Positions 1 to 64,000 of a DNA stretch of 64,000 nucleotides are shown in pieces. The notes under the pieces were generated by a model. That model was not told the DNA's origin. It saw only the letters and a program-made list of their open reading frames with translations, and did not search any database. Origin of the DNA: a virus; the IMG/VR virus record IMGVR_UViG_3300012147_000007, positions 53,230 to 117,229 of that record, one strand, 5' to 3'. Position 1 is the first letter of the stretch, and every line of letters begins with the position of its first letter. The position numbers and the translations under genes are program-made.

Positions 1-1594
1 TTATCTTATCAGTACCAATATTTGATGTCATGATGATAATAGTGTTCTTAAAATTAATTTCTCTTCCTGTAGCATCAGTTAAAATACCATCATCAAGAAT
101 TTGAAGGAAGATGTTAAAAATATCTGGATGCGCCTTTTCAATCTCATCAAAAAGCAAAATAGAGTATGGCTTGTTTTTAACAGCCTCAGTAAGTATACCT
201 CTATCTTCGTGACCTACATATCCTGGAGGTGAACCAATAAGTTTAGTTACATTGAATTTCTCCATGTACTCACTCATATCAAATCTAATAAACGCATCTT
301 CGCTGTCAAACATAAAATTAGACAATTGCTTCGCTAAGTGTGTTTTACCAACACCTGTTGAACCTAATAATAAAAATGATGCAATTGGCTTATTAGGGTC
401 TTGAATACCCAACCTCGAACGTTGTATTGCTTCGCAAACTTTTTCAACTGCTTCATTTTGACCAATAACTGTTTTTTCAAGATAGCTCTTCATGTTGATT
501 AATCTCTCGTTTTCATTATCTGTCATCTTTGTAATAGGAACTCCAACGTGATTAGCGATTACTTCTGCGACATCCTGAACGGTTACAACCACTCTTGTTT
601 CTCTAAGCTTTTCTTCCCACTTAATAGTTTCTTCTTCTATCTTCACGAGCATTGCTCTCTCTTTGTCTCTAAACTTTGCTGCATCTTCGTATTTTTGACT
701 CTTTGCAGCATCGCTCTTCTTTTCCTGGATTCCTTCAAGCTCTTTTTCAAGTTTCTTGATTCCTTCTGGAACTGGCGTGTTATTCAACTTAACTCTTGAA
801 CCTACTTCGTCCAATGCGTCAATAGCTTTATCTGGAAAGTTTCTGTAATTAACATACCTATCAGTAAATTCAACACACTTCTCAAGAACTTCATCAGAAT
901 AAATCACATTGTGATAATTCTCATACCTTTCTCTAAGCTGCTTTAGAATCTGTAAAGTCTCTTCTGGCGAAGGGATGTCTACATAAATTTTTTGAAATCT
1001 TCTTTCAAGAGCGGAATCGCTCTCAATAATCTTCTTGTACTCATCAACCGTTGTAGCACCGATTACCTTAATCTCACCTCTGGCAAGCGCTGGCTTGATG
1101 ATGTTTGATGCATCCATAGAGCCAGATGCTCCACCTGCTCCAACTACATTATGAAGCTCATCAATGAATATAATTACATCTGGACTTCCTTTTACTTCTT
1201 TTAAAAGGTCTTCCATGCGTTGCTCAAATTCGCCTCTATATTTAGTTCCAGATACAAGTGAGGTAAAATTAATCTCAACTATTCTTTTGTTAAAAAGCCA
1301 TCTATCAACTTGCTTGTTAGCGATTCTTAAAGCAAGACCTTCTGCGATAGCAGTTTTACCAACTCCAGCCTCTCCTACAAGTACAGGGTTATTTTTCTTT
1401 CTCTTATTGAGGATTTGAACTAACTTGTCAACCTCTGCATCTCTACCAACAACAGGGTCAAGTCCACCTTTAGTGGCCAACGCTGTTAAATCCTTTCCAT
1501 AATGGTCAAGGATTGGAGTTTTGCTCTTACTATTCTTTTTGATTCTATCTGTATTAGAATCATCGTCTTCTGGTCCAAAAGCTCTTCTGTCCAT
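1..1594 (-). CDS. Clp/Hsp100 AAA+ unfoldase, partial at left edge
   Basis: Two-ring AAA+ ATPase of the ClpA/ClpC/ClpB type; the C-terminal end lies outside the window (531 codons visible). Seen: first Walker A GEAGVGKT (about residues 74-81) and Walker B FIDELH, a short Lys/Glu-rich middle segment, second Walker A GSTGVGKT (near residue 412) and Walker [12 protein letters not shown]. The usual N-terminal Clp-N domain of about 150 residues is missing: the ATG at 1594 lies only some 45 residues before the first ATPase core. The family unfolds or remodels proteins, with or without ClpP; the target here is unknown. The short middle segment fits ClpA/ClpC better than ClpB. Confidence 0.9.
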
Positions 1595-1679
1595 AATTAT
1601 CTCTTTAAATGTTTGTAAAATTTAAGAATTTTAATCCAAAAAACCAAGAGAAAACAAAAGGTTCTGTATATTTTTTAAA

Positions 1680-1883
1680 TTACTCCTTTAACCTTTTATA
1701 TACCAGCTCTATAAAGATTATCTTTTCATTATCTTTTAGAGCACCTATAGATTGTACATCGTATTTTTCTGTTGGATATGTTCTTCTGATTTTGTCCCAA
1801 AAGAATTCGAAACCTTTTTTCTCTATCTCATTTGTAGTAATTGAGATTACCACCTTTTCCATCGTTTTTAATACTAAATCCAT
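1680..1883 (-). CDS. hypothetical small protein (67 aa)
   Basis: I do not recognise this protein. It is a compact mixed alpha/beta sequence with alternating hydrophobic residues near the start (VVISITT) and a charged C-terminus. It is preferred over the overlapping plus-strand frame (1609-1956) because the neighbours run on the minus strand and a TATTTATA element ends 15 nt before its ATG. A second ATG at codon 8 is possible. Confidence 0.55.
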   Translation of the reverse strand: MDLVLKTMEKVVISITTNEIEKKGFEFFWDKIRRTYPTEKYDVQSIGALKDNEKIIFIELVYKRLKE

Positions 1884-1898
1884 AATTTCTAAGTTTCC

Positions 1899-1906
1899 TA
1901 TAAATA
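1899..1906 (-). promoter_or_regulatory. TATTTATA element before 67-aa gene
   Basis: Exact 8-mer on the minus strand, 15 nt before the ATG at 1883, followed by GGAAAC. Confidence 0.55.
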
Positions 1907-1952
1907 ATCAGAAGAAACCAATAAATCACTGTATAAGCAAACTAAAAAATGG

Positions 1953-2300
1953 CTAAACTCCTAAATTTGAATAAAATTGATGATTTTCTTTCAAATTGTT
2001 GATAACTATTTCTGCTATGTCGAGAATATTAAAGAGACTTCTCTTTGCTTTTTCCACATAAATACCTTTAACAAATTCCTCCATTGGAAATCCGTATAGG
2101 TCATTGTTTTCAGAAACTTCATCCCAATTCATCAAATAATCTTCTTTAGTGTCTATTTCCTCTGGAAGCCTTACGATGTCATCTTTCTTGTGATAAGGAA
2201 AACTATTGTGACCACCAACTACCGAATGAGATGGGTGTTCCTGCTGCATCGCCTCATGCAACGCTCGCCTTATTTCTTCTCTTATTTCTTTTTCTTCCAT
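1953..2300 (-). CDS. hypothetical protein with helical N-terminus
   Basis: 115 residues, unknown function. The N-terminus is a charged helix (MEEKEIREEIRRALHEA) resembling the tag shared by several proteins in this window, with an L-H-E/A site that could be cut by a T4-type prohead protease. The rest is mixed, with a His/Ser-rich stretch (about residues 23-33) and a hydrophobic helix near the C-terminus. A TATTTATA element lies 6 nt before the ATG. A capsid-internal role is inference only. Confidence 0.6.
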   Translation of the reverse strand: MEEKEIREEIRRALHEAMQQEHPSHSVVGGHNSFPYHKKDDIVRLPEEIDTKEDYLMNWDEVSENNDLYGFPMEEFVKGIYVEKAKRSLFNILDIAEIVINNLKENHQFYSNLGV

Positions 2301-2306
2301 TACCTA

Positions 2307-2314
2307 TATAAATA
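2307..2314 (-). promoter_or_regulatory. TATTTATA element before gene 1953-2300
   Basis: Exact 8-mer, 6 nt before the ATG at 2300, closer than most. Confidence 0.45.
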
Positions 2315-2318
2315 TGGC

Positions 2319-2350
2319 AAAAAAAAAAGGTAGACACATTGCCTACCTTT
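2319..2350 (-). terminator. terminator of the membrane-protein gene
   Basis: Minus strand AAAGGTAG / CTACCTTT stem then ten T. Confidence 0.92.
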
Positions 2351-2375
2351 AATATTTTTAAACTAAAACTATTTC

Positions 2376-3773
2376 TTATTTTGACACCAAGGAAACAACG
2401 TTCTTAGCTTGCTCATAGCTCATTGTAATTTTTACATTATCCTTGTCATTCATGTCAGTAATTGATAATAGATTACAAACGGTAAGGAAATTATCTACAA
2501 CCCTCTTATCATATACGATATTTCTTGACTCAATATCTTTAATCAAACCTTTTATTGGAGGTATAGTATCTCCAATAACTCTTTTACCATCTAAGAACAA
2601 AGTATCCAATAAGCTCATGTAAATAGGATTTGACTCTATACCCTGAAGTATTGCTGCAAAACTTTTCTTTGGTTCATCTTTTTTTTCGAATTCACCATTT
2701 TCACCTTCAACATACTCAGCTACTTCTTCGCTTTTTTCTTCTGGGAAATCATGACCAAAATCAAGAATTTCAGAGTCAGCATCCACGCTATTAATTGCAT
2801 CAACAATTTTTTTCTGCCTTTCATCAGAGTTTTCTATTGCCTCATCTAAATCGGTTTCTTCAACCAATTCTTCTATCACCTCTTCTGGTTCATGTTTTTT
2901 GAATCTGTCTCTTAGACGGCCTAAAAACCTTTTTTTATCATCTTCTGGCAGCCTGTTTCCTTCATTGTTAGCATCATATATGTTGCTGGCAAATATAACC
3001 AACAACACAGCCAATGGGTCAAATACAAATATAAGCATTAATATGAACCAGTTTATAATATCATCCATAGGCCTATCAAGAACTGTTGACATATATTTAA
3101 GTGGCCCTATTTCTGTAGCTATGTCTGAATTTTGAAGGTCGAGTATTTCGATGTCTAAATCTCCAATCTCTTGATTTATCACATTTACTTTTAAAGCAAT
3201 AGTATCCAGTTCAGCTTGAAGCTTTTGAATCTCCTCTGTTGACTGCTCTATAAGAATTTGTGTTTTTTTAGCACTACTGCTCCAGCCTTTATTATAAAGC
3301 GAATCAAGACGAGCCTCCTGCTGAACCCTTGTGTCATTAAGTAAAGTAACTCTATCAGATTTTGATGTCTTGATTTCGTCAATACCAGCGATTTGAGTTT
3401 GCTTCTGCTCTTGTTGCTTCTCTATCAACTCTATTTTACCTTGAATTTTGTCTAATTGAATTGACGTTTCAGAGTAAGCTCCTGCCAGGAACCCATAAAT
3501 ACCTGAACTGGTAATAAGCATTACAGCCAACACCATAGCTGTTAGCGTGTATTTCATCCACCACTTTGTCTTGGTCCAATATCTGTGAAGCGCTGCTGTA
3601 GTAGCAAGCTTACCAAACTCTATAAAGGATGCCATAATGATAACCTCAAGAGCGGCACCACCAAATAATTTAGACAATCCTGAAATAGAAAAGTACGCTG
3701 CAGAACCAGCGAGACCAAGAGCCGCCAACACTATAAGTAGCGTCCAAAAGTACTTATTAAAGAATTTTTTCAT
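2376..3773 (-). CDS. multi-pass membrane protein with coiled coil
   Basis: 465 residues starting MKKFF at the ATG at 3773; a TTG two codons upstream is a less likely start. Seen: three hydrophobic segments (about residues 8-33, 37-60, 74-99), a long Gln/Glu/Lys coiled coil (about 105-205), a fourth membrane segment (about 233-260) and an acidic C-terminal region rich in Glu/Asp. I know of no function. The architecture suggests an inner-membrane protein with a cytoplasmic or periplasmic coiled coil, perhaps acting in takeover of the host or in exclusion. A strong terminator follows the stop. Confidence 0.8.
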   Translation of the reverse strand: MKKFFNKYFWTLLIVLAALGLAGSAAYFSISGLSKLFGGAALEVIIMASFIEFGKLATTAALHRYWTKTKWWMKYTLTAMVLAVMLITSSGIYGFLAGAYSETSIQLDKIQGKIELIEKQQEQKQTQIAGIDEIKTSKSDRVTLLNDTRVQQEARLDSLYNKGWSSSAKKTQILIEQSTEEIQKLQAELDTIALKVNVINQEIGDLDIEILDLQNSDIATEIGPLKYMSTVLDRPMDDIINWFILMLIFVFDPLAVLLVIFASNIYDANNEGNRLPEDDKKRFLGRLRDRFKKHEPEEVIEELVEETDLDEAIENSDERQKKIVDAINSVDADSEILDFGHDFPEEKSEEVAEYVEGENGEFEKKDEPKKSFAAILQGIESNPIYMSLLDTLFLDGKRVIGDTIPPIKGLIKDIESRNIVYDKRVVDNFLTVCNLLSITDMNDKDNVKITMSYEQAKNVVSLVSK

Positions 3774-3818
3774 ATGCAAATTTAAGATTTTTAAACATAA
3801 AAATCAAATAAAAATAAC

Positions 3819-4247
3819 TTATTTTTCCCCTGGAGCAAGGTCAGTGTGAGAGTTGTCTCCTATCCCGTGCTTGCGCTTGAAGTTGCTAAGTATTTTTATA
3901 AGAAATGATGTTGGCCTACCTTGAGTTTCGCCATTAGGCCTAAGGTTATCTAAGTGTTTCATTGTCCACTTATTCGGTCTTCCATCTGGAAGTATGTATT
4001 GTTCATTATTATGATACCATCTTTGACCATCCCATACATACAAAGGATGTTGTTCTCCATAAGAATACGCTGCATACATTTGACCAAGGTCTCCCAAATC
4101 TTCACCATAAGTGTGTGAGCCAACGAAGTTTTGTCTATTCGCAACTTCCTCTGCAGCATCTTTATTGGAAATTCTTTCTTCCTTATAAAGTTCTTCTTTG
4201 AAAACTTTCGAAAACTCTTCGTTTACTATGTCTGTAAGCTTTTTCAT
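3819..4247 (-). CDS. hypothetical protein with N-terminal helix tag
   Basis: 142 residues. Residues 1-25 (MKKLTDIVNEEFSKVFKEE and on) form an acidic amphipathic helix like those of other tagged proteins here, with an F-K-E/E site. The body is rich in Tyr, Trp, Gly and Asn (YVWDGQRWYHNNEQY), suggesting a small beta-rich domain, and contains a DGRPNK motif that also occurs in the sigma-like protein at 6160-7560. A TATTTATA element ends 15 nt before the ATG. Function unknown; possibly a packaged head protein. Confidence 0.65.
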   Translation of the reverse strand: MKKLTDIVNEEFSKVFKEELYKEERISNKDAAEEVANRQNFVGSHTYGEDLGDLGQMYAAYSYGEQHPLYVWDGQRWYHNNEQYILPDGRPNKWTMKHLDNLRPNGETQGRPTSFLIKILSNFKRKHGIGDNSHTDLAPGEK

Positions 4248-4262
4248 ACAAAAATCATTTAA

Positions 4263-4270
4263 TATAAATA
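4263..4270 (-). promoter_or_regulatory. TATTTATA element before tagged gene 3819-4247
   Basis: Exact 8-mer, 15 nt before the ATG at 4247. Confidence 0.6.
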
Positions 4271-4329
4271 GTCTAAAAAAAAGGTGTCATAAGCCGTTAT
4301 TCTATAAAAAAGGCAACATTATTTTTAAA

Positions 4330-4339
4330 TTTACGTATA
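4330..4339 (+). promoter_or_regulatory. TTTACGTATA motif, copy 1
   Basis: Decamer 22 nt before the ATG at 4362; repeated exactly before the next plus-strand gene. Confidence 0.4.
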
Positions 4340-4361
4340 TAATATATACCTTTAAAGTAAT

Positions 4362-4757
4362 ATGGGACTAAAATACAAACTTAGAAAACTACGAGTAAGG
4401 CTCAAAAAATCTAAAGATAAAGACTTAGCTTTGGATGACGTTCAAGAAAAAGCTATTGCAGTTGTTATTCAAATGATTAACAGTAGCAGTAGCGAATTAA
4501 TCATGGACCCCAAAAATTCAAGAAAAGGCGTTAAAAATAAAGACTCATTCATCTGCATTAGAAGACATAAATTAACTATTATTAATGGAGGATACCCTTA
4601 TGATGTACCTATTGATGACAGGATTCATGACCATATTACAGAAAAATTCTACGAAAAACTAACAAGAAGATTTAATGCAATTGATTGCCAAATTGATTCT
4701 ATGGTAAAAGAGAATTTAGACACCATAAAAGATAATCTAAAAAATAAAGAATCTTAA
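4362..4757 (+). CDS. hypothetical basic protein (131 aa)
   Basis: I do not recognise it. The N-terminus is very basic (KYKLRKLRVRLKKSKDK), followed by a hydrophobic helix and a central segment with a DRIHDHI motif; the C-terminus is helical. It is one of two plus-strand genes that diverge from the minus-strand block, and the decamer TTTACGTATA lies 22 nt before its ATG, as also seen before the next gene. DNA or RNA binding through the basic start is possible but unproven. Confidence 0.6.
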   Translation: MGLKYKLRKLRVRLKKSKDKDLALDDVQEKAIAVVIQMINSSSSELIMDPKNSRKGVKNKDSFICIRRHKLTIINGGYPYDVPIDDRIHDHITEKFYEKLTRRFNAIDCQIDSMVKENLDTIKDNLKNKES

Positions 4758-4780
4758 ATTTTCCAAACATTTTCTTTTTG

Positions 4781-4790
4781 TTTACGTATA
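4781..4790 (+). promoter_or_regulatory. TTTACGTATA motif, copy 2
   Basis: Decamer 29 nt before the endolysin ATG at 4820. Confidence 0.4.
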
Positions 4791-4819
4791 ACTTAATTGA
4801 ACCAATAGAACATTAAGTT

Positions 4820-5461
4820 ATGCTATACTATTTTGATAAAGAAAAACTTGAATATAGATTTGCTAAAAAATCATTAGCAATAATTGTCACATCAACTCTA
4901 TTGCTAATTGCAGTTGCTGTACTCTTTATAAGCTCGCTAATGGCTAATAAAAGAGTTGAGAAGAAAATTAATGAAAATCCGAACATTATCAACCTATCCT
5001 CAATGGAGCCAGAGGAAATTATAGTCGTTGTCAATAACGCTGATGAATTCTCTGAAGAAAAACTTAAAAACTATATTCTTGAGTTAAATATTAAATTTCC
5101 AGACATTGCGTTTGCACAAGCGAGATATGAAAGCGGAAACTGGGGGACCAATCCTGGCGCTAATATGTTTGAGAAAAACAATAACCTTTTTGGAATGAAG
5201 TGTGCGACCTCAAGAACAACAACTCACAAGGGAGAGCAAAATGGTCACGCTTATTATAGTCACTGGAGAGAAAGTGTTATTGACTATGCTATGTGGCAGG
5301 ATGCCTACGCAAGAGATTTGAAGACCAGAGAAGATTATGTCGCTTACCTCAAGAGGGTGTATGCCGAGGGAACATATGTTTCTATCATGCAAATCGTCAA
5401 AGAGGTTAGAAAAAAATACCCAGAACTTTACGTCAAGTCTTATCCAAAATTAGATAAATAA
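4820..5461 (+). CDS. signal-anchored glucosaminidase, probable endolysin
   Basis: 213 residues. A hydrophobic segment (about residues 21-41) near the N-terminus looks like a signal anchor or SAR sequence. The rest is a GH73/FlgJ-type beta-N-acetylglucosaminidase domain: FAQARYESGNWG carries the probable catalytic Glu, followed by the family signature NNLFGMK and the Y-x-x-W...D-Y region. Such enzymes cut the glycan strand of peptidoglycan. The absence of any tail-protein fusion and the membrane anchor suggest a lysis role. No adjacent holin is obvious; the tail-anchored protein at 46498-46926 is one candidate. Confidence 0.85.
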   Translation: MLYYFDKEKLEYRFAKKSLAIIVTSTLLLIAVAVLFISSLMANKRVEKKINENPNIINLSSMEPEEIIVVVNNADEFSEEKLKNYILELNIKFPDIAFAQARYESGNWGTNPGANMFEKNNNLFGMKCATSRTTTHKGEQNGHAYYSHWRESVIDYAMWQDAYARDLKTREDYVAYLKRVYAEGTYVSIMQIVKEVRKKYPELYVKSYPKLDK

Positions 5462-5494
5462 AAAAACCCTCCAGCATTGCTGAAAGGTTCTTTT
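5461..5494. terminator. bidirectional terminator between endolysin and ssb
   Basis: Interrupted stem AACC...CAGC / GCTG...GGTT with an ATT loop, A run on the left and TTTT on the right. Confidence 0.7.
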
Positions 5495-5516
5495 AATTTA
5501 ATAAACAAAACTTAAT

Positions 5517-6026
5517 TTAGAATGGTAAATCATCCTGTGCTTTTGCGTTAGCAAAATCATTTGTTGCAACATACTCCTTAGTTTGCGCTTGAGCCTCTGC
5601 AACTGGTGCATTAGCTTTTTGTGCTGGAGCAGAGTTTTGTGCTGGAGCAGAGTTTTGTGCTGGAGCAGCGTCAGTACCGTTAGCTTTTGTTCCAGTGAAC
5701 AAAATTTTGTCAGCAACTACTTTAGTAGAATAAAAAGTAACCTCTTGACCATTAACTTCTTTTACGTAGCTATCAGTCTTTAATTTACCTTTTACGATAA
5801 ACCCAGTTCCTTTTTTTCCATAACTTCCTAAGAAATTAGCAAGACCATTCCAAGCCTCAACCTTAACCCATTCAGTAGTTTGAACTCTATCTCCACCAGC
5901 TTTAGGCGCATAAGAGTCGTTAATTGCGATAGACATGTTTGCAACAGCCTTATCACCATCTAATTGTTTTACTTCTGCATCAGCACCTAAAGTACCCATG
6001 ATAGTAACATCGTTTAATCCATTCAT
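5517..6026 (-). CDS. ssb: single-stranded DNA-binding protein (bacterial SSB type)
   Basis: 169 residues. Residues 1-110 are an OB fold of the bacterial SSB family (start MNGLNDVTIMGTLGADAEV; later TEWVKVEAWNGLANFL). A Pro/Ala/Gln linker follows, and the protein ends in the acidic tip DDLPF that docks partner proteins. T4 itself uses an unrelated gp32, so this phage has a host-type SSB. The linker is encoded partly by three 18-bp tandem repeats. A clear Bacteroidota sigma-A promoter lies upstream, and a bidirectional terminator separates it from the convergent endolysin gene. Confidence 0.95.
   Translation of the reverse strand: MNGLNDVTIMGTLGADAEVKQLDGDKAVANMSIAINDSYAPKAGGDRVQTTEWVKVEAWNGLANFLGSYGKKGTGFIVKGKLKTDSYVKEVNGQEVTFYSTKVVADKILFTGTKANGTDAAPAQNSAPAQNSAPAQKANAPVAEAQAQTKEYVATNDFANAKAQDDLPF
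5617..5670. repeat. three tandem 18-bp repeats in the ssb linker
   Basis: Three near-identical 18-bp units encode repeated APAQNS in the flexible linker of SSB. They keep the reading frame, so copy number can vary without breaking the protein. Confidence 0.9.
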
Positions 6027-6070
6027 GATTTTTAATTTTAAATTATTATTTGTTTCACTTAATTAGACTA

Positions 6071-6102
6071 CAAATCTATGTCACTTTTAGTTAACATCCA
6101 AA
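6071..6102 (-). promoter_or_regulatory. Bacteroidota sigma-A promoter for ssb
   Basis: On the minus strand the sequence reads TTTG, 20 nt, then TAGATTTG (TAnnTTTG), matching the -33/-7 pattern of Bacteroidota housekeeping promoters. It lies 44 nt before the ssb ATG. Confidence 0.75.
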
Positions 6103-6123
6103 TTTATTTTGACTTTTTTGATG

Positions 6124-6137
6124 TATTTATTAGAAAC
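6124..6137 (+). promoter_or_regulatory. TATTTATT-type late element before the sigma-like gene
   Basis: The plus strand reads TATTTATTAGAAAC, matching variants found before minus-strand structural genes. It ends 22 nt before the ATG at 6160. Confidence 0.45.
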
Positions 6138-6159
6138 AACTCATTAACATTACCAAACA

Positions 6160-7560
6160 ATGAACAAAGACGTTAAAAAAATAATTTCAGAAGCATTCAA
6201 TGAACTATATAAAGATTTGATTTCTGAAGCAGAAGCTGGTATGAATCCTGCAGACAAAGCAGCAGCAGATAAAATGATTGCAAGAGTTAAAACTTATGGA
6301 GATGCAAGTGGGTTCTCAAACAATGGAGCAAACACAAAGCAGAATGATGTTTTTAACTACATATTAGATGCGCTTATTTCTGAATACAAAAGTACAGAAG
6401 ACCAAAATACTAAGCAAAAAATTAAAAATGGTATCCAGGGAGCTTTTTTCCCAGCAATGAATGCAGATGGAAGACCCAACAAGACATTAAATGTACTTAT
6501 GGGAAAATGGCCAGGAAAAGATAGAGATGCAGTTCAAGATGCTGCAGCTTCAGCGTATGAATCATTCATGAAAAACTTTGATGGGTTTATAGACAAATAC
6601 ACACCTGGAGCTGGAAGTAGTTTTGGTGGAATTGTTTTAAACAACTTGAATTCTAAAATGTATGATGTAATTCAAAAAGGATTTAGAGGAAAAGGCCTTG
6701 GTGGAACTCAGGATACTTATTCAAGAGCTGGAAACAGCATGGGCTCTATGGATGACCCTTATGGAGACGATAGCACACTTGGAGCGACAATGGCTGACCC
6801 AAACTCATTAGGAGCAGACAATGACACTGAAGCATCAATATCGGAAGACCAAGATTTATTGGCAATCGTTAATGGATGGCTTAAGAATAATGTTTCAGAA
6901 AAACAATACATCGCCTTTAGAGAACTTACAAAAGGATTTACTCCAAATGAAGTTGCTGAAGATTTCCCAGAGCATTTTGGAATTGGTAAAGATGTTTCAA
7001 GAAATTTCGCACAATTACTTTCGAGAAAAGAAAAAGATGAAGATGGAAACACTGCCCTTACGCTTGACAGACTTAGCGACATGCTTTCTTATGCAAAGAA
7101 AAGAGATATTGACTTGAAAAACATAGTTCTTAAAAATCTTAGACAAACTATCTCTCAAGACCCAAGCTTCTCTGGGGATGGAAAACGTTCTTACGTATCT
7201 TCTCCTGAAACAAAAGCGGCTCTTAAAGATTTGAGCGATTCAATGTATGAACTTGGTCCAGATGTTTTAAGCAAACTTGGAGTTAAAGATAAAATTGATT
7301 TCCAAAATGGAGCTCAAATTTCAAAAATTATAAACAAACTTACTGTCCTTGGATTGGAAAGTGAGGTTCGTGATATTGAAGATGCTTGGGCTGATGTTAA
7401 AAGAACAAGAGATGCCTCAGCTGATTATGGTAAAGTAACTAACTATGCCGACAAAGTAGATGAAAGCGGTATCGCAGGAATGTTTGAAGGACTTGATGTC
7501 TATGATGGTTTCGATATAGAAATTCTTATGAACAGAGTTATGCAAAGATTATCAAAATAA
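6160..7560 (+). CDS. sigma-70-like protein with possible capsid-targeting N-terminus
   Basis: 466 residues. Residues 1-25 form the acidic helix tag and end in LISEAEAG, which contains an I-x-E/A site. About residues 126-175 resemble sigma region 2 (DAVQDAAASAYESF, then DKYTPGAGSSFGGIVLNNL), and about 245-295 resemble sigma region 4 (VSEKQYIAFRELTKGFTPNEVA, then a second helix). A C-terminal part of about 170 residues is not recognised. It is longer than normal ECF factors (about 180 residues). It may steer host RNA polymerase; if the tag is real, it could be packaged and injected. The gene stands alone on the plus strand with its own terminator. Confidence 0.6.
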   Translation: MNKDVKKIISEAFNELYKDLISEAEAGMNPADKAAADKMIARVKTYGDASGFSNNGANTKQNDVFNYILDALISEYKSTEDQNTKQKIKNGIQGAFFPAMNADGRPNKTLNVLMGKWPGKDRDAVQDAAASAYESFMKNFDGFIDKYTPGAGSSFGGIVLNNLNSKMYDVIQKGFRGKGLGGTQDTYSRAGNSMGSMDDPYGDDSTLGATMADPNSLGADNDTEASISEDQDLLAIVNGWLKNNVSEKQYIAFRELTKGFTPNEVAEDFPEHFGIGKDVSRNFAQLLSRKEKDEDGNTALTLDRLSDMLSYAKKRDIDLKNIVLKNLRQTISQDPSFSGDGKRSYVSSPETKAALKDLSDSMYELGPDVLSKLGVKDKIDFQNGAQISKIINKLTVLGLESEVRDIEDAWADVKRTRDASADYGKVTNYADKVDESGIAGMFEGLDVYDGFDIEILMNRVMQRLSK

Positions 7561-7584
7561 ACTTAATTTTATAAAATTAGAAAA

Positions 7585-7609
7585 GACACCTCATTGGGTG
7601 TCTTTTTTT
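7585..7609. terminator. bidirectional terminator
   Basis: GACACC / GGTGTC stem with a 6-nt loop, followed by seven T on the plus strand and a T-rich run on the minus strand. It sits between the convergent genes at 6160-7560 (+) and 7611-7829 (-). Confidence 0.9.
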
Positions 7610-7610
7610 G

Positions 7611-7829
7611 TTATAACAACAATGCTTTAAAGTTTTGATTGTCTATCTGCTGAGGAACCCCATCGACAAGTTTATAAATATTAAGGTCTGAATCAAATAG
7701 AACTAAATCATAATTCATATCTTCTTCTGTAAGAATTTTGTCATTCTCCATATCCTTAATTCTCACGATGTGCCTCTTGAGTCTTGACGCAAACATTTTA
7801 TCAACTTTATCGTGAAATTCTTTATTCAT
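7611..7829 (-). CDS. hypothetical small protein (72 aa)
   Basis: Not recognised. Charged N-terminal helix with many Lys/Asp residues, then a beta-like segment YDLVLFDSDLNIYKLVDGVPQ. It ends 2 nt from the bidirectional terminator and follows the membrane-protein gene at 7847-8395 by 17 nt, so the two are probably co-transcribed. Confidence 0.55.
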   Translation of the reverse strand: MNKEFHDKVDKMFASRLKRHIVRIKDMENDKILTEEDMNYDLVLFDSDLNIYKLVDGVPQQIDNQNFKALLL

Positions 7830-7846
7830 AAGTTAATGTACTAAAT

Positions 7847-8395
7847 TTATTTATTATCGTATTTTGATTTTTTAGCTTTTGCGTAAATACCAATCGGTAA
7901 AATTATAATACCAATAATCAATGGTAAAGTACAGATGCCTAAAATTAACCACGCATTAGCGACATATCTTTGTGCATACCAAGGTTTTGATGCATCCATC
8001 TCATCTTCTTTAATTTTTTGCATATTCTGTGCATATTTAACCTCAAATTCAACATCGGATAATTTAACAATTTCAGATAAGTATTTTGTTAAATCTTGGA
8101 GATGATAATTCGCATTTTGGACCTCAATTGAGTTATCAAAAGAGCCAAGCTTACGTCTAATCTCAATTGTAATTTTCGTGCTTATATCTGAAATTTTAGT
8201 CATATTAAAGTCAATATAGACACCTAATGATAAACCCTCAAAGCATTCAAGAATAACTTGGTTAAGAATGTCATTCTCATCATGAATTCTATATTTACCA
8301 TCGGATGTGATATAAATTTTAGAAATAGATGATTTTACTTTTTCTATTGGGAAATCAATTGTGATTTCTTTCTTTGGATTTAGAATGCTAATCAT
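7847..8395 (-). CDS. C-terminally membrane-anchored protein
   Basis: 182 residues, unknown function. The first 145 residues are soluble and beta-rich. A long hydrophobic stretch (about residues 146-172, WLILGICTLPLIIGIIILP) near the C-terminus, followed by a Lys-rich tail, indicates a tail-anchored or hairpin membrane protein with the soluble part facing the cytoplasm. Upstream, the coding strand reads AACGTATAAATAAG, related to the TTTACGTATA element of the plus-strand genes. Confidence 0.65.
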   Translation of the reverse strand: MISILNPKKEITIDFPIEKVKSSISKIYITSDGKYRIHDENDILNQVILECFEGLSLGVYIDFNMTKISDISTKITIEIRRKLGSFDNSIEVQNANYHLQDLTKYLSEIVKLSDVEFEVKYAQNMQKIKEDEMDASKPWYAQRYVANAWLILGICTLPLIIGIIILPIGIYAKAKKSKYDNK

Positions 8396-8514
8396 TTTTA
8401 CTTTTTTGTTTTTAAATTATTATTACTTATTTATACGTTAAATTTAAAGAAATGTTTCATGATTTCTAAAAAATCAGTTTACAAAGATAATAAATTTTTA
8501 ATTAAACGAATAAT

Positions 8515-8661
8515 TCAAAATTTATTATCTTTAGTTTTAGTATTGACATGCACAACATTAGAATAATCATACCCATCATTCCTATCATTCCTATCATTCC
8601 TATTATTCCAGTTACCAGAGTCTTTCAGTTTCTGTAAAAATTCTTTAGTCTTGTCTGTCAT
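8515..8661 (-). CDS. 48-residue protein with RND repeats
   Basis: A short ORF with ATG at 8661 and TGA at 8515-8517. The protein starts MTDKTKEFLQKLKDSGNW, has three tandem Arg-Asn-Asp triplets and ends in a polar tail. The triplets come from a 9-bp DNA repeat. It follows the helicase gene by 17 nt on the same strand and otherwise fills a 283-nt gap. Real expression is likely from position and codon usage but not proven; function unknown. Confidence 0.5.
   Translation of the reverse strand: MTDKTKEFLQKLKDSGNWNNRNDRNDRNDGYDYSNVVHVNTKTKDNKF
8572..8610. repeat. 9-bp direct repeats
   Basis: Three to four copies of a 9-bp unit (TCATTCCTA on the plus strand), in frame within the 48-residue ORF, encoding Arg-Asn-Asp. 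Spacing and length rule out a CRISPR. Confidence 0.8.
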
Positions 8662-8678
8662 ATATTAAGTCAATTAAA

Positions 8679-10193
8679 TTATTCATAAATCATAAAATAT
8701 AGTTTATGCTTTGAGCGACTAACAGCTACGTAATGAATATTCTTAGACTCTTCATCTTTTTCAGTAAAAGAAACTCTCTCCAGGCGTTTTTTTCCAAGCT
8801 TGTCGTAAATTCCGCACTCCTGAAGAACTTCTGGAGAAACAGAATTAACAACAACACACTCATCAAACTCACGCCCTTTACTCTTGTGTATTGTAGTAAT
8901 AAATTTCTTAGACTTTTTGAACTGCTCTATGAACGTCATTAATTGGGCATCATTTTCGAAGTGACCCTTGAAGTTATTCATTTTACCTCTAAGGTGAGAA
9001 TCTACATCTCCTCCTTTGTATTTCTTAATATCAGCATCGTTGATGAAATTGAAGTACTTCATTGGAACCTTCCTCTTTAGCAGTTCTTTCTCAAGTTTTC
9101 TAATTGTAGCATTTGTCCTAACCAGCACAACAACTTCTCCTGGTTGTTTCAACAATTCAACAAGCTCATCTAACCTAAGCATCACTTTCCTGTCAACATC
9201 ACCTTTGTCTGCGCTATTTGCAGTCGCTGTAAGAGACGAATACTTATTTGAGTTCTCTACAATCAACTCATCACTTCTAAAGTTGACAGAGAGGCTCATT
9301 TCGGTAACATCACGCCTTTTCTTTAGCATTGACTCAAGTTTGCTACAGTTTGCTCCAGAGTATCCATAAATACTTTGATTACGGTCACCAATTAAATAGT
9401 AATACTTAGCATTTAACGAAAGAAGTGTTTGAAGCTGTATAGTACTCGTATCTTGATACTCATCTACAAATATGTAATCATACTTATCTCTAAACATCTT
9501 AAGCCACTTATTCTCTCTTAATAAATCACGAACCTCAATAAGCATGTCAGAAAAATCTCTTTTCTTTGTTACTCTTAAGAATTTTCTGTAATCATTATAA
9601 AACTGAGGAACTGGAGCCTTTACATTATCAGCAGACTGCAACTTAAATGAACCTATAGCTGAAGACAGCTGTTCAGCATCTTCATACATGTTTGCAATAA
9701 GTTCAAAGTGAGCCTCTTTTTGTTCTTTAGTAGCGTGACTACTTGGTTTATGCTCTTGTCTGAACCAGTTTAAAAACTCATAAAATGACGCTATCGCTTT
9801 ATACTTTTTCATACTGGCAAGCAAACTATTAGAGAATGCATGTATAGTAGTAATCGTACAACCCTGTCCATGAGAACTTACTTTCTCACGAACTTGAATC
9901 CCTGCAGACGCAACCCTTTCTCTAAGCTCATCAGTGGCAGCTTTTGTGAAACTGAAAAATATAATCTTGTTTGGGTCAACACCTCTATCAACAAGAGACT
10001 TTAACCTTTGAACACAACTGAATGACTTTCCTGAACCAGCTGTTGCCGCAAGTATTAAAGAATCTTTTTCTGAATAATTTATAAATGCACTCTGCTCATC
10101 TGTATATTGAATCTCTGATTTTTTTGCGTGCGATGTACCTTCGAATAAATCAACTTGACCTCTGTCTATTGTAATTTCTTTCTTTTTTCCCAT
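8679..10193 (-). CDS. UvrD/Rep-type DNA helicase
   Basis: 504 residues, superfamily 1A helicase. Seen: Q-like motif YTDEQSAFI (about 30), Walker A AATAAGSGKS (about 49-58), Walker B FVDEYQDTS, motif III GDRNQSIYGYSGA, motif IV-V with TTIHKSKGREFD, and motif VI VAVSRSKHKLYF. It is shorter than UvrD (about 720) because the accessory domains are reduced. It probably assists replication, repair or recombination, in the place of T4 Dda or UvsW. Its start overlaps the end of the endonuclease gene at 10166-11002 by 28 nt, and a possible remnant of an older start lies beyond that gene. Confidence 0.93.
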   Translation of the reverse strand: MGKKKEITIDRGQVDLFEGTSHAKKSEIQYTDEQSAFINYSEKDSLILAATAGSGKSFSCVQRLKSLVDRGVDPNKIIFFSFTKAATDELRERVASAGIQVREKVSSHGQGCTITTIHAFSNSLLASMKKYKAIASFYEFLNWFRQEHKPSSHATKEQKEAHFELIANMYEDAEQLSSAIGSFKLQSADNVKAPVPQFYNDYRKFLRVTKKRDFSDMLIEVRDLLRENKWLKMFRDKYDYIFVDEYQDTSTIQLQTLLSLNAKYYYLIGDRNQSIYGYSGANCSKLESMLKKRRDVTEMSLSVNFRSDELIVENSNKYSSLTATANSADKGDVDRKVMLRLDELVELLKQPGEVVVLVRTNATIRKLEKELLKRKVPMKYFNFINDADIKKYKGGDVDSHLRGKMNNFKGHFENDAQLMTFIEQFKKSKKFITTIHKSKGREFDECVVVNSVSPEVLQECGIYDKLGKKRLERVSFTEKDEESKNIHYVAVSRSKHKLYFMIYE

Positions 10194-11002
10194 TTTAAAA
10201 TTTCTTTTTCTAAAATCGCTTCAATATTTTTCTTATCATAATATGGTATTCTTAAAAGCTTTTTATTTGTTTTTTTGCAAAATTCATTTTTTATAGAATC
10301 ATTTTCTTTAATCTTTTTAAAGTTCGAATCACTCTTTTTTGAAATTGTGAATCTGGGCTCAAAATGCTGCTCTCCATCATATTCAATGCACATATCATAA
10401 TTTGGAAGGTAAAAGTCAAATGGAAGGTAGTTAATATTCTTACATTCATCAAATTTCTTTTGAGATTCATATAAAACCCTTTTGTTATCCAAGAATCTTT
10501 TGACCTCCCTTTCTCCGTGAGACAATCTACACCTTGGACACCCTTGTCCAGCTTTATGTTTCCCTGGAGACTGTTCAAAAACGCCATGATTTTCACAAAT
10601 TATTTTAACTTTAGTTTTATCACCAACATATTCAACTAATGAATAATTATAATTATCTCCATGTACTTCTGCAAACCTTTTTATAGCATCAGATTTATCG
10701 TCTGTTTTCTCTTCTTTTGCACAACAAGGACATCCTATACCTTTTAAATGATTCCATATACATTGCTCAAAAACTCCATGTTTTTTACAAATTATCTTAG
10801 CCTTATCTTTAACTTTTTCATACCAAACCAAAGAATAGTCATATCTGCCGCTATGGACTTCAATGGCTTTGTTTATATTTTTCTCAACCCTATCTTTTTT
10901 TGATTTTTCGTAACATATCTTACATCTGGTTCCATTGTTTGGGATAATTATCCTACCTCCATCTGGATGTAGTTTACACTTTCTTGTTCTAACTTTTTTC
11001 AT
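10166..11002 (-). CDS. Vsr-like (EDxHD-type) homing endonuclease with zinc repeats
   Basis: 278 residues. An N-terminal Cys cluster and two repeats of the CKKHGVFEQ...GCPCC type (DUF723-like zinc modules, about residues 45-95 and 105-160) probably bind DNA. The C-terminal nuclease has GEREVKRFL followed by FDFYLPNYDMCIEYDGEQH, the layout of EDxHD/Vsr-like phage endonucleases such as the I-Bth0305I family. It is a selfish gene placed just before the UvrD-type helicase. A TATTTATA element ends 13 nt before the ATG, inside an inverted repeat. Confidence 0.8.
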   Translation of the reverse strand: MKKVRTRKCKLHPDGGRIIIPNNGTRCKICYEKSKKDRVEKNINKAIEVHSGRYDYSLVWYEKVKDKAKIICKKHGVFEQCIWNHLKGIGCPCCAKEEKTDDKSDAIKRFAEVHGDNYNYSLVEYVGDKTKVKIICENHGVFEQSPGKHKAGQGCPRCRLSHGEREVKRFLDNKRVLYESQKKFDECKNINYLPFDFYLPNYDMCIEYDGEQHFEPRFTISKKSDSNFKKIKENDSIKNEFCKKTNKKLLRIPYYDKKNIEAILEKEILKWEKRKKLQ

Positions 11003-11003
11003 C

Positions 11004-11030
11004 TTTATCCTTTTCTATAAATAGGATAAA
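11004..11030 (-). promoter_or_regulatory. inverted repeat enclosing TATTTATA before endonuclease gene
   Basis: Seven-bp arms (TTTATCC / GGATAAA) flank TATTTATA at 11016-11023. The inner arm touches the start codon region at 11002, so a read-through transcript could hide the start in a hairpin. Confidence 0.5.
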
Positions 11031-11077
11031 AGATTTTAAAAGAGCCGAAAAAACTTTTTAGTGCGCAACTATGAAGG

Positions 11078-11122
11078 TTAATTTATAGGGTCAACCACTA
11101 AGTTTATCTTTTTCTTGGCCAT
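11078..11122 (-). pseudogene. possible 5' stub of the helicase gene
   Basis: A 14-codon ORF, MAKKKINLVVDPIN, between the DnaQ-like gene and the endonuclease gene. Its start resembles that of the helicase (MGKKKEITID). By analogy with two clearer cases in this window it may be the old helicase 5' end left upstream of an inserted endonuclease gene. The similarity is short and could be chance. Confidence 0.3.
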
Positions 11123-11128
11123 AATATA

Positions 11129-11968
11129 TTAAACGTTTTGAGCCTGAGCTTGTTTTGCTTTTTCTGTGATTTTTCTAAGCAACAACTTAGTGTCTCCAGG
11201 CATATCTGAAGCATTAACACACCAATCATAGTAACTTGCATCAGCAAGCATCATATCGCCAATAAGATTGTTTTTGTACTTACCAAAATTAAACACTGGT
11301 CTTCCGTCATTATTTAAAATGATATTACCACGTACATCAAGAGCTTTTTTGTTTCTATTGAAGTTGTCATGAAGAGTGTTTGGGTTTGTATTTATAAACC
11401 TTGCATCCTCAGGATAAGCGGCAACCATTCCATTAAAAATGTTTACAGACTCAATATTTGCTTGCTCTGATTTAATTGGAGTATCCTCAAGAGTTTTTCC
11501 AGTATATCTTTCGATAGCTGCTCTGAAATCTCTTCTCTCCATATTGTGATATATTGAACTTAAGTCAATAATGTTTCTACCAACAATTGTAAATTCTATA
11601 CCAGCATTATTAAACTCTTCTGTTAAGAATTTAAGGTCAAAATTTGTAAGGCTAAATCCAGCAAAATCAGCATCTCCTATAAACGAATATAAAGCTGCCG
11701 CAATTTCTTTGAAAGATTGGGCACCTGCAACATCTGCATCTGTCAAACCATTCAACAATGAAGCTTCGTCTGGAATTGACATTCCTGGATTCACCAACTT
11801 AGTAGCAATTTGAACTTGCCTTTCAGTGTCAACTTTAATTATAGAAATTTCTATGATTCTATCAGCTGGTTTGTCGCTGTCTCTTTTTTGAACTGGTTCT
11901 AATCCAGTTGTAGCAACCTTTAAAAATACCAAAGGTTTCTTAAGGTTTAATTTTAAATCTAAACTCAT
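11129..11968 (-). CDS. DnaQ-like exonuclease homologue lacking catalytic residues
   Basis: 279 residues, similar throughout to Bacteroidota DnaQ/epsilon-type DEDDh exonucleases (for example LVNPGMSIPDEASLLNGLTD and the C-terminal FNFGKYKN region). The active site is degraded. Motif I, normally F-D-x-E-T-T-G, reads VFLKVATTG; motif III, normally H-x4-D, reads IKSEQAN. Only the motif II Asp (NFDLKFL) remains. It is therefore probably inactive as a nuclease and may act as a binding or scaffold subunit. An intact exonuclease domain is present in the DnaE N-terminal gene at 53386-55587. Confidence 0.85.
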   Translation of the reverse strand: MSLDLKLNLKKPLVFLKVATTGLEPVQKRDSDKPADRIIEISIIKVDTERQVQIATKLVNPGMSIPDEASLLNGLTDADVAGAQSFKEIAAALYSFIGDADFAGFSLTNFDLKFLTEEFNNAGIEFTIVGRNIIDLSSIYHNMERRDFRAAIERYTGKTLEDTPIKSEQANIESVNIFNGMVAAYPEDARFINTNPNTLHDNFNRNKKALDVRGNIILNNDGRPVFNFGKYKNNLIGDMMLADASYYDWCVNASDMPGDTKLLLRKITEKAKQAQAQNV

Positions 11969-12013
11969 CTCTTCTAAATTTTTGTTATTTATAAAGCGAA
12001 TATAGTGAAAATA

Positions 12014-12277
12014 TTACACAAACTCACCATTGATGTAATTATTTCTTTCTTTTATTTTTTCATCACTCCAATTTTCTTGTACAGATTTGACAAAATTAAC
12101 CTCCGTTTTTGAGGTCCAAAACAACTTTTTATAATCACTATTATATGTTTCAAAAAAAAGAAGACCGTCCTCGTCTTCTTTTATTAAGATGAGCTCTTGG
12201 CTATGTGGAATAACTTCGCCATCACCCATCTCTTTGTTTTTAACTAATATATAATAATCTACATTAACTTCTTTCAT
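12014..12277 (-). CDS. hypothetical protein (87 aa)
   Basis: Not recognised; acidic, mixed alpha/beta (YYILVKNKEMGDGEV, then LLFFETYNSDYKKLFW). Its ATG overlaps the sigma-factor stop (TAATG), so it is translationally coupled to it. A regulator or partner of the sigma factor is conceivable from this coupling alone. Confidence 0.6.
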   Translation of the reverse strand: MKEVNVDYYILVKNKEMGDGEVIPHSQELILIKEDEDGLLFFETYNSDYKKLFWTSKTEVNFVKSVQENWSDEKIKERNNYINGEFV

Positions 12278-13146
12278 TATCTAATTTCACAATTTAAAAA
12301 CTCTTTTAGTTTTGAACTATTATTAAACGTTCTTAACTTTTTAAGAGCAAATTCTTTAATCTGTCTAACTCTTTCGTTTGTTAGACCAATTTTATTTCCT
12401 ATTTCAGCAAGAGTCATCTCTTCTCCTCCATCAAGTCCAAAATACATCTTTAAGATAACACCTTCTCTTTCTGTCAACTCATCTAAAACGTCTTCTATTT
12501 CAGTCTGAAGAGCATGTTTATTCATTCCGTTTTCCATCTCTCTTAATCCATCTCCAGCCATTGACTCGTGAAGTTCTGTAGCAGACTCATCTGACACAGT
12601 TGTGTTAAGAGAAATCTCTATGCCATTATCGGTATAAGCATTCCTAACCTCTTTTTCAGACAAAGTTGACTTCCCTTCTTCTTCATTGTAATAAAAATTA
12701 CTAATCTCTTTTATAGTCGGCTCCCTACTAAGCTCTTTAGAAAGCGCTTCCGTAGCCTTTATCACCTTATTGATTGCATTGATTCTATTCACTGGCAATC
12801 TAACTGAACTTCCATTTTCGTATGCTGATTGCAATATAGATTGTCTAATCCACCAAACCGCATAAGAAATAAACATAAACCCCTTAGTGTCATCAAAACG
12901 CTCTACGGCTTTTATTAAACCTAAGTTACCTTCTTGAATTAAATCTTCCAGCGGCATCCCAGTATATGTGTATTCTTTTGCAACTGATAGAACAAATCTT
13001 AAATTACTCTCAATCAATTCTTTTAAAGCCCTTTGGTCTCCGTCTCTGGCTTTTATAGCTAATTTTACTTGCTCCTTTCCATCAACCTGGTCATACCTTC
13101 TAACTTCTTTGTAATAGCACTTAAGCGACAAGTTGTCTCTTTGCAT
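12277..13146 (-). CDS. sigma-70 family RNA polymerase sigma factor
   Basis: 289 residues from the ATG at 13146; an ATG at 13173 would add nine. The inner start is preferred because AAAGGAG, a rare clear Shine-Dalgarno site here, precedes it and because MQRDNLSLKCYYKEV resembles primary sigma starts. Region 2 (NLRFVLSVAKEY, GNLGLIKAVERFD, SYAVWWIRQSI), region 3 and region 4 (LTEREGVILKMYFGLDGGE, LAEIGNKIGLTNERVRQI) are all present. It is a complete, primary-type factor, unlike the small T4 late factor gp55. It may direct host polymerase to the TATTTATA promoters; that pairing is inference. Confidence 0.92.
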   Translation of the reverse strand: MQRDNLSLKCYYKEVRRYDQVDGKEQVKLAIKARDGDQRALKELIESNLRFVLSVAKEYTYTGMPLEDLIQEGNLGLIKAVERFDDTKGFMFISYAVWWIRQSILQSAYENGSSVRLPVNRINAINKVIKATEALSKELSREPTIKEISNFYYNEEEGKSTLSEKEVRNAYTDNGIEISLNTTVSDESATELHESMAGDGLREMENGMNKHALQTEIEDVLDELTEREGVILKMYFGLDGGEEMTLAEIGNKIGLTNERVRQIKEFALKKLRTFNNSSKLKEFLNCEIR

Positions 13147-13184
13147 TGTTTCATCTCCTTTCAACATATTCATCCTATTATTTA

Positions 13185-13624
13185 TTAATCATTCCAGTTA
13201 AGCTGGGAAATGAATTTTTTGAACTTATTAAAGTCCTCTTCGTTGTCAATGTTTATAGCAGTTGTGCTTTCATTACCTTCTGAGTCAGCTCCAGTGGTAT
13301 GTACTTGAAGGAACCTGCTTTCTTGCCCTCTTTCTCTAAAGCTAATCAAATCAACTTCTATAATACCAGAAATTTGCCCTTCAGGGTTTTTTGTTTCAAG
13401 TCTTATAAAAGTATTACTACCTTCCTCTGTGAGAACGTTGTCCGCAGATTCATGATGTGATAAATTAGTAGCAGGTGCCGTAGGTGCCGTAGGTGCCACT
13501 GCAGGTATTGCTGTAATCTTTTGTTCTTCTTGTACTTCTTGTACTGGAGGCCCCGTTTGTATGCTTCCCTGCGATGGGATTGCATTGCCAGGAAACACTC
13601 CTCTGTTGTTGTTATTATTTTCCA
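13185..13624 (-). CDS. hypothetical protein with low-complexity N-terminus
   Basis: 146 residues from the ATG at 13624 (MENNNNNRG). The first 70 residues are disordered (Asn run, Pro/Gln-rich, an APT repeat encoded by a 9-bp repeat at about 13468-13500). The remainder looks like a small beta-rich domain (RLETKNPEGQISGIIEVDL). It precedes the sigma factor gene by 38 nt, so the two may share a transcript. A sigma-A promoter lies upstream. Function unknown. Confidence 0.65.
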
Positions 13625-13649
13625 TTATTCCACAATTTTTTATTATAAA

Positions 13650-13681
13650 CAAATATAGTCAAAAAAAGAGCGGATTCCAAA
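13650..13681 (-). promoter_or_regulatory. Bacteroidota sigma-A promoter overlapping a terminator
   Basis: Minus strand: TTTG, 20 nt, TATATTTG. The TTTG lies inside the stem of the preceding terminator. It would drive the 146-residue gene and the sigma factor. Confidence 0.7.
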
Positions 13682-13693
13682 TTGGAACGCTCT
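13661..13693 (-). terminator. terminator after the gene at 13732-14388
   Basis: Minus strand: AGAGCG / CGCTCT outer stem and TTCCAA / TTGGAA inner stem, then seven T. Confidence 0.85.
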
Positions 13694-13731
13694 AATCTCT
13701 TATTTTTTATAAAATTATAAATTTATTTTTT

Positions 13732-14388
13732 CTACACTGCACTTTGAACCGTTACAGCGTCAATGACTTGTTCTAATATTTCTTCTTTTAAGTCATCAAA
13801 AGATAATCTCTTTTTTGTATTCTTTGCATATATCAACTCCTCATTTGGTTCGTCAATATACCATTTTGCATTACCAATCTCAACAGTTGGAAAATCGAGC
13901 TTCACCTTCTTTCTCTGACCCTTACCTTGTCTGTGAGATTTTTTTTCTAAAGTATCAAAATCAACAGTCCCATCAGCATTTTTATCTGCTGTATCGTAAA
14001 ATTTCTTTAATTGAGAAATTGACATTTGATGGTCGGTCCTGGTATCTTGCTGCAATTGGTTTGAGTTTCTAAAAAATATTGTCGTAATAACATTATCTCT
14101 CACAACTGCCCAAAGCTCATCCCCAACAGAAACATGCCCAGTCTCTGGGTCTTTAGATGAATATACAACTGGATATTTCTTTATCTGTATTGATGCTGAT
14201 TCATATTCAGGAAAATTAACTCTCTTAATCAAATCTACAGCACCTTTTATTTCATCGTAATTAAACTTAGGTCTTGTATACATAGTGCTTGAAAGCCTGT
14301 CATGAACTCTATCTTTAAAGTGAGTTGATGGCGCTGCTTCATTAAACACTTCCATTATTATGTTTCTTATTTCTTGTTGAATGTCCAT
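13732..14388 (-). CDS. tagged hypothetical protein (218 aa)
   Basis: N-terminus MDIQQEIRNIIMEVFNEA is the helix tag with an F-N-E/A site followed by Ala-Pro. The body includes a HFKDRVHDRL segment, a beta-rich part (DELWAVVRDNVITTIFFR) and a basic segment SHRQGKGQRKKVKL; the C-terminal helix EEILEQVIDAVTVQ is also amphipathic. Its ATG overlaps the stop of the next tagged gene (TAATG). Possibly a packaged head protein; not recognised otherwise. Confidence 0.65.
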   Translation of the reverse strand: MDIQQEIRNIIMEVFNEAAPSTHFKDRVHDRLSSTMYTRPKFNYDEIKGAVDLIKRVNFPEYESASIQIKKYPVVYSSKDPETGHVSVGDELWAVVRDNVITTIFFRNSNQLQQDTRTDHQMSISQLKKFYDTADKNADGTVDFDTLEKKSHRQGKGQRKKVKLDFPTVEIGNAKWYIDEPNEELIYAKNTKKRLSFDDLKEEILEQVIDAVTVQSAV

Positions 14389-14696
14389 TAAAAAGTGTCT
14401 TTATATTTTAAGATTTGCTGCATTTTAACAGCATCCAATACAGTACCTCCTTTAAGAGTCATTGTGTATTCTTTAGATATTGCATTTTGAATCTCTTCGA
14501 AACTCAATCTGGTGTCATCAACCAAGAAACCTCTCTCTGAAAATGTGATAACATATTCAGATTCTGTGCCGCCATTAAACCTGACTGCTTTTGGCTTCAT
14601 CTTAACCTTTGGTGCTGGAGCTTGCATAGGAGGAAACTCCTCGCTCAATAATGCGCCTTTTAAAATGCTTGAAATCTCTTCTCTTAATTCGTCCAT
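14388..14696 (-). CDS. tagged hypothetical protein (102 aa)
   Basis: Start set at the ATG at 14696 rather than a TTG at 14726, because TAATAAATA (the late element on the opposite strand) ends 15 nt before this ATG and because MDELREEISSILKGALLSEE is then a standard tag with an L-S-E/E site. A Pro/Ala/Lys linker follows, then a small domain with two short beta strands and an IQNAISKEY helix. It is coupled to the next tagged gene (13732-14388). Confidence 0.65.
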   Translation of the reverse strand: MDELREEISSILKGALLSEEFPPMQAPAPKVKMKPKAVRFNGGTESEYVITFSERGFLVDDTRLSFEEIQNAISKEYTMTLKGGTVLDAVKMQQILKYKDTF

Positions 14697-14729
14697 TGCA
14701 GAAATACTTTCTAATAAATAGTCCAAAAA

Positions 14730-14764
14730 AAAAGGTGTTTAACTATTTTAAACACCTTTTTTTA
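14730..14764. terminator. terminator, probably bidirectional
   Basis: GGTGTTTA / TAAACACC stem flanked by an A run on one side and a T run on the other; on the minus strand it ends the gene at 14789-14986. Confidence 0.85.
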
Positions 14765-14788
14765 ACAATTTTATTAGAAATTCTAATT

Positions 14789-14986
14789 TTAGAATTCACC
14801 TTTTAACCTGGCCTCCATCATCTTCTTCATGAATTCTTCGTACTTTTTCTTTTCAGCACGTCTCTTGTTGATTACAGCTTCTCTTGCTTTAGCAACTTTG
14901 ATACGAGACTCTCTTAAACGCTTATTTCTTTTTAAGCCTCTTTTTGCCTCTGCCTGTCTTTTTACTCTACTCTTAGGTTTTTTCAT
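14789..14986 (-). CDS. small Lys/Arg-rich protein (65 aa)
   Basis: ATG at 14986 (MKKPKSRVKRQAEAKRG) is preferred over one 11 codons upstream, whose extra residues are hydrophobic and out of character. The protein is almost entirely basic helix (about 45% Lys/Arg). It may bind DNA or RNA, or act as a scaffold or condensing protein. TATTTTATA, a variant of the late element, lies about 18 nt upstream. Confidence 0.6.
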   Translation of the reverse strand: MKKPKSRVKRQAEAKRGLKRNKRLRESRIKVAKAREAVINKRRAEKKKYEEFMKKMMEARLKGEF

Positions 14987-15028
14987 CTTTTCTATTTTTA
15001 TAAAATATAAGAAACTCATTTTAATAAA

Positions 15029-15296
15029 TCAAATTTTCTCATAATGTTCTTTAAGAAACTTTACTATTTCTCTCGATGGCACCTGAACCGCTCCGTTATC
15101 AATAGCTCTCTTAATCACATCTCCTTTGACATCATAATGAGGCCTATTCTTACCTCGCTTATTTTTCAAACCAGCATCTATTTAACCCTATCTCTTCTGC
15201 AAACTCATGCAAAGAAGAGATAGTATCAGCAACTAAGTGACACCACCCCTTCCTTGGAAAGTCTATTAAAAAAAACTGGTTGATTAGCTTCCACAC
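15029..15296 (-). pseudogene. DUF4031-type gene broken by a frameshift
   Basis: In the first frame the coding strand gives LIDFPRKGWCHLVADTIS and on to CWFEK, then stops (TAA at 15159-15161). The next frame continues with RPHYDVKGDVIKRAIDNGAV and ends at 15029. Together they match the DUF4031 layout (W-x-H-L-x-A-D-T ... H-Y-D). One extra A in the A5 run at 15162-15166 would explain the break. No ATG fits; a GTG at 15296, inside the nrdA end, is possible. It is either a decayed gene, a sequencing error or a +1 frameshift site. Confidence 0.7.
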
Positions 15297-17845
15297 ATCA
15301 AACAATCATCTGGATTATCCAGGCTGCAGTTTAAGCCTTTTAAAGCCTCTTCTTCTGCGTCTGATAAGTCAACAGTGGGTTTTTCTATAACTGCAACTTG
15401 AGAAACCTGAGGCACCACTGGAGCCATTACTTCAGGAATTACTACAACCTCTTCTAATTTTTCAGAAGATTCTGTGTCAACTCCAAGAGATTTTCTTGCT
15501 TCAGCTTTAGCATTGCTTCTTAAGTAGTACATACCAGTTTTAAGCCCTTTTTTCCAACCATAGAACAATGCTTTGTTTAGTTTTCCAGCATTTGCATCAC
15601 GAATAAATAAATTCATTGATTGTGATTGACAGATAAAAGCACCTCTATCAGCCGACATATCAATCAAATTGCTTGCTTTCATTTCCCAAACAGTTTTGTA
15701 AACAGACTTAATTTGGTCTGGAATGTTGCTTATAGTTTGAATTGAGCCGCTATTTTGTATCAACTTAACTCTCATCTCATCACCCCAAAGGCCAAGGTTT
15801 ATTAAGTCCTCAACCAAATGTCTGTTTACAACAACAAATTCTCCAGACAAGGTATTTCTCTTGTATAAATTGTTTGTGTAAGGTTCAAAACACTCATTGT
15901 TTCCAAGTATCTGAGCAGTAGAGGCAGTTGGCATAGGAGCAAGTAAAAGTGAATTACGAACACCATATTTCATTACTGACTTTCTAAGTTTAGACCAATC
16001 CCACATTCCAGAAAGCGTTTCCTCATTCACGCCCCATAGGTTAAATTGAAATTGACCCTCAGAAAGAGGAGAGCCACTAAATGTTTTATATGCTCCATAT
16101 GCATCTTCAAACTCTTCAGAATCTTGAAGAGTTAATTTCATTGCTTCTTTTCTAACTTTCTTAGATATATCGTTAGATGCTGTCATAGATGCAAAGTAAA
16201 TGGTCTCAAAAATATCTTTATTTAACTTTTTAGCTTCATCTGATTCAAAAGGAATACCCATAAGAGCAAACGTATCCGCAAGACCCTGCACTCCAATACC
16301 AATTGGCCTGTGTCTCATATTCGATTTCTTAGTTTCCTTAGTTGGATACCAATTAACATCAATAACCTGATTAAGGTTTAGTGTAGTTTGATATGCGACA
16401 TCATAAAGTTTTTCAAAATCATATTCTCTCAAATCCTTTTCTTTCGATTTAACTCTACCACTTGGTATTGTAACCATTTTTGGAAGCGCTATTGAAGCCA
16501 GGTTACATACAGCGGATTCATCTGGAGTCGAAACCTCTAAAATTTCTGTACACAAGTTAGAAGATTTGATTGTACCTATGTTTTTTTGATTTGACTTGTT
16601 GTTGGCCGCATCTTTATATAGAATGTAAGGAGTTCCAGTTTCAATCTGAGCCTCAAGTATTTTTGCCCACAATTCCCTTGCTGGCATTGTTTTTCTAACT
16701 TTACCTTCTGATTCATATTTCTCATACAAAGCTGTAAACGCTTTATTGTCATGTGAATCAAAAACATCAGAAAGCCCTTGGCATTCATTTGGACACATTA
16801 AAGACCAGCTTTTATCTTCTTCAACTCTCTGCATAAACAAATCAGGAACCCAAAGTGCTAAAAATAAGTCTCTCGCCCTAAGCTCTTCTTTACCATGATT
16901 TTTTCTAAGGTCAATAAACTGTTCAACATCAGCATGCCATGGTTCAAGATAAATAGCAAAAGAGCCTTTTCTTTTACCACCTTGATTTATCCACTTAGCA
17001 ACTTCATTGTATGTTTTAAGCATTGGAAGTATACCATCAGCATATCCTCCAGTACCTTTTATGTAAGAACCTTTTGCTCTAACATTATGGATATGAAGAC
17101 CTATTCCTCCAGCCCACTTAGAAATGTTTGCAACATCCTTAACAGTATCAAACAAAGAATTAATATCGTCACCTTTGTTTGCAACCAAGAAACATGAAGA
17201 CAATTGAGGCTTCGGAGTTCCAGAGTTAAACAAAGTAGGTGTTGCGTGCGTAAATTGACCAGTTGACAATAACTCATATGTATTTTGAACTTGTTCAAAG
17301 TTATCTCCCCAGATACCCAACGCAACCCTCATATACATGTGTTGAGGTGTTTCAGCTATGTTACCAGCTATCTTCAATAAATAGGACCTCTCAAGAGTCT
17401 TAAATCCGAAATATTCGAAATCAAGGTCTCTATCATGAACAATCATTGATTCAATTTTTTTACCATTATTTTGAACCAGGTTATATAACTCTTCTGAAAC
17501 AAGAGGCGCTGCCTCTCCAGTCTCTGGACTTATATAGTTATACAAATCTTCAACAGTCTCTTTGAAACTCTTCTTAGTTTCTTTTTTCAAAGAAGTCAAT
17601 GCTATTCTCGCTGCTAATATAGAATAGTCTGGATGGACTCTTGTCATTGCCGCTGCAGTTTCTGCTGCAAGCTCATCAAGCTCTTTAGATGTTACTCCAT
17701 CATAAACACCAGAAATAACCTTCTTGGCTATTTCCATATAATCAACATGCTCAGAATCTAATCCGTATGTTTGCTTTTTTATTCTTGCTGAAATTTTATC
17801 AAACTTCACCGTCTCTTCTGAGCCGTCTCTTTTTATTACTTTCAT
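15284..17845 (-). CDS. nrdA: ribonucleoside-diphosphate reductase, large subunit (class I)
   Basis: 853 residues. Reduces ribonucleotides to deoxyribonucleotides for phage DNA. Seen: N-terminal ATP cone (MKVIKRDGSEETVKFDKI, about residues 1-95), the catalytic core with SSCF (redox Cys), NLCTEI (the N/C/E active-site trio), the second redox Cys in SAVCNL, and a flexible C-terminus ending CLMCGS whose two Cys pass electrons to the site. A Pro/Val-rich linker precedes that tail. No intein is present. It lies 18 nt after nrdB and is co-transcribed with it. Confidence 0.97.
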   Translation of the reverse strand: MKVIKRDGSEETVKFDKISARIKKQTYGLDSEHVDYMEIAKKVISGVYDGVTSKELDELAAETAAAMTRVHPDYSILAARIALTSLKKETKKSFKETVEDLYNYISPETGEAAPLVSEELYNLVQNNGKKIESMIVHDRDLDFEYFGFKTLERSYLLKIAGNIAETPQHMYMRVALGIWGDNFEQVQNTYELLSTGQFTHATPTLFNSGTPKPQLSSCFLVANKGDDINSLFDTVKDVANISKWAGGIGLHIHNVRAKGSYIKGTGGYADGILPMLKTYNEVAKWINQGGKRKGSFAIYLEPWHADVEQFIDLRKNHGKEELRARDLFLALWVPDLFMQRVEEDKSWSLMCPNECQGLSDVFDSHDNKAFTALYEKYESEGKVRKTMPARELWAKILEAQIETGTPYILYKDAANNKSNQKNIGTIKSSNLCTEILEVSTPDESAVCNLASIALPKMVTIPSGRVKSKEKDLREYDFEKLYDVAYQTTLNLNQVIDVNWYPTKETKKSNMRHRPIGIGVQGLADTFALMGIPFESDEAKKLNKDIFETIYFASMTASNDISKKVRKEAMKLTLQDSEEFEDAYGAYKTFSGSPLSEGQFQFNLWGVNEETLSGMWDWSKLRKSVMKYGVRNSLLLAPMPTASTAQILGNNECFEPYTNNLYKRNTLSGEFVVVNRHLVEDLINLGLWGDEMRVKLIQNSGSIQTISNIPDQIKSVYKTVWEMKASNLIDMSADRGAFICQSQSMNLFIRDANAGKLNKALFYGWKKGLKTGMYYLRSNAKAEARKSLGVDTESSEKLEEVVVIPEVMAPVVPQVSQVAVIEKPTVDLSDAEEEALKGLNCSLDNPDDCLMCGS

Positions 17846-17863
17846 ATTTTAACTTATTATTTT

Positions 17864-18835
17864 TTAAAAATCATCTTCGTCACCATCGAATGATAATGAG
17901 TTATCTTCAGCTGAATTACCAACACCAGATTTTGCGTAGTCACCAACTCTTTTTTCAAAAAAGTTAGTCTTATTTTCTAATGCAATATTAGACATAAAGT
18001 CAAATGGATTCTTAGTTCCATAAACTACAGGACACTTTAAATCTAACAACAATCTATCAGTAACATACTCAAGGTACTCAGACATAAGAGCTGAATTCAT
18101 ACCAATCAAACTAACTGGTAATGACTCTAAAATAAATTCTTTTTCAATATCAAGAGCAGATTCTATAATCTCTCTAATTCTTTCTTTAGGCACCTTATCA
18201 ACAACGTGGTGATTGTGAAGGTGGACTGCAAAATCACAATGAAGAGCTTCGTCTCTTGAAATCAATTCATTAGAAAAACTAAGTCCAGGCATTAAATTTC
18301 TTTTCTTCAACCAAAATATAGAACAGAATGAACCTGAGAAAAATATTCCCTCAACCGCAGCAAATGCAATAAGTCTTTCAGCAAAACTATCTGAATCAAT
18401 CCACTTCAAAGCCCACTCAGCTTTTTTCTTAACTGCATCAATAGTATCAATCGCATTAAACAACCTCTTTTGTTCAGCGCTATCTTTAACATAAGTATCT
18501 ATCAATAAAGAGTAAGTTTCAGAGTGAACGTTCTCCATCATAATTTGAAATCCGTAGAAGAACTTTGCTTCTGTATACTGAACTTCGTTTACAAAATTCT
18601 CAGCAAGATTTTCATTTACTATACCATCTGATGCTGCAAAAAATGCTAACACATTTTTAATGAAATACTTTTCATTTTCACTAAGCGTTTCCCAATCTTT
18701 TATATCCTGCTCAAGGTCTATCTCTTCTGCTGTCCAAATGCTTGCTTGAGACTTTTTGTAAAACTCCCAAATGTCATCATGCTCAATAGGAAACAGAACA
18801 AATCTACCATCATTCTCTCTTAATATTGGCTCCAT
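17864..18835 (-). CDS. nrdB: ribonucleoside-diphosphate reductase, small subunit
   Basis: 323 residues from the ATG at 18835 ([12 protein letters not shown], the usual NrdB start, with GGAAG upstream); an ATG at 18871 would add twelve Lys/Glu-rich residues. Diiron and radical sites are intact: ENVHSETY carries Glu, His and, seven residues after the Glu, the radical Tyr; RDEALH carries the second E-x-x-H. NPFDFM and [12 protein letters not shown] near the end are typical. The acidic C-terminal tail probably docks on NrdA. Confidence 0.96.
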
Positions 18836-18959
18836 AAATTCACTTCCTTTTTCTTCTTTTTTTTCTTTCATTTTTTGTTTTTTTTTAATTTTTTAGGTGA
18901 CAATTCCCTGCAGCATAACAATGGGTTACACTGAATAAATAAATGGTTTCAGCAAAAAA

Positions 18960-19088
18960 CTAATTACTTTTACTAAAATCTTCCTTTTTGTTTAAGAAAA
19001 TTGATTTGTAAATTAAAAGATGTAGTGATTGACTTTTTGAAATTGGCTCTTGAACGGGTCTGGCTCTTTTTTCTAAAATCTTTTTCAT
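18960..19088 (-). CDS. small basic protein (42 aa)
   Basis: ORF starting MKKILEKRARPVQEPISK and ending at TAG 18960-18962. It is supported by a TATTTATT-type element about 14 nt upstream of the ATG, like those of other genes, and by lying in an otherwise empty 308-nt gap. The rest of the gap (18836-18959) holds only another ATTTATTTATT motif before nrdB. Function unknown. Confidence 0.4.
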   Translation of the reverse strand: MKKILEKRARPVQEPISKSQSLHLLIYKSIFLNKKEDFSKSN

Positions 19089-19179
19089 AAACTACAATCT
19101 TTATAATAAATAAATAACAAAATTCTTTATCCAAGAAAGATGTCAAATTAGTTTTTAACACCTCCTATACTTAAGAGGT

Positions 19180-20574
19180 TTAGCCAGAATTTGACGCTCC
19201 GTTATCTAAAAATAACGCAATCTCATCGAGAGATTGTTCGTTTTCTGCTGGCCTACTTGCAACAACCCCTTCTTCGTTTTCGTTTGCCATTTCAATCAAA
19301 ACTCTGCTCGTATCAAACAACAGTAGTTTATAAAGCCCATCTTGACCGTTTCTGTTCTTAATTATCCCAAGCATAGCTCTACTTATCTCTTTCATTTCAT
19401 CTGGCCTACCAAGCCCAAAAGCAAGGTCAACCGTTGCAATAATACCCAACGACTCCCCAATGTGTCCAGTATTAATTTTCTCCTCCTGAATCGCAGAACG
19501 ATTTGTTTGGTGAGCTGTCCAAACTGGTATTCTGTAATTATTAGCAATATTCCTTAACCCCTCTGCAACATCTGTTAAAGCATGTCTCATTTCAGCATAA
19601 GAACCAAGAGGTTTCATAAGACCAAGGTAATCTACAAATATAATATCTGGAACGAAACCTTCAAGTTCAAGAGTTTTAAGATGCGCCTTAATTGTATTAA
19701 CTGTAACACCGCCTTCAAGAAACTCTTTAATCTTTAATCCACCACCAAGCTTTGCAACATCTTCAAGCTTTTCTGTAATGTATTCTGGATACTCCCAAAC
19801 ATGCTTTAACTTAATGTCATTAATACACGCATCAAACCTCTGCCCTACCACGTCTTCTGATAACTCCATAGAATAGTAGACAACATTCTTACCTTCAAGA
19901 AGAGCTGTTGCAGCCCCTTTTACAAGCATCATCGACTTACCCCCTCCTGGAGGCGCAATCACAACTCCAAGCTCTCCTGGGGACAATCCGCCCCCAATAT
20001 ATTCATCAAGGTCTCTCATGAATGGAATCGGCATTCTAAAGTCTTTACTAAGCCTTTTGTTTACATCCTTAAAATAATCGTGACCAGAGTCTTTTGGCTG
20101 ACCAGCCTTTAATGCTTCTTCAAAATCTTTTAAGATGCTATCCCACTTATTTTTCTTCCAATTTTCTGCTGCCCTAAGAATTACTTCTCTAACATTTCTT
20201 TTTACAAAAAACTCCCTCGATGACTCTTGAACTTCTACTTTGTCTTCAACTTTTAAGGCTTCTATTTTATCAATAAGACCAAGAATATGCTCTCTTGGAA
20301 TACCTCTTTCTTTGAAGGATACTCTATCTCTCAGAGTTCCAAATCTGATAATAGTTCCTCTATCGTTGTAGTATTGTATACAGTAATCAACAAGAATTTT
20401 TTGGTAGCCGTCAAAATAACTACTTTCGAGAATGTCAACAATAGTCTCAGAAAAACCAGTCCTATCTTCACAAAAAACGTGAATAAATTTGTTCTGATAA
20501 TTTGAGTTTAGGGCGCTATCCCCTTCGTCCTCTTGTGCAAAGGAATTGAATACATTGCTGTTCATATTACTCAT
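19180..20574 (-). CDS. replicative DNA helicase (DnaB/gp41 type)
   Basis: 464 residues. Hexameric 5'-3' helicase at the fork. Seen: N-terminal helical domain (1-160), Walker A VIAPPGGGKSMM (about 213), H1a-type YSMELSEDVVGQR, Walker B DIIFVDYLGLM, and the AHQTNRSAIQ arginine/glutamine sensor region. Similar in length to T4 gp41 (475). No primase gene is visible in the window. It is preceded by a sigma-A promoter. Confidence 0.95.
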   Translation of the reverse strand: MSNMNSNVFNSFAQEDEGDSALNSNYQNKFIHVFCEDRTGFSETIVDILESSYFDGYQKILVDYCIQYYNDRGTIIRFGTLRDRVSFKERGIPREHILGLIDKIEALKVEDKVEVQESSREFFVKRNVREVILRAAENWKKNKWDSILKDFEEALKAGQPKDSGHDYFKDVNKRLSKDFRMPIPFMRDLDEYIGGGLSPGELGVVIAPPGGGKSMMLVKGAATALLEGKNVVYYSMELSEDVVGQRFDACINDIKLKHVWEYPEYITEKLEDVAKLGGGLKIKEFLEGGVTVNTIKAHLKTLELEGFVPDIIFVDYLGLMKPLGSYAEMRHALTDVAEGLRNIANNYRIPVWTAHQTNRSAIQEEKINTGHIGESLGIIATVDLAFGLGRPDEMKEISRAMLGIIKNRNGQDGLYKLLLFDTSRVLIEMANENEEGVVASRPAENEQSLDEIALFLDNGASNSG

Positions 20575-20596
20575 AAGTTGTCTTTCTCTCTCCGTG

Positions 20597-20630
20597 CAAA
20601 TATAGCACTTATTTTTCTAAAGTAAGCAAA
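20597..20630 (-). promoter_or_regulatory. Bacteroidota sigma-A promoter for the helicase
   Basis: Minus strand: TTTG, 22 nt, TATATTTG, ending 22 nt before the ATG at 20574. The spacer is two bases longer than in the other three sites. Confidence 0.65.
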
Positions 20631-20641
20631 GAAGTTTTAAA

Positions 20642-21673
20642 TTATTTCAAACTTTCTTCGTACTCTTTCTCTTTGGCCATCAGATTATAGAATGGTCCAA
20701 AGAAATTATCTGTTCCAAAAAATTGATTGAATCCGTCTTTTGCAAACATCTTCATAGCATTTTCAATAGAACCTTCATCATTGAATGTACTGACTCTGAT
20801 TTTATCTACTTCATCAATAGCTTCTTGGTTTAAGAAAGGTTTTTTAAGGTTCATTAACTCTGCGTTTCTATACAAAGTATCTTGAGCTTGAATTATTTTC
20901 TCATAAGTTTTTAACTTCTTCTTTTTCTGCTTCTCATAACATTCTTCTACCAATCTACCATAAGTATACTTTTCAGTAATCATATCTGGAAAATGCTTAA
21001 GAAGAGTTGGCACACCGACTCCGTGAACTCCAGAAATACCATCTGAACTATCTCCTGAAAAACATTTTAAAAGCAAAGCATTGTCAACAACGTAGCCATA
21101 CTTTTCTTTAAAGTTGGTCTTTGTGATTATATCCATACTGTCTGGATTAACCATTGACACATTATCTGATATAAGTTGAAAGAAATCTTGGTCTCTACTG
21201 TAGATGTAGATATGTTCGTCAGGATTTTTGCAACCAAGTATATAATAAGCGATAAGGTCATCGGCCTCAATATAATCTAACTCCGCCTGCCTTACAAATA
21301 GTTCTTCCAGATAAACTTGAACGTCTATCTTTTGAGATAATAATTGAAAGTCTTCAGCATCTTTTTCATTGGTTATACCATGACCCTCAGTTGCAATGAC
21401 TCTCGTCTCGTTCTCCCAATTCTTTTTTCTATTAGCCTTGTATGGCTTGTAGATGTTGTACCTTAGTTTTCCTGCGTGAAATCCGTCCCAAAAAACTATA
21501 ACCCTGTCTGGCATCAATCTGTTTATAACAGATTTGGTACTATCTAAAAAACCAAAGGTGCCACCACAAAGCTTGCGATTGGCACCCATTAGGTCTTTTC
21601 TTTTATAAAAGTTCCTTTTAAGATTCCATTGCCCATCTATCAAAAGAGTTCTAAAATTTTTATTATTATCCAT
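20642..21673 (-). CDS. 5'-3' exonuclease / flap nuclease (T4 RNase H-like)
   Basis: 343 residues of the PIN/FEN family. Seen: LLIDGQWNLKRNF with the first metal Asp, RVIVFWDGFHAGKLRY, IEADDLIAYY and YSRDQDFFQLI with the acidic cluster, then CFSGDSSDGISGVHGVGVPT, the H3TH DNA-binding loop. It would remove RNA primers and flaps during lagging-strand synthesis. The GIY-YIG gene ends 8 nt before its start, and a possible remnant of an earlier start lies upstream of that gene. Confidence 0.92.
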   Translation of the reverse strand: MDNNKNFRTLLIDGQWNLKRNFYKRKDLMGANRKLCGGTFGFLDSTKSVINRLMPDRVIVFWDGFHAGKLRYNIYKPYKANRKKNWENETRVIATEGHGITNEKDAEDFQLLSQKIDVQVYLEELFVRQAELDYIEADDLIAYYILGCKNPDEHIYIYSRDQDFFQLISDNVSMVNPDSMDIITKTNFKEKYGYVVDNALLLKCFSGDSSDGISGVHGVGVPTLLKHFPDMITEKYTYGRLVEECYEKQKKKKLKTYEKIIQAQDTLYRNAELMNLKKPFLNQEAIDEVDKIRVSTFNDEGSIENAMKMFAKDGFNQFFGTDNFFGPFYNLMAKEKEYEESLK

Positions 21674-21681
21674 TTTTTTAA

Positions 21682-22575
21682 TTATTTAAAAAATTTATTT
21701 ATCCAACCATTACTTAAAGAGGCTTTATAAGCACTTTCGCTATTTTTTTGAAACTCTCCTTTTGTTTCAAATTTTTCAGCTTCAACAAAACATCTTTCTA
21801 TGGTCCAATATCCATTTGGTTTTTTTGTCTTCATGTGAGGACAAAGCTCATCAAGCCAATTATTTTTAAACATTGACATATATGCTCCTGGGCTTTTTTT
21901 GTACAACTCTTTCTTTGCTTTATACTTCAAGGCCTCTTTTTTGCACTTATCTTTCGTCCAATAACCTTTGTGTTTTTTGATGATTTTATTCATATGAACA
22001 CAAACATCATCGAGCCATCCATTTTTTCTTGCAGAATTATATGCGCTACCGCTCTCTTTTGCGAATATAGTTCTTTTTTTATAATTTATAGACTCTTCTA
22101 TACACTTTTCTTTTGTCCACTTCAAATTTCCTCCACCAATAGCTCCAGCATCTGCTAAATTTAAAACATTATATCCATTTTTTTTATAAAACTCGATTTT
22201 ATCTCCCTCCAAAATTTTAGCATCTTCAACGTCTATATAATCTGAATAAGATAATATTGGATTCATTCCAGTTTTTTTTATGTACTTAAAAACCCTACTT
22301 CTACCATCTCTCCTGTGTTTGTTGTCTCTTTCTTCAATATTATAAGTTAACCCTACATATACAGATTTATCGCCAAATTCATATACATAAACAAGTCTTC
22401 TGTATTTATTGCCAACAACTGACATGTGAGAACAAATTTCATTCAACCAACCATTTTTATTAGAAGCGTTATAAGCTCCTCCTGAGTTTGTTTTAAATTT
22501 AGACCTTAATTTATACTTCAACGCCTCTTTTTCACATTTTTCTTTTGTCCAATAATTTCTGTTTTTTCTATTCAT
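21682..22575 (-). CDS. GIY-YIG homing endonuclease with four DNA-binding repeats
   Basis: 297 residues. The nuclease lies at about residues 60-140 (LVYVYEFGDKSVYVGLT, then ERDNKHRR, and ILEGDKIEFYKKNGY with the metal Glu). Around it are four copies of a 45-50-residue module (YWTKEKCxxEALKY ... NGWLDExCxHM): one before and three after the nuclease. These probably read a long DNA site. Free-standing selfish gene inserted before the 5'-nuclease gene. TATTTATA lies 13 nt before the ATG. Confidence 0.88.
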   Translation of the reverse strand: MNRKNRNYWTKEKCEKEALKYKLRSKFKTNSGGAYNASNKNGWLNEICSHMSVVGNKYRRLVYVYEFGDKSVYVGLTYNIEERDNKHRRDGRSRVFKYIKKTGMNPILSYSDYIDVEDAKILEGDKIEFYKKNGYNVLNLADAGAIGGGNLKWTKEKCIEESINYKKRTIFAKESGSAYNSARKNGWLDDVCVHMNKIIKKHKGYWTKDKCKKEALKYKAKKELYKKSPGAYMSMFKNNWLDELCPHMKTKKPNGYWTIERCFVEAEKFETKGEFQKNSESAYKASLSNGWINKFFK

Positions 22576-22576
22576 T

Positions 22577-22636
22577 TTATCTTTTTATTATAAATACCAA
22601 TAAAAAATTTACAAAATATATAATAAACGTTTTCAT
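22577..22636 (-). pseudogene. possible 5' stub of the 5'-nuclease gene
   Basis: A 19-codon ORF beginning MKTFIIYF, between the recA terminator and the GIY-YIG gene. MKTFII resembles the FRTLLID start of the nuclease core. It may be the old start cut by endonuclease insertion, but the match is only six residues and the rest runs into the promoter of the GIY-YIG gene. Confidence 0.25.
22582..22606 (-). promoter_or_regulatory. inverted repeat enclosing TATTTATA before GIY-YIG gene
   Basis: Eight-bp A/T-only arms (TTTTTATT / AATAAAAA) flank TATTTATA at 22589-22596, ending 6 nt before the ATG at 22575. Confidence 0.45.
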
Positions 22637-22646
22637 ATATTTAAGC

Positions 22647-22679
22647 AAAAAAAAGCCAAGTGTTAATACTTGGCTTTTT
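22647..22679 (-). terminator. terminator of the recA-like gene
   Basis: GCCAAG / CTTGGC stem with an 8-nt loop and A/T flanks giving a T8 run on the minus strand. Confidence 0.9.
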
Positions 22680-22683
22680 CTTT

Positions 22684-23802
22684 TTACATTTCTTCTGTTT
22701 CTTCAGATATATCTTCAACTTCCATTCCCCACTCATGTGCGTGAGCAGCTTTATAAGCATCTTTATCTGCCTTTTCGTTTAAAATGAACCCATCGTCAGT
22801 ACAAACAATTTTACCTTTTGTAGGCGTGGCGTTTGTAATATGGTTTTTCATAACAATCAAATCTGTTAAAAGACCAAATCCATATTCAACCTTCTTGCTG
22901 ACAGCTTTAATCTTACTTGACCTTCCAAGTATTCCTCCAGTTCTAAACACAAGAGTAGATACATAATAAACACCATCTCCACCATAAGGAACCAAAGACG
23001 ACTGTCCACCTGGAAATGTTGGAGGCGCAGTGTAAGCGTGATTAATTACAATCAAAGTAGACGTATAAGGAAAACTTGCATTCCTTGTAGCATTTATTCT
23101 TGGCCCAAGGTATCTTGTTATTTCCTCACGAAGAACTCTGGCAGTAACCATCATACCTCCACCACCTGAACCATCTTCCATTTTTCCAAGTTCTTTTTCA
23201 GAAGGCGTACCTCCGATAGAATCCCAAAGAAATAAAACATCATATGGTAGGTCTCCTTTTTCCTGCGCATCAAGAATTTCTTTCACATACTTACAACCTT
23301 CCTCAATAGTTGCAACGCCATTATGCACAATAGCTTCGTCAAAATTAACACCCATCTTTTCGCCTCTTTCAAAGCTAAATTTATTTTCAGTGATAATAAA
23401 TACTGGAACTATACCTTGTTTCTGAGCGAATGCAGCAGCTTCCAGAGCCATTGTACTCTTACCTGTATCTGATTTCCCATAGTTCATTATTACGTGACCA
23501 GTTGGAATTCCAGGCAATTTTGTAACCTCTTTAAAAGCAGAGCTCATCCCAATCCACTCTTGAGGTTTATACTCAACAGATTTATGATTAACTTTCTTTT
23601 TGTAGTCACTTAATTTTGGAAACTTTTTCTTTAGTTTAGGAGCTTCTTCTTTGGTTTTTTTAACCTCTTCAAATACTTCTCCAGTAGAGATGCAGATTAA
23701 ATCATCTCCTTCTTTTGTGTACTCTTCCTTAGAAGAGGAGTGGATGATTTTACCATCCACGTCCTCGAACCCCTCAGGAAGAGAGTTCTTCTTTTTTGCC
23801 AT
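22684..23802 (-). CDS. uvsX: RecA/UvsX-type recombinase
   Basis: 372 residues. Strand-exchange ATPase for recombination-dependent replication and repair. Seen: a charged N-terminal extension (1-70), a variant Walker A YGKSDTGKST (about 109-118), the acidic strand VFIITENKFSFE, Walker B DVLFLWDSIGG, the L1/L2 region with DGSGGGGMMVTARVL, and STLIVINHAY. It is closer to UvsX of T4-like phages than to cellular RecA in the loop region. The adjacent zinc-binding gene may be a mediator. Confidence 0.9.
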   Translation of the reverse strand: MAKKKNSLPEGFEDVDGKIIHSSSKEEYTKEGDDLICISTGEVFEEVKKTKEEAPKLKKKFPKLSDYKKKVNHKSVEYKPQEWIGMSSAFKEVTKLPGIPTGHVIMNYGKSDTGKSTMALEAAAFAQKQGIVPVFIITENKFSFERGEKMGVNFDEAIVHNGVATIEEGCKYVKEILDAQEKGDLPYDVLFLWDSIGGTPSEKELGKMEDGSGGGGMMVTARVLREEITRYLGPRINATRNASFPYTSTLIVINHAYTAPPTFPGGQSSLVPYGGDGVYYVSTLVFRTGGILGRSSKIKAVSKKVEYGFGLLTDLIVMKNHITNATPTKGKIVCTDDGFILNEKADKDAYKAAHAHEWGMEVEDISEETEEM

Positions 23803-23822
23803 GCTTATAAAATGTTAACTGA

Positions 23823-24239
23823 TTATTGACCTTGCTGACCGTTGTTCGGTTGTTGGGTATAGTTTTGTGCTTGTTGTTGAGCAACTTGTTGAGGAGCTTG
23901 TTCTGAAGCAGGAGCTGCATTCCATTCAATTTCCTTACCAGAGTTATCAGCCTTATTTCTTGTTCTAAGGTAAAATACGTCTGGATTTTCTTGTTGTTGC
24001 CCAAAGTTAACAGAAGCTTTACATCCATTACACTTAACTGTAGTGTATTTGAATTTCCCCTGAGCTACGTGCGCATCTAACACAAGGTCATCGCTACCGC
24101 AACATCCACATTTGTGAACATCATAGAATGACAACTTTTTTGATTCCATTACCGCTTCATGAAGATTGCCACCTTCAACAGTAAATTCATAGGTTCTCTT
24201 ACCTACTTTTTTTTCTATTTTCATTTTGAAATTTCCCAT
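23823..24239 (-). CDS. zinc-ribbon protein next to the recombinase
   Basis: 138 residues. A KCGCCGSDDLVL knuckle and a VKCNGCKASV knuckle (about residues 43-80) form a zinc ribbon within a small beta domain. The last 35 residues are disordered and Gln-rich. It is 20 nt upstream of the recombinase gene, so it could be an accessory factor (loader or ssDNA binding), but I recognise no known family. The start has a 12-bp duplication, giving two nearby ATGGGAAAT sites; the inner one is in frame. Confidence 0.65.
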   Translation of the reverse strand: MGNFKMKIEKKVGKRTYEFTVEGGNLHEAVMESKKLSFYDVHKCGCCGSDDLVLDAHVAQGKFKYTTVKCNGCKASVNFGQQQENPDVFYLRTRNKADNSGKEIEWNAAPASEQAPQQVAQQQAQNYTQQPNNGQQGQ

Positions 24240-24350
24240 AATTTCCCATAATTTCTATTATTTTCTTTAAATTATTATAATATAATATAGAAAATTAGAT
24301 TACTAAAATCAAGTAAAAAATGAAAAAAAAGTAAAGTTTTTTATAAGTAA

Positions 24351-25988
24351 TTAGAAATAAACCCCTTCTGATGATAAATCTTTATAATTTACACCAGATT
24401 TGTAGTCAATTGAGAACATCATGCCTCTATGAAATGAAAGAATTTTAGCTATTTCTTCGACAAGAAATTTTTCATCTGGATGCATGTCAAAAACAAGAGA
24501 ATCATGAACTTGAAACAGAAAGCTGCTTGAATAGCCTTTTAGTAATTCTTTTATCTCACAAACTTTATCAATTACTATTTCAGAAGCTGTAGATTGAATG
24601 TAATTGTTAAATCCAGCATAAGATTTTTCTGGATTTATTATTGAACCCCATTTGTTGATTATATACCCGTCAGCTTCCGCTTGAAGCATTAACTCCTTAG
24701 ATTTGGAGAATAATGGGCTCAAGAATTCTTTGACCCTTAGCATCTTCTCAATTGGATATTCTTCTCCTTTAAGCTTTTTTAATACAGTAGCCTCGCTTGC
24801 TCCATAAAGTATAGAGTGATTTACGAGTTTTGCAACATCTCTTTGCTCTGGCGTAAACTCCATTGATTCAAAAATAATCCTGGCAGTCTCAGAGTGCAAA
24901 TCTTTATCATAAAACCTTTGAATAAACTCCTCGTCTTCACTAAGGTACAACGCAATTCTCACCTCAAAAGAAGTGTAGTCAAATTGATATATCCTACCAT
25001 TTCTAAATTTAGAAATTATCTTTGTTCTTTCTTCGTTGCTTTTTGAAAGGTTTTGAGGATTATACCTGTCCTTGCTTGTTATCCTTCCTGTAATTGTTCT
25101 TTTGTTTGAATAGTTTATTTTGGCAAGCTTTGCGTTTTCACGATAAATGAAATCAAGATTTTTATCAAAATCATACACAAAAGGTATGTATCTTGTAGAC
25201 ATCCATCTTGTTATTTTGTCTCTAACGCACATTCTTTTAAAAAAGACTTCTTCATCATCATCAAGACTTAAATCATCAAGAGGTATTTTGCTCATTAGAA
25301 ACGGGACATATTTACTGATGTTTACATTTGTAATTATTTGAAAATATTTCAAAGGAGTCTCTACTCCAAATTTAATCCACCTGATAATATCAAGAGTTCT
25401 GATGTCTCCAAGAGAATCAAGGTCAACATAATCCTCTATTCCATCATGAGAATAAATTAAACAATTCATGCTATTAAAAACCTTTGATAGCTCTAATCTA
25501 TAATTACCTTCTGTAAGAAACATATTTTTTACATTTACAATGTAATTTTTGTTTCCATTCCGCATGTATAAAGCTCCTTCATTGAAGTGTATGTAAGTTA
25601 TAATTTTCTCATCTATAACATCATCAACAAACTTACTAAAGCTACCATGAACAAGTGAATCAAACAAATCATAATCCGATGGAAGCCATGCGTATAAGTT
25701 TTTGTTTACAAATTCTTCAATATTTCTATGAAAGTTTTGACCTTGTATTTCTGAAGCTTCAACAGAATTATAGGTCCAATATAGATTTTCAGAAACTTCA
25801 CTGTCACTTATTTTCTGATTAGGAAAATTACTCTTCATAAAATTCCACCCCACCATTAGTGTAGCAACTTCATAATATCCATCATCTGGTATTTTTGTGG
25901 TAATTTCAACAGGATAACCGCCTAAGAACTGTTTTAAGTCATTAGCTGATTCTATCGTGTCTACTATAATTTTGCAAATCCTAAACAT
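24351..25988 (-). CDS. family-A DNA polymerase without exonuclease domain
   Basis: 545 residues. Polymerase domain from about residue 260: motif A IYQFDYTSFEVRI, motif B RDVAKLVNHSILYG, motif C FLFQVHDSLVF. The metal-binding Asp residues are present. The O-helix position usually Phe or Tyr (E. coli 762) is His391 here. The N-terminal half has no recognisable 3'-5' exonuclease motifs. A second, DnaE-type polymerase is also encoded in this window, so the two may divide replication and repair or primer processing. T4 relatives instead use a family-B enzyme. Confidence 0.92.
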   Translation of the reverse strand: MFRICKIIVDTIESANDLKQFLGGYPVEITTKIPDDGYYEVATLMVGWNFMKSNFPNQKISDSEVSENLYWTYNSVEASEIQGQNFHRNIEEFVNKNLYAWLPSDYDLFDSLVHGSFSKFVDDVIDEKIITYIHFNEGALYMRNGNKNYIVNVKNMFLTEGNYRLELSKVFNSMNCLIYSHDGIEDYVDLDSLGDIRTLDIIRWIKFGVETPLKYFQIITNVNISKYVPFLMSKIPLDDLSLDDDEEVFFKRMCVRDKITRWMSTRYIPFVYDFDKNLDFIYRENAKLAKINYSNKRTITGRITSKDRYNPQNLSKSNEERTKIISKFRNGRIYQFDYTSFEVRIALYLSEDEEFIQRFYDKDLHSETARIIFESMEFTPEQRDVAKLVNHSILYGASEATVLKKLKGEEYPIEKMLRVKEFLSPLFSKSKELMLQAEADGYIINKWGSIINPEKSYAGFNNYIQSTASEIVIDKVCEIKELLKGYSSSFLFQVHDSLVFDMHPDEKFLVEEIAKILSFHRGMMFSIDYKSGVNYKDLSSEGVYF

Positions 25989-26008
25989 ATTTGCAAATAT
26001 AGTAAAAA

Positions 26009-26578
26009 TTATCTCTTTTTTATAACTACTATGTAATTATTTGGATTTTTAGGATATGAACCATCTGTATTAAGATTTATACGAATATCAACTTTATTTG
26101 TATTTTCTAAGTTTCCACCAGCAAGCTTTGCTACATTTCCAATTACTTCATAAACCACATCGCTGTGAGTGTCTGTATATGAACCGCTTCTTGGTTTTCC
26201 AAGAATATCTCCAATCTGAGATAATATAGGCTCCCTCTCTCTTGAGAGTGAATAAGCTTTATATGATAATGAGCCGTTTTTATTCCTATTTTCTTTTGCT
26301 TTTAAAAAATACTCTCTGTGCGCAGAGGATTTTGGGAAAGTAGAATCAACTCTCGTCATAACATAAGATATGTAAGCAGCTGACCATGGCCACTTATTTT
26401 GAGTGGCAGTATCACTCATCTGCTCTTCTGACATGTTAAGACCCAAATTATCCCAATAATTTTTCAACATTGGGTACGCCTCTGGAACTTTTTCGTTTAA
26501 ATTGCCGTTTTTCCATTTTAACGCTTCTTGTTTTATAATTGTAGTTAATTTAGAAAAGTTTACTTCACTTTTAATCAT
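26009..26578 (-). CDS. DUF2272-type cell-wall hydrolase-like protein
   Basis: 189 residues. WPWSAAYISYVM and SSAHREYF match the DUF2272 signature, an NlpC/P60- or CHAP-like fold; HSDVVYEVIG lies in the later half. The gene follows the large tail protein by 12 nt and belongs to the tail operon, so it is probably a virion-associated peptidoglycan enzyme used at infection, not a lysis enzyme. A Cys nucleophile is not visible in the usual place (PWSAA), so activity is uncertain. Confidence 0.7.
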   Translation of the reverse strand: MIKSEVNFSKLTTIIKQEALKWKNGNLNEKVPEAYPMLKNYWDNLGLNMSEEQMSDTATQNKWPWSAAYISYVMTRVDSTFPKSSAHREYFLKAKENRNKNGSLSYKAYSLSREREPILSQIGDILGKPRSGSYTDTHSDVVYEVIGNVAKLAGGNLENTNKVDIRINLNTDGSYPKNPNNYIVVIKKR

Positions 26579-26590
26579 AATAAAATTTTT

Positions 26591-29500
26591 TTATATATCT
26601 AATCCAGATTCAATGTCAATCATTACATTAGTTCCTTGAGCCACTGCTGCACCTGCCGCAACTGATGCTGCCGTAGGTTTATCAATAGGTATTCCAAGCT
26701 TATCTGGAAGCCCGTACCACTTAGAGCCTTTTCTGCTATCATATTGAAATTGCGCTTTCCCTGGTCTATATTCCCAGTGCCATTCTTCAGAAGTCACAGT
26801 TCTTACGAACCCAAACTTATAAGCATTTAAAACAAGCCATTCATAAATAGGCATTATAACACCTCCAAATTTAGCACCCTTACAGTTGAGGTCAATTGCA
26901 AGTCCTGAATTGTGATTAGAATATCCTGGACGTGCTGTTGCTGGGTCGAAATTACCAGAACTTGCAGTTCTTAGATAATTATCATCATTCTTTTTGTTTT
27001 TATTTATTACGTTCTGTTTTCTTAAATTATACTGAGCAGTAGATATAAACCTTCCATTACCATCTATAACATTATTAAAAGGGTCTCTATACCCACTACT
27101 AAGATGTAAGTCAATTCCATCTGCTACCGCAGCTATTTGCATAGCTTTATATGCAGACAATATCTGAGCGGTTAATGGATATTTGTCAAAAATATATAAT
27201 TGTTCAGAACCGATAACAGCACCACCCGACCATAGGTCTCTAACCCCAAGAGAAGTATCATAAGAAGATGTCAATTCATTCAATGGTAATTTTGGCACAG
27301 AAAGAGCCACTGGTCCTCCTGAATTTCCATTTACAAATTCTTGACCAAGATAATCTGCTGCATTTGCAGAGAAACTACCAGTCACAGCAACAAGAGCTTC
27401 TGTAAAGTTCTTTAAAGCATCTCTTGCAGCTTGGTCAAACCCTTGAGGAATAGCAAGAGGAGCTTCTGATTCTCCAAGCGCCCTAAATGTATCAAGCGTT
27501 ACTGGCTTAATAGAACCATATCCACTACCAGGAGAGAATCTCATTCTAATCCCCTCTAAAGATGTGTCCATATTATTTGGTGATATAGAGTGCTTAACTT
27601 TCATAACTTGATAAAGGCCTCCAAACAATGGAGAATTTTCAAGGAAGAAAAATTGCATTGGATAAACTTGAGAATTACCAAGAACATCAATAGTCGCTTT
27701 GTATGAACGACCAGCAAGAACAGGAAGCATTGAACAGTCTGTTGTTACTTTTTTGTTCTGATTTTCATTGTCAACCAACCTTTGAAGGTTGACGATGCTT
27801 TCGGCAGTAACTTTATTATCTTCAGTTCCAACTGATATGTTTTTTACGATTTGATTATCTGGATGACCATACTTAATAACATATGAACCAACATTGTAGG
27901 CTTTTTGCTTATCACTAAAAGCAATTGAAGTTCCGTCAGCATTCTTTGTCTTAGTCCTTGATTCTGGGGTTGGAGTAAATAATACGTGAAAGAAATTTCT
28001 AACCTGAAGATTTGCAAGTTTTGAGCTTGGGCTCCAAATGTTAGCAACATCCAAGTATCCTGGATTTCCAGGAATTGGAATAAATAAAAAGTTATTCTTG
28101 GAACACACCTGTTGTATTATATTCAAAATACTTGTATTAGCATTTGGCTTATAAAGCGGTTCTAAATTTATAATAGAATCTCTTACAACAATTGGCTCCC
28201 CTGGATTGTTAATCCTTTGCATAGGATAATCATATACAAAAGTTCCGTTTGGAACTCCTTGAGCGCTTTGTGAACTTCCTATGTTTACAGAAACCTGGTC
28301 TGTTCCTGGTGGAAATAGTTCAACTAAATCTTCTGCAGTAGCATCTGTACCCTCAGCATATTCTTCTTTAGTTACCCAAACTTTTTCATCCCTTAAAAGG
28401 TCTACGTGATTATCTCCAAACCTTGCCTCAAGAGCTTCAGCTACATTAAACACCTTAGCTTTGGCATCATCCCCTTCTGCCCCCTTGTGTTCATCAACAT
28501 CTCCACATAAAGCTCCGTTGCTATCTATGTTATCGCTATAGGATAGCGACTGCCATTGATGGAACAATACGTGCATTTGCTTATAAATAGCAGCCTCGCT
28601 ATCTCCAGCCTTACCTAATACTTCTCCAATAATTTGATTTCTCTTATCAATAATGTCATCCAACTTCTGAAGAAGAACGTCACACGCCTTTCTAACAAAA
28701 GCTCTATGATTTCTCCCACTTTGACTTGGGCTAAAAATTCCAAATACAAGACCAGAATCTGGGTCAGTACCACTATGTGCCGCAATTGTATACCCTATGT
28801 TTCCAGTGTAATCAACACCGTCTTGATTTGTTGTTTGGTTTGGGTTATCTTGCGGATTTTCTTTAATAGAATTATTCCATTTAATATTTGTTGCCGCAAA
28901 AAGCGTAACCAAAGGGTCTTTAGAGCCGAAAAAACCTGGAGCTGGGTCTTTCATCTCATCAAAATCAACTACATTTCCAGCTCTACTTTGAGTCGTACCA
29001 TCTCTATATCCCACAAGAGACCCTATTCTGTTAAGTATAAACTTAGGAGAGTTATCTAAAGCAGTAGTTTTATCTCCCTCATCTCCGTATTTAGCATTAA
29101 TAGGGACATATCCAAGCGGTTCATTTTGACCAGCATCAGTAATGTCTTTATCTGAATTTTTAAACTCACCATCTGTTGGTGCAGAATTAGCCTCTTGAGC
29201 TCTTTTGTTGTCTTCTCCTCTAAAAAACACAGCCATGTATTCATTGCCATTTGATGTCGGGAATGTATAGCCAATTCTATTATTTACTATTCTTGTTGCT
29301 GTATATTTACTGTCAACAAAAGATAGTGGATTTTGAGCATTTCTAATTCCAGAAGGAGAAAGACTTTTAGCGTCAGACAGCGAATTACTTTGATTGTTTG
29401 CTAAATTTTGAGCTTCGTTTTGAACTGCCTGTATTTGGTCTTCTCTTTTAGACTCTTCTTCCTCATAAGTATTAAATACAAGATTTCCATTTACAAGAGT

Positions 29501-31612
29501 CACATTATCTCCTAAAAAAACCTCAGGAACAGCAAGCTCTCCCCATATCTGCTTGAATGTGAGTGTCTCATATCCAAGAGCTGCATTCTCTTCTTTTGTT
29601 CTTAATTGTATCTCATCATCTTCGCTGGCTTCAAAAGCGTCTAAAACATTAGGAAACCCATCATCTCCAGCAGGGTCTGAAGGGCTTTGTAAAACTACTT
29701 GCCAATCATCTGGGCTTTGGTTTCCAAAATAACTCATTCCAGACCCAAGAAATGCTGTTGTAGCTGCTGCATCTGCAAACCCAAATCCTCCTGGAACTAT
29801 TTGAAGGCCTGAATCCCCATTTGGATGCGCCATTGATGCTGCGTCTTGAGTAAATGCGTTGGACATAAAAAGGCAATACCTTCTTAATAATAAAAAATCA
29901 ACATCAGAAAGGTTTCCAAGTATTGAATCAGTTATGTTCTGAATATCCCTCTCTGCAAGCTCTTCAATTGACGAAACATCATCTCTATCAACTTTCCAAA
30001 TATCTCCACCAAAATCTCCTGGTAAATTTGGGTCACTACTTCTTGTCATATAAGCAACAATGCCACCCCTAACAAGTATGTTTGATGCTATGTTTGGATA
30101 ATATGATTTATAAGGATTTGAGGATGACATTTCAATGTTATTAATCCTTTGCTTGAGTGCTGCATCATCTTGTCCAGACTGAGCGTTATTTACAAGCAAA
30201 TCTTTTGCAATACCCTCACTAATAGCAATGATAAAATTTTTTACAAACTCCATTTCGTGTTCGTCAACACCAATTTCAACACCGTCAGCACCTTGTGCTC
30301 CTTCTAAATTCTTCTTTGTTGCTGGAAGTTCATCTCCATCATCATTCAAAACCAAAGGAAATGATTCTCCAATAAGAATTTGCTTATTTACTAACAACTC
30401 ATCTCTGGCCGCTTGTCTGTCACTACTCCCTCTGTATCCATCAAGTCCAGCATCAAGAATACTTCCCATTAAAAAGGCAGAATCTTTTGCTATTTGTGAA
30501 AATATTTCTCCTATAGTAATTTTCTCAAGCTTCTTTTCTGATGAAGCAAAAACTCTCCTTTTTATTTCATCATCAATCTTTTGAAGATTGTCTGATATAA
30601 GACCGAGAGTTTGAGTCTTAGCTGAATCAATTGGAATTCTAAGCGTAGGATTATTAAACGCCTTATTAAATGAAGCGAAATTACTTGTTACAACACCAAA
30701 CCTCGTAAATCCATTAACATTTACTCCGTTTGCATTTATCTTAAGAGATAATAACAAATAAGTATTTAATGCATTTAAGGTTGTTGCCTCTTTAAGCTTG
30801 CTCTCAATAAGTGGTATTGAATTTACGTCATCTCCAAAATCAGCTATATTAGGAATTGTAATAGTTTGAAATCCTACTACCGACTGATTGTTTACAGAGC
30901 CAATAACTTCTTCTCCAGGTTCTAAAATATTTGTAACAGTAAGAGCTCTACCTAAGTTAGACTTCATGCTACCCAGTTTCTTAACCAGGTCATCAAACTC
31001 TTTTGTTGTATCCTGTGTTTTAACCTCAACCTGCTTACCTATTTTAATAAGGTCAAAGATGCTTGTTACAGCATCATCATTTCCTGGTCCAAGCCTATCT
31101 TTTCTTAATCTTTTTGCTGCAAGCAAATATAAGAAAGGTAAATCAGCAAAGAATCCCCATTGATTTGGTACAAACTCGCATTTAACGTCATAAGAGCCAT
31201 CGCTTCCATTAAATGAAGTAGATGTCCTCTTTAGGTTAAGTAACCACGTAGACGGCTCCCCAAGGTATCCCTTGTAGGAAAATAAGAACTTTGGTGGTGG
31301 CCAGTTGAATAATACAGAATAGTCAATAGAAACATTGCTATCTGTTGGATGCCTGTCTTGACCTCCGAAAATAGTTTGACCATACAAATCTTTAAACACA
31401 ATTGTTACAAGAGGTTGTAGTGAAGTGTTAATCTCAATATCAATTGATGTGATACCAAAACCAACGCTTTGTCTGAAGAATTCTGCACTAAACAGTTTTC
31501 TTCCAAGAAAATCAAACGTACTCCCTCCAACGCAAGCTTCAAGCCTAACGTCAATAAAGAGGTCTTTCATACGAAAACCATCTGGCTGTGGATTTACTGG
31601 TGCTCTTCCCAT
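26591..31612 (-). CDS. giant tail/baseplate hub-like protein with C-terminal M15 peptidase
   Basis: 1673 residues. The N-terminal 200 residues have a tail-protein look (beta-rich, VTIVFKDLYG, FSYKGYLGEPSTW, as in hub proteins). The middle is long and not assigned. About residues 1460-1640 form a VanY/D-Ala-D-Ala carboxypeptidase: HLSSGYRDP, RPGYSNHNSGLAIDLN (zinc His and Asp) and EEWHWEY (catalytic Glu and zinc His). It could cleave peptide cross-links during tail penetration. It follows the gp53-like gene by 2 nt. Much larger than T4 gp5 (575), whose lysozyme it may replace. Confidence 0.85.
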   Translation of the reverse strand: MGRAPVNPQPDGFRMKDLFIDVRLEACVGGSTFDFLGRKLFSAEFFRQSVGFGITSIDIEINTSLQPLVTIVFKDLYGQTIFGGQDRHPTDSNVSIDYSVLFNWPPPKFLFSYKGYLGEPSTWLLNLKRTSTSFNGSDGSYDVKCEFVPNQWGFFADLPFLYLLAAKRLRKDRLGPGNDDAVTSIFDLIKIGKQVEVKTQDTTKEFDDLVKKLGSMKSNLGRALTVTNILEPGEEVIGSVNNQSVVGFQTITIPNIADFGDDVNSIPLIESKLKEATTLNALNTYLLLSLKINANGVNVNGFTRFGVVTSNFASFNKAFNNPTLRIPIDSAKTQTLGLISDNLQKIDDEIKRRVFASSEKKLEKITIGEIFSQIAKDSAFLMGSILDAGLDGYRGSSDRQAARDELLVNKQILIGESFPLVLNDDGDELPATKKNLEGAQGADGVEIGVDEHEMEFVKNFIIAISEGIAKDLLVNNAQSGQDDAALKQRINNIEMSSSNPYKSYYPNIASNILVRGGIVAYMTRSSDPNLPGDFGGDIWKVDRDDVSSIEELAERDIQNITDSILGNLSDVDFLLLRRYCLFMSNAFTQDAASMAHPNGDSGLQIVPGGFGFADAAATTAFLGSGMSYFGNQSPDDWQVVLQSPSDPAGDDGFPNVLDAFEASEDDEIQLRTKEENAALGYETLTFKQIWGELAVPEVFLGDNVTLVNGNLVFNTYEEEESKREDQIQAVQNEAQNLANNQSNSLSDAKSLSPSGIRNAQNPLSFVDSKYTATRIVNNRIGYTFPTSNGNEYMAVFFRGEDNKRAQEANSAPTDGEFKNSDKDITDAGQNEPLGYVPINAKYGDEGDKTTALDNSPKFILNRIGSLVGYRDGTTQSRAGNVVDFDEMKDPAPGFFGSKDPLVTLFAATNIKWNNSIKENPQDNPNQTTNQDGVDYTGNIGYTIAAHSGTDPDSGLVFGIFSPSQSGRNHRAFVRKACDVLLQKLDDIIDKRNQIIGEVLGKAGDSEAAIYKQMHVLFHQWQSLSYSDNIDSNGALCGDVDEHKGAEGDDAKAKVFNVAEALEARFGDNHVDLLRDEKVWVTKEEYAEGTDATAEDLVELFPPGTDQVSVNIGSSQSAQGVPNGTFVYDYPMQRINNPGEPIVVRDSIINLEPLYKPNANTSILNIIQQVCSKNNFLFIPIPGNPGYLDVANIWSPSSKLANLQVRNFFHVLFTPTPESRTKTKNADGTSIAFSDKQKAYNVGSYVIKYGHPDNQIVKNISVGTEDNKVTAESIVNLQRLVDNENQNKKVTTDCSMLPVLAGRSYKATIDVLGNSQVYPMQFFFLENSPLFGGLYQVMKVKHSISPNNMDTSLEGIRMRFSPGSGYGSIKPVTLDTFRALGESEAPLAIPQGFDQAARDALKNFTEALVAVTGSFSANAADYLGQEFVNGNSGGPVALSVPKLPLNELTSSYDTSLGVRDLWSGGAVIGSEQLYIFDKYPLTAQILSAYKAMQIAAVADGIDLHLSSGYRDPFNNVIDGNGRFISTAQYNLRKQNVINKNKKNDDNYLRTASSGNFDPATARPGYSNHNSGLAIDLNCKGAKFGGVIMPIYEWLVLNAYKFGFVRTVTSEEWHWEYRPGKAQFQYDSRKGSKWYGLPDKLGIPIDKPTAASVAAGAAVAQGTNVMIDIESGLDI

Positions 31613-31614
31613 AT

Positions 31615-31920
31615 TTATCCTCTATCTCTTGTTGCAACAATTTTTATATTCACTTCATTCAATACATCCTGAAGCGGGAACGGAACCCTAATCGCAGTAT
31701 TGTCTGGAATATCAAACTCCATAAAGTATTCTGGATTGGCCCAAAGTATTAACCTCCAAAACGTTTCATCTCTATATATATCTCCAGCAATAGTATCTAA
31801 CCTATTTTTTTGTTGATTGTATATAATGACTCTATCGGTATGTCTCTTTTTTATTAAAACAGGAGGCATATCTTTTAATTTGTCGTTTGACTTTAATAGA
31901 CTGTAGAAATTGAATGGCAT
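31615..31920 (-). CDS. baseplate wedge protein, gp53-like
   Basis: 101 residues with a LysM-like centre: RLDTIAGDIYRDETFWRLIL, then ANPEYF...IPDNTAIRVPF. T4 gp53 has the same LysM-type fold and joins baseplate wedges. Position between the hub-like gene and the repeat-protein gene supports this. TATTTATA ends 15 nt before the ATG. Confidence 0.8.
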   Translation of the reverse strand: MPFNFYSLLKSNDKLKDMPPVLIKKRHTDRVIIYNQQKNRLDTIAGDIYRDETFWRLILWANPEYFMEFDIPDNTAIRVPFPLQDVLNEVNIKIVATRDRG

Positions 31921-31935
31921 AATTATTTACTTTTC

Positions 31936-31943
31936 TATAAATA
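31936..31943 (-). promoter_or_regulatory. TATTTATA element before gp53-like gene
   Basis: Exact 8-mer, 15 nt before the ATG at 31920; may serve the whole gp53-hub-DUF2272 operon. Confidence 0.6.
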
Positions 31944-31981
31944 ATAAGAATAAAAAAAGTGAAAACAAAGCCTATTACAGA

Positions 31982-34900
31982 TTATAATCCACGAAGTGGA
32001 CTATACATACCTCCAGCATCAGTTGCAAGAGGCGGAGCTGCATTGAATGACTTGTATGGCCCAATCATATTGAAGTTAAGAGAAACAAGAACCCACATAG
32101 GCTGAACTCTTCCACCCTCAAGTGTCCATGGAGCATCTGCATAATCAAAACTAACGCTGTTTACAACAATATCATGGTTCCACCAATCACCAAGGTGAAT
32201 GTGACAAATAGGAGGAGTAGTAAATGAGAATCCAGTTTCTGAACCATTATCATTTGCAGCTGGCCTTGTAAGTTTAGACAAGAACTCAACTTTTCTTACG
32301 AAGTCAATCTTATCTCCAGAGAAATAGGCAGGCTGGAACATCAGATTCTTTTTCATCGTATTTATTCTCTTTATAGTATCTTCAGGCTTACAAGCTGTCT
32401 CTCCATTAATAAACTCTTTCTTTATTACATCTATATTATAAACGTTTCCAGCATTCGTGTTACTCTCAGAATAATCTGTAAGACCATTAAATTTATTATC
32501 AGCTTCCCCTATTGCATCATTAACTTTTCCAGCTTCTGTCTTAAGTTCTTGAGCTCTTTTATCCAGAATACCAGACTCAACCTCATTATTTTTCTTCTGC
32601 TCTTTATTAAAAATTGCATCTTGAGCATTTTTGGCCTTATTCTTAGCAGCAATAGTCTTTGTTTGAAACCATCCGAAAAAATCGTCTTGTTCTGTAGATT
32701 GCTCTATTTCTTCTTGTTTTGATTCAATAGCTGCTCCTTCATTTTGATTTTCGTCAATTTTTTTAGAAAGCTCTATAGCATCATCTTTTTGCTTATTTTG
32801 TTCAGCCTTAAGAGCTTCAATTTGATTTATTATATTTGTGTTTTGAGCCTTATCGCTATCAGTAAAGTGTTTATCGAAAGTTGCAGCAACCTTTTCCATA
32901 CCTTCACTGTCCCAATCTCTACCAACATCAACACTTTGAGCGTAATCTGTTAATACGAAAAAAGAAATAGACGCATCTCTACTTGAATTGTTGTATGTAT
33001 ACACAGCCTCTGGTCTACCAAGGAAATTAACTGAATTCCAGTTGGCGTTCTCAGTATTTTGCATACTCATAATATAAGGAGGAAAATGAAACTGTTCCTC
33101 ACTTGCATAATTTTTTATAAAGAAAACAAGCTTACCAGCATCTGAAGGCGCATAAGGATTCGCTACTGTATATCTTTGTCTTGAGATTCTTGGGCTACCA
33201 TCTCTCTTAACACCTGTTATGTAAGCTCTATTGTTTTGTGGGTCAAAGTTTGGAGCAAGAGGTTCGTTACTTGCCTTAATAGTGTTCACAATATGTTTTA
33301 CACCTCTTTTTCCAAGGAAGAAATCTTCATCCTCATAAGGGTTTCCAATAGATGTCTTAGCCATCATTGATTGCGCACTACCAAGTACTGCATCGTTTGC
33401 AGTTGGTCTCAATAAATCCATATTACCACCACCACCTTGATAGTAGGCGCCTCCATTTGCTTGTATTACTGAAGCTGGAGTTGTATTTGTTCTCAATTGA
33501 GACAACCCTCTAAATGAACCAATTGTATTTGAAATCAACTCCTGGAAACCATCTTGATTGAATGATTCTAACTCTCCAAGAGAAGAAGGGTCTCCCGCTT
33601 GAAGTCTGTATAAATTAAACGCACTTCTTTCTAAACTATAATTTCTAATAGTTGAAGTTACTTGACCCTCTTTAAATGGTACGTATGTTTGTCTCTTAAA
33701 GAATGAATCTTCAAATTGACCACCTTTTTCTCCTATTGGATTAACAGAATAAAGAGCATCACTAATCACTCTTGGCCTTCTTCCAGTTGGAAAATCTACT
33801 TTTTGACTGGTTCCATATAAACCTTGAATTTCGTTACCTTTCGTGACGATATAATCGTCAGTTGAGAAAATAGCCTTTGCTGTAGGCGTGTAGTATGGGT
33901 CAAGACGTGTATAATCAACTTTGTTAGTGTTTATACTACCTTGAGTAATTCTTCCTAAAGTCCAGTTTTCATTGCTCGATGTATATTCATTATTTGAAAC
34001 TTGCCATCTATTTGAAATCTTATTGTTATCTCTAAATACTTCTGAGTCTGTTTCTAAATTTGTGTTCTTAGAAACATTCTTAGAAAGCAATAATTGTCTT
34101 AAAATTATACCTTGAGTAAATACTCTTGATATACCCAAGAATGCGCTGGTCCCAGCTCCATTAACATTTACTCCAAGCAATCCATATCCAGCATTTTTTG
34201 CAATAGCATCTGTTCTATATGTTGACGAATCTGTAAGAAGATTTTGAGCCAACGGAACATTAGAAGAAACAGCGTTATCTCTAAATGCAACAGAATCAGC
34301 AAGTATACTTGAATTATTTGGAACGTTAGCCGCAAGGTCTGTAGCTCTATGAATAGCAGAATCAACACCAAGGTCACTTGTACTTGGGACGTTAGCTGAT
34401 AAATCATCATCTCTAAAATCTTCTGAGTCAGTTAAAAGATTTGAACTATTAGGAACATTAGCAGAAAGGTCATCAGTTCTAAAAGGAGCTGAGTCATCTA
34501 AAAGGTCACTAAAGTTTGGTACATTTGTCGCTAAGTCATCATTTCTAAACGGAACTGAATCTACCTCCAGGTCACTAAAATTTGGCGAGTTAGCAGAAAG
34601 GTCATCAGCTCTAAATGGAACTGAGTCTACTTCTAAATCCGTATCAATTGGTGAATTAGCAGAAAGGTCATCTAATCTAAAGTTTGCTGAATCTATCTCA
34701 AGGTCGCTTAAATTTGGAGTGTTCAACGACAAGTCATCATCTCTGAAGACAACTGAGTCTGTTTCTAAATCTGTAAAACTTGGAGTATTAAAAGAAAGGT
34801 CATCGCTTCTAAATGGAATTGAATCTGTTTCTAAACTACTTTGAACTGGTTTATTTAACGACAAGTCATCAGCTCTAAATTGAGTTGAGTCTTTTTCAAG

Positions 34901-36340
34901 GTCTGATTGAATTGGTTTGTTTACAGACAGGTCATCAGCTCTAAATTGAACTGAGTCTGTTTCTAAACTACTTTCGCTCGGCTTGTTTGCAGAAAGGTCG
35001 TCAGCTCTAAATTGAACTGAGTCTGTTTCTAAATCGCTTAAATTAACTTTATTTGCTGACAGGTCGCTATCTCTAAATGGAACTGAGTCAAATTCTAAAT
35101 TGCTTGTATTTGGTTTGTTTGCCGAAAGGTCATCGCTTCTAAATCTCTCAGAATCTTTTTCAAGGTCTGAATTTTTGTTAGGATTTAAAGCCAGGTCATC
35201 TTCTCTAAACTGAGCTGAGTCTGTTTCTAAATTTGTAGGATTAGGTCCGTTTTTAGAAAGTAGTTCAATTCTTTTTTCATCACCAATTTCATCTAATCCA
35301 ATAGAGCCTTCTCCGCCTTTTGAAAGATTATTGTTTCTATATATTTCAGAATCAGCTTTAAGGTCAGAATCGTTTGGAACATTCTTATGAATATTATCTC
35401 TTCTGTAAAGTTCGTTATCTCTTTCTATATCAGTTTTGTTTGGAACATTTCTGTTCAAATCTTTCTCTCTATACTGATTTCTAATATCTTCAGTATCTCT
35501 AAGAAGGTCTTGGTCCTTTGGTGGATTCTTACTTAAATCACCTTTTCTAAATGCACCAGAGTCTTTTTCAAGGTCTGAATCATTAGGAGTATTCTTTGCA
35601 ATAGATTGGTCTCTCTTAGCTTTAGAAATATCGTCTATATCTTGCTTCTTAATACCTTCAACATTTTTATGAAGGTTTCTTAACCTAAATGATTCAGAGT
35701 CCTTCTCAAGGTCTGTATCTATAGGTACGTTCTTATGAACATCATTCTTTCTATATTGATTTCTAAATGATTCAGAATCTTGAAGTAAATCTTGGTCCTT
35801 TGGTGAATTTTTTGCAATAGCATTCTCTCTAAAAGCTTGGCTATTTTTATCAATATCATCGTTGAATGATAAATTAGGGTTGTTCTTCGCTAAATTGGTT
35901 CTTCTTAATTGTTCTGAATCTTTTTCAATATCAGATTTCTTAGGAGAGTTTTTTGCAATAAGATTATTTCTATAAGCCTCTCCAGACCTCATTAGATTAT
36001 TTTTGTCATCTTGTATTTTTGCTCTTGCAAGCATTGAGTTTCTAAAATCTTCAGAAATTTTTGCAAGGTCAGTTTCATCAGTAACCAACTTAGCAATCAA
36101 TTTATCTCTTATAATTTTTGCATCCTCTTCAAGATTTGACTTAAATGGAGTATTTTTAGACAATAGAGTTTCCCTTGTTCTTGGATAAAGAACATCATAA
36201 ACGCTGGATGGTCTGACAATAGTTTTAGCAAGAAGTCTTTGTCTTGCGTTAGCCGAAAATTCTTCATAGTATTCTCTTAGCTTCTCCTCTTGTCTGGCAG
36301 CATCATCGTTTGGGTCAAATAAAGGGAATCCGTCTTCCAT
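31982..36340 (-). CDS. 22-residue-repeat protein with tail/baseplate-type C-terminus
   Basis: 1452 residues. From about residue 30 to 770 lie some 30 copies of a 22-residue unit, consensus DLSxNxPxxSDLExDSxxFR + 2. Early copies are basic (AKNSP, HKNVP), later ones acidic (RADDLSAN). The C-terminal 650 residues include a coiled coil (about 1140-1260) and a beta-rich end (HIHLGDWWNHDIVVNSVSF, WTLEGGRVQPMW) resembling tail-tube or baseplate junction proteins. I do not know a homologue of the repeat. Likely a virion component made from the late element 14 nt upstream. Confidence 0.8.
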   Translation of the reverse strand: MEDGFPLFDPNDDAARQEEKLREYYEEFSANARQRLLAKTIVRPSSVYDVLYPRTRETLLSKNTPFKSNLEEDAKIIRDKLIAKLVTDETDLAKISEDFRNSMLARAKIQDDKNNLMRSGEAYRNNLIAKNSPKKSDIEKDSEQLRRTNLAKNNPNLSFNDDIDKNSQAFRENAIAKNSPKDQDLLQDSESFRNQYRKNDVHKNVPIDTDLEKDSESFRLRNLHKNVEGIKKQDIDDISKAKRDQSIAKNTPNDSDLEKDSGAFRKGDLSKNPPKDQDLLRDTEDIRNQYREKDLNRNVPNKTDIERDNELYRRDNIHKNVPNDSDLKADSEIYRNNNLSKGGEGSIGLDEIGDEKRIELLSKNGPNPTNLETDSAQFREDDLALNPNKNSDLEKDSERFRSDDLSANKPNTSNLEFDSVPFRDSDLSANKVNLSDLETDSVQFRADDLSANKPSESSLETDSVQFRADDLSVNKPIQSDLEKDSTQFRADDLSLNKPVQSSLETDSIPFRSDDLSFNTPSFTDLETDSVVFRDDDLSLNTPNLSDLEIDSANFRLDDLSANSPIDTDLEVDSVPFRADDLSANSPNFSDLEVDSVPFRNDDLATNVPNFSDLLDDSAPFRTDDLSANVPNSSNLLTDSEDFRDDDLSANVPSTSDLGVDSAIHRATDLAANVPNNSSILADSVAFRDNAVSSNVPLAQNLLTDSSTYRTDAIAKNAGYGLLGVNVNGAGTSAFLGISRVFTQGIILRQLLLSKNVSKNTNLETDSEVFRDNNKISNRWQVSNNEYTSSNENWTLGRITQGSINTNKVDYTRLDPYYTPTAKAIFSTDDYIVTKGNEIQGLYGTSQKVDFPTGRRPRVISDALYSVNPIGEKGGQFEDSFFKRQTYVPFKEGQVTSTIRNYSLERSAFNLYRLQAGDPSSLGELESFNQDGFQELISNTIGSFRGLSQLRTNTTPASVIQANGGAYYQGGGGNMDLLRPTANDAVLGSAQSMMAKTSIGNPYEDEDFFLGKRGVKHIVNTIKASNEPLAPNFDPQNNRAYITGVKRDGSPRISRQRYTVANPYAPSDAGKLVFFIKNYASEEQFHFPPYIMSMQNTENANWNSVNFLGRPEAVYTYNNSSRDASISFFVLTDYAQSVDVGRDWDSEGMEKVAATFDKHFTDSDKAQNTNIINQIEALKAEQNKQKDDAIELSKKIDENQNEGAAIESKQEEIEQSTEQDDFFGWFQTKTIAAKNKAKNAQDAIFNKEQKKNNEVESGILDKRAQELKTEAGKVNDAIGEADNKFNGLTDYSESNTNAGNVYNIDVIKKEFINGETACKPEDTIKRINTMKKNLMFQPAYFSGDKIDFVRKVEFLSKLTRPAANDNGSETGFSFTTPPICHIHLGDWWNHDIVVNSVSFDYADAPWTLEGGRVQPMWVLVSLNFNMIGPYKSFNAAPPLATDAGGMYSPLRGL
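34030..36250. repeat. about 30 degenerate 66-bp repeats
   Basis: In-frame repeats underlying the 22-residue units of the 1452-residue tail protein. Units between about 34250 and 35230 are the most alike; those nearer 36250 have diverged more or vary in length. Confidence 0.9.
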
Positions 36341-36354
36341 TAATTAGTGTTTCT

Positions 36355-36362
36355 TATAAATA
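36355..36362 (-). promoter_or_regulatory. TATTTATA element before repeat-protein gene
   Basis: Exact 8-mer, 14 nt before the ATG at 36340. Confidence 0.6.
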
Positions 36363-36369
36363 ATAAAAG

Positions 36370-36398
36370 AAAAAAATTCAGGCATTAAATTAAAGCCT
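36370..36398 (-). terminator. weak terminator after the tape measure gene
   Basis: Minus strand AGGC / GCCT stem with A/T-rich centre (TTTAATTTAA), then a T-rich run, directly after the stop codon. Confidence 0.5.
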
Positions 36399-36399
36399 T

Positions 36400-39300
36400 T
36401 TATGTAACAATCGTTGTATCATCAACAATAATACTCTGAAGGTCTCTACCATTAAGCTTAAGGTCAATTTGAATCTTTTGAGTTCCACCGCTCTTTCCGC
36501 CACCTTCTCCAACTTTACTAAGTTTAGCAAGAGCTTCAGCGATTTTATTAATTGAGTCTCCCATAAGACCTCCTCCTATAGCGCCAATTGCCATAGACCA
36601 AGAAAGATTTCTAAGCATCTCAAGTTTTTCAAGGTCAAGACTGCTTGTTGCAGACATCAACCTTTCAAGACCTTCAGCCATCCTATCCAACCCATCTGCA
36701 GCAGCAGGAAGCGTTTCTCCAAGCGGAGCCATTACAGCGGCAAGACCAGAAAGGGTTCCAATCATCATAAGCATACCAAGAAGTAATATTGGATTAAGGA
36801 ACATAAGCCCAGCAAATCCAAATCCAATTAAACCTGGAACTATGCCGAGAAGAGCGTCTCCCATTTTTGAGAAAGCTGTCCAATCCACAGCAGAAACCAT
36901 AGTAGCCGCAACAGCAATGCCCATAAGCCCTAAAGAACCAAGCATCAACGCTGGAGCTGCCATCATAAGAGCAAGCCCACCAAGCAATAAACCTGGCGCT
37001 GCTAATAATAAATTCCAACCAAGGTCACCAAGCCACCCGAACTCCATTCCCTGCATTGCTGCAGCTGCAGCAGAAAATACCATAAGAGAAGCTCCAAACG
37101 CCATCAAAGCAATACCAACAGCGACTAAACCAAGAGCTCCAATTAATAAAAACATTCCAGCTGGAGTTGATAATAATAGACCAAGACCTATCAAGGTGAC
37201 AACTGTTCCTAATAACATTAACACCGCCATACCAACAGCACTCCAGTTAACTTCTGTAAATAACCCAAGAGCAAATGCAAACGGAATCAAAGACGCTCCA
37301 ATTAAGACCATCATAAGTGCCCCTTTCATAATACCCTTAGCCCTACCAAGCGTTGATATACCTCTTGCGAGAGATTGAAATCCGAATACCACCAATTTAC
37401 CTAACGCTCCAACAGCAGCCATAAGAAAAAGAGTTGGCATACCTGGAAGCATCATTAACAATGCTGGCCCAGCAAGCGCTGTAGCAAGCACACCTTTCAT
37501 TACAGTTCCAAAATCTGTACCCATTGCTTTAAGACCTTTAGCAAGCCTTTCTAATCCTGTCTCACCTTTTCCTTGTGGTGCAGAATCTGTAGCGCCAGCG
37601 CCAGGAACCTCAGGAGCCGCACTTTGCGCCATCTCTTTTCCTTTTCCGATTCCCAATTTACCCATAAGACTTTTTCCGCCAGATGCCATAGCTTTAAATC
37701 CATCAAGAGATTTTCCAAGCATAGGAGCTGCGGCTACAAACGCAAGAAGAGCTGCGGCCACATACTTAAGAGGCCCTGGCATTCCCATAATACCTTGAAT
37801 GAACGATGTCAAAACGTCCAGCACTGGCTGAAACAAAGTAAACATATTCATTATAGTATTTTTAAACGCATCTATACTCTCTTGGAACGATTGATTTGCT
37901 TTAGCTTGCTCTTCAAGCGTTTTGGTGTCATCCATTTTTTTCTGAATAAGCTGTTGTGCCTGGTCTGCTGTCAAATCTTCAAGACTTGCTATTCCCATTT
38001 CATCAAGCATACCGCCTTCAAGAGCTTTACCATTAACATCTACAGAATCAAGAAGCATATTATTCATCATATCTTGGTCAAGAGGCTTTCCGTCTGGACC
38101 CATAACTTCTTCCAGCTGCATATCTGGTAAGAAATCCATTTTCTTATTATCTTCCGCATTCTTTTGAATCATCTTCTGAATAGAATCCATTGACTGACCT
38201 GTTGCGTCAGCAACTATTTGAAGACGGTCAACATCAATTGCATCAAAAGAGAATGTTCCATCTTCTGCAAACGAACCTATGTCATCACCCATTGTAGTAA
38301 GAATCTTTTGAAGCTCTTCTGGGCCTTTACGAGCTGCAGAAAGCAAATCCATTGGATTAATAGCCGCAAACGAACCACCAGCAAGCTGAAGTTGTGATGC
38401 CATATCCATGGCTCCTTCTATATTTCTTGCCTTAGCTGCAACATCAAATATCTCATCAACATTCATACGAAGCCTTTCAGCAGTTGCAACCATTCTTGTC
38501 AAAGACTCTTCGCCACCCTGGAATCCCATCTGACGCATTTTATCAATATTTCTTGCAACACCTTGCAGGACTTTTTTGGTATTAACTCCAAACAACTTAG
38601 CCATCTTATTTGAACCTTCCATATATTCTTCCACTTCTCCTGCAGACTGCCCAGCTCTCATCATCTCTCCTGCAATCTTAGAAACCTCTTCAGAAGAAAT
38701 TCCAGTAGCCTTTTGAATTGCTACAAAGTGCTCAGTTGCCGAAGCTAAATATTGAGTATCAATTGTTCTAAGTTCTTCACCAAGAGCTCCCATTAATGCG
38801 ACTGTATCTTTAGTTGACATATTAAACTCAGCAGCCTTACTGGTAAGCTCTGTCATCTGAACTACATTGGAACTATCGAATACAAGACCAAAATCCTTTT
38901 GAGCATCCTTAAATGCTTGATTGGTTTGTTTCATGTGGTCAAATATAGACTTAAACGCATTTCCAGAGTTTTTTTCGACCATGCTCCACATGTTCTTTCT
39001 AATGCTTGTTTCGGTCTTCATTTGATTTGCAGACTCAGCTTGTAAATTATTTAACACAGCTTGTCCGTCAGACATTTGTTGAGTCAATCCAAGCAATTCT
39101 TGTTTTGCCTTAGCATCAAGAGAGTCGGTTGCAAGTATTTGCTCTACAGCATCAAGCTCTCCGTTTCTAAGACTTTCTATCATAGACATCTTATCTGCAA
39201 TAGAACTAAGAGGTAATTCGTCTAATATATCGCTTATTTCTTTGTTTGCATCAAGCCAATCGTTAAAATGGGTTTCATTTTTACTATTAAAATCCTCTTT

Positions 39301-39780
39301 GTTTTTATGAAAATCATCATGAAGTTTTACCAGCTGTTCGAATTCATCCTTTTGGTCTCCTTGTAATTTGTTTATATCACCCCCAAGAGTTTTCATTCTA
39401 TCTTGAACTTCTGATATATTAGTAAACTCTTGAGAAAGTTTTGATGCGTCAATAGAATTAAGAGATGCGGCAAATAAATCAGAAGATGATTTAACAGTCT
39501 TAAATGCGCCTTCTAAATTTAGAATTTGATTTGCCGCTTCAGATATGGCAGCTTTTTGACCTTCTATTGACTTCTTAGCGTCATTGATTAATTTAATTTC
39601 TTTTAATCTTTCTTCTTGAGTCTTTTTGGTTTGAGTCATGAAACCGCTAAAAGCAATACCCATTTCATTAGCAAGACTCGAAGCGGCCTGCTCTTGAGAT
39701 TGAATTCTTTTGTTTATTGCATCGAGTGAATCTTGATAGGCTTTTGCCTTTTTCAGATTATCGTCCATATTGTCAGCCAT
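36400..39780 (-). CDS. tail tape measure protein
   Basis: 1126 residues. The N-terminal half is helical and coiled coil (Gln/Lys/Glu-rich). About residues 690-1060 are a chain of hydrophobic Ala/Gly/Leu/Met segments, as in tape measures that contact the host membrane on DNA entry. A Lys/Gly-rich end follows (KVGEGGGKSGG). It is the longest hydrophobic helical protein of the tail block and lies between tail genes. At 0.15 nm per residue it would set a tail of about 170 nm, well above T4 (gp29, 590 residues); this figure is inference. Confidence 0.85.
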   Translation of the reverse strand: MADNMDDNLKKAKAYQDSLDAINKRIQSQEQAASSLANEMGIAFSGFMTQTKKTQEERLKEIKLINDAKKSIEGQKAAISEAANQILNLEGAFKTVKSSSDLFAASLNSIDASKLSQEFTNISEVQDRMKTLGGDINKLQGDQKDEFEQLVKLHDDFHKNKEDFNSKNETHFNDWLDANKEISDILDELPLSSIADKMSMIESLRNGELDAVEQILATDSLDAKAKQELLGLTQQMSDGQAVLNNLQAESANQMKTETSIRKNMWSMVEKNSGNAFKSIFDHMKQTNQAFKDAQKDFGLVFDSSNVVQMTELTSKAAEFNMSTKDTVALMGALGEELRTIDTQYLASATEHFVAIQKATGISSEEVSKIAGEMMRAGQSAGEVEEYMEGSNKMAKLFGVNTKKVLQGVARNIDKMRQMGFQGGEESLTRMVATAERLRMNVDEIFDVAAKARNIEGAMDMASQLQLAGGSFAAINPMDLLSAARKGPEELQKILTTMGDDIGSFAEDGTFSFDAIDVDRLQIVADATGQSMDSIQKMIQKNAEDNKKMDFLPDMQLEEVMGPDGKPLDQDMMNNMLLDSVDVNGKALEGGMLDEMGIASLEDLTADQAQQLIQKKMDDTKTLEEQAKANQSFQESIDAFKNTIMNMFTLFQPVLDVLTSFIQGIMGMPGPLKYVAAALLAFVAAAPMLGKSLDGFKAMASGGKSLMGKLGIGKGKEMAQSAAPEVPGAGATDSAPQGKGETGLERLAKGLKAMGTDFGTVMKGVLATALAGPALLMMLPGMPTLFLMAAVGALGKLVVFGFQSLARGISTLGRAKGIMKGALMMVLIGASLIPFAFALGLFTEVNWSAVGMAVLMLLGTVVTLIGLGLLLSTPAGMFLLIGALGLVAVGIALMAFGASLMVFSAAAAAMQGMEFGWLGDLGWNLLLAAPGLLLGGLALMMAAPALMLGSLGLMGIAVAATMVSAVDWTAFSKMGDALLGIVPGLIGFGFAGLMFLNPILLLGMLMMIGTLSGLAAVMAPLGETLPAAADGLDRMAEGLERLMSATSSLDLEKLEMLRNLSWSMAIGAIGGGLMGDSINKIAEALAKLSKVGEGGGKSGGTQKIQIDLKLNGRDLQSIIVDDTTIVT

Positions 39781-39793
39781 GCTCTTCTTTTAT

Positions 39794-39801
39794 TATAAAT
39801 A
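39794..39801 (-). promoter_or_regulatory. TATTTATA element before tape measure gene
   Basis: Exact 8-mer, 13 nt before the ATG at 39780, directly after the preceding terminator. Confidence 0.65.
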
Positions 39802-39807
39802 AATAAT

Positions 39808-39840
39808 AAAAAAAAAGCTGCCCAAATTAAAGGGCAGCTG
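39808..39840 (-). terminator. strong terminator after the gene at 39862-40350
   Basis: Minus strand AGCTGCCC / GGGCAGCT stem with an 8-nt loop, then nine T. The late element of the tape measure gene follows directly. Confidence 0.95.
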
Positions 39841-39861
39841 ACTATATTATATTTATATTTT

Positions 39862-40350
39862 TTAAGAATTCATAAAACCTTTATACACTTTAGCTGGGTT
39901 GCTGTTTCCAACTGTGGCGTTAAAACCTGTTACCGCTTTTTTAAACACTGGACTTCCAGACTTAGCGCCATCCCTCATAACGTCAAGGTTAGCTGTTTTT
40001 TGGTAAATATTAAAAGCTTCCTTGTCGTCTTTGTGAGACATGATATTGTCTCTATGAGCAATAACTCTATCTAAAGAATTAGTGTCTGCTCTATTTTCTG
40101 AATCTCCAAACATTCTGAAGAAAGAAATAAAGTAAGGAATTCCAAATGGCAAAAGAAAACCTAAAGTCATGCCAATACCATTATCTTCAAGTACTGATTG
40201 GATAACCTTTGGGTCAATAGCTCCGAATATAAAATAAATCATTAAATTATATCCAATAAAAGCAATTATTGTAAGATTAAAAGGAATTACATAAAACCAG
40301 TACATAAGCACTTTAGCAATTGTAAGTAATATATTTTTAATAGTATTCAT
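39862..40350 (-). CDS. membrane protein (162 aa)
   Basis: Hydrophobic segments at about residues 12-48 (one long or two short) and 58-78 suggest two to three membrane passes, followed by a polar C-terminal half. It has its own terminator and lies between the structural genes at 40394 and 36400. Unknown; holin, exclusion or tail-tip membrane protein are all possible and unproven. Confidence 0.65.
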   Translation of the reverse strand: MNTIKNILLTIAKVLMYWFYVIPFNLTIIAFIGYNLMIYFIFGAIDPKVIQSVLEDNGIGMTLGFLLPFGIPYFISFFRMFGDSENRADTNSLDRVIAHRDNIMSHKDDKEAFNIYQKTANLDVMRDGAKSGSPVFKKAVTGFNATVGNSNPAKVYKGFMNS

Positions 40351-40393
40351 AACATTTTTAATTATTGGTTCTATATTCTTATACGATAAAACT

Positions 40394-41911
40394 TTAAAAA
40401 TGTTCTAAATTTTGTGAAATAATTTCACGAACAGCCTCTTGAAGGGTTCTTGCTTTCTTTTTTACTGGGTTTGTTTTATTTGACGCAGCAGAGCTTGCGC
40501 CTGGTACAACAGGTTGATTTTCATCTTCAATTCCTAAAAACCTCTTAATTCCAGACTTAGCCATATTTTTCACCTCATCATTAGAAACATCATGAATTCC
40601 ATCCTTCTTCCTAACCTTAAGAACCATAGTGTCTACGAAGTTTTTAAGCATAGATTCAATACGAAACATTGAGCCGTCAAGATTTTGGTCTAATACAGAC
40701 TTTTCTTTTTCTTTTGATGCTGGTCCTATTAAATTTGAAAGATATGGATATTTAGCTGGAGCGCCATCTAACACGTTATTTTTAAGAGCAGACTTAAGAG
40801 TTGTAAGGTCTGCTCTTAATATTTTATTCTCAAGATTTTTTACAGTATCCTTATACCCTTTTAGTTGGTCATTGTTTGTAAAGTTAAAAAATACTTTACC
40901 TAAATTATTTTTATATTGACCTCTCTTTCCTTTTATGGCAATAGGTTGTCCTGGAATATCTTTGATTCCGAACAAAGGAGCTTTAATCAGCTCAAAACTC
41001 TCTTGGTGAGCAGCAAGCTCTTCTGGAGACATTTCTTTTTCTCCACCAGCCGTAACAACCTCTGGCTCATAAGAAGTGTTTTCATCAACCACAACTTTTA
41101 TTACAGAAGATGTAAAATCAAGCTTAAACTTTTCTTTAAATAAAACTGGTATCTGTGTGTTACTAAAAACAGTATTGCTTACAAACTCTCCTTTTGTATT
41201 ACCTCTCAAATAAGGCCACTTAACAGCAAGCTTAAACACCTCTTTTGTTATTCCATTTTTAACTTGGAATTGGAAAATAGAATTTTTATCATCCAACCTC
41301 TTTATGACAGCTATTTCATGAACAGTTCCATCTTTTAATTGAATGGTGATTTTACTGCCTGGCAGCACTCTAATAATGTTAAATTCGAACTTATTCTGAT
41401 TGAATATTTTCATGTTTTTTTGCCCAAGAATTGTTTCAGACTCCTTAGTTGTCCCGTCTACAAAAGCAAATGGCGTAGTTAACCACTCAGCTCCTGGTCC
41501 AAATTGACCAACAAACGAATCTCCAGCAAACTTACCTCTAATGAATTTTCCACCTCTAAAGTTTCCAGATTCAAAAAGACAATTCTTAACAGAAGTTATT
41601 GCTCTACTACTTCCTTTTCCCTCTATTTGGATTGCGTCCGCCTTAAAAGTAGAATTAGATAACCAATTTATGTTTTTGTTTGACCAGTCCAACTTAGTCC
41701 ATGCACCATAATTAGGCAAAGGGTTGGCAATCATACTTTTTGTATTAGGGAAAATAATTTTATGGTCAGGAGATATTACAATCACATCATCATGATATAA
41801 AGCCTCAGATGAACCCGTTTCTTTTTTCTTAAAAGGGTTACTAAAAACCTCTTCAAACGCTTGATTTGCGCTCTCTCTTAAATTTTGTAGTTTATTTGAT
41901 TGTTCTTCCAT
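40394..41911 (-). CDS. putative virion protein with helix tags at both ends
   Basis: 505 residues. The N-terminus (NLRESANQAFEEVFSNPF) is a tag-like helix. Residues about 110-140 show repeated Phe-Gly strands (NFRGGKFIRGKFAGDSF), as in short beta-helix or pentapeptide-like parts of tail proteins. The last 20 residues (TLQEAVREIISQNL) resemble the N-terminal tag of other proteins here but at the C-terminus. Location in the tail block suggests a structural role. Not otherwise recognised. Confidence 0.65.
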   Translation of the reverse strand: MEEQSNKLQNLRESANQAFEEVFSNPFKKKETGSSEALYHDDVIVISPDHKIIFPNTKSMIANPLPNYGAWTKLDWSNKNINWLSNSTFKADAIQIEGKGSSRAITSVKNCLFESGNFRGGKFIRGKFAGDSFVGQFGPGAEWLTTPFAFVDGTTKESETILGQKNMKIFNQNKFEFNIIRVLPGSKITIQLKDGTVHEIAVIKRLDDKNSIFQFQVKNGITKEVFKLAVKWPYLRGNTKGEFVSNTVFSNTQIPVLFKEKFKLDFTSSVIKVVVDENTSYEPEVVTAGGEKEMSPEELAAHQESFELIKAPLFGIKDIPGQPIAIKGKRGQYKNNLGKVFFNFTNNDQLKGYKDTVKNLENKILRADLTTLKSALKNNVLDGAPAKYPYLSNLIGPASKEKEKSVLDQNLDGSMFRIESMLKNFVDTMVLKVRKKDGIHDVSNDEVKNMAKSGIKRFLGIEDENQPVVPGASSAASNKTNPVKKKARTLQEAVREIISQNLEHF

Positions 41912-41966
41912 TTCAAAGAATAGTTTAATAATAAATAGGTTATTTTTTTAAATAAACACCTAATCA

Positions 41967-43040
41967 TTATCTACTCTTTGACTTTGATTTAGCTGCTCTG
42001 TGCGCTTTTTCTTCAGCTTCTTTTTTCTTAGTAAGCTCTTCGTTAATTCTATTTAGCAACCATCGCCTTTCTGTAACTGGCATTTTCTTTGCACTCTCAT
42101 GACTAATTCCTTTTCCATAATATGAAACAAGAAAACACTCTTCTTGAACGTTTTCTCTAAATGTTGGCGGAAATGCAAGGAAGCTATGTGTTCCCCCAAA
42201 GTTTATCGCATTCTCTTTACCGCAAGAACCACACCTATGCTTAATAACAGTGTCTACTCCTGGAGTTGCTTTTTCAACAAACTTCTTAACTCTCCTTATT
42301 TGAGGAATAGTAAGCTTTCTGCACACTTGAGATATAACCATTTTGTCTTCGCAGTCATTTATTGAATGTGTCATGTAAATTAACTTATCCAAACTACTTA
42401 GATTTGCTTTTTCCATCCCAACTTCTTCAAAGTAAGTAAGCGGCTTAAACATAAATATAAGCTCAGTGTCAGCCAGCAACATTGGTATTAGACCATTCTC
42501 TGGAGGAGCGACTATATCTTTCATCTGAAATGATGACAACCTAATTGGAACTTCCTCTTCAAAGCTGCAGTGATGACAATTAAGTTCAAGCTCAAGAGTG
42601 TCGCCATAAGCATATGAACGCAAGAACAACCCAATAGCTTGAACGTCTCCAGCTAATAAATCTTTTGGGTCTATATTTTGCTCCACAAGAATATTCTTAA
42701 GAACAAACTCCATTGCCTTTCCAGACTCCACAAGGAACTCGCTGGTGAGAAGATTTTCCTCAACGTAAGTCAATTGATTTAAAAGAAGGTGGTTTTCTTT
42801 GCTTGGATAAAAAAGGCCTCTTGAGGGTATGAATAACATCTCAAAAGGCCTCTCTATATTTTTGTCTTTTTTCTCTTGTTGAATTAGAGCTGAAAGATTT
42901 CTTACTTCATCTGTGTTCTCACTAAACTTTTGCTTCAGTTCATCAAGAGAAACTAAAATGTTAGTATCCTTATTTTTTTCTACAACCTCTTTTAAATCAT
43001 CAATTGACTTTATTACCTTATCTTGATGATTCTCTGACAT
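41967..43040 (-). CDS. gp26-type baseplate protein, zinc-binding
   Basis: 357 residues of the T4 baseplate gp26-like family: ERPFEMLFIPSRGLFYP, then long helical part, and MPVTERRWLLNRINEEL near the end. Two Cys pairs (NCHHCS and HRCGSCG) form a zinc ribbon split by about 100 residues. It ends in a Lys-rich tail. Adjacent (1 nt) to a paralogue; both probably act in hub or wedge assembly. Confidence 0.8.
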   Translation of the reverse strand: MSENHQDKVIKSIDDLKEVVEKNKDTNILVSLDELKQKFSENTDEVRNLSALIQQEKKDKNIERPFEMLFIPSRGLFYPSKENHLLLNQLTYVEENLLTSEFLVESGKAMEFVLKNILVEQNIDPKDLLAGDVQAIGLFLRSYAYGDTLELELNCHHCSFEEEVPIRLSSFQMKDIVAPPENGLIPMLLADTELIFMFKPLTYFEEVGMEKANLSSLDKLIYMTHSINDCEDKMVISQVCRKLTIPQIRRVKKFVEKATPGVDTVIKHRCGSCGKENAINFGGTHSFLAFPPTFRENVQEECFLVSYYGKGISHESAKKMPVTERRWLLNRINEELTKKKEAEEKAHRAAKSKSKSR

Positions 43041-43041
43041 A

Positions 43042-43971
43042 TTAATCTAAGTCTGGGTAGAACAATTTAGGAGTAATTGGAATATCTTTAATATCTAATT
43101 CTCCGCACACTGGACACTCGAACTCATAAGAAAGGTCTAATCCTGGCTCAATTCTTCTTACGTATTCTCTAAAGAATCCAGAATCCTTCATTGGCATTGC
43201 AGCGATAAACTTTTTAATATAAAGCTTATCTCTATTTCCATTTACTTCCATTATTTGCATAATGTACTTTTCAGTTACAAGCTTAGAAACTCTAATTCCA
43301 CCACTTTTTCCACCTTTTACTTCAGAAAGTTTTGCTAACCTTTTTTCATCAGTTCCAGTAAGCAATCTAAATCTTATTCTCATTTTCATAAGAGGAAGTT
43401 CTACTTCGTATTCTCCATCTGAGTCTGGCATAATCTCAAGAGGCTTTGATTTAAGCTTAGAAAGATTAATTGTTGGCTCATGCACTTGTCCACAAGAAGG
43501 GCAAGTAATTTCTCCTGGAACATAATCGTTTCCAAGTCCAGTCTTTCTTATTTCAACAAGAAGAAAGTTTCTGTCACCAGAAAGCATGCTTTCAGGTCTA
43601 AGGTCTTTATCCATAACAGCTTTGTCAAGAAGTACATCTAATACTTTTCCTGACTTAATAAGGTCTGGAGAATAAAGAATATCATCTTCCTCTGCTGTAA
43701 GATACTTAATTGTAACTGTTTTTTTACCATTTGCATAGAATGCTCCACCTGATGGTAATTCTACCTCTTCGGTTGGAACTTGAAATTCCATGTCAAGATA
43801 TTCATCTGGGATATTGTGCTCCTTAGCAACTTCTTGCTTTTTTTCAATTGGAGCTTGCTCGTTTTGATTTGTTGGAATGTTTGTTCCAGCAGTTTCTCTT
43901 CCTGGAATTTCTTTCCCTGAAGGTTGTGTGTTGGAGTTAGTTCCTCCTAATCTTATTTGGTCATCGGCCAT
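43042..43971 (-). CDS. gp26-type baseplate protein, paralogue
   Basis: 309 residues. Same plan as its downstream neighbour: LPSGGAFYANGKKTVTIKYL, the YSPDLIKSGKVLDVLL helix and a split zinc ribbon (TCPSCG and ECPVCG). It lacks the C-terminal RRWLLNRINEE segment. The first 60 residues are disordered (Asn/Gln/Thr/Pro). The pair suggests duplication with division of roles in baseplate assembly. Confidence 0.8.
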   Translation of the reverse strand: MADDQIRLGGTNSNTQPSGKEIPGRETAGTNIPTNQNEQAPIEKKQEVAKEHNIPDEYLDMEFQVPTEEVELPSGGAFYANGKKTVTIKYLTAEEDDILYSPDLIKSGKVLDVLLDKAVMDKDLRPESMLSGDRNFLLVEIRKTGLGNDYVPGEITCPSCGQVHEPTINLSKLKSKPLEIMPDSDGEYEVELPLMKMRIRFRLLTGTDEKRLAKLSEVKGGKSGGIRVSKLVTEKYIMQIMEVNGNRDKLYIKKFIAAMPMKDSGFFREYVRRIEPGLDLSYEFECPVCGELDIKDIPITPKLFYPDLD

Positions 43972-44051
43972 TACTTATCAGTTTTATGATTTCTAATAAA
44001 TAATAAGCAATAAAAAAGTTAAACTAAATAAAAAATTATTTTTTGTTTCTC

Positions 44052-44411
44052 TTAGATTTGAGGGCTCGTTTGTGACTGACCATCAGTTTGAGTTTGTATC
44101 TGACTTTGCATTTGAGAAAACTTGACAGCATTTATTTCTGACTGCTTAGACATATCAAGCTCTTTCTTTTTCATTTCAAGCCTATCTTTTACAACTTTAG
44201 CCTGAGCAACTCTCGCATCTCTCTCGTCTCTTGGTAATCCAGAAACTCTTGAGTCAGCTTCTCTATATTTAAGTTCAATCTCAAGGTCTTTAATATATTC
44301 CTCATCAGATTTAATCATATCCTGACTTAGTTGCATTGGGTCTTCTTCCCCTATTTCCATCATAACCTTGTAGACTTCCTCTTTGATTATTTCTCTTAGT
44401 TGCTTATTCAT
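44052..44411 (-). CDS. tagged hypothetical protein (119 aa)
   Basis: MNKQLREIIKEEVYKVMMEI is a textbook example of the shared tag, with an M-M-E/I site. The rest is one long charged helix (coiled coil) ending in a Gln/Ser/Thr-rich tail. Overlaps the endonuclease gene upstream by 8 nt. Possibly a scaffold or internal head protein. Confidence 0.65.
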   Translation of the reverse strand: MNKQLREIIKEEVYKVMMEIGEEDPMQLSQDMIKSDEEYIKDLEIELKYREADSRVSGLPRDERDARVAQAKVVKDRLEMKKKELDMSKQSEINAVKFSQMQSQIQTQTDGQSQTSPQI

Positions 44412-44883
44412 CTTTCAATAATTTTTTAAATCTCTTCCTTTGTGTTTTGTAATCATTATTAAGGTCATGCTCCCACACTCTCTCAATACTAAAACCATTT
44501 CCCTTTGCAAGTACGTCTTTAAACTTGTCGTTCTTTACGTTTCTAATTTGCATTTTATTCAAATCCTTTGACTCGTATATTAATGGGTTTGCGTGATAAT
44601 AATCCCCATCAACCTCAACCATCATATTCTTTGATGGTATGTAAAAGTCATATATCTTGTTTCCAAGAACTTTTTGTGTTTCAAATTTAATGTCAAGCTC
44701 TTCCATCATATCAGAAAAAATTCTCTCAGGAGCCGTCATTTTATTTGCCATTTTCTTGGCTTGTGACTCCAGTTTCTTTTTTTTCATCAACTTAGCAGCT
44801 TCAGGGCTTGCTTCCCTTCTGGCTTTTGCCATCGCCTTCTTGACCATTTGAGCATATGTCAACTTCTTTCTTTTCTTAGCCAT
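44404..44883 (-). CDS. Vsr-like endonuclease
   Basis: 159 residues. Basic N-terminal half (Lys/Ala-rich helix), then a Vsr-like nuclease: APERIFSDMMEEL, KIYDFYIPSKNMMVEVDGDYYH (Asp, Glu and His of the fold) and FSIERVWEHDL. Similar in core to the dnaE-inserted endonuclease at 52249-53328. It overlaps genes on both sides (TAATG at 44883), with no element of its own. It may be a homing enzyme or a domesticated nuclease. Confidence 0.75.
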   Translation of the reverse strand: MAKKRKKLTYAQMVKKAMAKARREASPEAAKLMKKKKLESQAKKMANKMTAPERIFSDMMEELDIKFETQKVLGNKIYDFYIPSKNMMVEVDGDYYHANPLIYESKDLNKMQIRNVKNDKFKDVLAKGNGFSIERVWEHDLNNDYKTQRKRFKKLLKDE

Positions 44884-45677
44884 TAAGCAAATCCTAATTT
44901 AGGAAGTATATTGCCTATATTTGCAAGACTAAACTCTCCAAGCTCTGCGCCTTTTGCTCCTGTTAAAATACCTGGGTGCGCCAATCCGCCTGCGAACATA
45001 ATAGCAACTCCTCCCATGAAAATACCATTTGCAGCCTTGTGAATTTGCGCCTTGTCAGCATTAGGCATAAATGGAGCAATAGCCTTTTCTATAATAGCAA
45101 TATACTTGTGATGTATTTTTTCTCCAGCCTTTGCTGTTTTTCCACCCCACTTCTGAAGCCACTGTGAATTCATTTTCTTCCCTGTCCATTCTGCAGCTTT
45201 TCCGCCATACTTTAAGATAGCTGGAACTGCCATAGCTAAACCAAGAATACCACCTTCATTTAGGTCTTCTTCATTTAACCCTTCTCCTATTGCTCCCATG
45301 AACATAGACTCATTGAATGTTATTTCACTAATCATTCCTTCTTGAATTGGTTGAGCCCCAGTTTGTGCTGGCTGCGCTTGAGCATTGTTGTCATAAACGC
45401 CTGGAGCATCCAATGCACCATCCTTATCTCCTCCAGATTTTGCAAACTTAGCAAGAACAGAAGGAAGACCTTGTACTAACTTAGCCATTGCCTGGTCCAT
45501 AGTTGCATCAATGTTTTGACCTATCTTTTGGTCTCTCTGTGGGTCTACAGCAGGTTTTTGAGCTTGCGCAGGCGCAGCGGGTGCTGCAGGAGCAACCTGT
45601 GCTTCATTAATTTTTGATTCTAATAAAGTTTTCATTTTATTAAAAGATTCCTCTACTATTTTCTTTTTATTATTCAT
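44883..45677 (-). CDS. tagged protein with hydrophobic C-terminal half
   Basis: 264 residues from the ATG at 45677; an upstream in-frame start at 45719 is rejected because TATTTATA lies between the two. The tag (MNNKKKIVEESFNKMKTLL, ending KINE/AQ) has a clear I-N-E/A site followed by an Ala/Pro/Gln linker. The C-terminal half has Gly/Ala-rich hydrophobic segments (LGLAMAVPAILKYGG; IFMGGVAIMFAGGLA). A packaged protein that later enters membranes is a possible reading. Confidence 0.7.
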   Translation of the reverse strand: MNNKKKIVEESFNKMKTLLESKINEAQVAPAAPAAPAQAQKPAVDPQRDQKIGQNIDATMDQAMAKLVQGLPSVLAKFAKSGGDKDGALDAPGVYDNNAQAQPAQTGAQPIQEGMISEITFNESMFMGAIGEGLNEEDLNEGGILGLAMAVPAILKYGGKAAEWTGKKMNSQWLQKWGGKTAKAGEKIHHKYIAIIEKAIAPFMPNADKAQIHKAANGIFMGGVAIMFAGGLAHPGILTGAKGAELGEFSLANIGNILPKLGFA

Positions 45678-45691
45678 GCGTATAACTTTAT

Positions 45692-45699
45692 TATAAATA
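45692..45699 (-). promoter_or_regulatory. TATTTATA element before tagged gene 44883-45677
   Basis: Exact 8-mer, 14 nt before the ATG at 45677; decides that start over the upstream one. Confidence 0.6.
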
Positions 45700-45797
45700 T
45701 GAAATAAAAAGGTGTTCAATTACTAAAAAACGTATTTTATGCAAAAAAAAACCATATTTACATAAAAGGAACAAAACTCTTTAAACACAACAGCACA

Positions 45798-45974
45798 ATG
45801 GAAATAATGGACACAGATTTTGATGATAATGCAAAATTAATCATAAAAGAATTGACTGAGGCTAACGAAAACTTTGAAAAAGTTATCAAAAAATTACAAC
45901 AGGCCAGAAACAAATTTATAAAAAAACACGAACCCATAGAAGCCTTAAAAACAAGTATTAAAAACAAAAGCTAA
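45798..45974 (+). CDS. small acidic coiled-coil protein (58 aa)
   Basis: Short ORF from ATG 45798 (MEIMDTDFDDNAKLIIKEL) to TAA at 45972-45974. Entirely helical and charged. Its stop overlaps the ATG of the PAS gene (TAATG), which strongly supports translation. First gene of a three-gene plus-strand operon. Function unknown; it may bind the PAS protein or the membrane coiled coil. Confidence 0.65.
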   Translation: MEIMDTDFDDNAKLIIKELTEANENFEKVIKKLQQARNKFIKKHEPIEALKTSIKNKS

Positions 45975-46498
45975 TGAATTCTGATGAAAATAAAGACATA
46001 AAAGGAAAATTAGACAGCGGACTAAATAGCCCAAAAAGCCTGAAAGCTTTAACTGAAAAACTAAACAACAGAGATAAAGATTTAGAAGAAGAAAGAGAAG
46101 TTTATAAATTCTTAGCAGAAAATTCTAACGATGGCTATTGGGACTGGAAAATGGATAAAGACATACCTTTTGAAGAGCAATATGAATATATGTCTCCAAG
46201 ATTTTGGGAAATATTTGGATACTCGCCAGAAGAAAAAGAACACAAAGTTAAAGCGTGGATGGACATGATTAACAAAGAAGATGGAGAGGCTGCTGTAGAA
46301 AATCTTAATAAGCACATAAAATCAAAAGGAAAAACGCCTTATAAACAAACAGTAAGGTACACACATAAAGACGGAAGTACGGTTTGGGTACTTTGCAAGG
46401 GAGCGGTTGTAAAATGGAACGAAGATGGTAGTGCATCAAGAATGATTGGCACTCACACTGACGTTACTGAAATAATGAATTCAAAAAACAATAAGTAA
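45974..46498 (+). CDS. stand-alone PAS-domain protein
   Basis: 174 residues. A helical N-terminus (1-45) precedes one PAS_3-type fold: NSNDGYWDWKMD, YMSPRFWEIFGYSPEE, VKAWMDMINKED, and a C-terminal TVRYTHKDGSTVWVLCKGAV ... GTHTDVTE. No kinase, cyclase or DNA-binding domain is attached, so it could only act by binding a partner. Coupled on both sides by TAATG to the 58-residue gene and the tail-anchored gene. A host-like sensory module in a phage; possible horizontal gain from Bacteroidota, rich in PAS kinases. Confidence 0.85.
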   Translation: MNSDENKDIKGKLDSGLNSPKSLKALTEKLNNRDKDLEEEREVYKFLAENSNDGYWDWKMDKDIPFEEQYEYMSPRFWEIFGYSPEEKEHKVKAWMDMINKEDGEAAVENLNKHIKSKGKTPYKQTVRYTHKDGSTVWVLCKGAVVKWNEDGSASRMIGTHTDVTEIMNSKNNK

Positions 46499-46926
46499 TG
46501 GCAGAAAAAGATGAAAACCAAGGGTGGAAAGAATGGTCTAACCACGTCCTTAAAGAACTTGAGCGTTTGAATAGCAACTATGAAAACCTTAAAGATGAAG
46601 TTATTAAAACAAATCAAGAATTAGTTAAGACTTCTGGAATGAGGTACGCTCTTAATGAACTTAAAGAATGGAAGAAGGATGTCGAAAAAGTTGTTAATGA
46701 GACAGACCTCAAGGAAATGAAAAAAAGTGTTGCAGAAATTAAGACAAACACAGAAAATATTGAGAAAAATAAAGGCAAAATAACAGAAGTTGACAAAGAA
46801 AAAGATGCCAACAAAAAAGACATTGATGACCTTAGAACTTTTAAAACAAAAGTAGTTACGGCTGGAGTCATTTCTTTTTTCATTCTAACTACAGCAATTA
46901 CTATTCTTGGTTGGTATCTGTCTTAG
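46498..46926 (+). CDS. tail-anchored coiled-coil membrane protein
   Basis: 142 residues: long charged coiled coil (about 5-115) and a single C-terminal membrane helix (VVTAGVISFFILTTAITILGW). The layout resembles XhlA-type haemolysin/holin-associated proteins, but sequence similarity cannot be judged. Last gene of the PAS operon. Its end overlaps the convergent RNase H gene by 26 nt. Possible roles: holin partner, membrane anchor for the PAS protein, or exclusion. Confidence 0.65.
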   Translation: MAEKDENQGWKEWSNHVLKELERLNSNYENLKDEVIKTNQELVKTSGMRYALNELKEWKKDVEKVVNETDLKEMKKSVAEIKTNTENIEKNKGKITEVDKEKDANKKDIDDLRTFKTKVVTAGVISFFILTTAITILGWYLS

Positions 46927-47383
46927 AAGCTTTTTTAGCCATACCATCAACCATTCTTATGAATTTTGTAGTATTGCGTTTTACATGAAAGAAATTGACT
47001 GTATGGTTTTCAACCACTTCAATTAATCTTTCCCAAGCCTGTTGATTTTCTACAGGTTTTTTTTTGTTGTTAAGCCACCCGTTAGCTACCCATTTATCAT
47101 ACCACCTATCCTTCAGGCAATTTATAACATAAGCACTGTCTGAGTAAAGATTTATCATTTCACTGCCTTTTCCATTCAGAGCCTCAAACGCTTGAGCTAC
47201 AGCAATTATTTCCATTTCTTGATTTGTTGTTCCTGCAACGTGCCCAGAACCTTGAAGTGTTATCTCCATATTTTTGCCTGGTTCATTTTCTAAAATTAGA
47301 AAAGCCCATCCACCTTTTCCTTCTGCAGTTCCATCTTCTTGCCTGTTATTGTCTTTGCAGGCTCCATCTGTGTATATATTCAT
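46901..47383 (-). CDS. rnhA: ribonuclease H type 1
   Basis: 160 residues. Seen: IYTDGACKDN (first Asp), TNQEMEIIA (Glu), NLYSDSAYVINCL (Asp), and VDGMAKKA (last Asp), plus the WYDKW...GW handle. Degrades RNA in RNA-DNA hybrids, for primer removal alongside the 5'-nuclease. Its ATG overlaps the stop of the gene upstream (ATGA). Confidence 0.93.
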   Translation of the reverse strand: MNIYTDGACKDNNRQEDGTAEGKGGWAFLILENEPGKNMEITLQGSGHVAGTTNQEMEIIAVAQAFEALNGKGSEMINLYSDSAYVINCLKDRWYDKWVANGWLNNKKKPVENQQAWERLIEVVENHTVNFFHVKRNTTKFIRMVDGMAKKASKTDTNQE

Positions 47384-47766
47384 TTTCTGTATTTTTCAAA
47401 AGGTTTAACTGGTTTTAAATCTTCTCCTATCGTTTTCGCCTTTACATTCTTAACAGCTGGCAATTTTATTTCTGACCAATCAATTGGCTTATGCTCCAAT
47501 TTAGGCATCTCTACAAAAACACCATCTTTAAGCTCATAATCGTTTCCGCCAATTACCCAACAGCTTTCATAATCAGTTGCCTGAACCCCGCTCTTAGTTA
47601 CATATTTTAAAAACCAACCATGAACAAAATCATGACCTGAGCCAATTTCATACAAATCCTCTCCTTTAAATTTAAAGTCAGATTTTTTGTCTTCTGTAAG
47701 ATTTGAAATTGTTTCTTCTAACTCTTTTTTTAAATCTTCTCCTGTTACATGAACAAGTTCGAACAA
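47380..47766 (-). CDS. hypothetical protein with TTG start or 5' frameshift
   Basis: 128 residues from a TTG at 47766 (FELVHVTGEDLKKEL). No ATG precedes it in frame, but an ATG at 47783 in another frame gives MSKKK; one added A in the A7 run at 47771-47777 would join them. Later regions include HDFVHGWFLKYV and SCWVIGGNDYEL. Function unknown. The gene lies just after an HNH endonuclease gene. Confidence 0.55.
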   Translation of the reverse strand: MFELVHVTGEDLKKELEETISNLTEDKKSDFKFKGEDLYEIGSGHDFVHGWFLKYVTKSGVQATDYESCWVIGGNDYELKDGVFVEMPKLEHKPIDWSEIKLPAVKNVKAKTIGEDLKPVKPFEKYRK

Positions 47767-47788
47767 ACCCTTTTTTTACTCATCTTAT

Positions 47789-48391
47789 TTATCTATTTGA
47801 TGGTACATAATTTTCATTTATAGTACCATCGTCATTTAACTTACAATGCACTACTCCGTGGCAATTTGAACAAAGTAAAATACATTTATTTAATTCAGGC
47901 AATAAATTAATCCAAGATTTTTTTCTCATCTTATTCCAATTCATTTCTTTTTCTTCTGGCTTTTCGTGGTGAAATTCAAAACTTGCATAATGTCCTTTAA
48001 ACCCACAATCTACACAACGCCCACCCAAATGCTCTATTGCCCTTTTTTTAAAAACCCTTGCTCTTTCAATATCGTGCTTTCCACTACAGTCTCTACATCT
48101 ACCATAGACTTTCAAACTATTGGGTGAAAAATCATCCTTTATTCTATATGTCTCACAATCATAACACCATTGATGCTCATCTGGACATTCTCCTCTTTTT
48201 TCTAAATTTTCTCTATACTCTAAAATCTTCTTAGCGTGCTCTGGATTTTCCTTTTTAATTCTATTTAATCTCCTCTCTTTCTCTGCTAATCTAAAACACA
48301 CTTTACAATCCAACCTCCAACTTCTATTATGCTTATGATACTCTTCTAAATCCTTTACCTCATTACAAGTTCTGCATTTTCTTTCTTCCAT
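47789..48391 (-). CDS. HNH endonuclease with zinc-finger N-terminus
   Basis: 200 residues. Three Cys-rich knuckles (CRTCNEVKDL; CYDCETYRIKDDF; CVDCGFKG) and an HNH core: SFEFHHEKPEEK, then NKCILLCSNCHGVVH. Likely a homing endonuclease. TATTTATA ends 8 nt before the ATG, and an inverted repeat (48378-48415) spans promoter and start. Confidence 0.85.
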   Translation of the reverse strand: MEERKCRTCNEVKDLEEYHKHNRSWRLDCKVCFRLAEKERRLNRIKKENPEHAKKILEYRENLEKRGECPDEHQWCYDCETYRIKDDFSPNSLKVYGRCRDCSGKHDIERARVFKKRAIEHLGGRCVDCGFKGHYASFEFHHEKPEEKEMNWNKMRKKSWINLLPELNKCILLCSNCHGVVHCKLNDDGTINENYVPSNR

Positions 48392-48415
48392 TTTTTATTT
48401 ATAAATAGAAAGAAA
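48378..48415 (-). promoter_or_regulatory. inverted repeat spanning TATTTATA and start of HNH gene
   Basis: Eight-bp arms (TTTCTTTC / GAAAGAAA on the coding strand). The 22-nt loop holds TATTTATA (48400-48407) and the ATG (48389-48391), so a read-through RNA could mask the start. Confidence 0.45.
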
Positions 48416-48447
48416 TATGTTTTACCATAGTTTGTTTGATAACAGGC

Positions 48448-48879
48448 TTATTCACCCTTTTCTAAAAATGATATATCAAGAGTCCATTTTTTCTTACTTC
48501 TTTCTTCCCAAATATTAAACACTTCCTCAATATAATCATCTGCCTGCTTATCAGTTAAACAATTTATTTTCATCATATGTGCTTTAATTTCTTTTTCTTT
48601 TCCAGAAATTCTTGCATATCCAAAATGCTTTGTAGAATGACAATTTGGACAAAGCGCAATTAATCCCTTAAGAGTCTGCTCACAAGACTCATCATCATAA
48701 TTCCAAATTTCGTGACACTCCACGGGATGCTTCGGGCCCTTACCGCTGCAAACTTCACATTTATATTCTGCTTTCTTATAGCAGTCTTTTCTAAGGACAT
48801 CCCACTCTGCTTGTGATACATTGGAGCGCACGTTATTATAAAAAGAAGATGCAGGCACAAGTTCTATAGTTAAAATCAT
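48448..48879 (-). CDS. HNH-family protein with rebuilt N-terminus
   Basis: 143 residues from the ATG at 48879. Typical bacterial and phage HNH family: IELVP...NVRSNVSQAEWD, CEVCSGKGPKHPVECHEIW, LIALCPNCHSTKH, and WTLDISFLEK at the end. The first 16 codons (MILTIELVPASSFYNN) differ in DNA from, but parallel, a stub (MKLTIELVPQTAWFKN) that lies beyond the inserted LAGLIDADG gene. The stub's TAW matches the usual family start better than ASS does. Confidence 0.88.
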   Translation of the reverse strand: MILTIELVPASSFYNNVRSNVSQAEWDVLRKDCYKKAEYKCEVCSGKGPKHPVECHEIWNYDDESCEQTLKGLIALCPNCHSTKHFGYARISGKEKEIKAHMMKINCLTDKQADDYIEEVFNIWEERSKKKWTLDISFLEKGE

Positions 48880-48881
48880 AA

Positions 48882-49850
48882 TCAATTAAATTTATCCCAT
48901 TTATGTGTACAAATAAACTTATTTTCCTTAATAAATCCAATTAAATAATCAATAACAATTGGATTATATATTCTAAGTCTAAAATAGGAATCTTTTTGTT
49001 TTAAAGCTTTTTTACTCAAAGTTACATTAAAAATATCTTCTAAGCGTTTTATCCAATATTTTAATATTAACTTCCAATTTTCATGAGAAGTAATAGTTAT
49101 ACATCTCGAATTTTTCTTGCTTAAATATAAACTACCATCTCCATCAATGAATCCTATTAAAAAACTTAAAAAATTTTCATCTGACATTTTATTAAAAACA
49201 CTCAAAGAAGGCGGGAAATATGTTTTAGTTTTTTCTCCCTTTTTATAATTTATATCATACTTTTTATTTATCAAAGGAATTACTTTTGAATCTTTTAAAT
49301 AACATATAGCGCTCCCATTACTAACTGTATCAACTCCTAATATATTTACTTTTTTCACTTCATCGTATAGTTTAATATTTTTACAACCAATATAATTAGC
49401 AAAACCAATAACAACTTCCTTATTTTTCATACACTGATTCAGTTGTATCTTTTTATTTGTAAAATATCCATCAGCAAATAATAGACCTATGTAATAATAT
49501 GTTTTAACACTCTCATTCAATAGAATTTCAACATTAGAGTCTCTCATTGTTGAATATTGGTATTCTGCTCTTTTTAATTTTAATTTTTTAGCTTTTGCTA
49601 AAATAGAGCTCCAACTTCTGTTTTCCAAAAGTTTCAATAATTTTTCAGAAGAAGAGTTTGAATAGTATTTTATTATAATATTCTCTTCCATTTCTGACCA
49701 TAAATTTTCTTCTGTTATTCCAAGTGCTTTTTTTCTATTTTTTACAGAGGGAATTGTTCTTCCAACTAATTCAGCTAAATACTTAATTGGAGATTCTATA
49801 TTGTTTTTTAAAATAAAATCCTCCTGCTCTGTCCATCTTTTGTTTTTCAT
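48882..49850 (-). CDS. LAGLIDADG homing endonuclease with SANT/Myb-like N-terminus
   Basis: 322 residues. Two helix-turn-helix (SANT-like) modules at about 1-90 (RWTEQEDFILKNN; LWSEMEENIIIKYY). Two LAGLIDADG helices: YYIGLLFADGYF (about 117) and FLIGFIDGDGSLY (about 228), each with its catalytic Asp. It is free-standing, not within an intron or intein, and sits in the 5' end of the HNH gene. TATTTATA lies 16 nt before the ATG inside a 9-bp inverted repeat. Confidence 0.92.
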   Translation of the reverse strand: MKNKRWTEQEDFILKNNIESPIKYLAELVGRTIPSVKNRKKALGITEENLWSEMEENIIIKYYSNSSSEKLLKLLENRSWSSILAKAKKLKLKRAEYQYSTMRDSNVEILLNESVKTYYYIGLLFADGYFTNKKIQLNQCMKNKEVVIGFANYIGCKNIKLYDEVKKVNILGVDTVSNGSAICYLKDSKVIPLINKKYDINYKKGEKTKTYFPPSLSVFNKMSDENFLSFLIGFIDGDGSLYLSKKNSRCITITSHENWKLILKYWIKRLEDIFNVTLSKKALKQKDSYFRLRIYNPIVIDYLIGFIKENKFICTHKWDKFN

Positions 49851-49851
49851 A

Positions 49852-49929
49852 TTACATGTATTTTATTATAAATACATGAAAATTTTTAAACCAAGCCGTC
49901 TGTGGTACTAATTCAATTGTTAGCTTCAT
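49852..49929 (-). pseudogene. truncated 5' end of the HNH gene
   Basis: 25-codon ORF starting MKLTIELVPQTAWFKN, whose first 16 residues match the HNH gene's start; it then runs into the promoter of the LAGLIDADG gene. The ATG lies inside the end of the dnaE C-terminal gene, as expected if the HNH gene once followed dnaE directly. It marks the endonuclease insertion point. Confidence 0.8.
49855..49878 (-). promoter_or_regulatory. inverted repeat enclosing TATTTATA before LAGLIDADG gene
   Basis: Nine-bp perfect arms CATGTATTT / AAATACATG with a 6-nt loop; TATTTATA at 49867-49874 overlaps the upstream arm. The ATG follows 4 nt after the inner arm. Confidence 0.6.
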
Positions 49930-52252
49930 CTTCTTTTTTACTTAAATCTTTATCAACTCGAACGATTCTCGTTCCTCTCTTAAAATTAACATAACCTTTT
50001 TCGTTCTTTTCAAACTCAGCAACATAAATGCCATTGGCAGCAAGGAGTGGTTGTAGAGATTTCGCAACTGGGTCGAAAGCTCTAAGTGTTGTGAAACTAA
50101 TTCCATCACCAACTCTCATTGTTAAATATTCTTTTCCATTCTTACTCATAGAAACCTTAAAGGTATCTACCACAAAAATGTAGAAATCATTATCATCAAA
50201 ATTAATAATTGTCTCAACAAGCTTATCTCTCTTAGCTCTCTTGTTTACATCAGCCTTTATGTCCTGAATGTACTTTATTTTTTCAAGGTCAAAATTACAC
50301 ACCTCAAGGAAATCTGTTCTTTTCGATGCCCAGTTTGTTGGAGGATATTTGTTCTCTTCTTTTTTAACTGGAATGTCAAAAGCTTCGTCATTCATATCAA
50401 ACAAAACAGTTTGATTTGCGTTTACTTTCTTTTTCTTTTTTGTCTTAGACTTAAGGTCAGCAAGCTGTTCTCTTGAATCGCTCCAATCATCAAATACGCC
50501 AGCTTTAAGGCAAGCTTCAAAAGCACTTTTATTAAACTTGCTAAACGGCAATCTAAAGAACAAACTCATACTCACAGTCTCAAGGGTTTTTTTCTCCTGA
50601 CCTTCTTTGACTTTTATTTCTTTAATCAAATCAAGCATCTCTTCGTATGCAATTGGGCCCAATCCGTTAATACCAGAGAATCCCATAGAAATTTCGTGCT
50701 CACCAGTCATTGTCCATCTCCATCCAGACTTTCTTGATGGCATCTTTATCTCAATCCCTTTTGACATCGCAGAAGCAATTGCAGAACCAATCCAAGCTTG
50801 CTGTTTTTCTTTGTTACCAGACTTAGGGTGATTTAGAAGGGCGGTATAAAACTCGGTTGGGTAGTAGTGTTTTAAATACAAAGTTTGCATCGCCAAATAA
50901 CTATATGAAAGTGCATGAGACTTATTGAATGAGTATCCAAGGTATTGAATTACCCAATCTTTAATTTTATCTACATCACCTTTGTCATAACCTTGAGCTG
51001 CAGCCCCATCTAAGAACATGTTCCAATACTGCTGGAAACCTTTCCAGTTCTTGTCGTTTTTCTCTGTATCAGTTAGCGTCTCTCCCGCTGAATTTCTTGC
51101 AATAATTTTAGATGCCTTATCCATATACCTTCTAAGCATATCTCCTTTACCAAGACCCATTCCACCAATCTTATCAGCAATAAACATAAGTTGTTCCTGA
51201 AACACAAGTACTCCATTCGTTTCTCCAAGAATCGGCTTCAACGCAGGGTGGATATATTTAATCTTCTCTGGGTTGAATTTGTTTACGATAAACTCTTCGT
51301 GTGCGCCAATTCCCATTGGGCCTGGACGATACAGTGCGTTGGCAGCAACAAGTTCTTCAAATTTATCAACTGCAATACCTCTAATAAGATTGTTCATACC
51401 ATGACTCTCAAACTGAAATATCCCATGATTAAGACCAAGCCTTAATTCTGTAAATAACTTTGGGTCTTCAAGGTCAACGTAATCAACTTTTTGAGAAATA
51501 TCTTCTCCCGTTGTTCTTTTTACAATGTCAACAGTTTCCTTAATTACATTTAAGGTTTCTAATTTTAATCTATCCAATTTTAGAATCCCAAGTGCTGAAA
51601 GGTCTTTTCCAGACTTATCCGCCTCCTGAAACGCTGTAACAACACTTCCGTTGGATGTGATTACATTGGTTGGAATATAATCCCAAGATAACCCTGGTGT
51701 AATTACAACTCCTGCAGCATGCTGTCCAATACCTCTAATGTTTCCATGAAGCTGGAGAGCAGTCTCAATCATCTCCTTATTTTTTGGCTCTCTAATCCAA
51801 TTTCTAACTTCTGGACTACACTCTGGTTTATCTGGCCAAGTTTCAAACCAATGCCTAAGAGTGTCGTTGTAATTTAAGAAGTTCGGCATCTCCTTTGTTA
51901 ATTTAAACACTCCAGAATCAAACCCAGTAGCATCGCTTCCACGATATGCACGAACAACATCCTTAATTGTATTCTTCTCAGAAAATGTAGAAAAAGTAGC
52001 AACAGACATAACACGTTCTTTTCCATACTTGTCTTGTAGGAATTGATTTGTTACATCATCTGTACCTGTCATAAAATCAATATCAATATCGGGAGGAGAA
52101 TTGTGAATTAAAACACTTGAAATCAATGAGTTATAGCAATCATCTAAAGTTTTACTTGAACTGTAAAAAAGATTATCTTTATCAAAAGATAAATCATAAA
52201 CCTTATTTTTATAATCAATTTTATTTATTGATTTTATTTTTGATAATCTCAT
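49913..52252 (-). CDS. dnaE: DNA polymerase III alpha, C-terminal half with C-intein
   Basis: 779 residues. Residues 1-51 are a C-terminal split intein (KVYDLSFDKDNLFYSSS as block F, SSVLIHN as block G) followed by Ser52. The remainder is the DnaE catalytic and C-terminal part: PPDIDIDFMTG (two metal Asp), IRGIGQHAAGVVI, GILKLDRLKLETL (third Asp), ALYRPGPMGIGA and SFNKSHALSYSY. On its own it is not a complete polymerase; joined to the N-terminal gene it would give a continuous FLNPERN-SPPDIDIDF. Overlaps the endonuclease stop (ATGA). Confidence 0.95.
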   Translation of the reverse strand: MRLSKIKSINKIDYKNKVYDLSFDKDNLFYSSSKTLDDCYNSLISSVLIHNSPPDIDIDFMTGTDDVTNQFLQDKYGKERVMSVATFSTFSEKNTIKDVVRAYRGSDATGFDSGVFKLTKEMPNFLNYNDTLRHWFETWPDKPECSPEVRNWIREPKNKEMIETALQLHGNIRGIGQHAAGVVITPGLSWDYIPTNVITSNGSVVTAFQEADKSGKDLSALGILKLDRLKLETLNVIKETVDIVKRTTGEDISQKVDYVDLEDPKLFTELRLGLNHGIFQFESHGMNNLIRGIAVDKFEELVAANALYRPGPMGIGAHEEFIVNKFNPEKIKYIHPALKPILGETNGVLVFQEQLMFIADKIGGMGLGKGDMLRRYMDKASKIIARNSAGETLTDTEKNDKNWKGFQQYWNMFLDGAAAQGYDKGDVDKIKDWVIQYLGYSFNKSHALSYSYLAMQTLYLKHYYPTEFYTALLNHPKSGNKEKQQAWIGSAIASAMSKGIEIKMPSRKSGWRWTMTGEHEISMGFSGINGLGPIAYEEMLDLIKEIKVKEGQEKKTLETVSMSLFFRLPFSKFNKSAFEACLKAGVFDDWSDSREQLADLKSKTKKKKKVNANQTVLFDMNDEAFDIPVKKEENKYPPTNWASKRTDFLEVCNFDLEKIKYIQDIKADVNKRAKRDKLVETIINFDDNDFYIFVVDTFKVSMSKNGKEYLTMRVGDGISFTTLRAFDPVAKSLQPLLAANGIYVAEFEKNEKGYVNFKRGTRIVRVDKDLSKKEDEANN
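52100..52252 (-). other. C-intein coding segment (51 codons)
   Basis: Ends in His50-Asn51, the terminal pair needed for Asn cyclisation, with Ser as the +1 extein residue. An extra segment (KTLDDCYNSLI) lies between the block F strand and block G. Confidence 0.88.
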
Positions 52253-53328
52253 AATTTACTTGCTTCTATTTGACTTTTTATATATACTAAAACATTTTCT
52301 TTATTATCCTTCCAGTCTTTTTCCCAAATTTCTATATAACTACAATTAATAACACTTATAATTTCATTCTTTCTTTTTCTATCATCTCTCCAAATCTCAG
52401 ATGCCAATCTTTTTTTGTTTTTATGATAAAAATCATGACTATAAATCATTGGATTACAATGCCAATAATCACCCATAATTTCAATAGCTATATTGTGTTC
52501 ATTATTATAATAATCAAGTTTATAAAATTTACTTTTGTTTACAATTAAAACTTTTTGACCAAATTCAGAATTATAATGATAAGAATCGTTTAATCCTAAA
52601 TTTTGTAATTCTAAAATAATTTCCCTCTCCAAGTTAGAGGATTCTCCTAAGTTTTTATTTGTTTTTTTAGCATTTTCCATTTGCCACTCTTTATCCATAA
52701 ACAAATTATCTACTCCAAACTTATCCTGCATAGTCATTGTTACAGCTGAATAATGACAACCACGCTCCAAGAACCAACTCACACCATACCTATCATCCAT
52801 GGTCTTAGAAATCTTATCCTTAATCTTCTTATATTGAATTGGTGCCTTAAGACCAGTTGTTCCAAGATTTTTATTCAAAGACTTTTCATATTGACTTCTA
52901 TACTCTTTAGTCTTATAATAAAGTGATTTATAATCTTTCTCAGATAATACGTGTCCATTAGACCAGAATTTAATACCCTTTCTTGATGGGTGTAGGTCTA
53001 TTAGCTCATCTTTCTCGGAAAACTTATTGTACATTTTAACCTTTGACTCAGTTAATGAATAATCCTGGTTTCCACACTTAATAAGAACAGCACTGTGTCC
53101 TCTTGGTCCTTTTCCAAAATAGCAATCTTCAACAATTCCGATAAAACTTTCTTTATTGTACAATTCTTTTCCAATTAAATTTTCAATAGAAACCGATAAT
53201 TTACTTTTATATGGCCATATTTCTATTTCGTTATTATCAGCTTTTTTAAAGTCAAAAAACTCACACAACCCAGCAACTAAATCACTCTGACCATCGAACT
53301 CAATATTTAACAACTCTTCTTTTTTCAT
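52249..53328 (-). CDS. Vsr-like homing endonuclease inside the fractured dnaE
   Basis: 359 residues from the ATG at 53328 (MKKEELLNIEF); an upstream TTG is ignored because the TATTTATA element lies between. The N-terminal 200 residues may bind DNA; the C-terminal nuclease has LEREIILELQNLG, KLDYYNNEHNIAIEIMGDYWH and YIEIWEKDW, the Vsr/EDxHD layout. Endonucleases of this type are known from fractured genes with split inteins. It sits between the two dnaE halves and overlaps the downstream one by 4 nt. Confidence 0.85.
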   Translation of the reverse strand: MKKEELLNIEFDGQSDLVAGLCEFFDFKKADNNEIEIWPYKSKLSVSIENLIGKELYNKESFIGIVEDCYFGKGPRGHSAVLIKCGNQDYSLTESKVKMYNKFSEKDELIDLHPSRKGIKFWSNGHVLSEKDYKSLYYKTKEYRSQYEKSLNKNLGTTGLKAPIQYKKIKDKISKTMDDRYGVSWFLERGCHYSAVTMTMQDKFGVDNLFMDKEWQMENAKKTNKNLGESSNLEREIILELQNLGLNDSYHYNSEFGQKVLIVNKSKFYKLDYYNNEHNIAIEIMGDYWHCNPMIYSHDFYHKNKKRLASEIWRDDRKRKNEIISVINCSYIEIWEKDWKDNKENVLVYIKSQIEASKL

Positions 53329-53342
53329 AATTATAAAATCTG

Positions 53343-53360
53343 TATCTATAAATATAGATA
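53343..53360 (-). promoter_or_regulatory. inverted repeat with TATTTATA before dnaE endonuclease
   Basis: Perfect 8-bp arms TATCTATA / TATAGATA separated by 2 nt; contains TATTTATA (53347-53354), 18 nt before the ATG. Confidence 0.5.
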
Positions 53361-53385
53361 AAAACTTCAAACGATATTTGTATTT

Positions 53386-55587
53386 TTAAAACACAAACAA
53401 TTGGTCGCTCTCCATAATACCATCTACACGAACTTCAATTCTCTCGCCATCCCTAAAAACAGGAACAATATGGCACCCAGTCAACTCAACTATAGCTCCA
53501 TCTTCAGTTTCAATTTCATAAACATTCTCGTTTTCCTTAAGCTCTCTCTCGTGCTTTTGAACCAAGGTTCCAAGTCCGTGTTCTGTCTGAACTGGGTCTC
53601 CAACCTCTACTTCAACGATGTTCTTATAAGAGCCATCTTTCATCATGACATTGCAGTTTGATGTTAAACAGTTTCTTTCTGGATTTAGGAAACGCTCAAA
53701 ATAAAGATTAAACCTTATTGGGTCAATCTTTGTAATATCAAGACACCACGACAATAGACTTCCTGCTGCAGAACCTCTGGCTGGGCCAATGTCATGACCT
53801 TCGTTTCTGTAGAAATTAATAATCTCCCAGTTTACAAGAAAGTAATCAAGCATCTTCTTTGATTCAATAATACTAATCTCATAATTAAGACGGTCAACAT
53901 ACTCATTAACCTTTTCATCGGTCATCTCAACGATTCCATTTTTCTTATATATCTCAACTTTTTGCTTTAACTTAATAAACGCAAGTTTTACAATAATCTC
54001 CTCTGGCTTATCTGTGCCAAAATATTCTATTATTTTTTCAGTTGGCTCATATCTTGGATATTTCTCAGTACCAGTATCAAATTCAAAATTACACCTATCA
54101 GCTATAATGTTTGTATTTTTCATACAAAGTTCAAGAAACTTTTCAGGATACTTAAATCCATACTTTTCGTTCATTTCTCTATAGTCATCGCTATTGAAGT
54201 AGTATAACTCTCTGTTTTCTTTCAGAGAACAATAGGCAAGCATACGATGTTGCTTAATAGATGTAACTACATCTTGAAGCTTTGAATCCTCTCTTCTTGG
54301 ATAGTAGGTGTCATTGCTCATTACTGGAAGCAATTTATACTTACTCATCATTTTAATCAAGAAGTTGTTATACTGCTTCTGAGTGGCGAACTTACTAAAC
54401 TTAAACTCCACTATCAAATCTTCTCCAAACTCGCTCCTAAGCATGTTAAGATAGTTCTCTGCGTCAATAACCTTTCCTTTAAGAACCAGGTTTGCTAATT
54501 TACTATCAAGACCTGAGGTAGATATTATTAAACCCTCTTTATATTTCAAAAGCCACTCTGTAGTTATTCTTGATTCTTTCTTAAATAACCCCTCTGTGTT
54601 TGCGAGGTATATCAAATGATTCAGATTTCTATATCCAATTTCATTTTTTATGAAAATCTTTATTTTATAATTATCTCCCTCAAGCTCTCTGTCTTCAAAT
54701 TTTCCAATATTGTCATTCAAGAAAGACTCGACACCAAAAACTGGTTTAATCCCTTTTGACTTACATTTATTGAAGAATTCAAATGAACCAGATAATGTTG
54801 AGTTATCTGTTATTGCCATTGAGGTGTGGCCATACTCTTTTGCAAGCTTAATATACTCGTCTACAGAACCAGCTCCATCAAGAATAGAGTGAAATGTATG
54901 GAGACCAAGTGGAGTTACTCGGATTGAATCGCCCGCTTGCATAGGTTTCTCTTCTGCAACTTTAGTAAGAGAATCCATTAAATCTTCTGCGCCCTCTTCT
55001 TCTTTGAATCCAAGGATGCCTATTCTTTGAAGTTCGAAAAAACATTTTGCAAGCGCAGTAACATCCGCAAGTGCATCGTGAGCATCTTCGAATCCTTTGT
55101 CAAATAATTTTTGGTGAAGTTCTGTTTGAGAAGGAAATTTCATCCCACTCCTACCTCTTTTGTTTGGAATTGCCACGAAGTCAGTTGTGAGCTTCATGGT
55201 GTCAATGTGATTTATGTCTGGAATGCAGTTGTACATTCCCTCTCTAAGGAATTCACAGCCTGTTACATTTTCATCAAAGGAAATGTTGTGAGCAATAAGA
55301 TGCTTATTGTTCTTTACAGCTTCTGAAAACTTTTCAAGCGCCTGCCTCAAAGGAACTCCATCCTCTTTAGCTCTCTCGTTTGTAATCCTATGAATCGCTA
55401 TTGCTTCATCAGGAATCCTAAACCCTTGAGGTTTAATAATTAAATTCTGAGAATCTGTCTCTACACCATTCGCATCAAAGATTTTCCAAGCAATCTGAAC
55501 CATTCTTGGCCAGTTGTTAAAATCAGTAATTGGTGCGCTAAAATTCTTTGCCTTACCAGTTGTTTCGGTATCAAATACTATATACAT
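53386..55587 (-). CDS. dnaE: exonuclease-PHP-polymerase III alpha, N-terminal half with N-intein
   Basis: 733 residues. 1-190: intact DEDDh proofreading exonuclease (VFDTETTG, IAHNISFDEN, HDALADV). About 225-480: PHP domain (LHTFHSILDG; AITDNSTLSG, where the usual metal His is Asn). Then the start of the polymerase core (GPARGSAAGSLLSW, YFERFLNPERN). From Cys640 to the end is an N-intein of 94 residues. An exonuclease-DnaE fusion recalls PolC but in a different order. The exonuclease may explain why the separate DnaQ-like protein has decayed. Confidence 0.95.
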   Translation of the reverse strand: MYIVFDTETTGKAKNFSAPITDFNNWPRMVQIAWKIFDANGVETDSQNLIIKPQGFRIPDEAIAIHRITNERAKEDGVPLRQALEKFSEAVKNNKHLIAHNISFDENVTGCEFLREGMYNCIPDINHIDTMKLTTDFVAIPNKRGRSGMKFPSQTELHQKLFDKGFEDAHDALADVTALAKCFFELQRIGILGFKEEEGAEDLMDSLTKVAEEKPMQAGDSIRVTPLGLHTFHSILDGAGSVDEYIKLAKEYGHTSMAITDNSTLSGSFEFFNKCKSKGIKPVFGVESFLNDNIGKFEDRELEGDNYKIKIFIKNEIGYRNLNHLIYLANTEGLFKKESRITTEWLLKYKEGLIISTSGLDSKLANLVLKGKVIDAENYLNMLRSEFGEDLIVEFKFSKFATQKQYNNFLIKMMSKYKLLPVMSNDTYYPRREDSKLQDVVTSIKQHRMLAYCSLKENRELYYFNSDDYREMNEKYGFKYPEKFLELCMKNTNIIADRCNFEFDTGTEKYPRYEPTEKIIEYFGTDKPEEIIVKLAFIKLKQKVEIYKKNGIVEMTDEKVNEYVDRLNYEISIIESKKMLDYFLVNWEIINFYRNEGHDIGPARGSAAGSLLSWCLDITKIDPIRFNLYFERFLNPERNCLTSNCNVMMKDGSYKNIVEVEVGDPVQTEHGLGTLVQKHERELKENENVYEIETEDGAIVELTGCHIVPVFRDGERIEVRVDGIMESDQLFVF
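53389..53670 (-). other. N-intein coding segment (94 codons)
   Basis: Starts with Cys1 (CLTSNCNVMMKDG, block A), continues through VGDPVQTEHG and ends shortly after block B (VELTGCHIVPVF, with the T-x-x-H motif). No endonuclease domain is included. The site is just before the catalytic PDxDxDF loop. Confidence 0.88.
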
Positions 55588-55632
55588 ATGTTTTTTTTGT
55601 TTGTTGGATTACTTTCTAACTCCAACGTTATG

Positions 55633-55664
55633 CAAAACTATGTACTTTTTATTTACTAAACAAA
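55633..55664 (-). promoter_or_regulatory. Bacteroidota sigma-A promoter for dnaE
   Basis: Minus strand: TTTG, 20 nt, TAGTTTTG (TAnnTTTG), 45 nt before the ATG at 55587. Confidence 0.75.
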
Positions 55665-55668
55665 CTTT

Positions 55669-55917
55669 TTACTCATAATCACTTTCATAATCTTGCTTTG
55701 TCATCTGAATTTTAGATTGTATTTCTTTTAAAATACCTATCATTCTCCTACAACTACGCCTTGCATCAACGCCTGCGGCTTTGACTTTATTAGGTCCAAA
55801 AAACTTTTTTATTCGCTCGTCAAACCCTTCAAGTTCGTCAAGAAAATTTACAACATCTTTCTTTGCTCCGTACTCGTCATTCTTATTCCAACCTTCATAA
55901 TAACTCTTATCAAGCAT
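55669..55917 (-). CDS. small helical protein after the portal gene
   Basis: 82 residues; charged helices. The part KVKAAGVDARRSCRRMIGIL faintly resembles small histone-H1-like proteins of Bacteroidota (K-A-A-G-x-x-A-R), but this is weak. Overlaps the portal stop by 8 nt. In T4 the prohead protease and scaffold follow the portal; they are not seen here. Confidence 0.6.
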   Translation of the reverse strand: MLDKSYYEGWNKNDEYGAKKDVVNFLDELEGFDERIKKFFGPNKVKAAGVDARRSCRRMIGILKEIQSKIQMTKQDYESDYE

Positions 55918-57925
55918 TGTTGTTGTTTTTCCTGTTTCTTAAGAATATTTCAATATCATTCATGAGTATTCCGCTATCTTTTGATACCTTGTCAGAACCA
56001 TCAATAAGAGGGTTTGCTTTTTTAACAACCTCTTGGATTACGGTTCTACCTATTCCAGTAGAGCTACTATTCATGCTGTCAATTAACCTCTTAGACTCAA
56101 GATTCATTGATTTACTTCTCTTTATCAAAGCGTTGTCTTCAACGTCAACCTTTTTGCTCGAAACCTCATCTGGGCCCAATAGTTCATTAAGCATGTTTCC
56201 AACATATTTGTCAGAAACTCTTTGTGCTTTTCTAAATCTATTTTCAGCAATAGGAACTTCTTCGGCTGCAGCGTCTTCTCCGCCTTCAGCGCCCATGTCA
56301 AGCTCATCAGCTCCGCCCATGTCCATTCCACCAAGGTCGCCTCCAAGACCTCCGCCTCCGCCACCAAGGTCGCCTCCGCCATCTTCATCTCCACCTTCTT
56401 GTTGAGCTTGCATCATTTCCTCAGCGCCTTCAATTTCAAATTTGTCATCAAGGTCTTTGAAAAGTCCAATTTTCTTATACATTTCAACGGCTGAATCAAT
56501 TTCTGCAAATATTTTCTTCTCAACTTTTTTCTGCTTAAGAATAAGTTTGATTTCAGATTTAGAAAATCCAAGTATGTTTTCCATCGCCCAAACATAAGAC
56601 ACTGGTGATGTCGCTTCAGCAGAGAACATTTCCTTAAATACCTCAAGACGAGCTTTCATTGTTTCCAACTTCAACAACTCTTGCTGAGTCGATGGATTGG
56701 TTAATGTAAGTGTAAAATTATCTATATCATCCTTAAACCCGTTAAAGTAAAGGTGGATGTTTGCAATCCTTTTAAGCTCAGCAAGCACTGCTTGTTGAAT
56801 TGTATTAATTGTTCTTGCAAACCTAAGGTCTTGTTGAGACAAAGTTGAACCTCCTGGCATAGACTCTCCATAGTTCAAATAATTCTTAGGAACCTGAAGT
56901 GATGCAAACAATTTATTTTGCAAGTATTCAATATCTTGAATATCTCCAAGATTAGATGCTCCTGGAAGTGTTTCAATTCTTGATGACCTGTCAGCTCTCA
57001 TTGGAATAAAGTAATCCTCAGTTACGTTCATTGGATTGTACTTCAAATTCATGTTACCAGTCTTCTGGTCAACGATAGGCTGTTTCTTAAGTTGTATCTG
57101 GAATTGTTGTACGAATTGTGCAACATCAGCGTGCTCTAAGTTACCTACATCAATATAAAACACTCTTCTCTCTGGTGCTCTTGTAATTCTGTATACAAGC
57201 ATAGAATCTTCGGCCAATTGTAATTGTTTCCAAAGTTTTCTCGCTGGGTCAAGAATAGAACGCCCATAAGGAAGTTGCCCTGTATCTTCAAGAAGTCTAA
57301 AGTGTGCAACTTGCCAATCTTCAAAATAATCTCCAGTAGTTTCCCATCTAAATCTTGTGTTATCTGTTTTACCATCAAAACCTTCTTCTCTATGAATTTC
57401 TTGTGACGGCAAGGCCATAACTTCATAAATACCTTCGTCTTTATCAATATGAAGGTGAAGAAAGAAATCTCCATACTTAAGTAAGTCTCTAATCCATAAT
57501 TTAAGAGCAAAATCTATATCAATCCTGTTATAAAACAAATCTTCAAGAACCGTCTTTACTCTTGAATTCTCTGAAAATATATCAAGAATTTTACCTTTTT
57601 CTCCTCTGGTAATACACTCATCTCTAATAATATTAAGAGCTGCCGCAATCTCTGGAGATTGGTCCATTGCTCTAAAATCCTGATAAGCATTAATCCTATC
57701 GGTATCGTAGTATATAGTTCTCGTATAAAGGTCATTGGCTATTTTATTAACCTGCCAATCAAGAAATTGTTGCTGAACGTTTTCAACACTATTACCTTGG
57801 TTGATTAGTCCGTTACCAACATTTTGAACCACACCTGGTTGTTGAACTTGTGGAGTTCTTTTTTTATTTCTATTGATTGCGTCAGTTACACCGCCAAATA
57901 CACTGTTTAAATTATCGTTTGCCAT
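55910..57925 (-). CDS. portal protein (gp20 type)
   Basis: 671 residues. Dodecameric vertex for DNA packaging and tail joining. T4-type signatures: NIIRDECITRGEKG-like N-terminal region, GDFFLHLHIDKDEGIYEV, ALPSQEIHREEG, LPYGRSILDPARKLWKQLQL, RAPERRVFYIDVGNL, and LPGASNLGDIQDIEYLQNKL. A Gly/Asp/Glu low-complexity stretch (about 510-560) is an unusual insert. Length exceeds T4 gp20 (524). Confidence 0.95.
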   Translation of the reverse strand: MANDNLNSVFGGVTDAINRNKKRTPQVQQPGVVQNVGNGLINQGNSVENVQQQFLDWQVNKIANDLYTRTIYYDTDRINAYQDFRAMDQSPEIAAALNIIRDECITRGEKGKILDIFSENSRVKTVLEDLFYNRIDIDFALKLWIRDLLKYGDFFLHLHIDKDEGIYEVMALPSQEIHREEGFDGKTDNTRFRWETTGDYFEDWQVAHFRLLEDTGQLPYGRSILDPARKLWKQLQLAEDSMLVYRITRAPERRVFYIDVGNLEHADVAQFVQQFQIQLKKQPIVDQKTGNMNLKYNPMNVTEDYFIPMRADRSSRIETLPGASNLGDIQDIEYLQNKLFASLQVPKNYLNYGESMPGGSTLSQQDLRFARTINTIQQAVLAELKRIANIHLYFNGFKDDIDNFTLTLTNPSTQQELLKLETMKARLEVFKEMFSAEATSPVSYVWAMENILGFSKSEIKLILKQKKVEKKIFAEIDSAVEMYKKIGLFKDLDDKFEIEGAEEMMQAQQEGGDEDGGGDLGGGGGGLGGDLGGMDMGGADELDMGAEGGEDAAAEEVPIAENRFRKAQRVSDKYVGNMLNELLGPDEVSSKKVDVEDNALIKRSKSMNLESKRLIDSMNSSSTGIGRTVIQEVVKKANPLIDGSDKVSKDSGILMNDIEIFLRNRKNNNNA

Positions 57926-57945
57926 CTATGCACGTTTTTATAAAA

Positions 57946-57953
57946 TATAAATA
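57946..57953 (-). promoter_or_regulatory. TATTTATA element before portal gene
   Basis: Exact 8-mer, 20 nt before the ATG at 57925. Confidence 0.6.
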
Positions 57954-57975
57954 ATTGATATTGTAAAATAAATAG

Positions 57976-59721
57976 TTATCCCAATAACCAACTTAAATCA
58001 TCGTCATCTTCCATGTTTGAGCCTCCCCCGTTAACGTTGCTACCAACGTCTCCATTAAATATGAACAAACCACCTCCTCCTTTGGAGCTTGTCTCTTTGT
58101 TTATAGGTTTTTTTATTGCTCCTACAGATGAGTTTGCGTTTAACATCATTGCGTTAAGCATACTTTTGGTCATCTCAGTAGATGATGTAACGTTTTCAAA
58201 TTCTGTATCCCTAATATAAAGAGCGATACCAAGCGCCATAATTAAATCATCATTAGCACCTTTCTCATGTTCTGGCTTGTCTCCATTCATAATAAATGTC
58301 TGGAACTCAAGCATAAGTTTTTTAGAGTGAAGAATAAGAGAACCTTCTCTCATGTGTTCAATAATAGCTTTCACAAGAAGCACTCTGTTTTTTCTCGATG
58401 TTTGGAATCCTGGGATTTCAGTTCCTTCATTAACTTTGTAGCTATAATGCCTTACGTGAATGTCTTTTATATTTTTAGAAAAATATAACCTATTTCTTGG
58501 GTACTTGAATTTATCTCTAACATCAAAACAAACACCAAGTCCGAATGAGTTTGCCTCAATTACAACATAAGCTGTTCCATACATTTTTCCAACTGCATTG
58601 ATTACAAATGGAAATAGGTCGGGCCCTATCTTGTCTCTATACTCCGCAACTTGCTCTAATGTTTCTACATCAAGAACTTGTATTGTGGAGTAATCCTGAC
58701 CATCACCCCTGGCGACATCAGCTGCAAGTATATATCTCGCCCCTTCTTCTGGTCTCTTAAAAATTGAAAGCGTGGTTTGTTCAGTTGTAAGATTTGCAAA
58801 CTTAGAAACATCATCCTTTTCCATGAAGTCAAATCTAATATAAGCCTCTGGAGTACAATCTTTTTCAACAAGCGCATGATATTTAGAAACAAGCTGAGCA
58901 TCAACAGCAAGCCTTTTCGACCCTTCAAACGAAAGGTCAAGCTCTTGTGCAATCTGAACTGAATCCCAAGTAAGCCTTTTACACTGAGCTTCATACCAAG
59001 GGCTCCAAGGTACATCGTTTCCGTTTGAGTCTTTTTTGTATTCTAATCCTGCAGCACTATTTGGATTTTCTGTCCAGTGAACCGTTTGAGCATGAAAGTC
59101 ACTATCTCCATTAACTGTTTCACGCCAAGTTTTATAATACAATCCAGATGTACCATTTGGTGTAGAAATCATAATACACTTTCCACCCGTAGCAGAAAGT
59201 GCCATACCAGCTCCCATCCAAATTGCCTCGTCATCTTTAATAAAAGCAGTTTCATCAAGAATCAACATTGTAAGTGAATCTCCACGACCAGCATTCGGAC
59301 TTGACGCTTTTGCTTCTGCATAAGAGTTATTTGAAAACGCAATCTTTTTTTGATTATCTTGTTCAATAGCTTCTGGTTTAAGCCAAATAGGAGTATGCTC
59401 AATAAATTGCTTTACAGTTTCAAGGAAACGAACAGCTCCAGCGCCATCATTGGCAATGATTAGAATTTTTTCATCATATCTAAACAAAAGCCTCCAAGCA
59501 ACATATCCTGCAGTAATAACCGAAAGACCTGTTTGTCTGGACTTTAAAATAATATTATTTTGATATTCGTGAAAGTTTCTTAGACAATCGTTTTGATATT
59601 CGAAACACGTCATTTGTGTAACCTGCTTTTCTTTTGCATTAAACACATATCCATATGTATTCATATAATACACTGGGTCTGCCGCACACTTTGCGAATTC
59701 TAACATTTGATTATTAACCAT
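57976..59721 (-). CDS. terL: terminase large subunit (gp17 type)
   Basis: 581 residues. Packaging ATPase and nuclease. Walker A-like LKSRQTGLSV (about 60), Walker B LTMLILDETAFI, coupling motif MISTPNG, then nuclease RYILAADVARGDGQDYST (first Asp), VVIEANSFGLG and GANDDLIMALGIALY. Ends in a Gly/Asn/Asp-rich tail. Similar in length to T4 gp17 (610). No small terminase is visible. Confidence 0.96.
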   Translation of the reverse strand: MVNNQMLEFAKCAADPVYYMNTYGYVFNAKEKQVTQMTCFEYQNDCLRNFHEYQNNIILKSRQTGLSVITAGYVAWRLLFRYDEKILIIANDGAGAVRFLETVKQFIEHTPIWLKPEAIEQDNQKKIAFSNNSYAEAKASSPNAGRGDSLTMLILDETAFIKDDEAIWMGAGMALSATGGKCIMISTPNGTSGLYYKTWRETVNGDSDFHAQTVHWTENPNSAAGLEYKKDSNGNDVPWSPWYEAQCKRLTWDSVQIAQELDLSFEGSKRLAVDAQLVSKYHALVEKDCTPEAYIRFDFMEKDDVSKFANLTTEQTTLSIFKRPEEGARYILAADVARGDGQDYSTIQVLDVETLEQVAEYRDKIGPDLFPFVINAVGKMYGTAYVVIEANSFGLGVCFDVRDKFKYPRNRLYFSKNIKDIHVRHYSYKVNEGTEIPGFQTSRKNRVLLVKAIIEHMREGSLILHSKKLMLEFQTFIMNGDKPEHEKGANDDLIMALGIALYIRDTEFENVTSSTEMTKSMLNAMMLNANSSVGAIKKPINKETSSKGGGGLFIFNGDVGSNVNGGGSNMEDDDDLSWLLG

Positions 59722-59735
59722 ACTTATTTATTTTA

Positions 59736-59744
59736 TAATAAATA
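59736..59744 (-). promoter_or_regulatory. TATTTATTA element before terminase gene
   Basis: Variant with TT for TA at the end, 14 nt before the ATG at 59721. Confidence 0.5.
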
Positions 59745-59769
59745 GGGGTAAAAAATGAGTTCGAGATAA

Positions 59770-60078
59770 TTAAATACCTATGTATATGTTTGTGCTAACT
59801 TCTTCATCAAGCTTGACAGATACGTTATTTGCTACAAAAACTACTGATGTAATGTTGTTTTTTGCGTACAATTGATAGTCTCCAATTGTACTTGCTGACC
59901 AAGATGCTGTAAACACACCTCTCGCTGCATCAGATAACGCAACGTTTATGGTAGCTCCAGTGTACGCAACCCCGTCTCTATACATTGTTGTATCAAATGT
60001 TGCGCCAGCGACAGGATTGTTATCTAAGTCGAGAGACACTATTTGTTCATACACGGTTTGCCCTGTTCCAATTATCAT
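59770..60078 (-). CDS. small beta-sandwich virion-type protein
   Basis: 102 residues, rich in Val, Thr, Ala; alternating strands (DLDNNPVAGATFDTTMYRD; GVFTASWSASTIGDYQLYA) suggest an Ig- or carbohydrate-binding-like fold as in decoration or fibre-attachment proteins. TATTTATA lies 13 nt before the ATG, fitting late expression. Not identified further. Confidence 0.65.
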   Translation of the reverse strand: MIIGTGQTVYEQIVSLDLDNNPVAGATFDTTMYRDGVAYTGATINVALSDAARGVFTASWSASTIGDYQLYAKNNITSVVFVANNVSVKLDEEVSTNIYIGI

Positions 60079-60091
60079 ACTAAGTCTTTTA

Positions 60092-60099
60092 TATAAATA
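60092..60099 (-). promoter_or_regulatory. TATTTATA element before beta-sandwich gene
   Basis: Exact 8-mer, 13 nt before the ATG at 60078. Confidence 0.6.
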
Positions 60100-60111
60100 G
60101 AACTAAAAAGA

Positions 60112-61050
60112 TTATTCTTCCACCTCTTTGAATACATTCGACCTGGTAATCTTATATTTTTTAACATTTCCAGATTTTGCATTAATATAACCTTCTTTCC
60201 ACCACTTAAGCATTTGCTCTTTATCAAATATCAAAGAATTCTCTGTCAATCCATATGGTGTGTAATAAATATTTATTGAGATTTCTCTCCCATGTGACTC
60301 AAGCTTATTAAGGTCAATATTATCCTTAGCTATCTTTCTCATCAAAATCTCTATCAGCCTAACAAAGTATTGAAATAAATTATTAATCATAGCTCTCTTA
60401 ACAACACCAAAGCCTTCTGGGCTTAACACAATTACATCAATTTCAGTTGCCCCATTCTCAATAGCTACTTGAATTGGTATATGTTGATGAATTGCTCCAT
60501 CAGCATATTGGTTCCCGTCTTTTTCTAAAATAGATGTGTATATTGGAGCATTACAAGATGCCCAGAGCCAATCAACGAAATCCTCATACGAATTATCGTT
60601 TGAAGATTTGAACTCAGCCCTTTTGTCTGTAAGGTTTGAAACCACTGCGATAACTTCTTTATCGGATTTATAAAGTCTTTCAAAATGTTTTTCAGTAAAA
60701 TGTTTCTTTATTAAATTCCTTAAGTTATCAGTTTCTCCAATAGTTTTTTTGGATGTAATTAACCTTTTGATTGCATTCCACCTTCTAACACTGCCATCTT
60801 CGTTAAAGGGGTTTATTGAGAATATATCTTCAGTTGTAATGCTTGTATATCCCTCTTTTAGTATGCTTAATTCTCGTATAGATGACAATGGAGCAAGAAG
60901 ACTTCCTGTTGATGTTCCCACGTAAAGGTCATAATCTTTGTCTTGGTCTTCGAGAAGATGTTGTATTACTCCACCAGCCCAAGCGCCTTTTGCCCCTCCA
61001 CCAGAAATACACAAAGCTCGTTTTCTTTTTTTTACCCCTTTACTTCCCAT
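60112..61050 (-). CDS. patatin-like phospholipase 1
   Basis: 312 residues. Oxyanion loop CISGGGAKGAWAGG, nucleophile elbow GTSTG, catalytic Asp in YADGAIHQHIP: a complete patatin Ser-Asp dyad. The family hydrolyses membrane lipids. The first 17 residues (MGSKGVKKRKRALC) overlap the end of the GIY-YIG gene by 19 nt, and a stub of another start lies upstream of that gene. No signal peptide, so it acts in the cytoplasm or is carried in the virion. Confidence 0.9.
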   Translation of the reverse strand: MGSKGVKKRKRALCISGGGAKGAWAGGVIQHLLEDQDKDYDLYVGTSTGSLLAPLSSIRELSILKEGYTSITTEDIFSINPFNEDGSVRRWNAIKRLITSKKTIGETDNLRNLIKKHFTEKHFERLYKSDKEVIAVVSNLTDKRAEFKSSNDNSYEDFVDWLWASCNAPIYTSILEKDGNQYADGAIHQHIPIQVAIENGATEIDVIVLSPEGFGVVKRAMINNLFQYFVRLIEILMRKIAKDNIDLNKLESHGREISINIYYTPYGLTENSLIFDKEQMLKWWKEGYINAKSGNVKKYKITRSNVFKEVEE

Positions 61051-61658
61051 ATATATCCTTTACACTTAAATGTCCCTCTTCTTATACAATTTTGGATTGC
61101 TGATGTATTAACGCCTATATTTCTTGCAGCCTCTCCATAGCTATTAAATTCTTTTATCAAACTCCCTTCTAAATCGTATTGATTGACTTTTTTAGAATTT
61201 ACTGGTATTTGTCCTTTTTTAAATTCAGTTTTAGGACTTAACCTTTCTCCTTTTTTTATTCTTGTCTCTTTTCCGATTTCATTTCCCTTTTTAAAAGTTG
61301 TTTTGTTTGACTTAATAGAACCAATAACACCTTTATTCCATGGTACATTTCCCTTATCTACGCCATCTCCACCAGAAGTCTCATTGGTCAAATTAAATCC
61401 CCAGCACTTAAACTGTTCAATCCAATAACTCTCCCAAAACCTCCAATCTTCTTCTAAAATCTCGTCAATAACTTCTATAGCTGGTTCTAAATCTCTTTTT
61501 AGAAGACTTTTAATCCAAGCCTTCTTGTGTGATGTAGTTGATTTTTTGCTTTCATTTATATGTCTATTTAATCTTTTTGCAATATTTGTAGTTTTTCCAA
61601 CATACTTAACATCATTTGTTAATGGGTCAATCAACACATATATAATTACAGTCCTCAT
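61032..61658 (-). CDS. GIY-YIG homing endonuclease with NUMOD domains
   Basis: 208 residues. N-terminal GIY-YIG nuclease (VIIYVLIDPLTNDVKYVGKT, then KRLNRHI, and WESYWIEQF). C-terminal NUMOD3-type TTFKKGNEIG / EFKKGQIP repeats and a NUMOD1-like helix-turn-helix (YGEAARNIGVNTSAIQNCIR). Free-standing, inserted within the 5' part of a patatin gene. TATTTATA lies only 3 nt before the ATG. Confidence 0.93.
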   Translation of the reverse strand: MRTVIIYVLIDPLTNDVKYVGKTTNIAKRLNRHINESKKSTTSHKKAWIKSLLKRDLEPAIEVIDEILEEDWRFWESYWIEQFKCWGFNLTNETSGGDGVDKGNVPWNKGVIGSIKSNKTTFKKGNEIGKETRIKKGERLSPKTEFKKGQIPVNSKKVNQYDLEGSLIKEFNSYGEAARNIGVNTSAIQNCIRRGTFKCKGYIWEVKG

Positions 61659-61672
61659 AACTATAAATAGTT
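61659..61672 (-). promoter_or_regulatory. short inverted repeat with TATTTATA before GIY-YIG gene
   Basis: AACTA / TAGTT arms with TATTTATA (61662-61669) at the centre, directly adjoining the ATG at 61658. Confidence 0.4.
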
Positions 61673-61741
61673 AAAATTTTTGCCCCCACCACTAATTACA
61701 AAATTTTTTAAGTTTTCCTGGTATGTTTTTTCTTCTGCCAT
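61661..61741 (-). pseudogene. truncated 5' end of a patatin gene
   Basis: 26-codon ORF starting MAEEKTYQENLKN and reaching FVISGGG, the patatin oxyanion motif, before turning into the promoter of the GIY-YIG gene. Patatin 1 downstream has the same motif in CISGGGAKG. This is what remains of the old gene start after endonuclease insertion. Confidence 0.7.
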
Positions 61742-61774
61742 AAAAAAAGGAGTTATAAAAAATATAACTCCTTT
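61742..61774 (-). terminator. terminator of patatin 2
   Basis: GGAGTTATA / TATAACTCC stem with a 5-nt loop, then seven T on the minus strand. The stub ATG follows directly. Confidence 0.9.
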
Positions 61775-61796
61775 CTATGATAAAATCAATTTTATC

Positions 61797-62837
61797 TTAT
61801 TTCTTTTTATTTGTCTTTCTTGCCTTCATCTTGATGACCTTGCAGCAACCTTCTTTGTGTGCATGATTGTTTTCCATATATTCATAACCCTCTTGCCACC
61901 AATTAGTCATCTGTTCCTTATTAAAGTACATTGCATTATCAGTAAGGTGTCTTGGTGCGTAGTATATTTTTAAAGTAACATCTTTATCTTTGGCCATATT
62001 TTTTGCATTATCAATATCTCTTTCCATTGCCTCACGAAGAGAAATATCAAACATTCTGGCAAGTAATTTAAGAGGGTTTGCTCCAAATTCTGGCTCCATA
62101 TCTCCCATGTACTCTTCCGTGTTTGTAGAAATTGCGTCAATTTCAGTTGCTCCATTAGAAATAGCTTGAGAAATTGGCATATGCTCTTTAAATCCACCGT
62201 CAGCATAATAATCAGAATAAATCGTTGGATGTTCTCCGTTATGAATTATGTTTCCATTTTCATCAACAACCTTTCTTGAAATAGAGGTGAATGGAACTGC
62301 GCATGCAGAAGTCCATGTCCATTCTACAAAATCCTCATATCCTTTTCTGTTTCTACCAAGAGACTTCATGTCAAAATACATCGTCTTATTTTTTGACATG
62401 TTTGTAACAGTTGATGTCATGTTGATTCCGCTGTCATATGCAAGAAGATATTTCTCGTAAGGAAAAAACTTTTTAATTGTTTCTTTAAACTTTTTATTGT
62501 CTCCAAAAGTAGGTTCTTTTCTAAAAAGAATCATTCTCACTACAGACCATAAATTAATATCTGCCTGCCCTGACTTTTTTGGGTCTTTTACTTTTTTGAA
62601 TGGGCTTACGTCATACATACCTTTAATGTCCATGGAAGTGTAACCCTCCTTTAGAGCTGTAAAGTCATTGATTGATGCAAGCATTTGTAGAAGTGTTCCA
62701 GTTGATGTGCTGAGATACATATCATACTCTCTACCTTCTTTGAGTTTCATATGCTCCAGCATCCCTCCTGTGAATGCTCCCTTAGATGCTCCACCACTTA
62801 AGCAAAGAGCTCTTTTTATTTCGCTTTTTACAATCAA
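61797..62837 (-). CDS. patatin-like phospholipase 2
   Basis: 346 residues from a TTG at 62837, chosen because no ATG occurs before the CLSGGASKG oxyanion loop and the upstream stop is 3 nt away. Elbow STSTG (first Gly replaced by Ser) and YADGGFKEHMP retain the Ser and Asp. Same plan as patatin 1 (shared LKEGYTS, YEDFV, NGATEID) but strongly diverged. Ends in a Lys-rich tail. Confidence 0.88.
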   Translation of the reverse strand: MIVKSEIKRALCLSGGASKGAFTGGMLEHMKLKEGREYDMYLSTSTGTLLQMLASINDFTALKEGYTSMDIKGMYDVSPFKKVKDPKKSGQADINLWSVVRMILFRKEPTFGDNKKFKETIKKFFPYEKYLLAYDSGINMTSTVTNMSKNKTMYFDMKSLGRNRKGYEDFVEWTWTSACAVPFTSISRKVVDENGNIIHNGEHPTIYSDYYADGGFKEHMPISQAISNGATEIDAISTNTEEYMGDMEPEFGANPLKLLARMFDISLREAMERDIDNAKNMAKDKDVTLKIYYAPRHLTDNAMYFNKEQMTNWWQEGYEYMENNHAHKEGCCKVIKMKARKTNKKK

Positions 62838-62840
62838 TTT

Positions 62841-63755
62841 CTATATGTTAATTTTTGAAACTATATAGTCTCTTATTGTTACTTTATCATTTGTTTTTGG
62901 CACAAAATTGTCCAACCTTGAATAGGTGGAATTTAATACTTTTTCCACCAACAAAACATTCGATTTTTGAGAATCTTTTTTGTTTCCGTATTCATAGTAA
63001 TCTGAAATTCCGCTTGATATATCTTTCATAAAAGGCATAGCATCAGACTCAGCTTCCAATATGCCACTCAAATCTGCAGAGGTTAAAATAATTAATCCAA
63101 CAGTTTCTATTATCAATTTATTTATTAAATTTCTTCTCCTCCTTTTTCCTTCATCTCTCGCTCGAATACCATCGTAAAATTTTTCTGTTACCTTAGCATT
63201 GTTAGATATGGTGCCATCTTTTAGATACCAACTTCTAGTTACAGTACGTTTTTTAACATGCCCTGTATCATGCAGTTCGTAAACAGCTACATATTTTAAA
63301 ATTTGATTTGAATAATTGAAGACTGTAAAACCATTGTAATCTATACTAACGCTTAAATCTGTATAATAATTACACTCGACTAAAAAACCTAATTCATCAA
63401 ATATATACTCTGGATGTAATTTGGTATTAACATCTTTTTTGTAATCCAAACTATGTGGTGTAATGTATTTATTTCTAACATTTTTTTGAGATATAGTATC
63501 CATAGATAAATAATCATATATTTTGTAATAATTACCATCCCCGATACTATCAAAAAAGTCATCCCCTAAACCATCGTCTAATGATTGCATATAATCCAGA
63601 TAACCCTGTGGTGCTGTTTCATAATAAACCCAGCCATCAACTGGATAACTCCAAGCATCCTTTAGATTTATATCTAATTCATAATTCGGACCAGATATTT
63701 TATTGTTAGCATAATACCATTGTTCATTATTTTCTTTATAAAATCCTCTTTCCAT
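62841..63755 (-). CDS. putative tail fibre or virion-surface protein
   Basis: 304 residues from the ATG at 63755 (MERGFYKENNEQWYY); codons upstream in the same frame overlap the next gene. Very rich in Tyr, Asn and Asp in its first 200 residues (AWSYPVDGWVYYE; VSIDYNGFTVFNY), typical of fibre or adhesin domains. A hydrophobic helix lies near residue 215 (LINKLIIETVGLIILT). Not identified. Confidence 0.55.
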   Translation of the reverse strand: MERGFYKENNEQWYYANNKISGPNYELDINLKDAWSYPVDGWVYYETAPQGYLDYMQSLDDGLGDDFFDSIGDGNYYKIYDYLSMDTISQKNVRNKYITPHSLDYKKDVNTKLHPEYIFDELGFLVECNYYTDLSVSIDYNGFTVFNYSNQILKYVAVYELHDTGHVKKRTVTRSWYLKDGTISNNAKVTEKFYDGIRARDEGKRRRRNLINKLIIETVGLIILTSADLSGILEAESDAMPFMKDISSGISDYYEYGNKKDSQKSNVLLVEKVLNSTYSRLDNFVPKTNDKVTIRDYIVSKINI

Positions 63756-63768
63756 ATTTAATATTTTT

Positions 63769-64000
63769 TTAAGATAACACCGTAAAACCTTTACCAGTTG
63801 CAATTGACGGGGTACAAGTTGCTGCACCAGGGTTATTCCTTACATCAATTGTTTGAGAGCCCGCAGCTGTTCCAAGGCTCGTAAAAAAAGCGTTTATAGC
63901 TGCTTCAGTAAGTAAATTATTTTGAACAGAGACACCTCGTGTCAGTCCTGGCATTATTATTTTTTGAATTGAAAAACAGTCCCTAAACATATCATCAGCG
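63769..64000 (-). CDS. fibre-type protein C-terminus, possibly partial
   Basis: Open to the right edge. An internal ATG at 63954 gives MPGLTRGVSVQNNLL and may be the true start of a 61-residue protein. The segment LTEAAINAFFTSLG ... NNPGAATCTPSIATGKGFTV matches the C-terminal repeat found in many Bacteroidota phage fibres and surface proteins (A-L-N-A-x-F-T-x-L ... N-P-G-A-x-T-C). Confidence 0.7.
   Translation of the reverse strand, partial: ADDMFRDCFSIQKIIMPGLTRGVSVQNNLLTEAAINAFFTSLGTAAGSQTIDVRNNPGAATCTPSIATGKGFTVLS

What the first reader, a model, noticed from the sequence alone, without database searches (positions are those of the whole stretch)
49913..55587. Fractured DNA polymerase III alpha rebuilt by a split intein, with an endonuclease gene in the break
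Seen: the N-terminal gene (53386-55587) runs to FLNPERN, then continues as a 94-residue N-intein starting with Cys and containing a block B T-x-x-H. The C-terminal gene (49913-52252) opens with a 51-residue C-intein ending His-Asn, then Ser and PPDIDIDF. Between them is a Vsr-like endonuclease gene on the same strand. Known: DnaE split inteins occur in cyanobacteria, and metagenomic fractured genes pair split inteins with Vsr-like endonucleases. Inferred: trans-splicing gives a 1367-residue exonuclease-PHP-polymerase. A phage dnaE with a fused proofreading domain and this arrangement appears unusual.
Basis: partly seen in the sequence, partly recalled or inferred. Interest (0 to 1): 0.9.

Follow-up and report, generated by a model that had tools for sequence, protein, structure and literature searches.

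The report
Phage replication polymerase split by inteins
A virus of bacteria carries its DNA-copying enzyme as two separate genes whose protein halves look built to stitch themselves together, with a gene for a DNA-cutting enzyme lodged in the break; this is a known kind of arrangement, but some relatives of this virus carry it at up to three places in the same gene.

Summary
A viral dnaE (exonuclease-PHP-polymerase, 639+728 extein residues) is broken just before its PDIDIDF motif by a 94-aa N-intein (Cys1, TxxH), a gene with a Vsr/EDxHD-like nuclease domain, and a 51-aa C-intein ending HN, followed by Ser. Best support: relatives with 88-93% extein identity carry the gene unbroken across that point, and in a 51-row dnaE tree the 9 occupied alleles need 9 separate changes. 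A hairpin with a promoter-like TATTTATA box precedes the endonuclease, the layout known for T4 I-TevI; similar, sometimes degenerate hairpins occur in relatives. This is the known 'fractured gene' class, so the locus is a new member of it. Relatives go further: three intein sites in the polymerase core, each split with an endonuclease in some phages, and contiguous at two of the sites in others. One contig (L020) has dnaE in four genes joined by three split inteins, one gene supplying only 34 extein residues. A near-identical pair (L108/L109) differs by a 1,011-bp deletion in the endonuclease. Splicing, homing and promoter activity are inferred, not shown.

The parts
53671..55587 (-). N-extein, 639 aa: DnaQ-like exonuclease (about 3-183), PHP (229-395), first part of the polymerase domain (555-639)
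   Evidence: Pfam PF00929, PF02811, PF07733; phrog_405 34-440; E. coli Pol III alpha to about residue 399
53389..53670 (-). N-intein (IntN), 94 aa, Cys1 and T64-x-x-H67
   Evidence: PF01079 Hint 2.1e-06, just below its cut-off; C1, T64, H67 invariant in 11 of 11 rows; model aligned from residue 1 to known inteins
53334..53369 (-). hairpin between the IntN stop and the endonuclease ATG, with a TATTTATA box at 53347-53354
   Evidence: -9.5 kcal/mol; z -3.6 for the 45 nt before the ATG against mononucleotide shuffles; similar elements in relatives; box enriched upstream of genes
52249..53328 (-). free-standing endonuclease gene, 359 aa from ATG; Vsr/EDxHD-like nuclease domain about 231-359
   Evidence: phrog_3339 homing endonuclease 5.5e-08; model matches 3r3p Z 10.8 and 1cw0 Z 10.7; E234, D272, E283, D287, H290 invariant in 9 of 9
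52100..52252 (-). C-intein (IntC), 51 aa, ends LIHN
   Evidence: sequence; HN in 7 of 7 rows and 3 of 3 further loci; PF14890 only weak, 0.028
49916..52099 (-). C-extein, 728 aa, begins S(+1)PPDIDIDF
   Evidence: PF17657 and PF07733 above cut-off, PF14579 just below; phrog_405 441-1025; E. coli alpha from 398

Best explanation
This is a mobile split-intein cassette ('fractured gene') in a viral dnaE. The two dnaE genes are translated separately; IntN and IntC associate into a HINT domain and trans-splice FLNPERN to SPPDIDIDF, giving a 1367-residue exonuclease-PHP-polymerase. The gene between encodes a Vsr/EDxHD-type homing endonuclease that would cut uninterrupted dnaE at or near the join, so that repair copies the cassette in. 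A hairpin with an embedded promoter-like box before the endonuclease probably keeps it untranslated on dnaE read-through messages and gives it its own transcript, as in T4 I-TevI. Shown: gene layout, conserved residues, predicted folds, empty alleles, patchy distribution, purifying selection. Inferred: splicing, cutting, homing, promoter activity.
For: Empty site: L002, L003, L016 (N-extein 88-89%, C-extein 92-93% identical) are contiguous and in frame across the point. +1 residue: Ser in 10 of 10 split-b loci whose C side is held; of the 42 tree rows empty at b, 26 Ser, 10 Gly, 6 not matched by my pattern. Cys1 and TxxH in 11 of 11 IntN. IntN model (mean pLDDT 84.3): all 50 rows listed by VIA-align are inteins, hedgehog or other Hint domains, best Z 9.2. 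Endonuclease model: 3r3p Z 10.8, rmsd 2.8 over 96 residues; Vsr 1cw0 Z 10.7. dN/dS L001-L004: N-extein 0.097, IntN 0.049, endonuclease 0.091, IntC 0.165, C-extein 0.084. Patchiness: 9 occupied of 51 rows, 9 changes. L018 against L001: exteins 50 and 56%, IntN and IntC 76%; extein data reject L018 with the L001 clade (p-AU 9.9e-53; 7.5e-11 if its sisters come along), while intein+endonuclease data place it beside L001/L004/L020 (79/91) and disfavour two extein-like groupings (p 0.0465, 0.0068).
Against: No biochemistry. The phage also encodes a family-A polymerase domain protein (24351-25988), so dnaE may not be its only replicase. The groups tested on intein data were named after seeing the trees, and no branch of the intein tree was starred. 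IntC dN/dS is 0.69 and 0.43 in the two L020 pairs (48 codons) and 0.22-0.36 in the other distant pairs; several dS values are saturated. DNA identity does not rise toward the site, so there is no trace of recent homing into this lineage. The hairpin shows no covariation beyond shuffles and hairpins also precede some non-endonuclease genes. PF14890 stays below its cut-off in this record. The endonuclease profile found no relevant PDB sequence and Foldseek gave no match at E 0.001 or better for either model; the five IntN models ranged from pLDDT 84.3 down to 58.8.
Confidence: 0.87

Rival explanations
1. The halves work by non-covalent assembly; the intein pieces are remnants that no longer splice.
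For: In T4 and relatives, genes split by endonucleases (nrdA by mobE in phage Aeh1, gene 60 by mobA) or otherwise (gene 43 in phage 25) give polypeptides that assemble; activity is reported for the nrdA and gene 43 cases (PMC2988022, passages). Rossellomorea phage phiT1 has dnaE in two genes, with an unbroken NPERSELPDIDVDF and no intein that I could see by eye.
Against: Cys1, TxxH, HN and Ser+1 are kept in the split-b loci examined; IntN dN/dS is 0.05-0.07 within the L001/L004/L020 group and IntC 0.165 for L001-L004. Unspliced, 145 aa of intein would sit beside the PDIDIDF motif. IntC dN/dS in L020 pairs (0.69, 0.43) points the other way.
Confidence: 0.07
2. The split dnaE is no longer needed; the phage relies on its family-A polymerase.
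For: DNA_pol_A domain at 24351-25988.
Against: Extein dN/dS 0.04-0.11 within the L001/L004/L020 group; all three reading frames are open.
Confidence: 0.04
3. Assembly chimera or misread frames.
For: The contigs of this family are all metagenomic.
Against: Identical split in further contigs, and the same layout in diverged relatives.
Confidence: 0.02

Closest known systems
Fractured genes (Dassa et al. 2009, NAR; not held; title seen in reference lists, content recalled)
   Same: conserved enzyme gene interrupted by a split intein, with a free-standing Vsr-like endonuclease gene between the halves
   Different: host gene here is a viral exonuclease-fused dnaE; relatives carry three sites, in one contig all three split, and contiguous forms at two of the sites. 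Whether Dassa reports any of these I could not check
Pseudomonas jumbo phage MIJ3 split DNA polymerase B (PMC6892783, passages)
   Same: phage replicative polymerase in two genes with a putative split intein and an endonuclease gene between
   Different: family-B polymerase, HNH endonuclease
PolB split inteins of T4-like phages (Aes123, Campylobacter phage CP21; PMC12707363, passages)
   Same: naturally split inteins in phage DNA polymerases
   Different: family-B polymerase, cysteine-less inteins
Vibrio phage vB_VmeM-32 RecA-like genes (KU160494, annotation only)
   Same: two gene parts, one annotated HintC, with a SegG-like endonuclease gene between, in a named phage record
   Different: recombinase host gene, other endonuclease
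Cyanobacterial DnaE split intein (Ssp/Npu DnaE)
   Same: split intein in a DNA polymerase III alpha gene; similar fold
   Different: no endonuclease between the genes and another insertion site (both recalled); 21% identity to Npu DnaE 4qfq in Foldseek's alignment
I-Bth0305I (EDxHD homing endonuclease) and Vsr
   Same: nuclease-domain fold, Z 10.8 and 10.7
   Different: I-Bth0305I is described among group I intron endonucleases (PMC3943268, passages); the first 230 residues here were barely tested by the fold search
T4 I-TevI regulation (PMC2988022, passages)
   Same: promoter-like box inside a hairpin just upstream of an endonuclease start, inside another gene's unit
   Different: box inferred from enrichment only; no transcript mapped
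Genes with several intein sites, such as haloarchaeal MCM with four (PMC10643990, start of abstract in a search listing)
   Same: several intein sites in one replication gene
   Different: the listing does not speak of split inteins there

Membership tests
Split intein (HINT, class 1) | Cys or Ser at position 1 of IntN | tested here: met
   Cys1 in 11 of 11
Split intein (HINT, class 1) | block B T-x-x-H | tested here: met
   T64 and H67 in 11 of 11
Split intein (HINT, class 1) | C-terminal HN and Ser/Thr/Cys at +1 | tested here: met
   HN then Ser in 10 of 10 loci with a C side
Split intein (HINT, class 1) | HINT fold | tested here: met
   predicted IntN model, Z up to 9.2 to Hint/intein structures; IntC not modelled
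Split intein (HINT, class 1) | trans-splicing activity | not testable with these tools
   needs co-expression
Fractured gene (Dassa 2009; definition recalled) | split intein interrupts a conserved enzyme gene, free-standing endonuclease gene between | tested here: met
Fractured gene (Dassa 2009; definition recalled) | Vsr-like endonuclease | tested here: met
   predicted fold matches Vsr and I-Bth0305I
EDxHD homing endonuclease | Vsr-like catalytic fold | tested here: met
   3r3p Z 10.8 over 96 residues, predicted model
EDxHD homing endonuclease | EDxHD catalytic residues | tested here: inconclusive
   E234, D272, E283, D287, H290 invariant in 9 of 9, but not mapped residue by residue to I-Bth0305I
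EDxHD homing endonuclease | site-specific cutting of the intein-free allele | not testable with these tools
   needs a cleavage assay
DNA polymerase III alpha (DnaE) | PHP, palm and finger domains in order | tested here: met
Cyanobacterial DnaE split intein | same insertion site in DnaE | not tested
   recalled to lie elsewhere
I-TevI-type hairpin and late-promoter control | promoter box within a hairpin before the endonuclease start | tested here: inconclusive
   hairpin and box present; no covariation; of five endonuclease-like genes in the window three have both, one the box without a clear hairpin, one neither, and some other genes have hairpins too; no transcript data

The most novel reading that the evidence does not exclude
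In this viral dnaE family three different split-intein cassettes, with different endonucleases, occupy three sites in the polymerase core (PARG|SAAG, FLNPERN|SPPDIDIDF, YSFNK|SHSLSY). In at least one phage (L020) all three are split at once, so alpha is made as four polypeptides, one of them IntC + 34 extein residues + IntN, joined by three trans-splicing reactions that must not cross-react. The cassettes lose endonucleases and convert between split and contiguous forms at the same site, giving a natural series for how split inteins arise or heal.
Probability: 0.55. Interest if true: 0.8.

Novelty: new member of a known kind. Interest (0 to 1): 0.6.

Why it matters
The window locus belongs to a described class, but the family around it holds, in one gene, empty alleles, split alleles with an endonuclease, split alleles with a broken or deleted endonuclease, and contiguous mini-inteins at two of the same sites. 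That makes two questions testable on natural pairs: whether split inteins come from contiguous ones by endonuclease-gene insertion, and whether the split can heal. A four-gene polymerase with three natural split inteins would also supply parts for assembling proteins from several fragments.

Tried and rejected
Megablast of the locus against phage records: no match. tblastn of IntN against phage records: 32 records, best E 2e-3; I opened five of them. Lak-B2 and Streptococcus phage vB_SagM-GXN1 (reading frames) and Vibrio phage vB_VmeM-32 (annotation) show intein-like pieces in other genes; in Salicola phage SCTP-2 the 13 features shown are hypothetical proteins and in Roseobacter phage DSS3P8 10 of 11 are, the other a transposase (annotation only). 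phiT1 has a two-gene dnaE without a visible intein. Bacteroides phages BS-TP1 and DAC16 were opened as annotation and not used.

Co-conversion around the site: tested, not seen. Hairpin covariation: tested, not above shuffles. Genome-contig scan with the endonuclease alignment: 4 relatives, all partial. PDB profile search with the endonuclease alignment: no relevant hit. Residues 47-130 of the endonuclease had only Z under 5 matches (KOW/Tudor-like), a barely tested part.

Rows dropped before counts: of 183 loci with at least 800 aa of extein and no stop, 58 representatives; L033 and L109 (cut near-copies) and L160, L229-L232 (distant) were left out, giving 51. L058 (too short) and L224 did not enter the 183 and so are not in the tree, though both are described. 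Loci were fetched partly with intein-bearing or endonuclease queries and the lists are capped, so 9 of 51 is not a prevalence. The 51-row tree is a quick one with some long branches.

Full report
What is there. On the minus strand the window carries an N-terminal dnaE gene (53386-55587, 733 aa), a gene of 359 aa from ATG 53328 (373 from the first TTG) ending at 52249, and a C-terminal dnaE gene (49913-52252, 779 aa). Pfam gives RNase_T, PHP and DNA_pol3_alpha in the first, DNA_pol3_alpha, the finger domain and a sub-threshold HHH_6 in the last. phrog_405 is covered 34-440 by one and 441-1025 by the other, and E. coli Pol III alpha to about residue 399 and from 398, so the break loses nothing. 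It lies right before PDIDIDF, which holds catalytic aspartates (recalled).

The intein. After FLNPERN the N gene runs on for 94 residues with Cys1 and T64-x-x-H67; C1, T64 and H67 are invariant in 11 of 11 site-b IntN. The C gene opens with 51 residues ending HN, then Ser; 10 of 10 loci with a C side agree. Profile hits are weak: PF01079 2.1e-06 just below its cut-off, PF14890 0.028 for IntC; a search of the whole record with PF14890 found only these two places, below cut-off. The best of five IntN models (pLDDT 84.3; the others down to 58.8) is aligned from residue 1 to hedgehog Hint (Z 9.2) and inteins, gp41-1, Npu DnaE and NrdJ-1 among them; all 50 rows shown are Hint or intein chains. Foldseek itself gave best E 1.1e-03.

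The endonuclease. Sequence gives phrog_3339 'homing endonuclease' (5.5e-08) and no relevant PDB relative. The model (mean pLDDT 78.2, pTM 0.47, residues 180-229 poor) has a C-terminal domain aligned to 3hrl (Z 11.5), the I-Bth0305I catalytic domain 3r3p (Z 10.8, rmsd 2.8, 96 residues) and Vsr 1cw0 (Z 10.7). Foldseek ranks Vsr fourth and 3r3p fifth, at E 0.04 and 0.11, behind three chains of Toxoplasma mitoribosomes.

Empty alleles. In L002, L003 and L016 (88-89% N-extein, 92-93% C-extein identity) and in many more distant loci the two exteins are directly adjacent in one frame, reading ...FLNPERD|SPPDIDIDF... in L002 and ...ERN|SPPDIDIDF... in others. Of the 42 tree rows empty at site b, 26 have Ser at +1, 10 Gly and 6 did not fit my pattern.

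Mobility. In the 51-row extein tree site b is occupied in 9 rows and needs 9 changes, site a 4 rows and 4 changes, site c 7 rows and 6 changes. Exteins of L001 and L018 are 50 and 56% identical, their IntN and IntC both 76%, the endonucleases 57%. Extein data reject L018 with the L001 clade (p-AU 9.9e-53); intein plus endonuclease data place L018 next to L001/L004/L020 (79/91, not starred) and disfavour two extein-like groupings (p 0.0465 and 0.0068, groups named after seeing the trees). DNA identity does not rise toward the site, so homing into the window's own lineage, if it happened, is not recent. dN/dS for L001-L004 is 0.049 (IntN), 0.091 (endonuclease) and 0.165 (IntC) against 0.097 and 0.084 for the exteins; IntC is 0.69 and 0.43 in the pairs with L020, and several dS values are saturated.

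Three sites. Translations of the gaps show split inteins at site a (PARG|SAAG) in L020, L028, L058, L118 and L194, at site b in 11 representative loci (L058 with its N side only), and at site c (YSFNK|SHSLSY) in L020, L030, L077 and L108. Contiguous mini-inteins stand at site a in L224 and at site c in L114, L145 and L224; L197 ends inside an IntN-c. I saw none at site b. Intact endonuclease frames lie in the gap at site a in L058, L118 and L194, and at site c in L030, L077 and L108; L028 has none. L020 (IMGVR_UViG_3300017917_005124) has all three sites split: four genes of 701, 164, 535 and 362 aa, the second being IntC-a + 34 extein residues + IntN-b, with no intact endonuclease frame in any of the three gaps. 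This rests on one contig; L058, in another contig, has the same kind of small middle gene. IntN-a, -b and -c of L020 are 26-32% identical, IntC 26-42%. Split and contiguous states need 3 changes on the site-c intein tree (7 rows) and 1 on site a (6 rows); both trees are mostly unresolved. L108 and L109 are 99.94% identical over 3,381 bases upstream and 100% over 1,791 bases downstream, but L109 lacks 1,011 bp that take in the endonuclease start and most of the gene.

Regulation. Between the IntN stop and the endonuclease ATG lies a hairpin (53334-53369). The 8 other site-b loci with an intact endonuclease gene have a similar element there, weak in L018 and poorly paired in L042 and L108. The exact core CTATATTTATAGATA occurs in 30 of 248 fetched loci, all from site-b split loci but from only 4 of the 9 lineages (window type, L004, L030, L040). 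TATTTATA occurs 22 times on both strands of the window, 13 of them within 70 nt upstream of 54 gene starts, 11-28 nt before the start; it ranks first of the 56 orders of its letters, and its reverse complement scores 3 of 22. I read it as a promoter box of the phage. Here it lies in the hairpin's core, so a transcript starting from it would lack the 5' arm, as described for T4 I-TevI (PMC2988022, passages). Against: no covariation above shuffles; of five endonuclease-like genes in the window three have box and hairpin, 47789-48391 has the box without a clear hairpin and 48448-48885 neither; some other genes have hairpins; no transcript is mapped.

What is known. Split inteins with an endonuclease gene between gene halves are described ('fractured genes', Dassa 2009, not held); a phage PolB case is in print (PMC6892783, passages) and split PolB inteins of T4-like phages are in use (PMC12707363, passages), where it is also said that natural split inteins are believed to come from contiguous ones. 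My nine literature searches (listings, plus passages of the papers named) showed me no phage dnaE with a split intein and no natural gene in four split-intein pieces; the library lacks most subscription papers. The window locus is therefore a new member of a known kind; the three-site, four-piece and split/contiguous relatives are the more novel part.

Noticed in passing
48882-49850, 48448-48885, 47789-48391: Three more endonuclease-like genes (one LAGLIDADG-like, two HNH-like) follow the C-half dnaE directly; the LAGLIDADG-like gene also has TATTTATA within a hairpin before its start.
   Followed up: partly
10166-11002: HNH-type endonuclease gene (phrog_559, 1.6e-59) with a hairpin around a TATTTATA box upstream.
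   Followed up: partly
24351-25988: The phage also encodes a protein with a family-A DNA polymerase domain.
   Followed up: no
upstream of 19180-20574 and 24351-25988: Sequences like Bacteroidetes-type promoters (TTTG...TATATTTG, consensus recalled), a hint at the host group.
   Followed up: no
L239 (MK250021.1 383500-392500), 1738-5035: Prevotella phage Lak-B2: a helicase-like gene looks fractured, with an IntN-like tail, an endonuclease-like gene and an IntC-like start (read by eye under code 15).
   Followed up: partly
L240 (PQ819873.1 119310-128597), 3268-6229: Streptococcus phage vB_SagM-GXN1: terminase-like genes begin with IntC-like segments and carry a further intein-like break (read by eye).
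   Followed up: no
L237 (PV767480.1 7192-17472), 4477-7759: Rossellomorea phage phiT1 dnaE is in two genes with no intein visible, a useful contrast.
   Followed up: partly
records of L020, L108, L109, L058 (G001, G003, G004, G005): Further intein-model matches elsewhere in these contigs; some of these viruses seem intein-rich.
   Followed up: no
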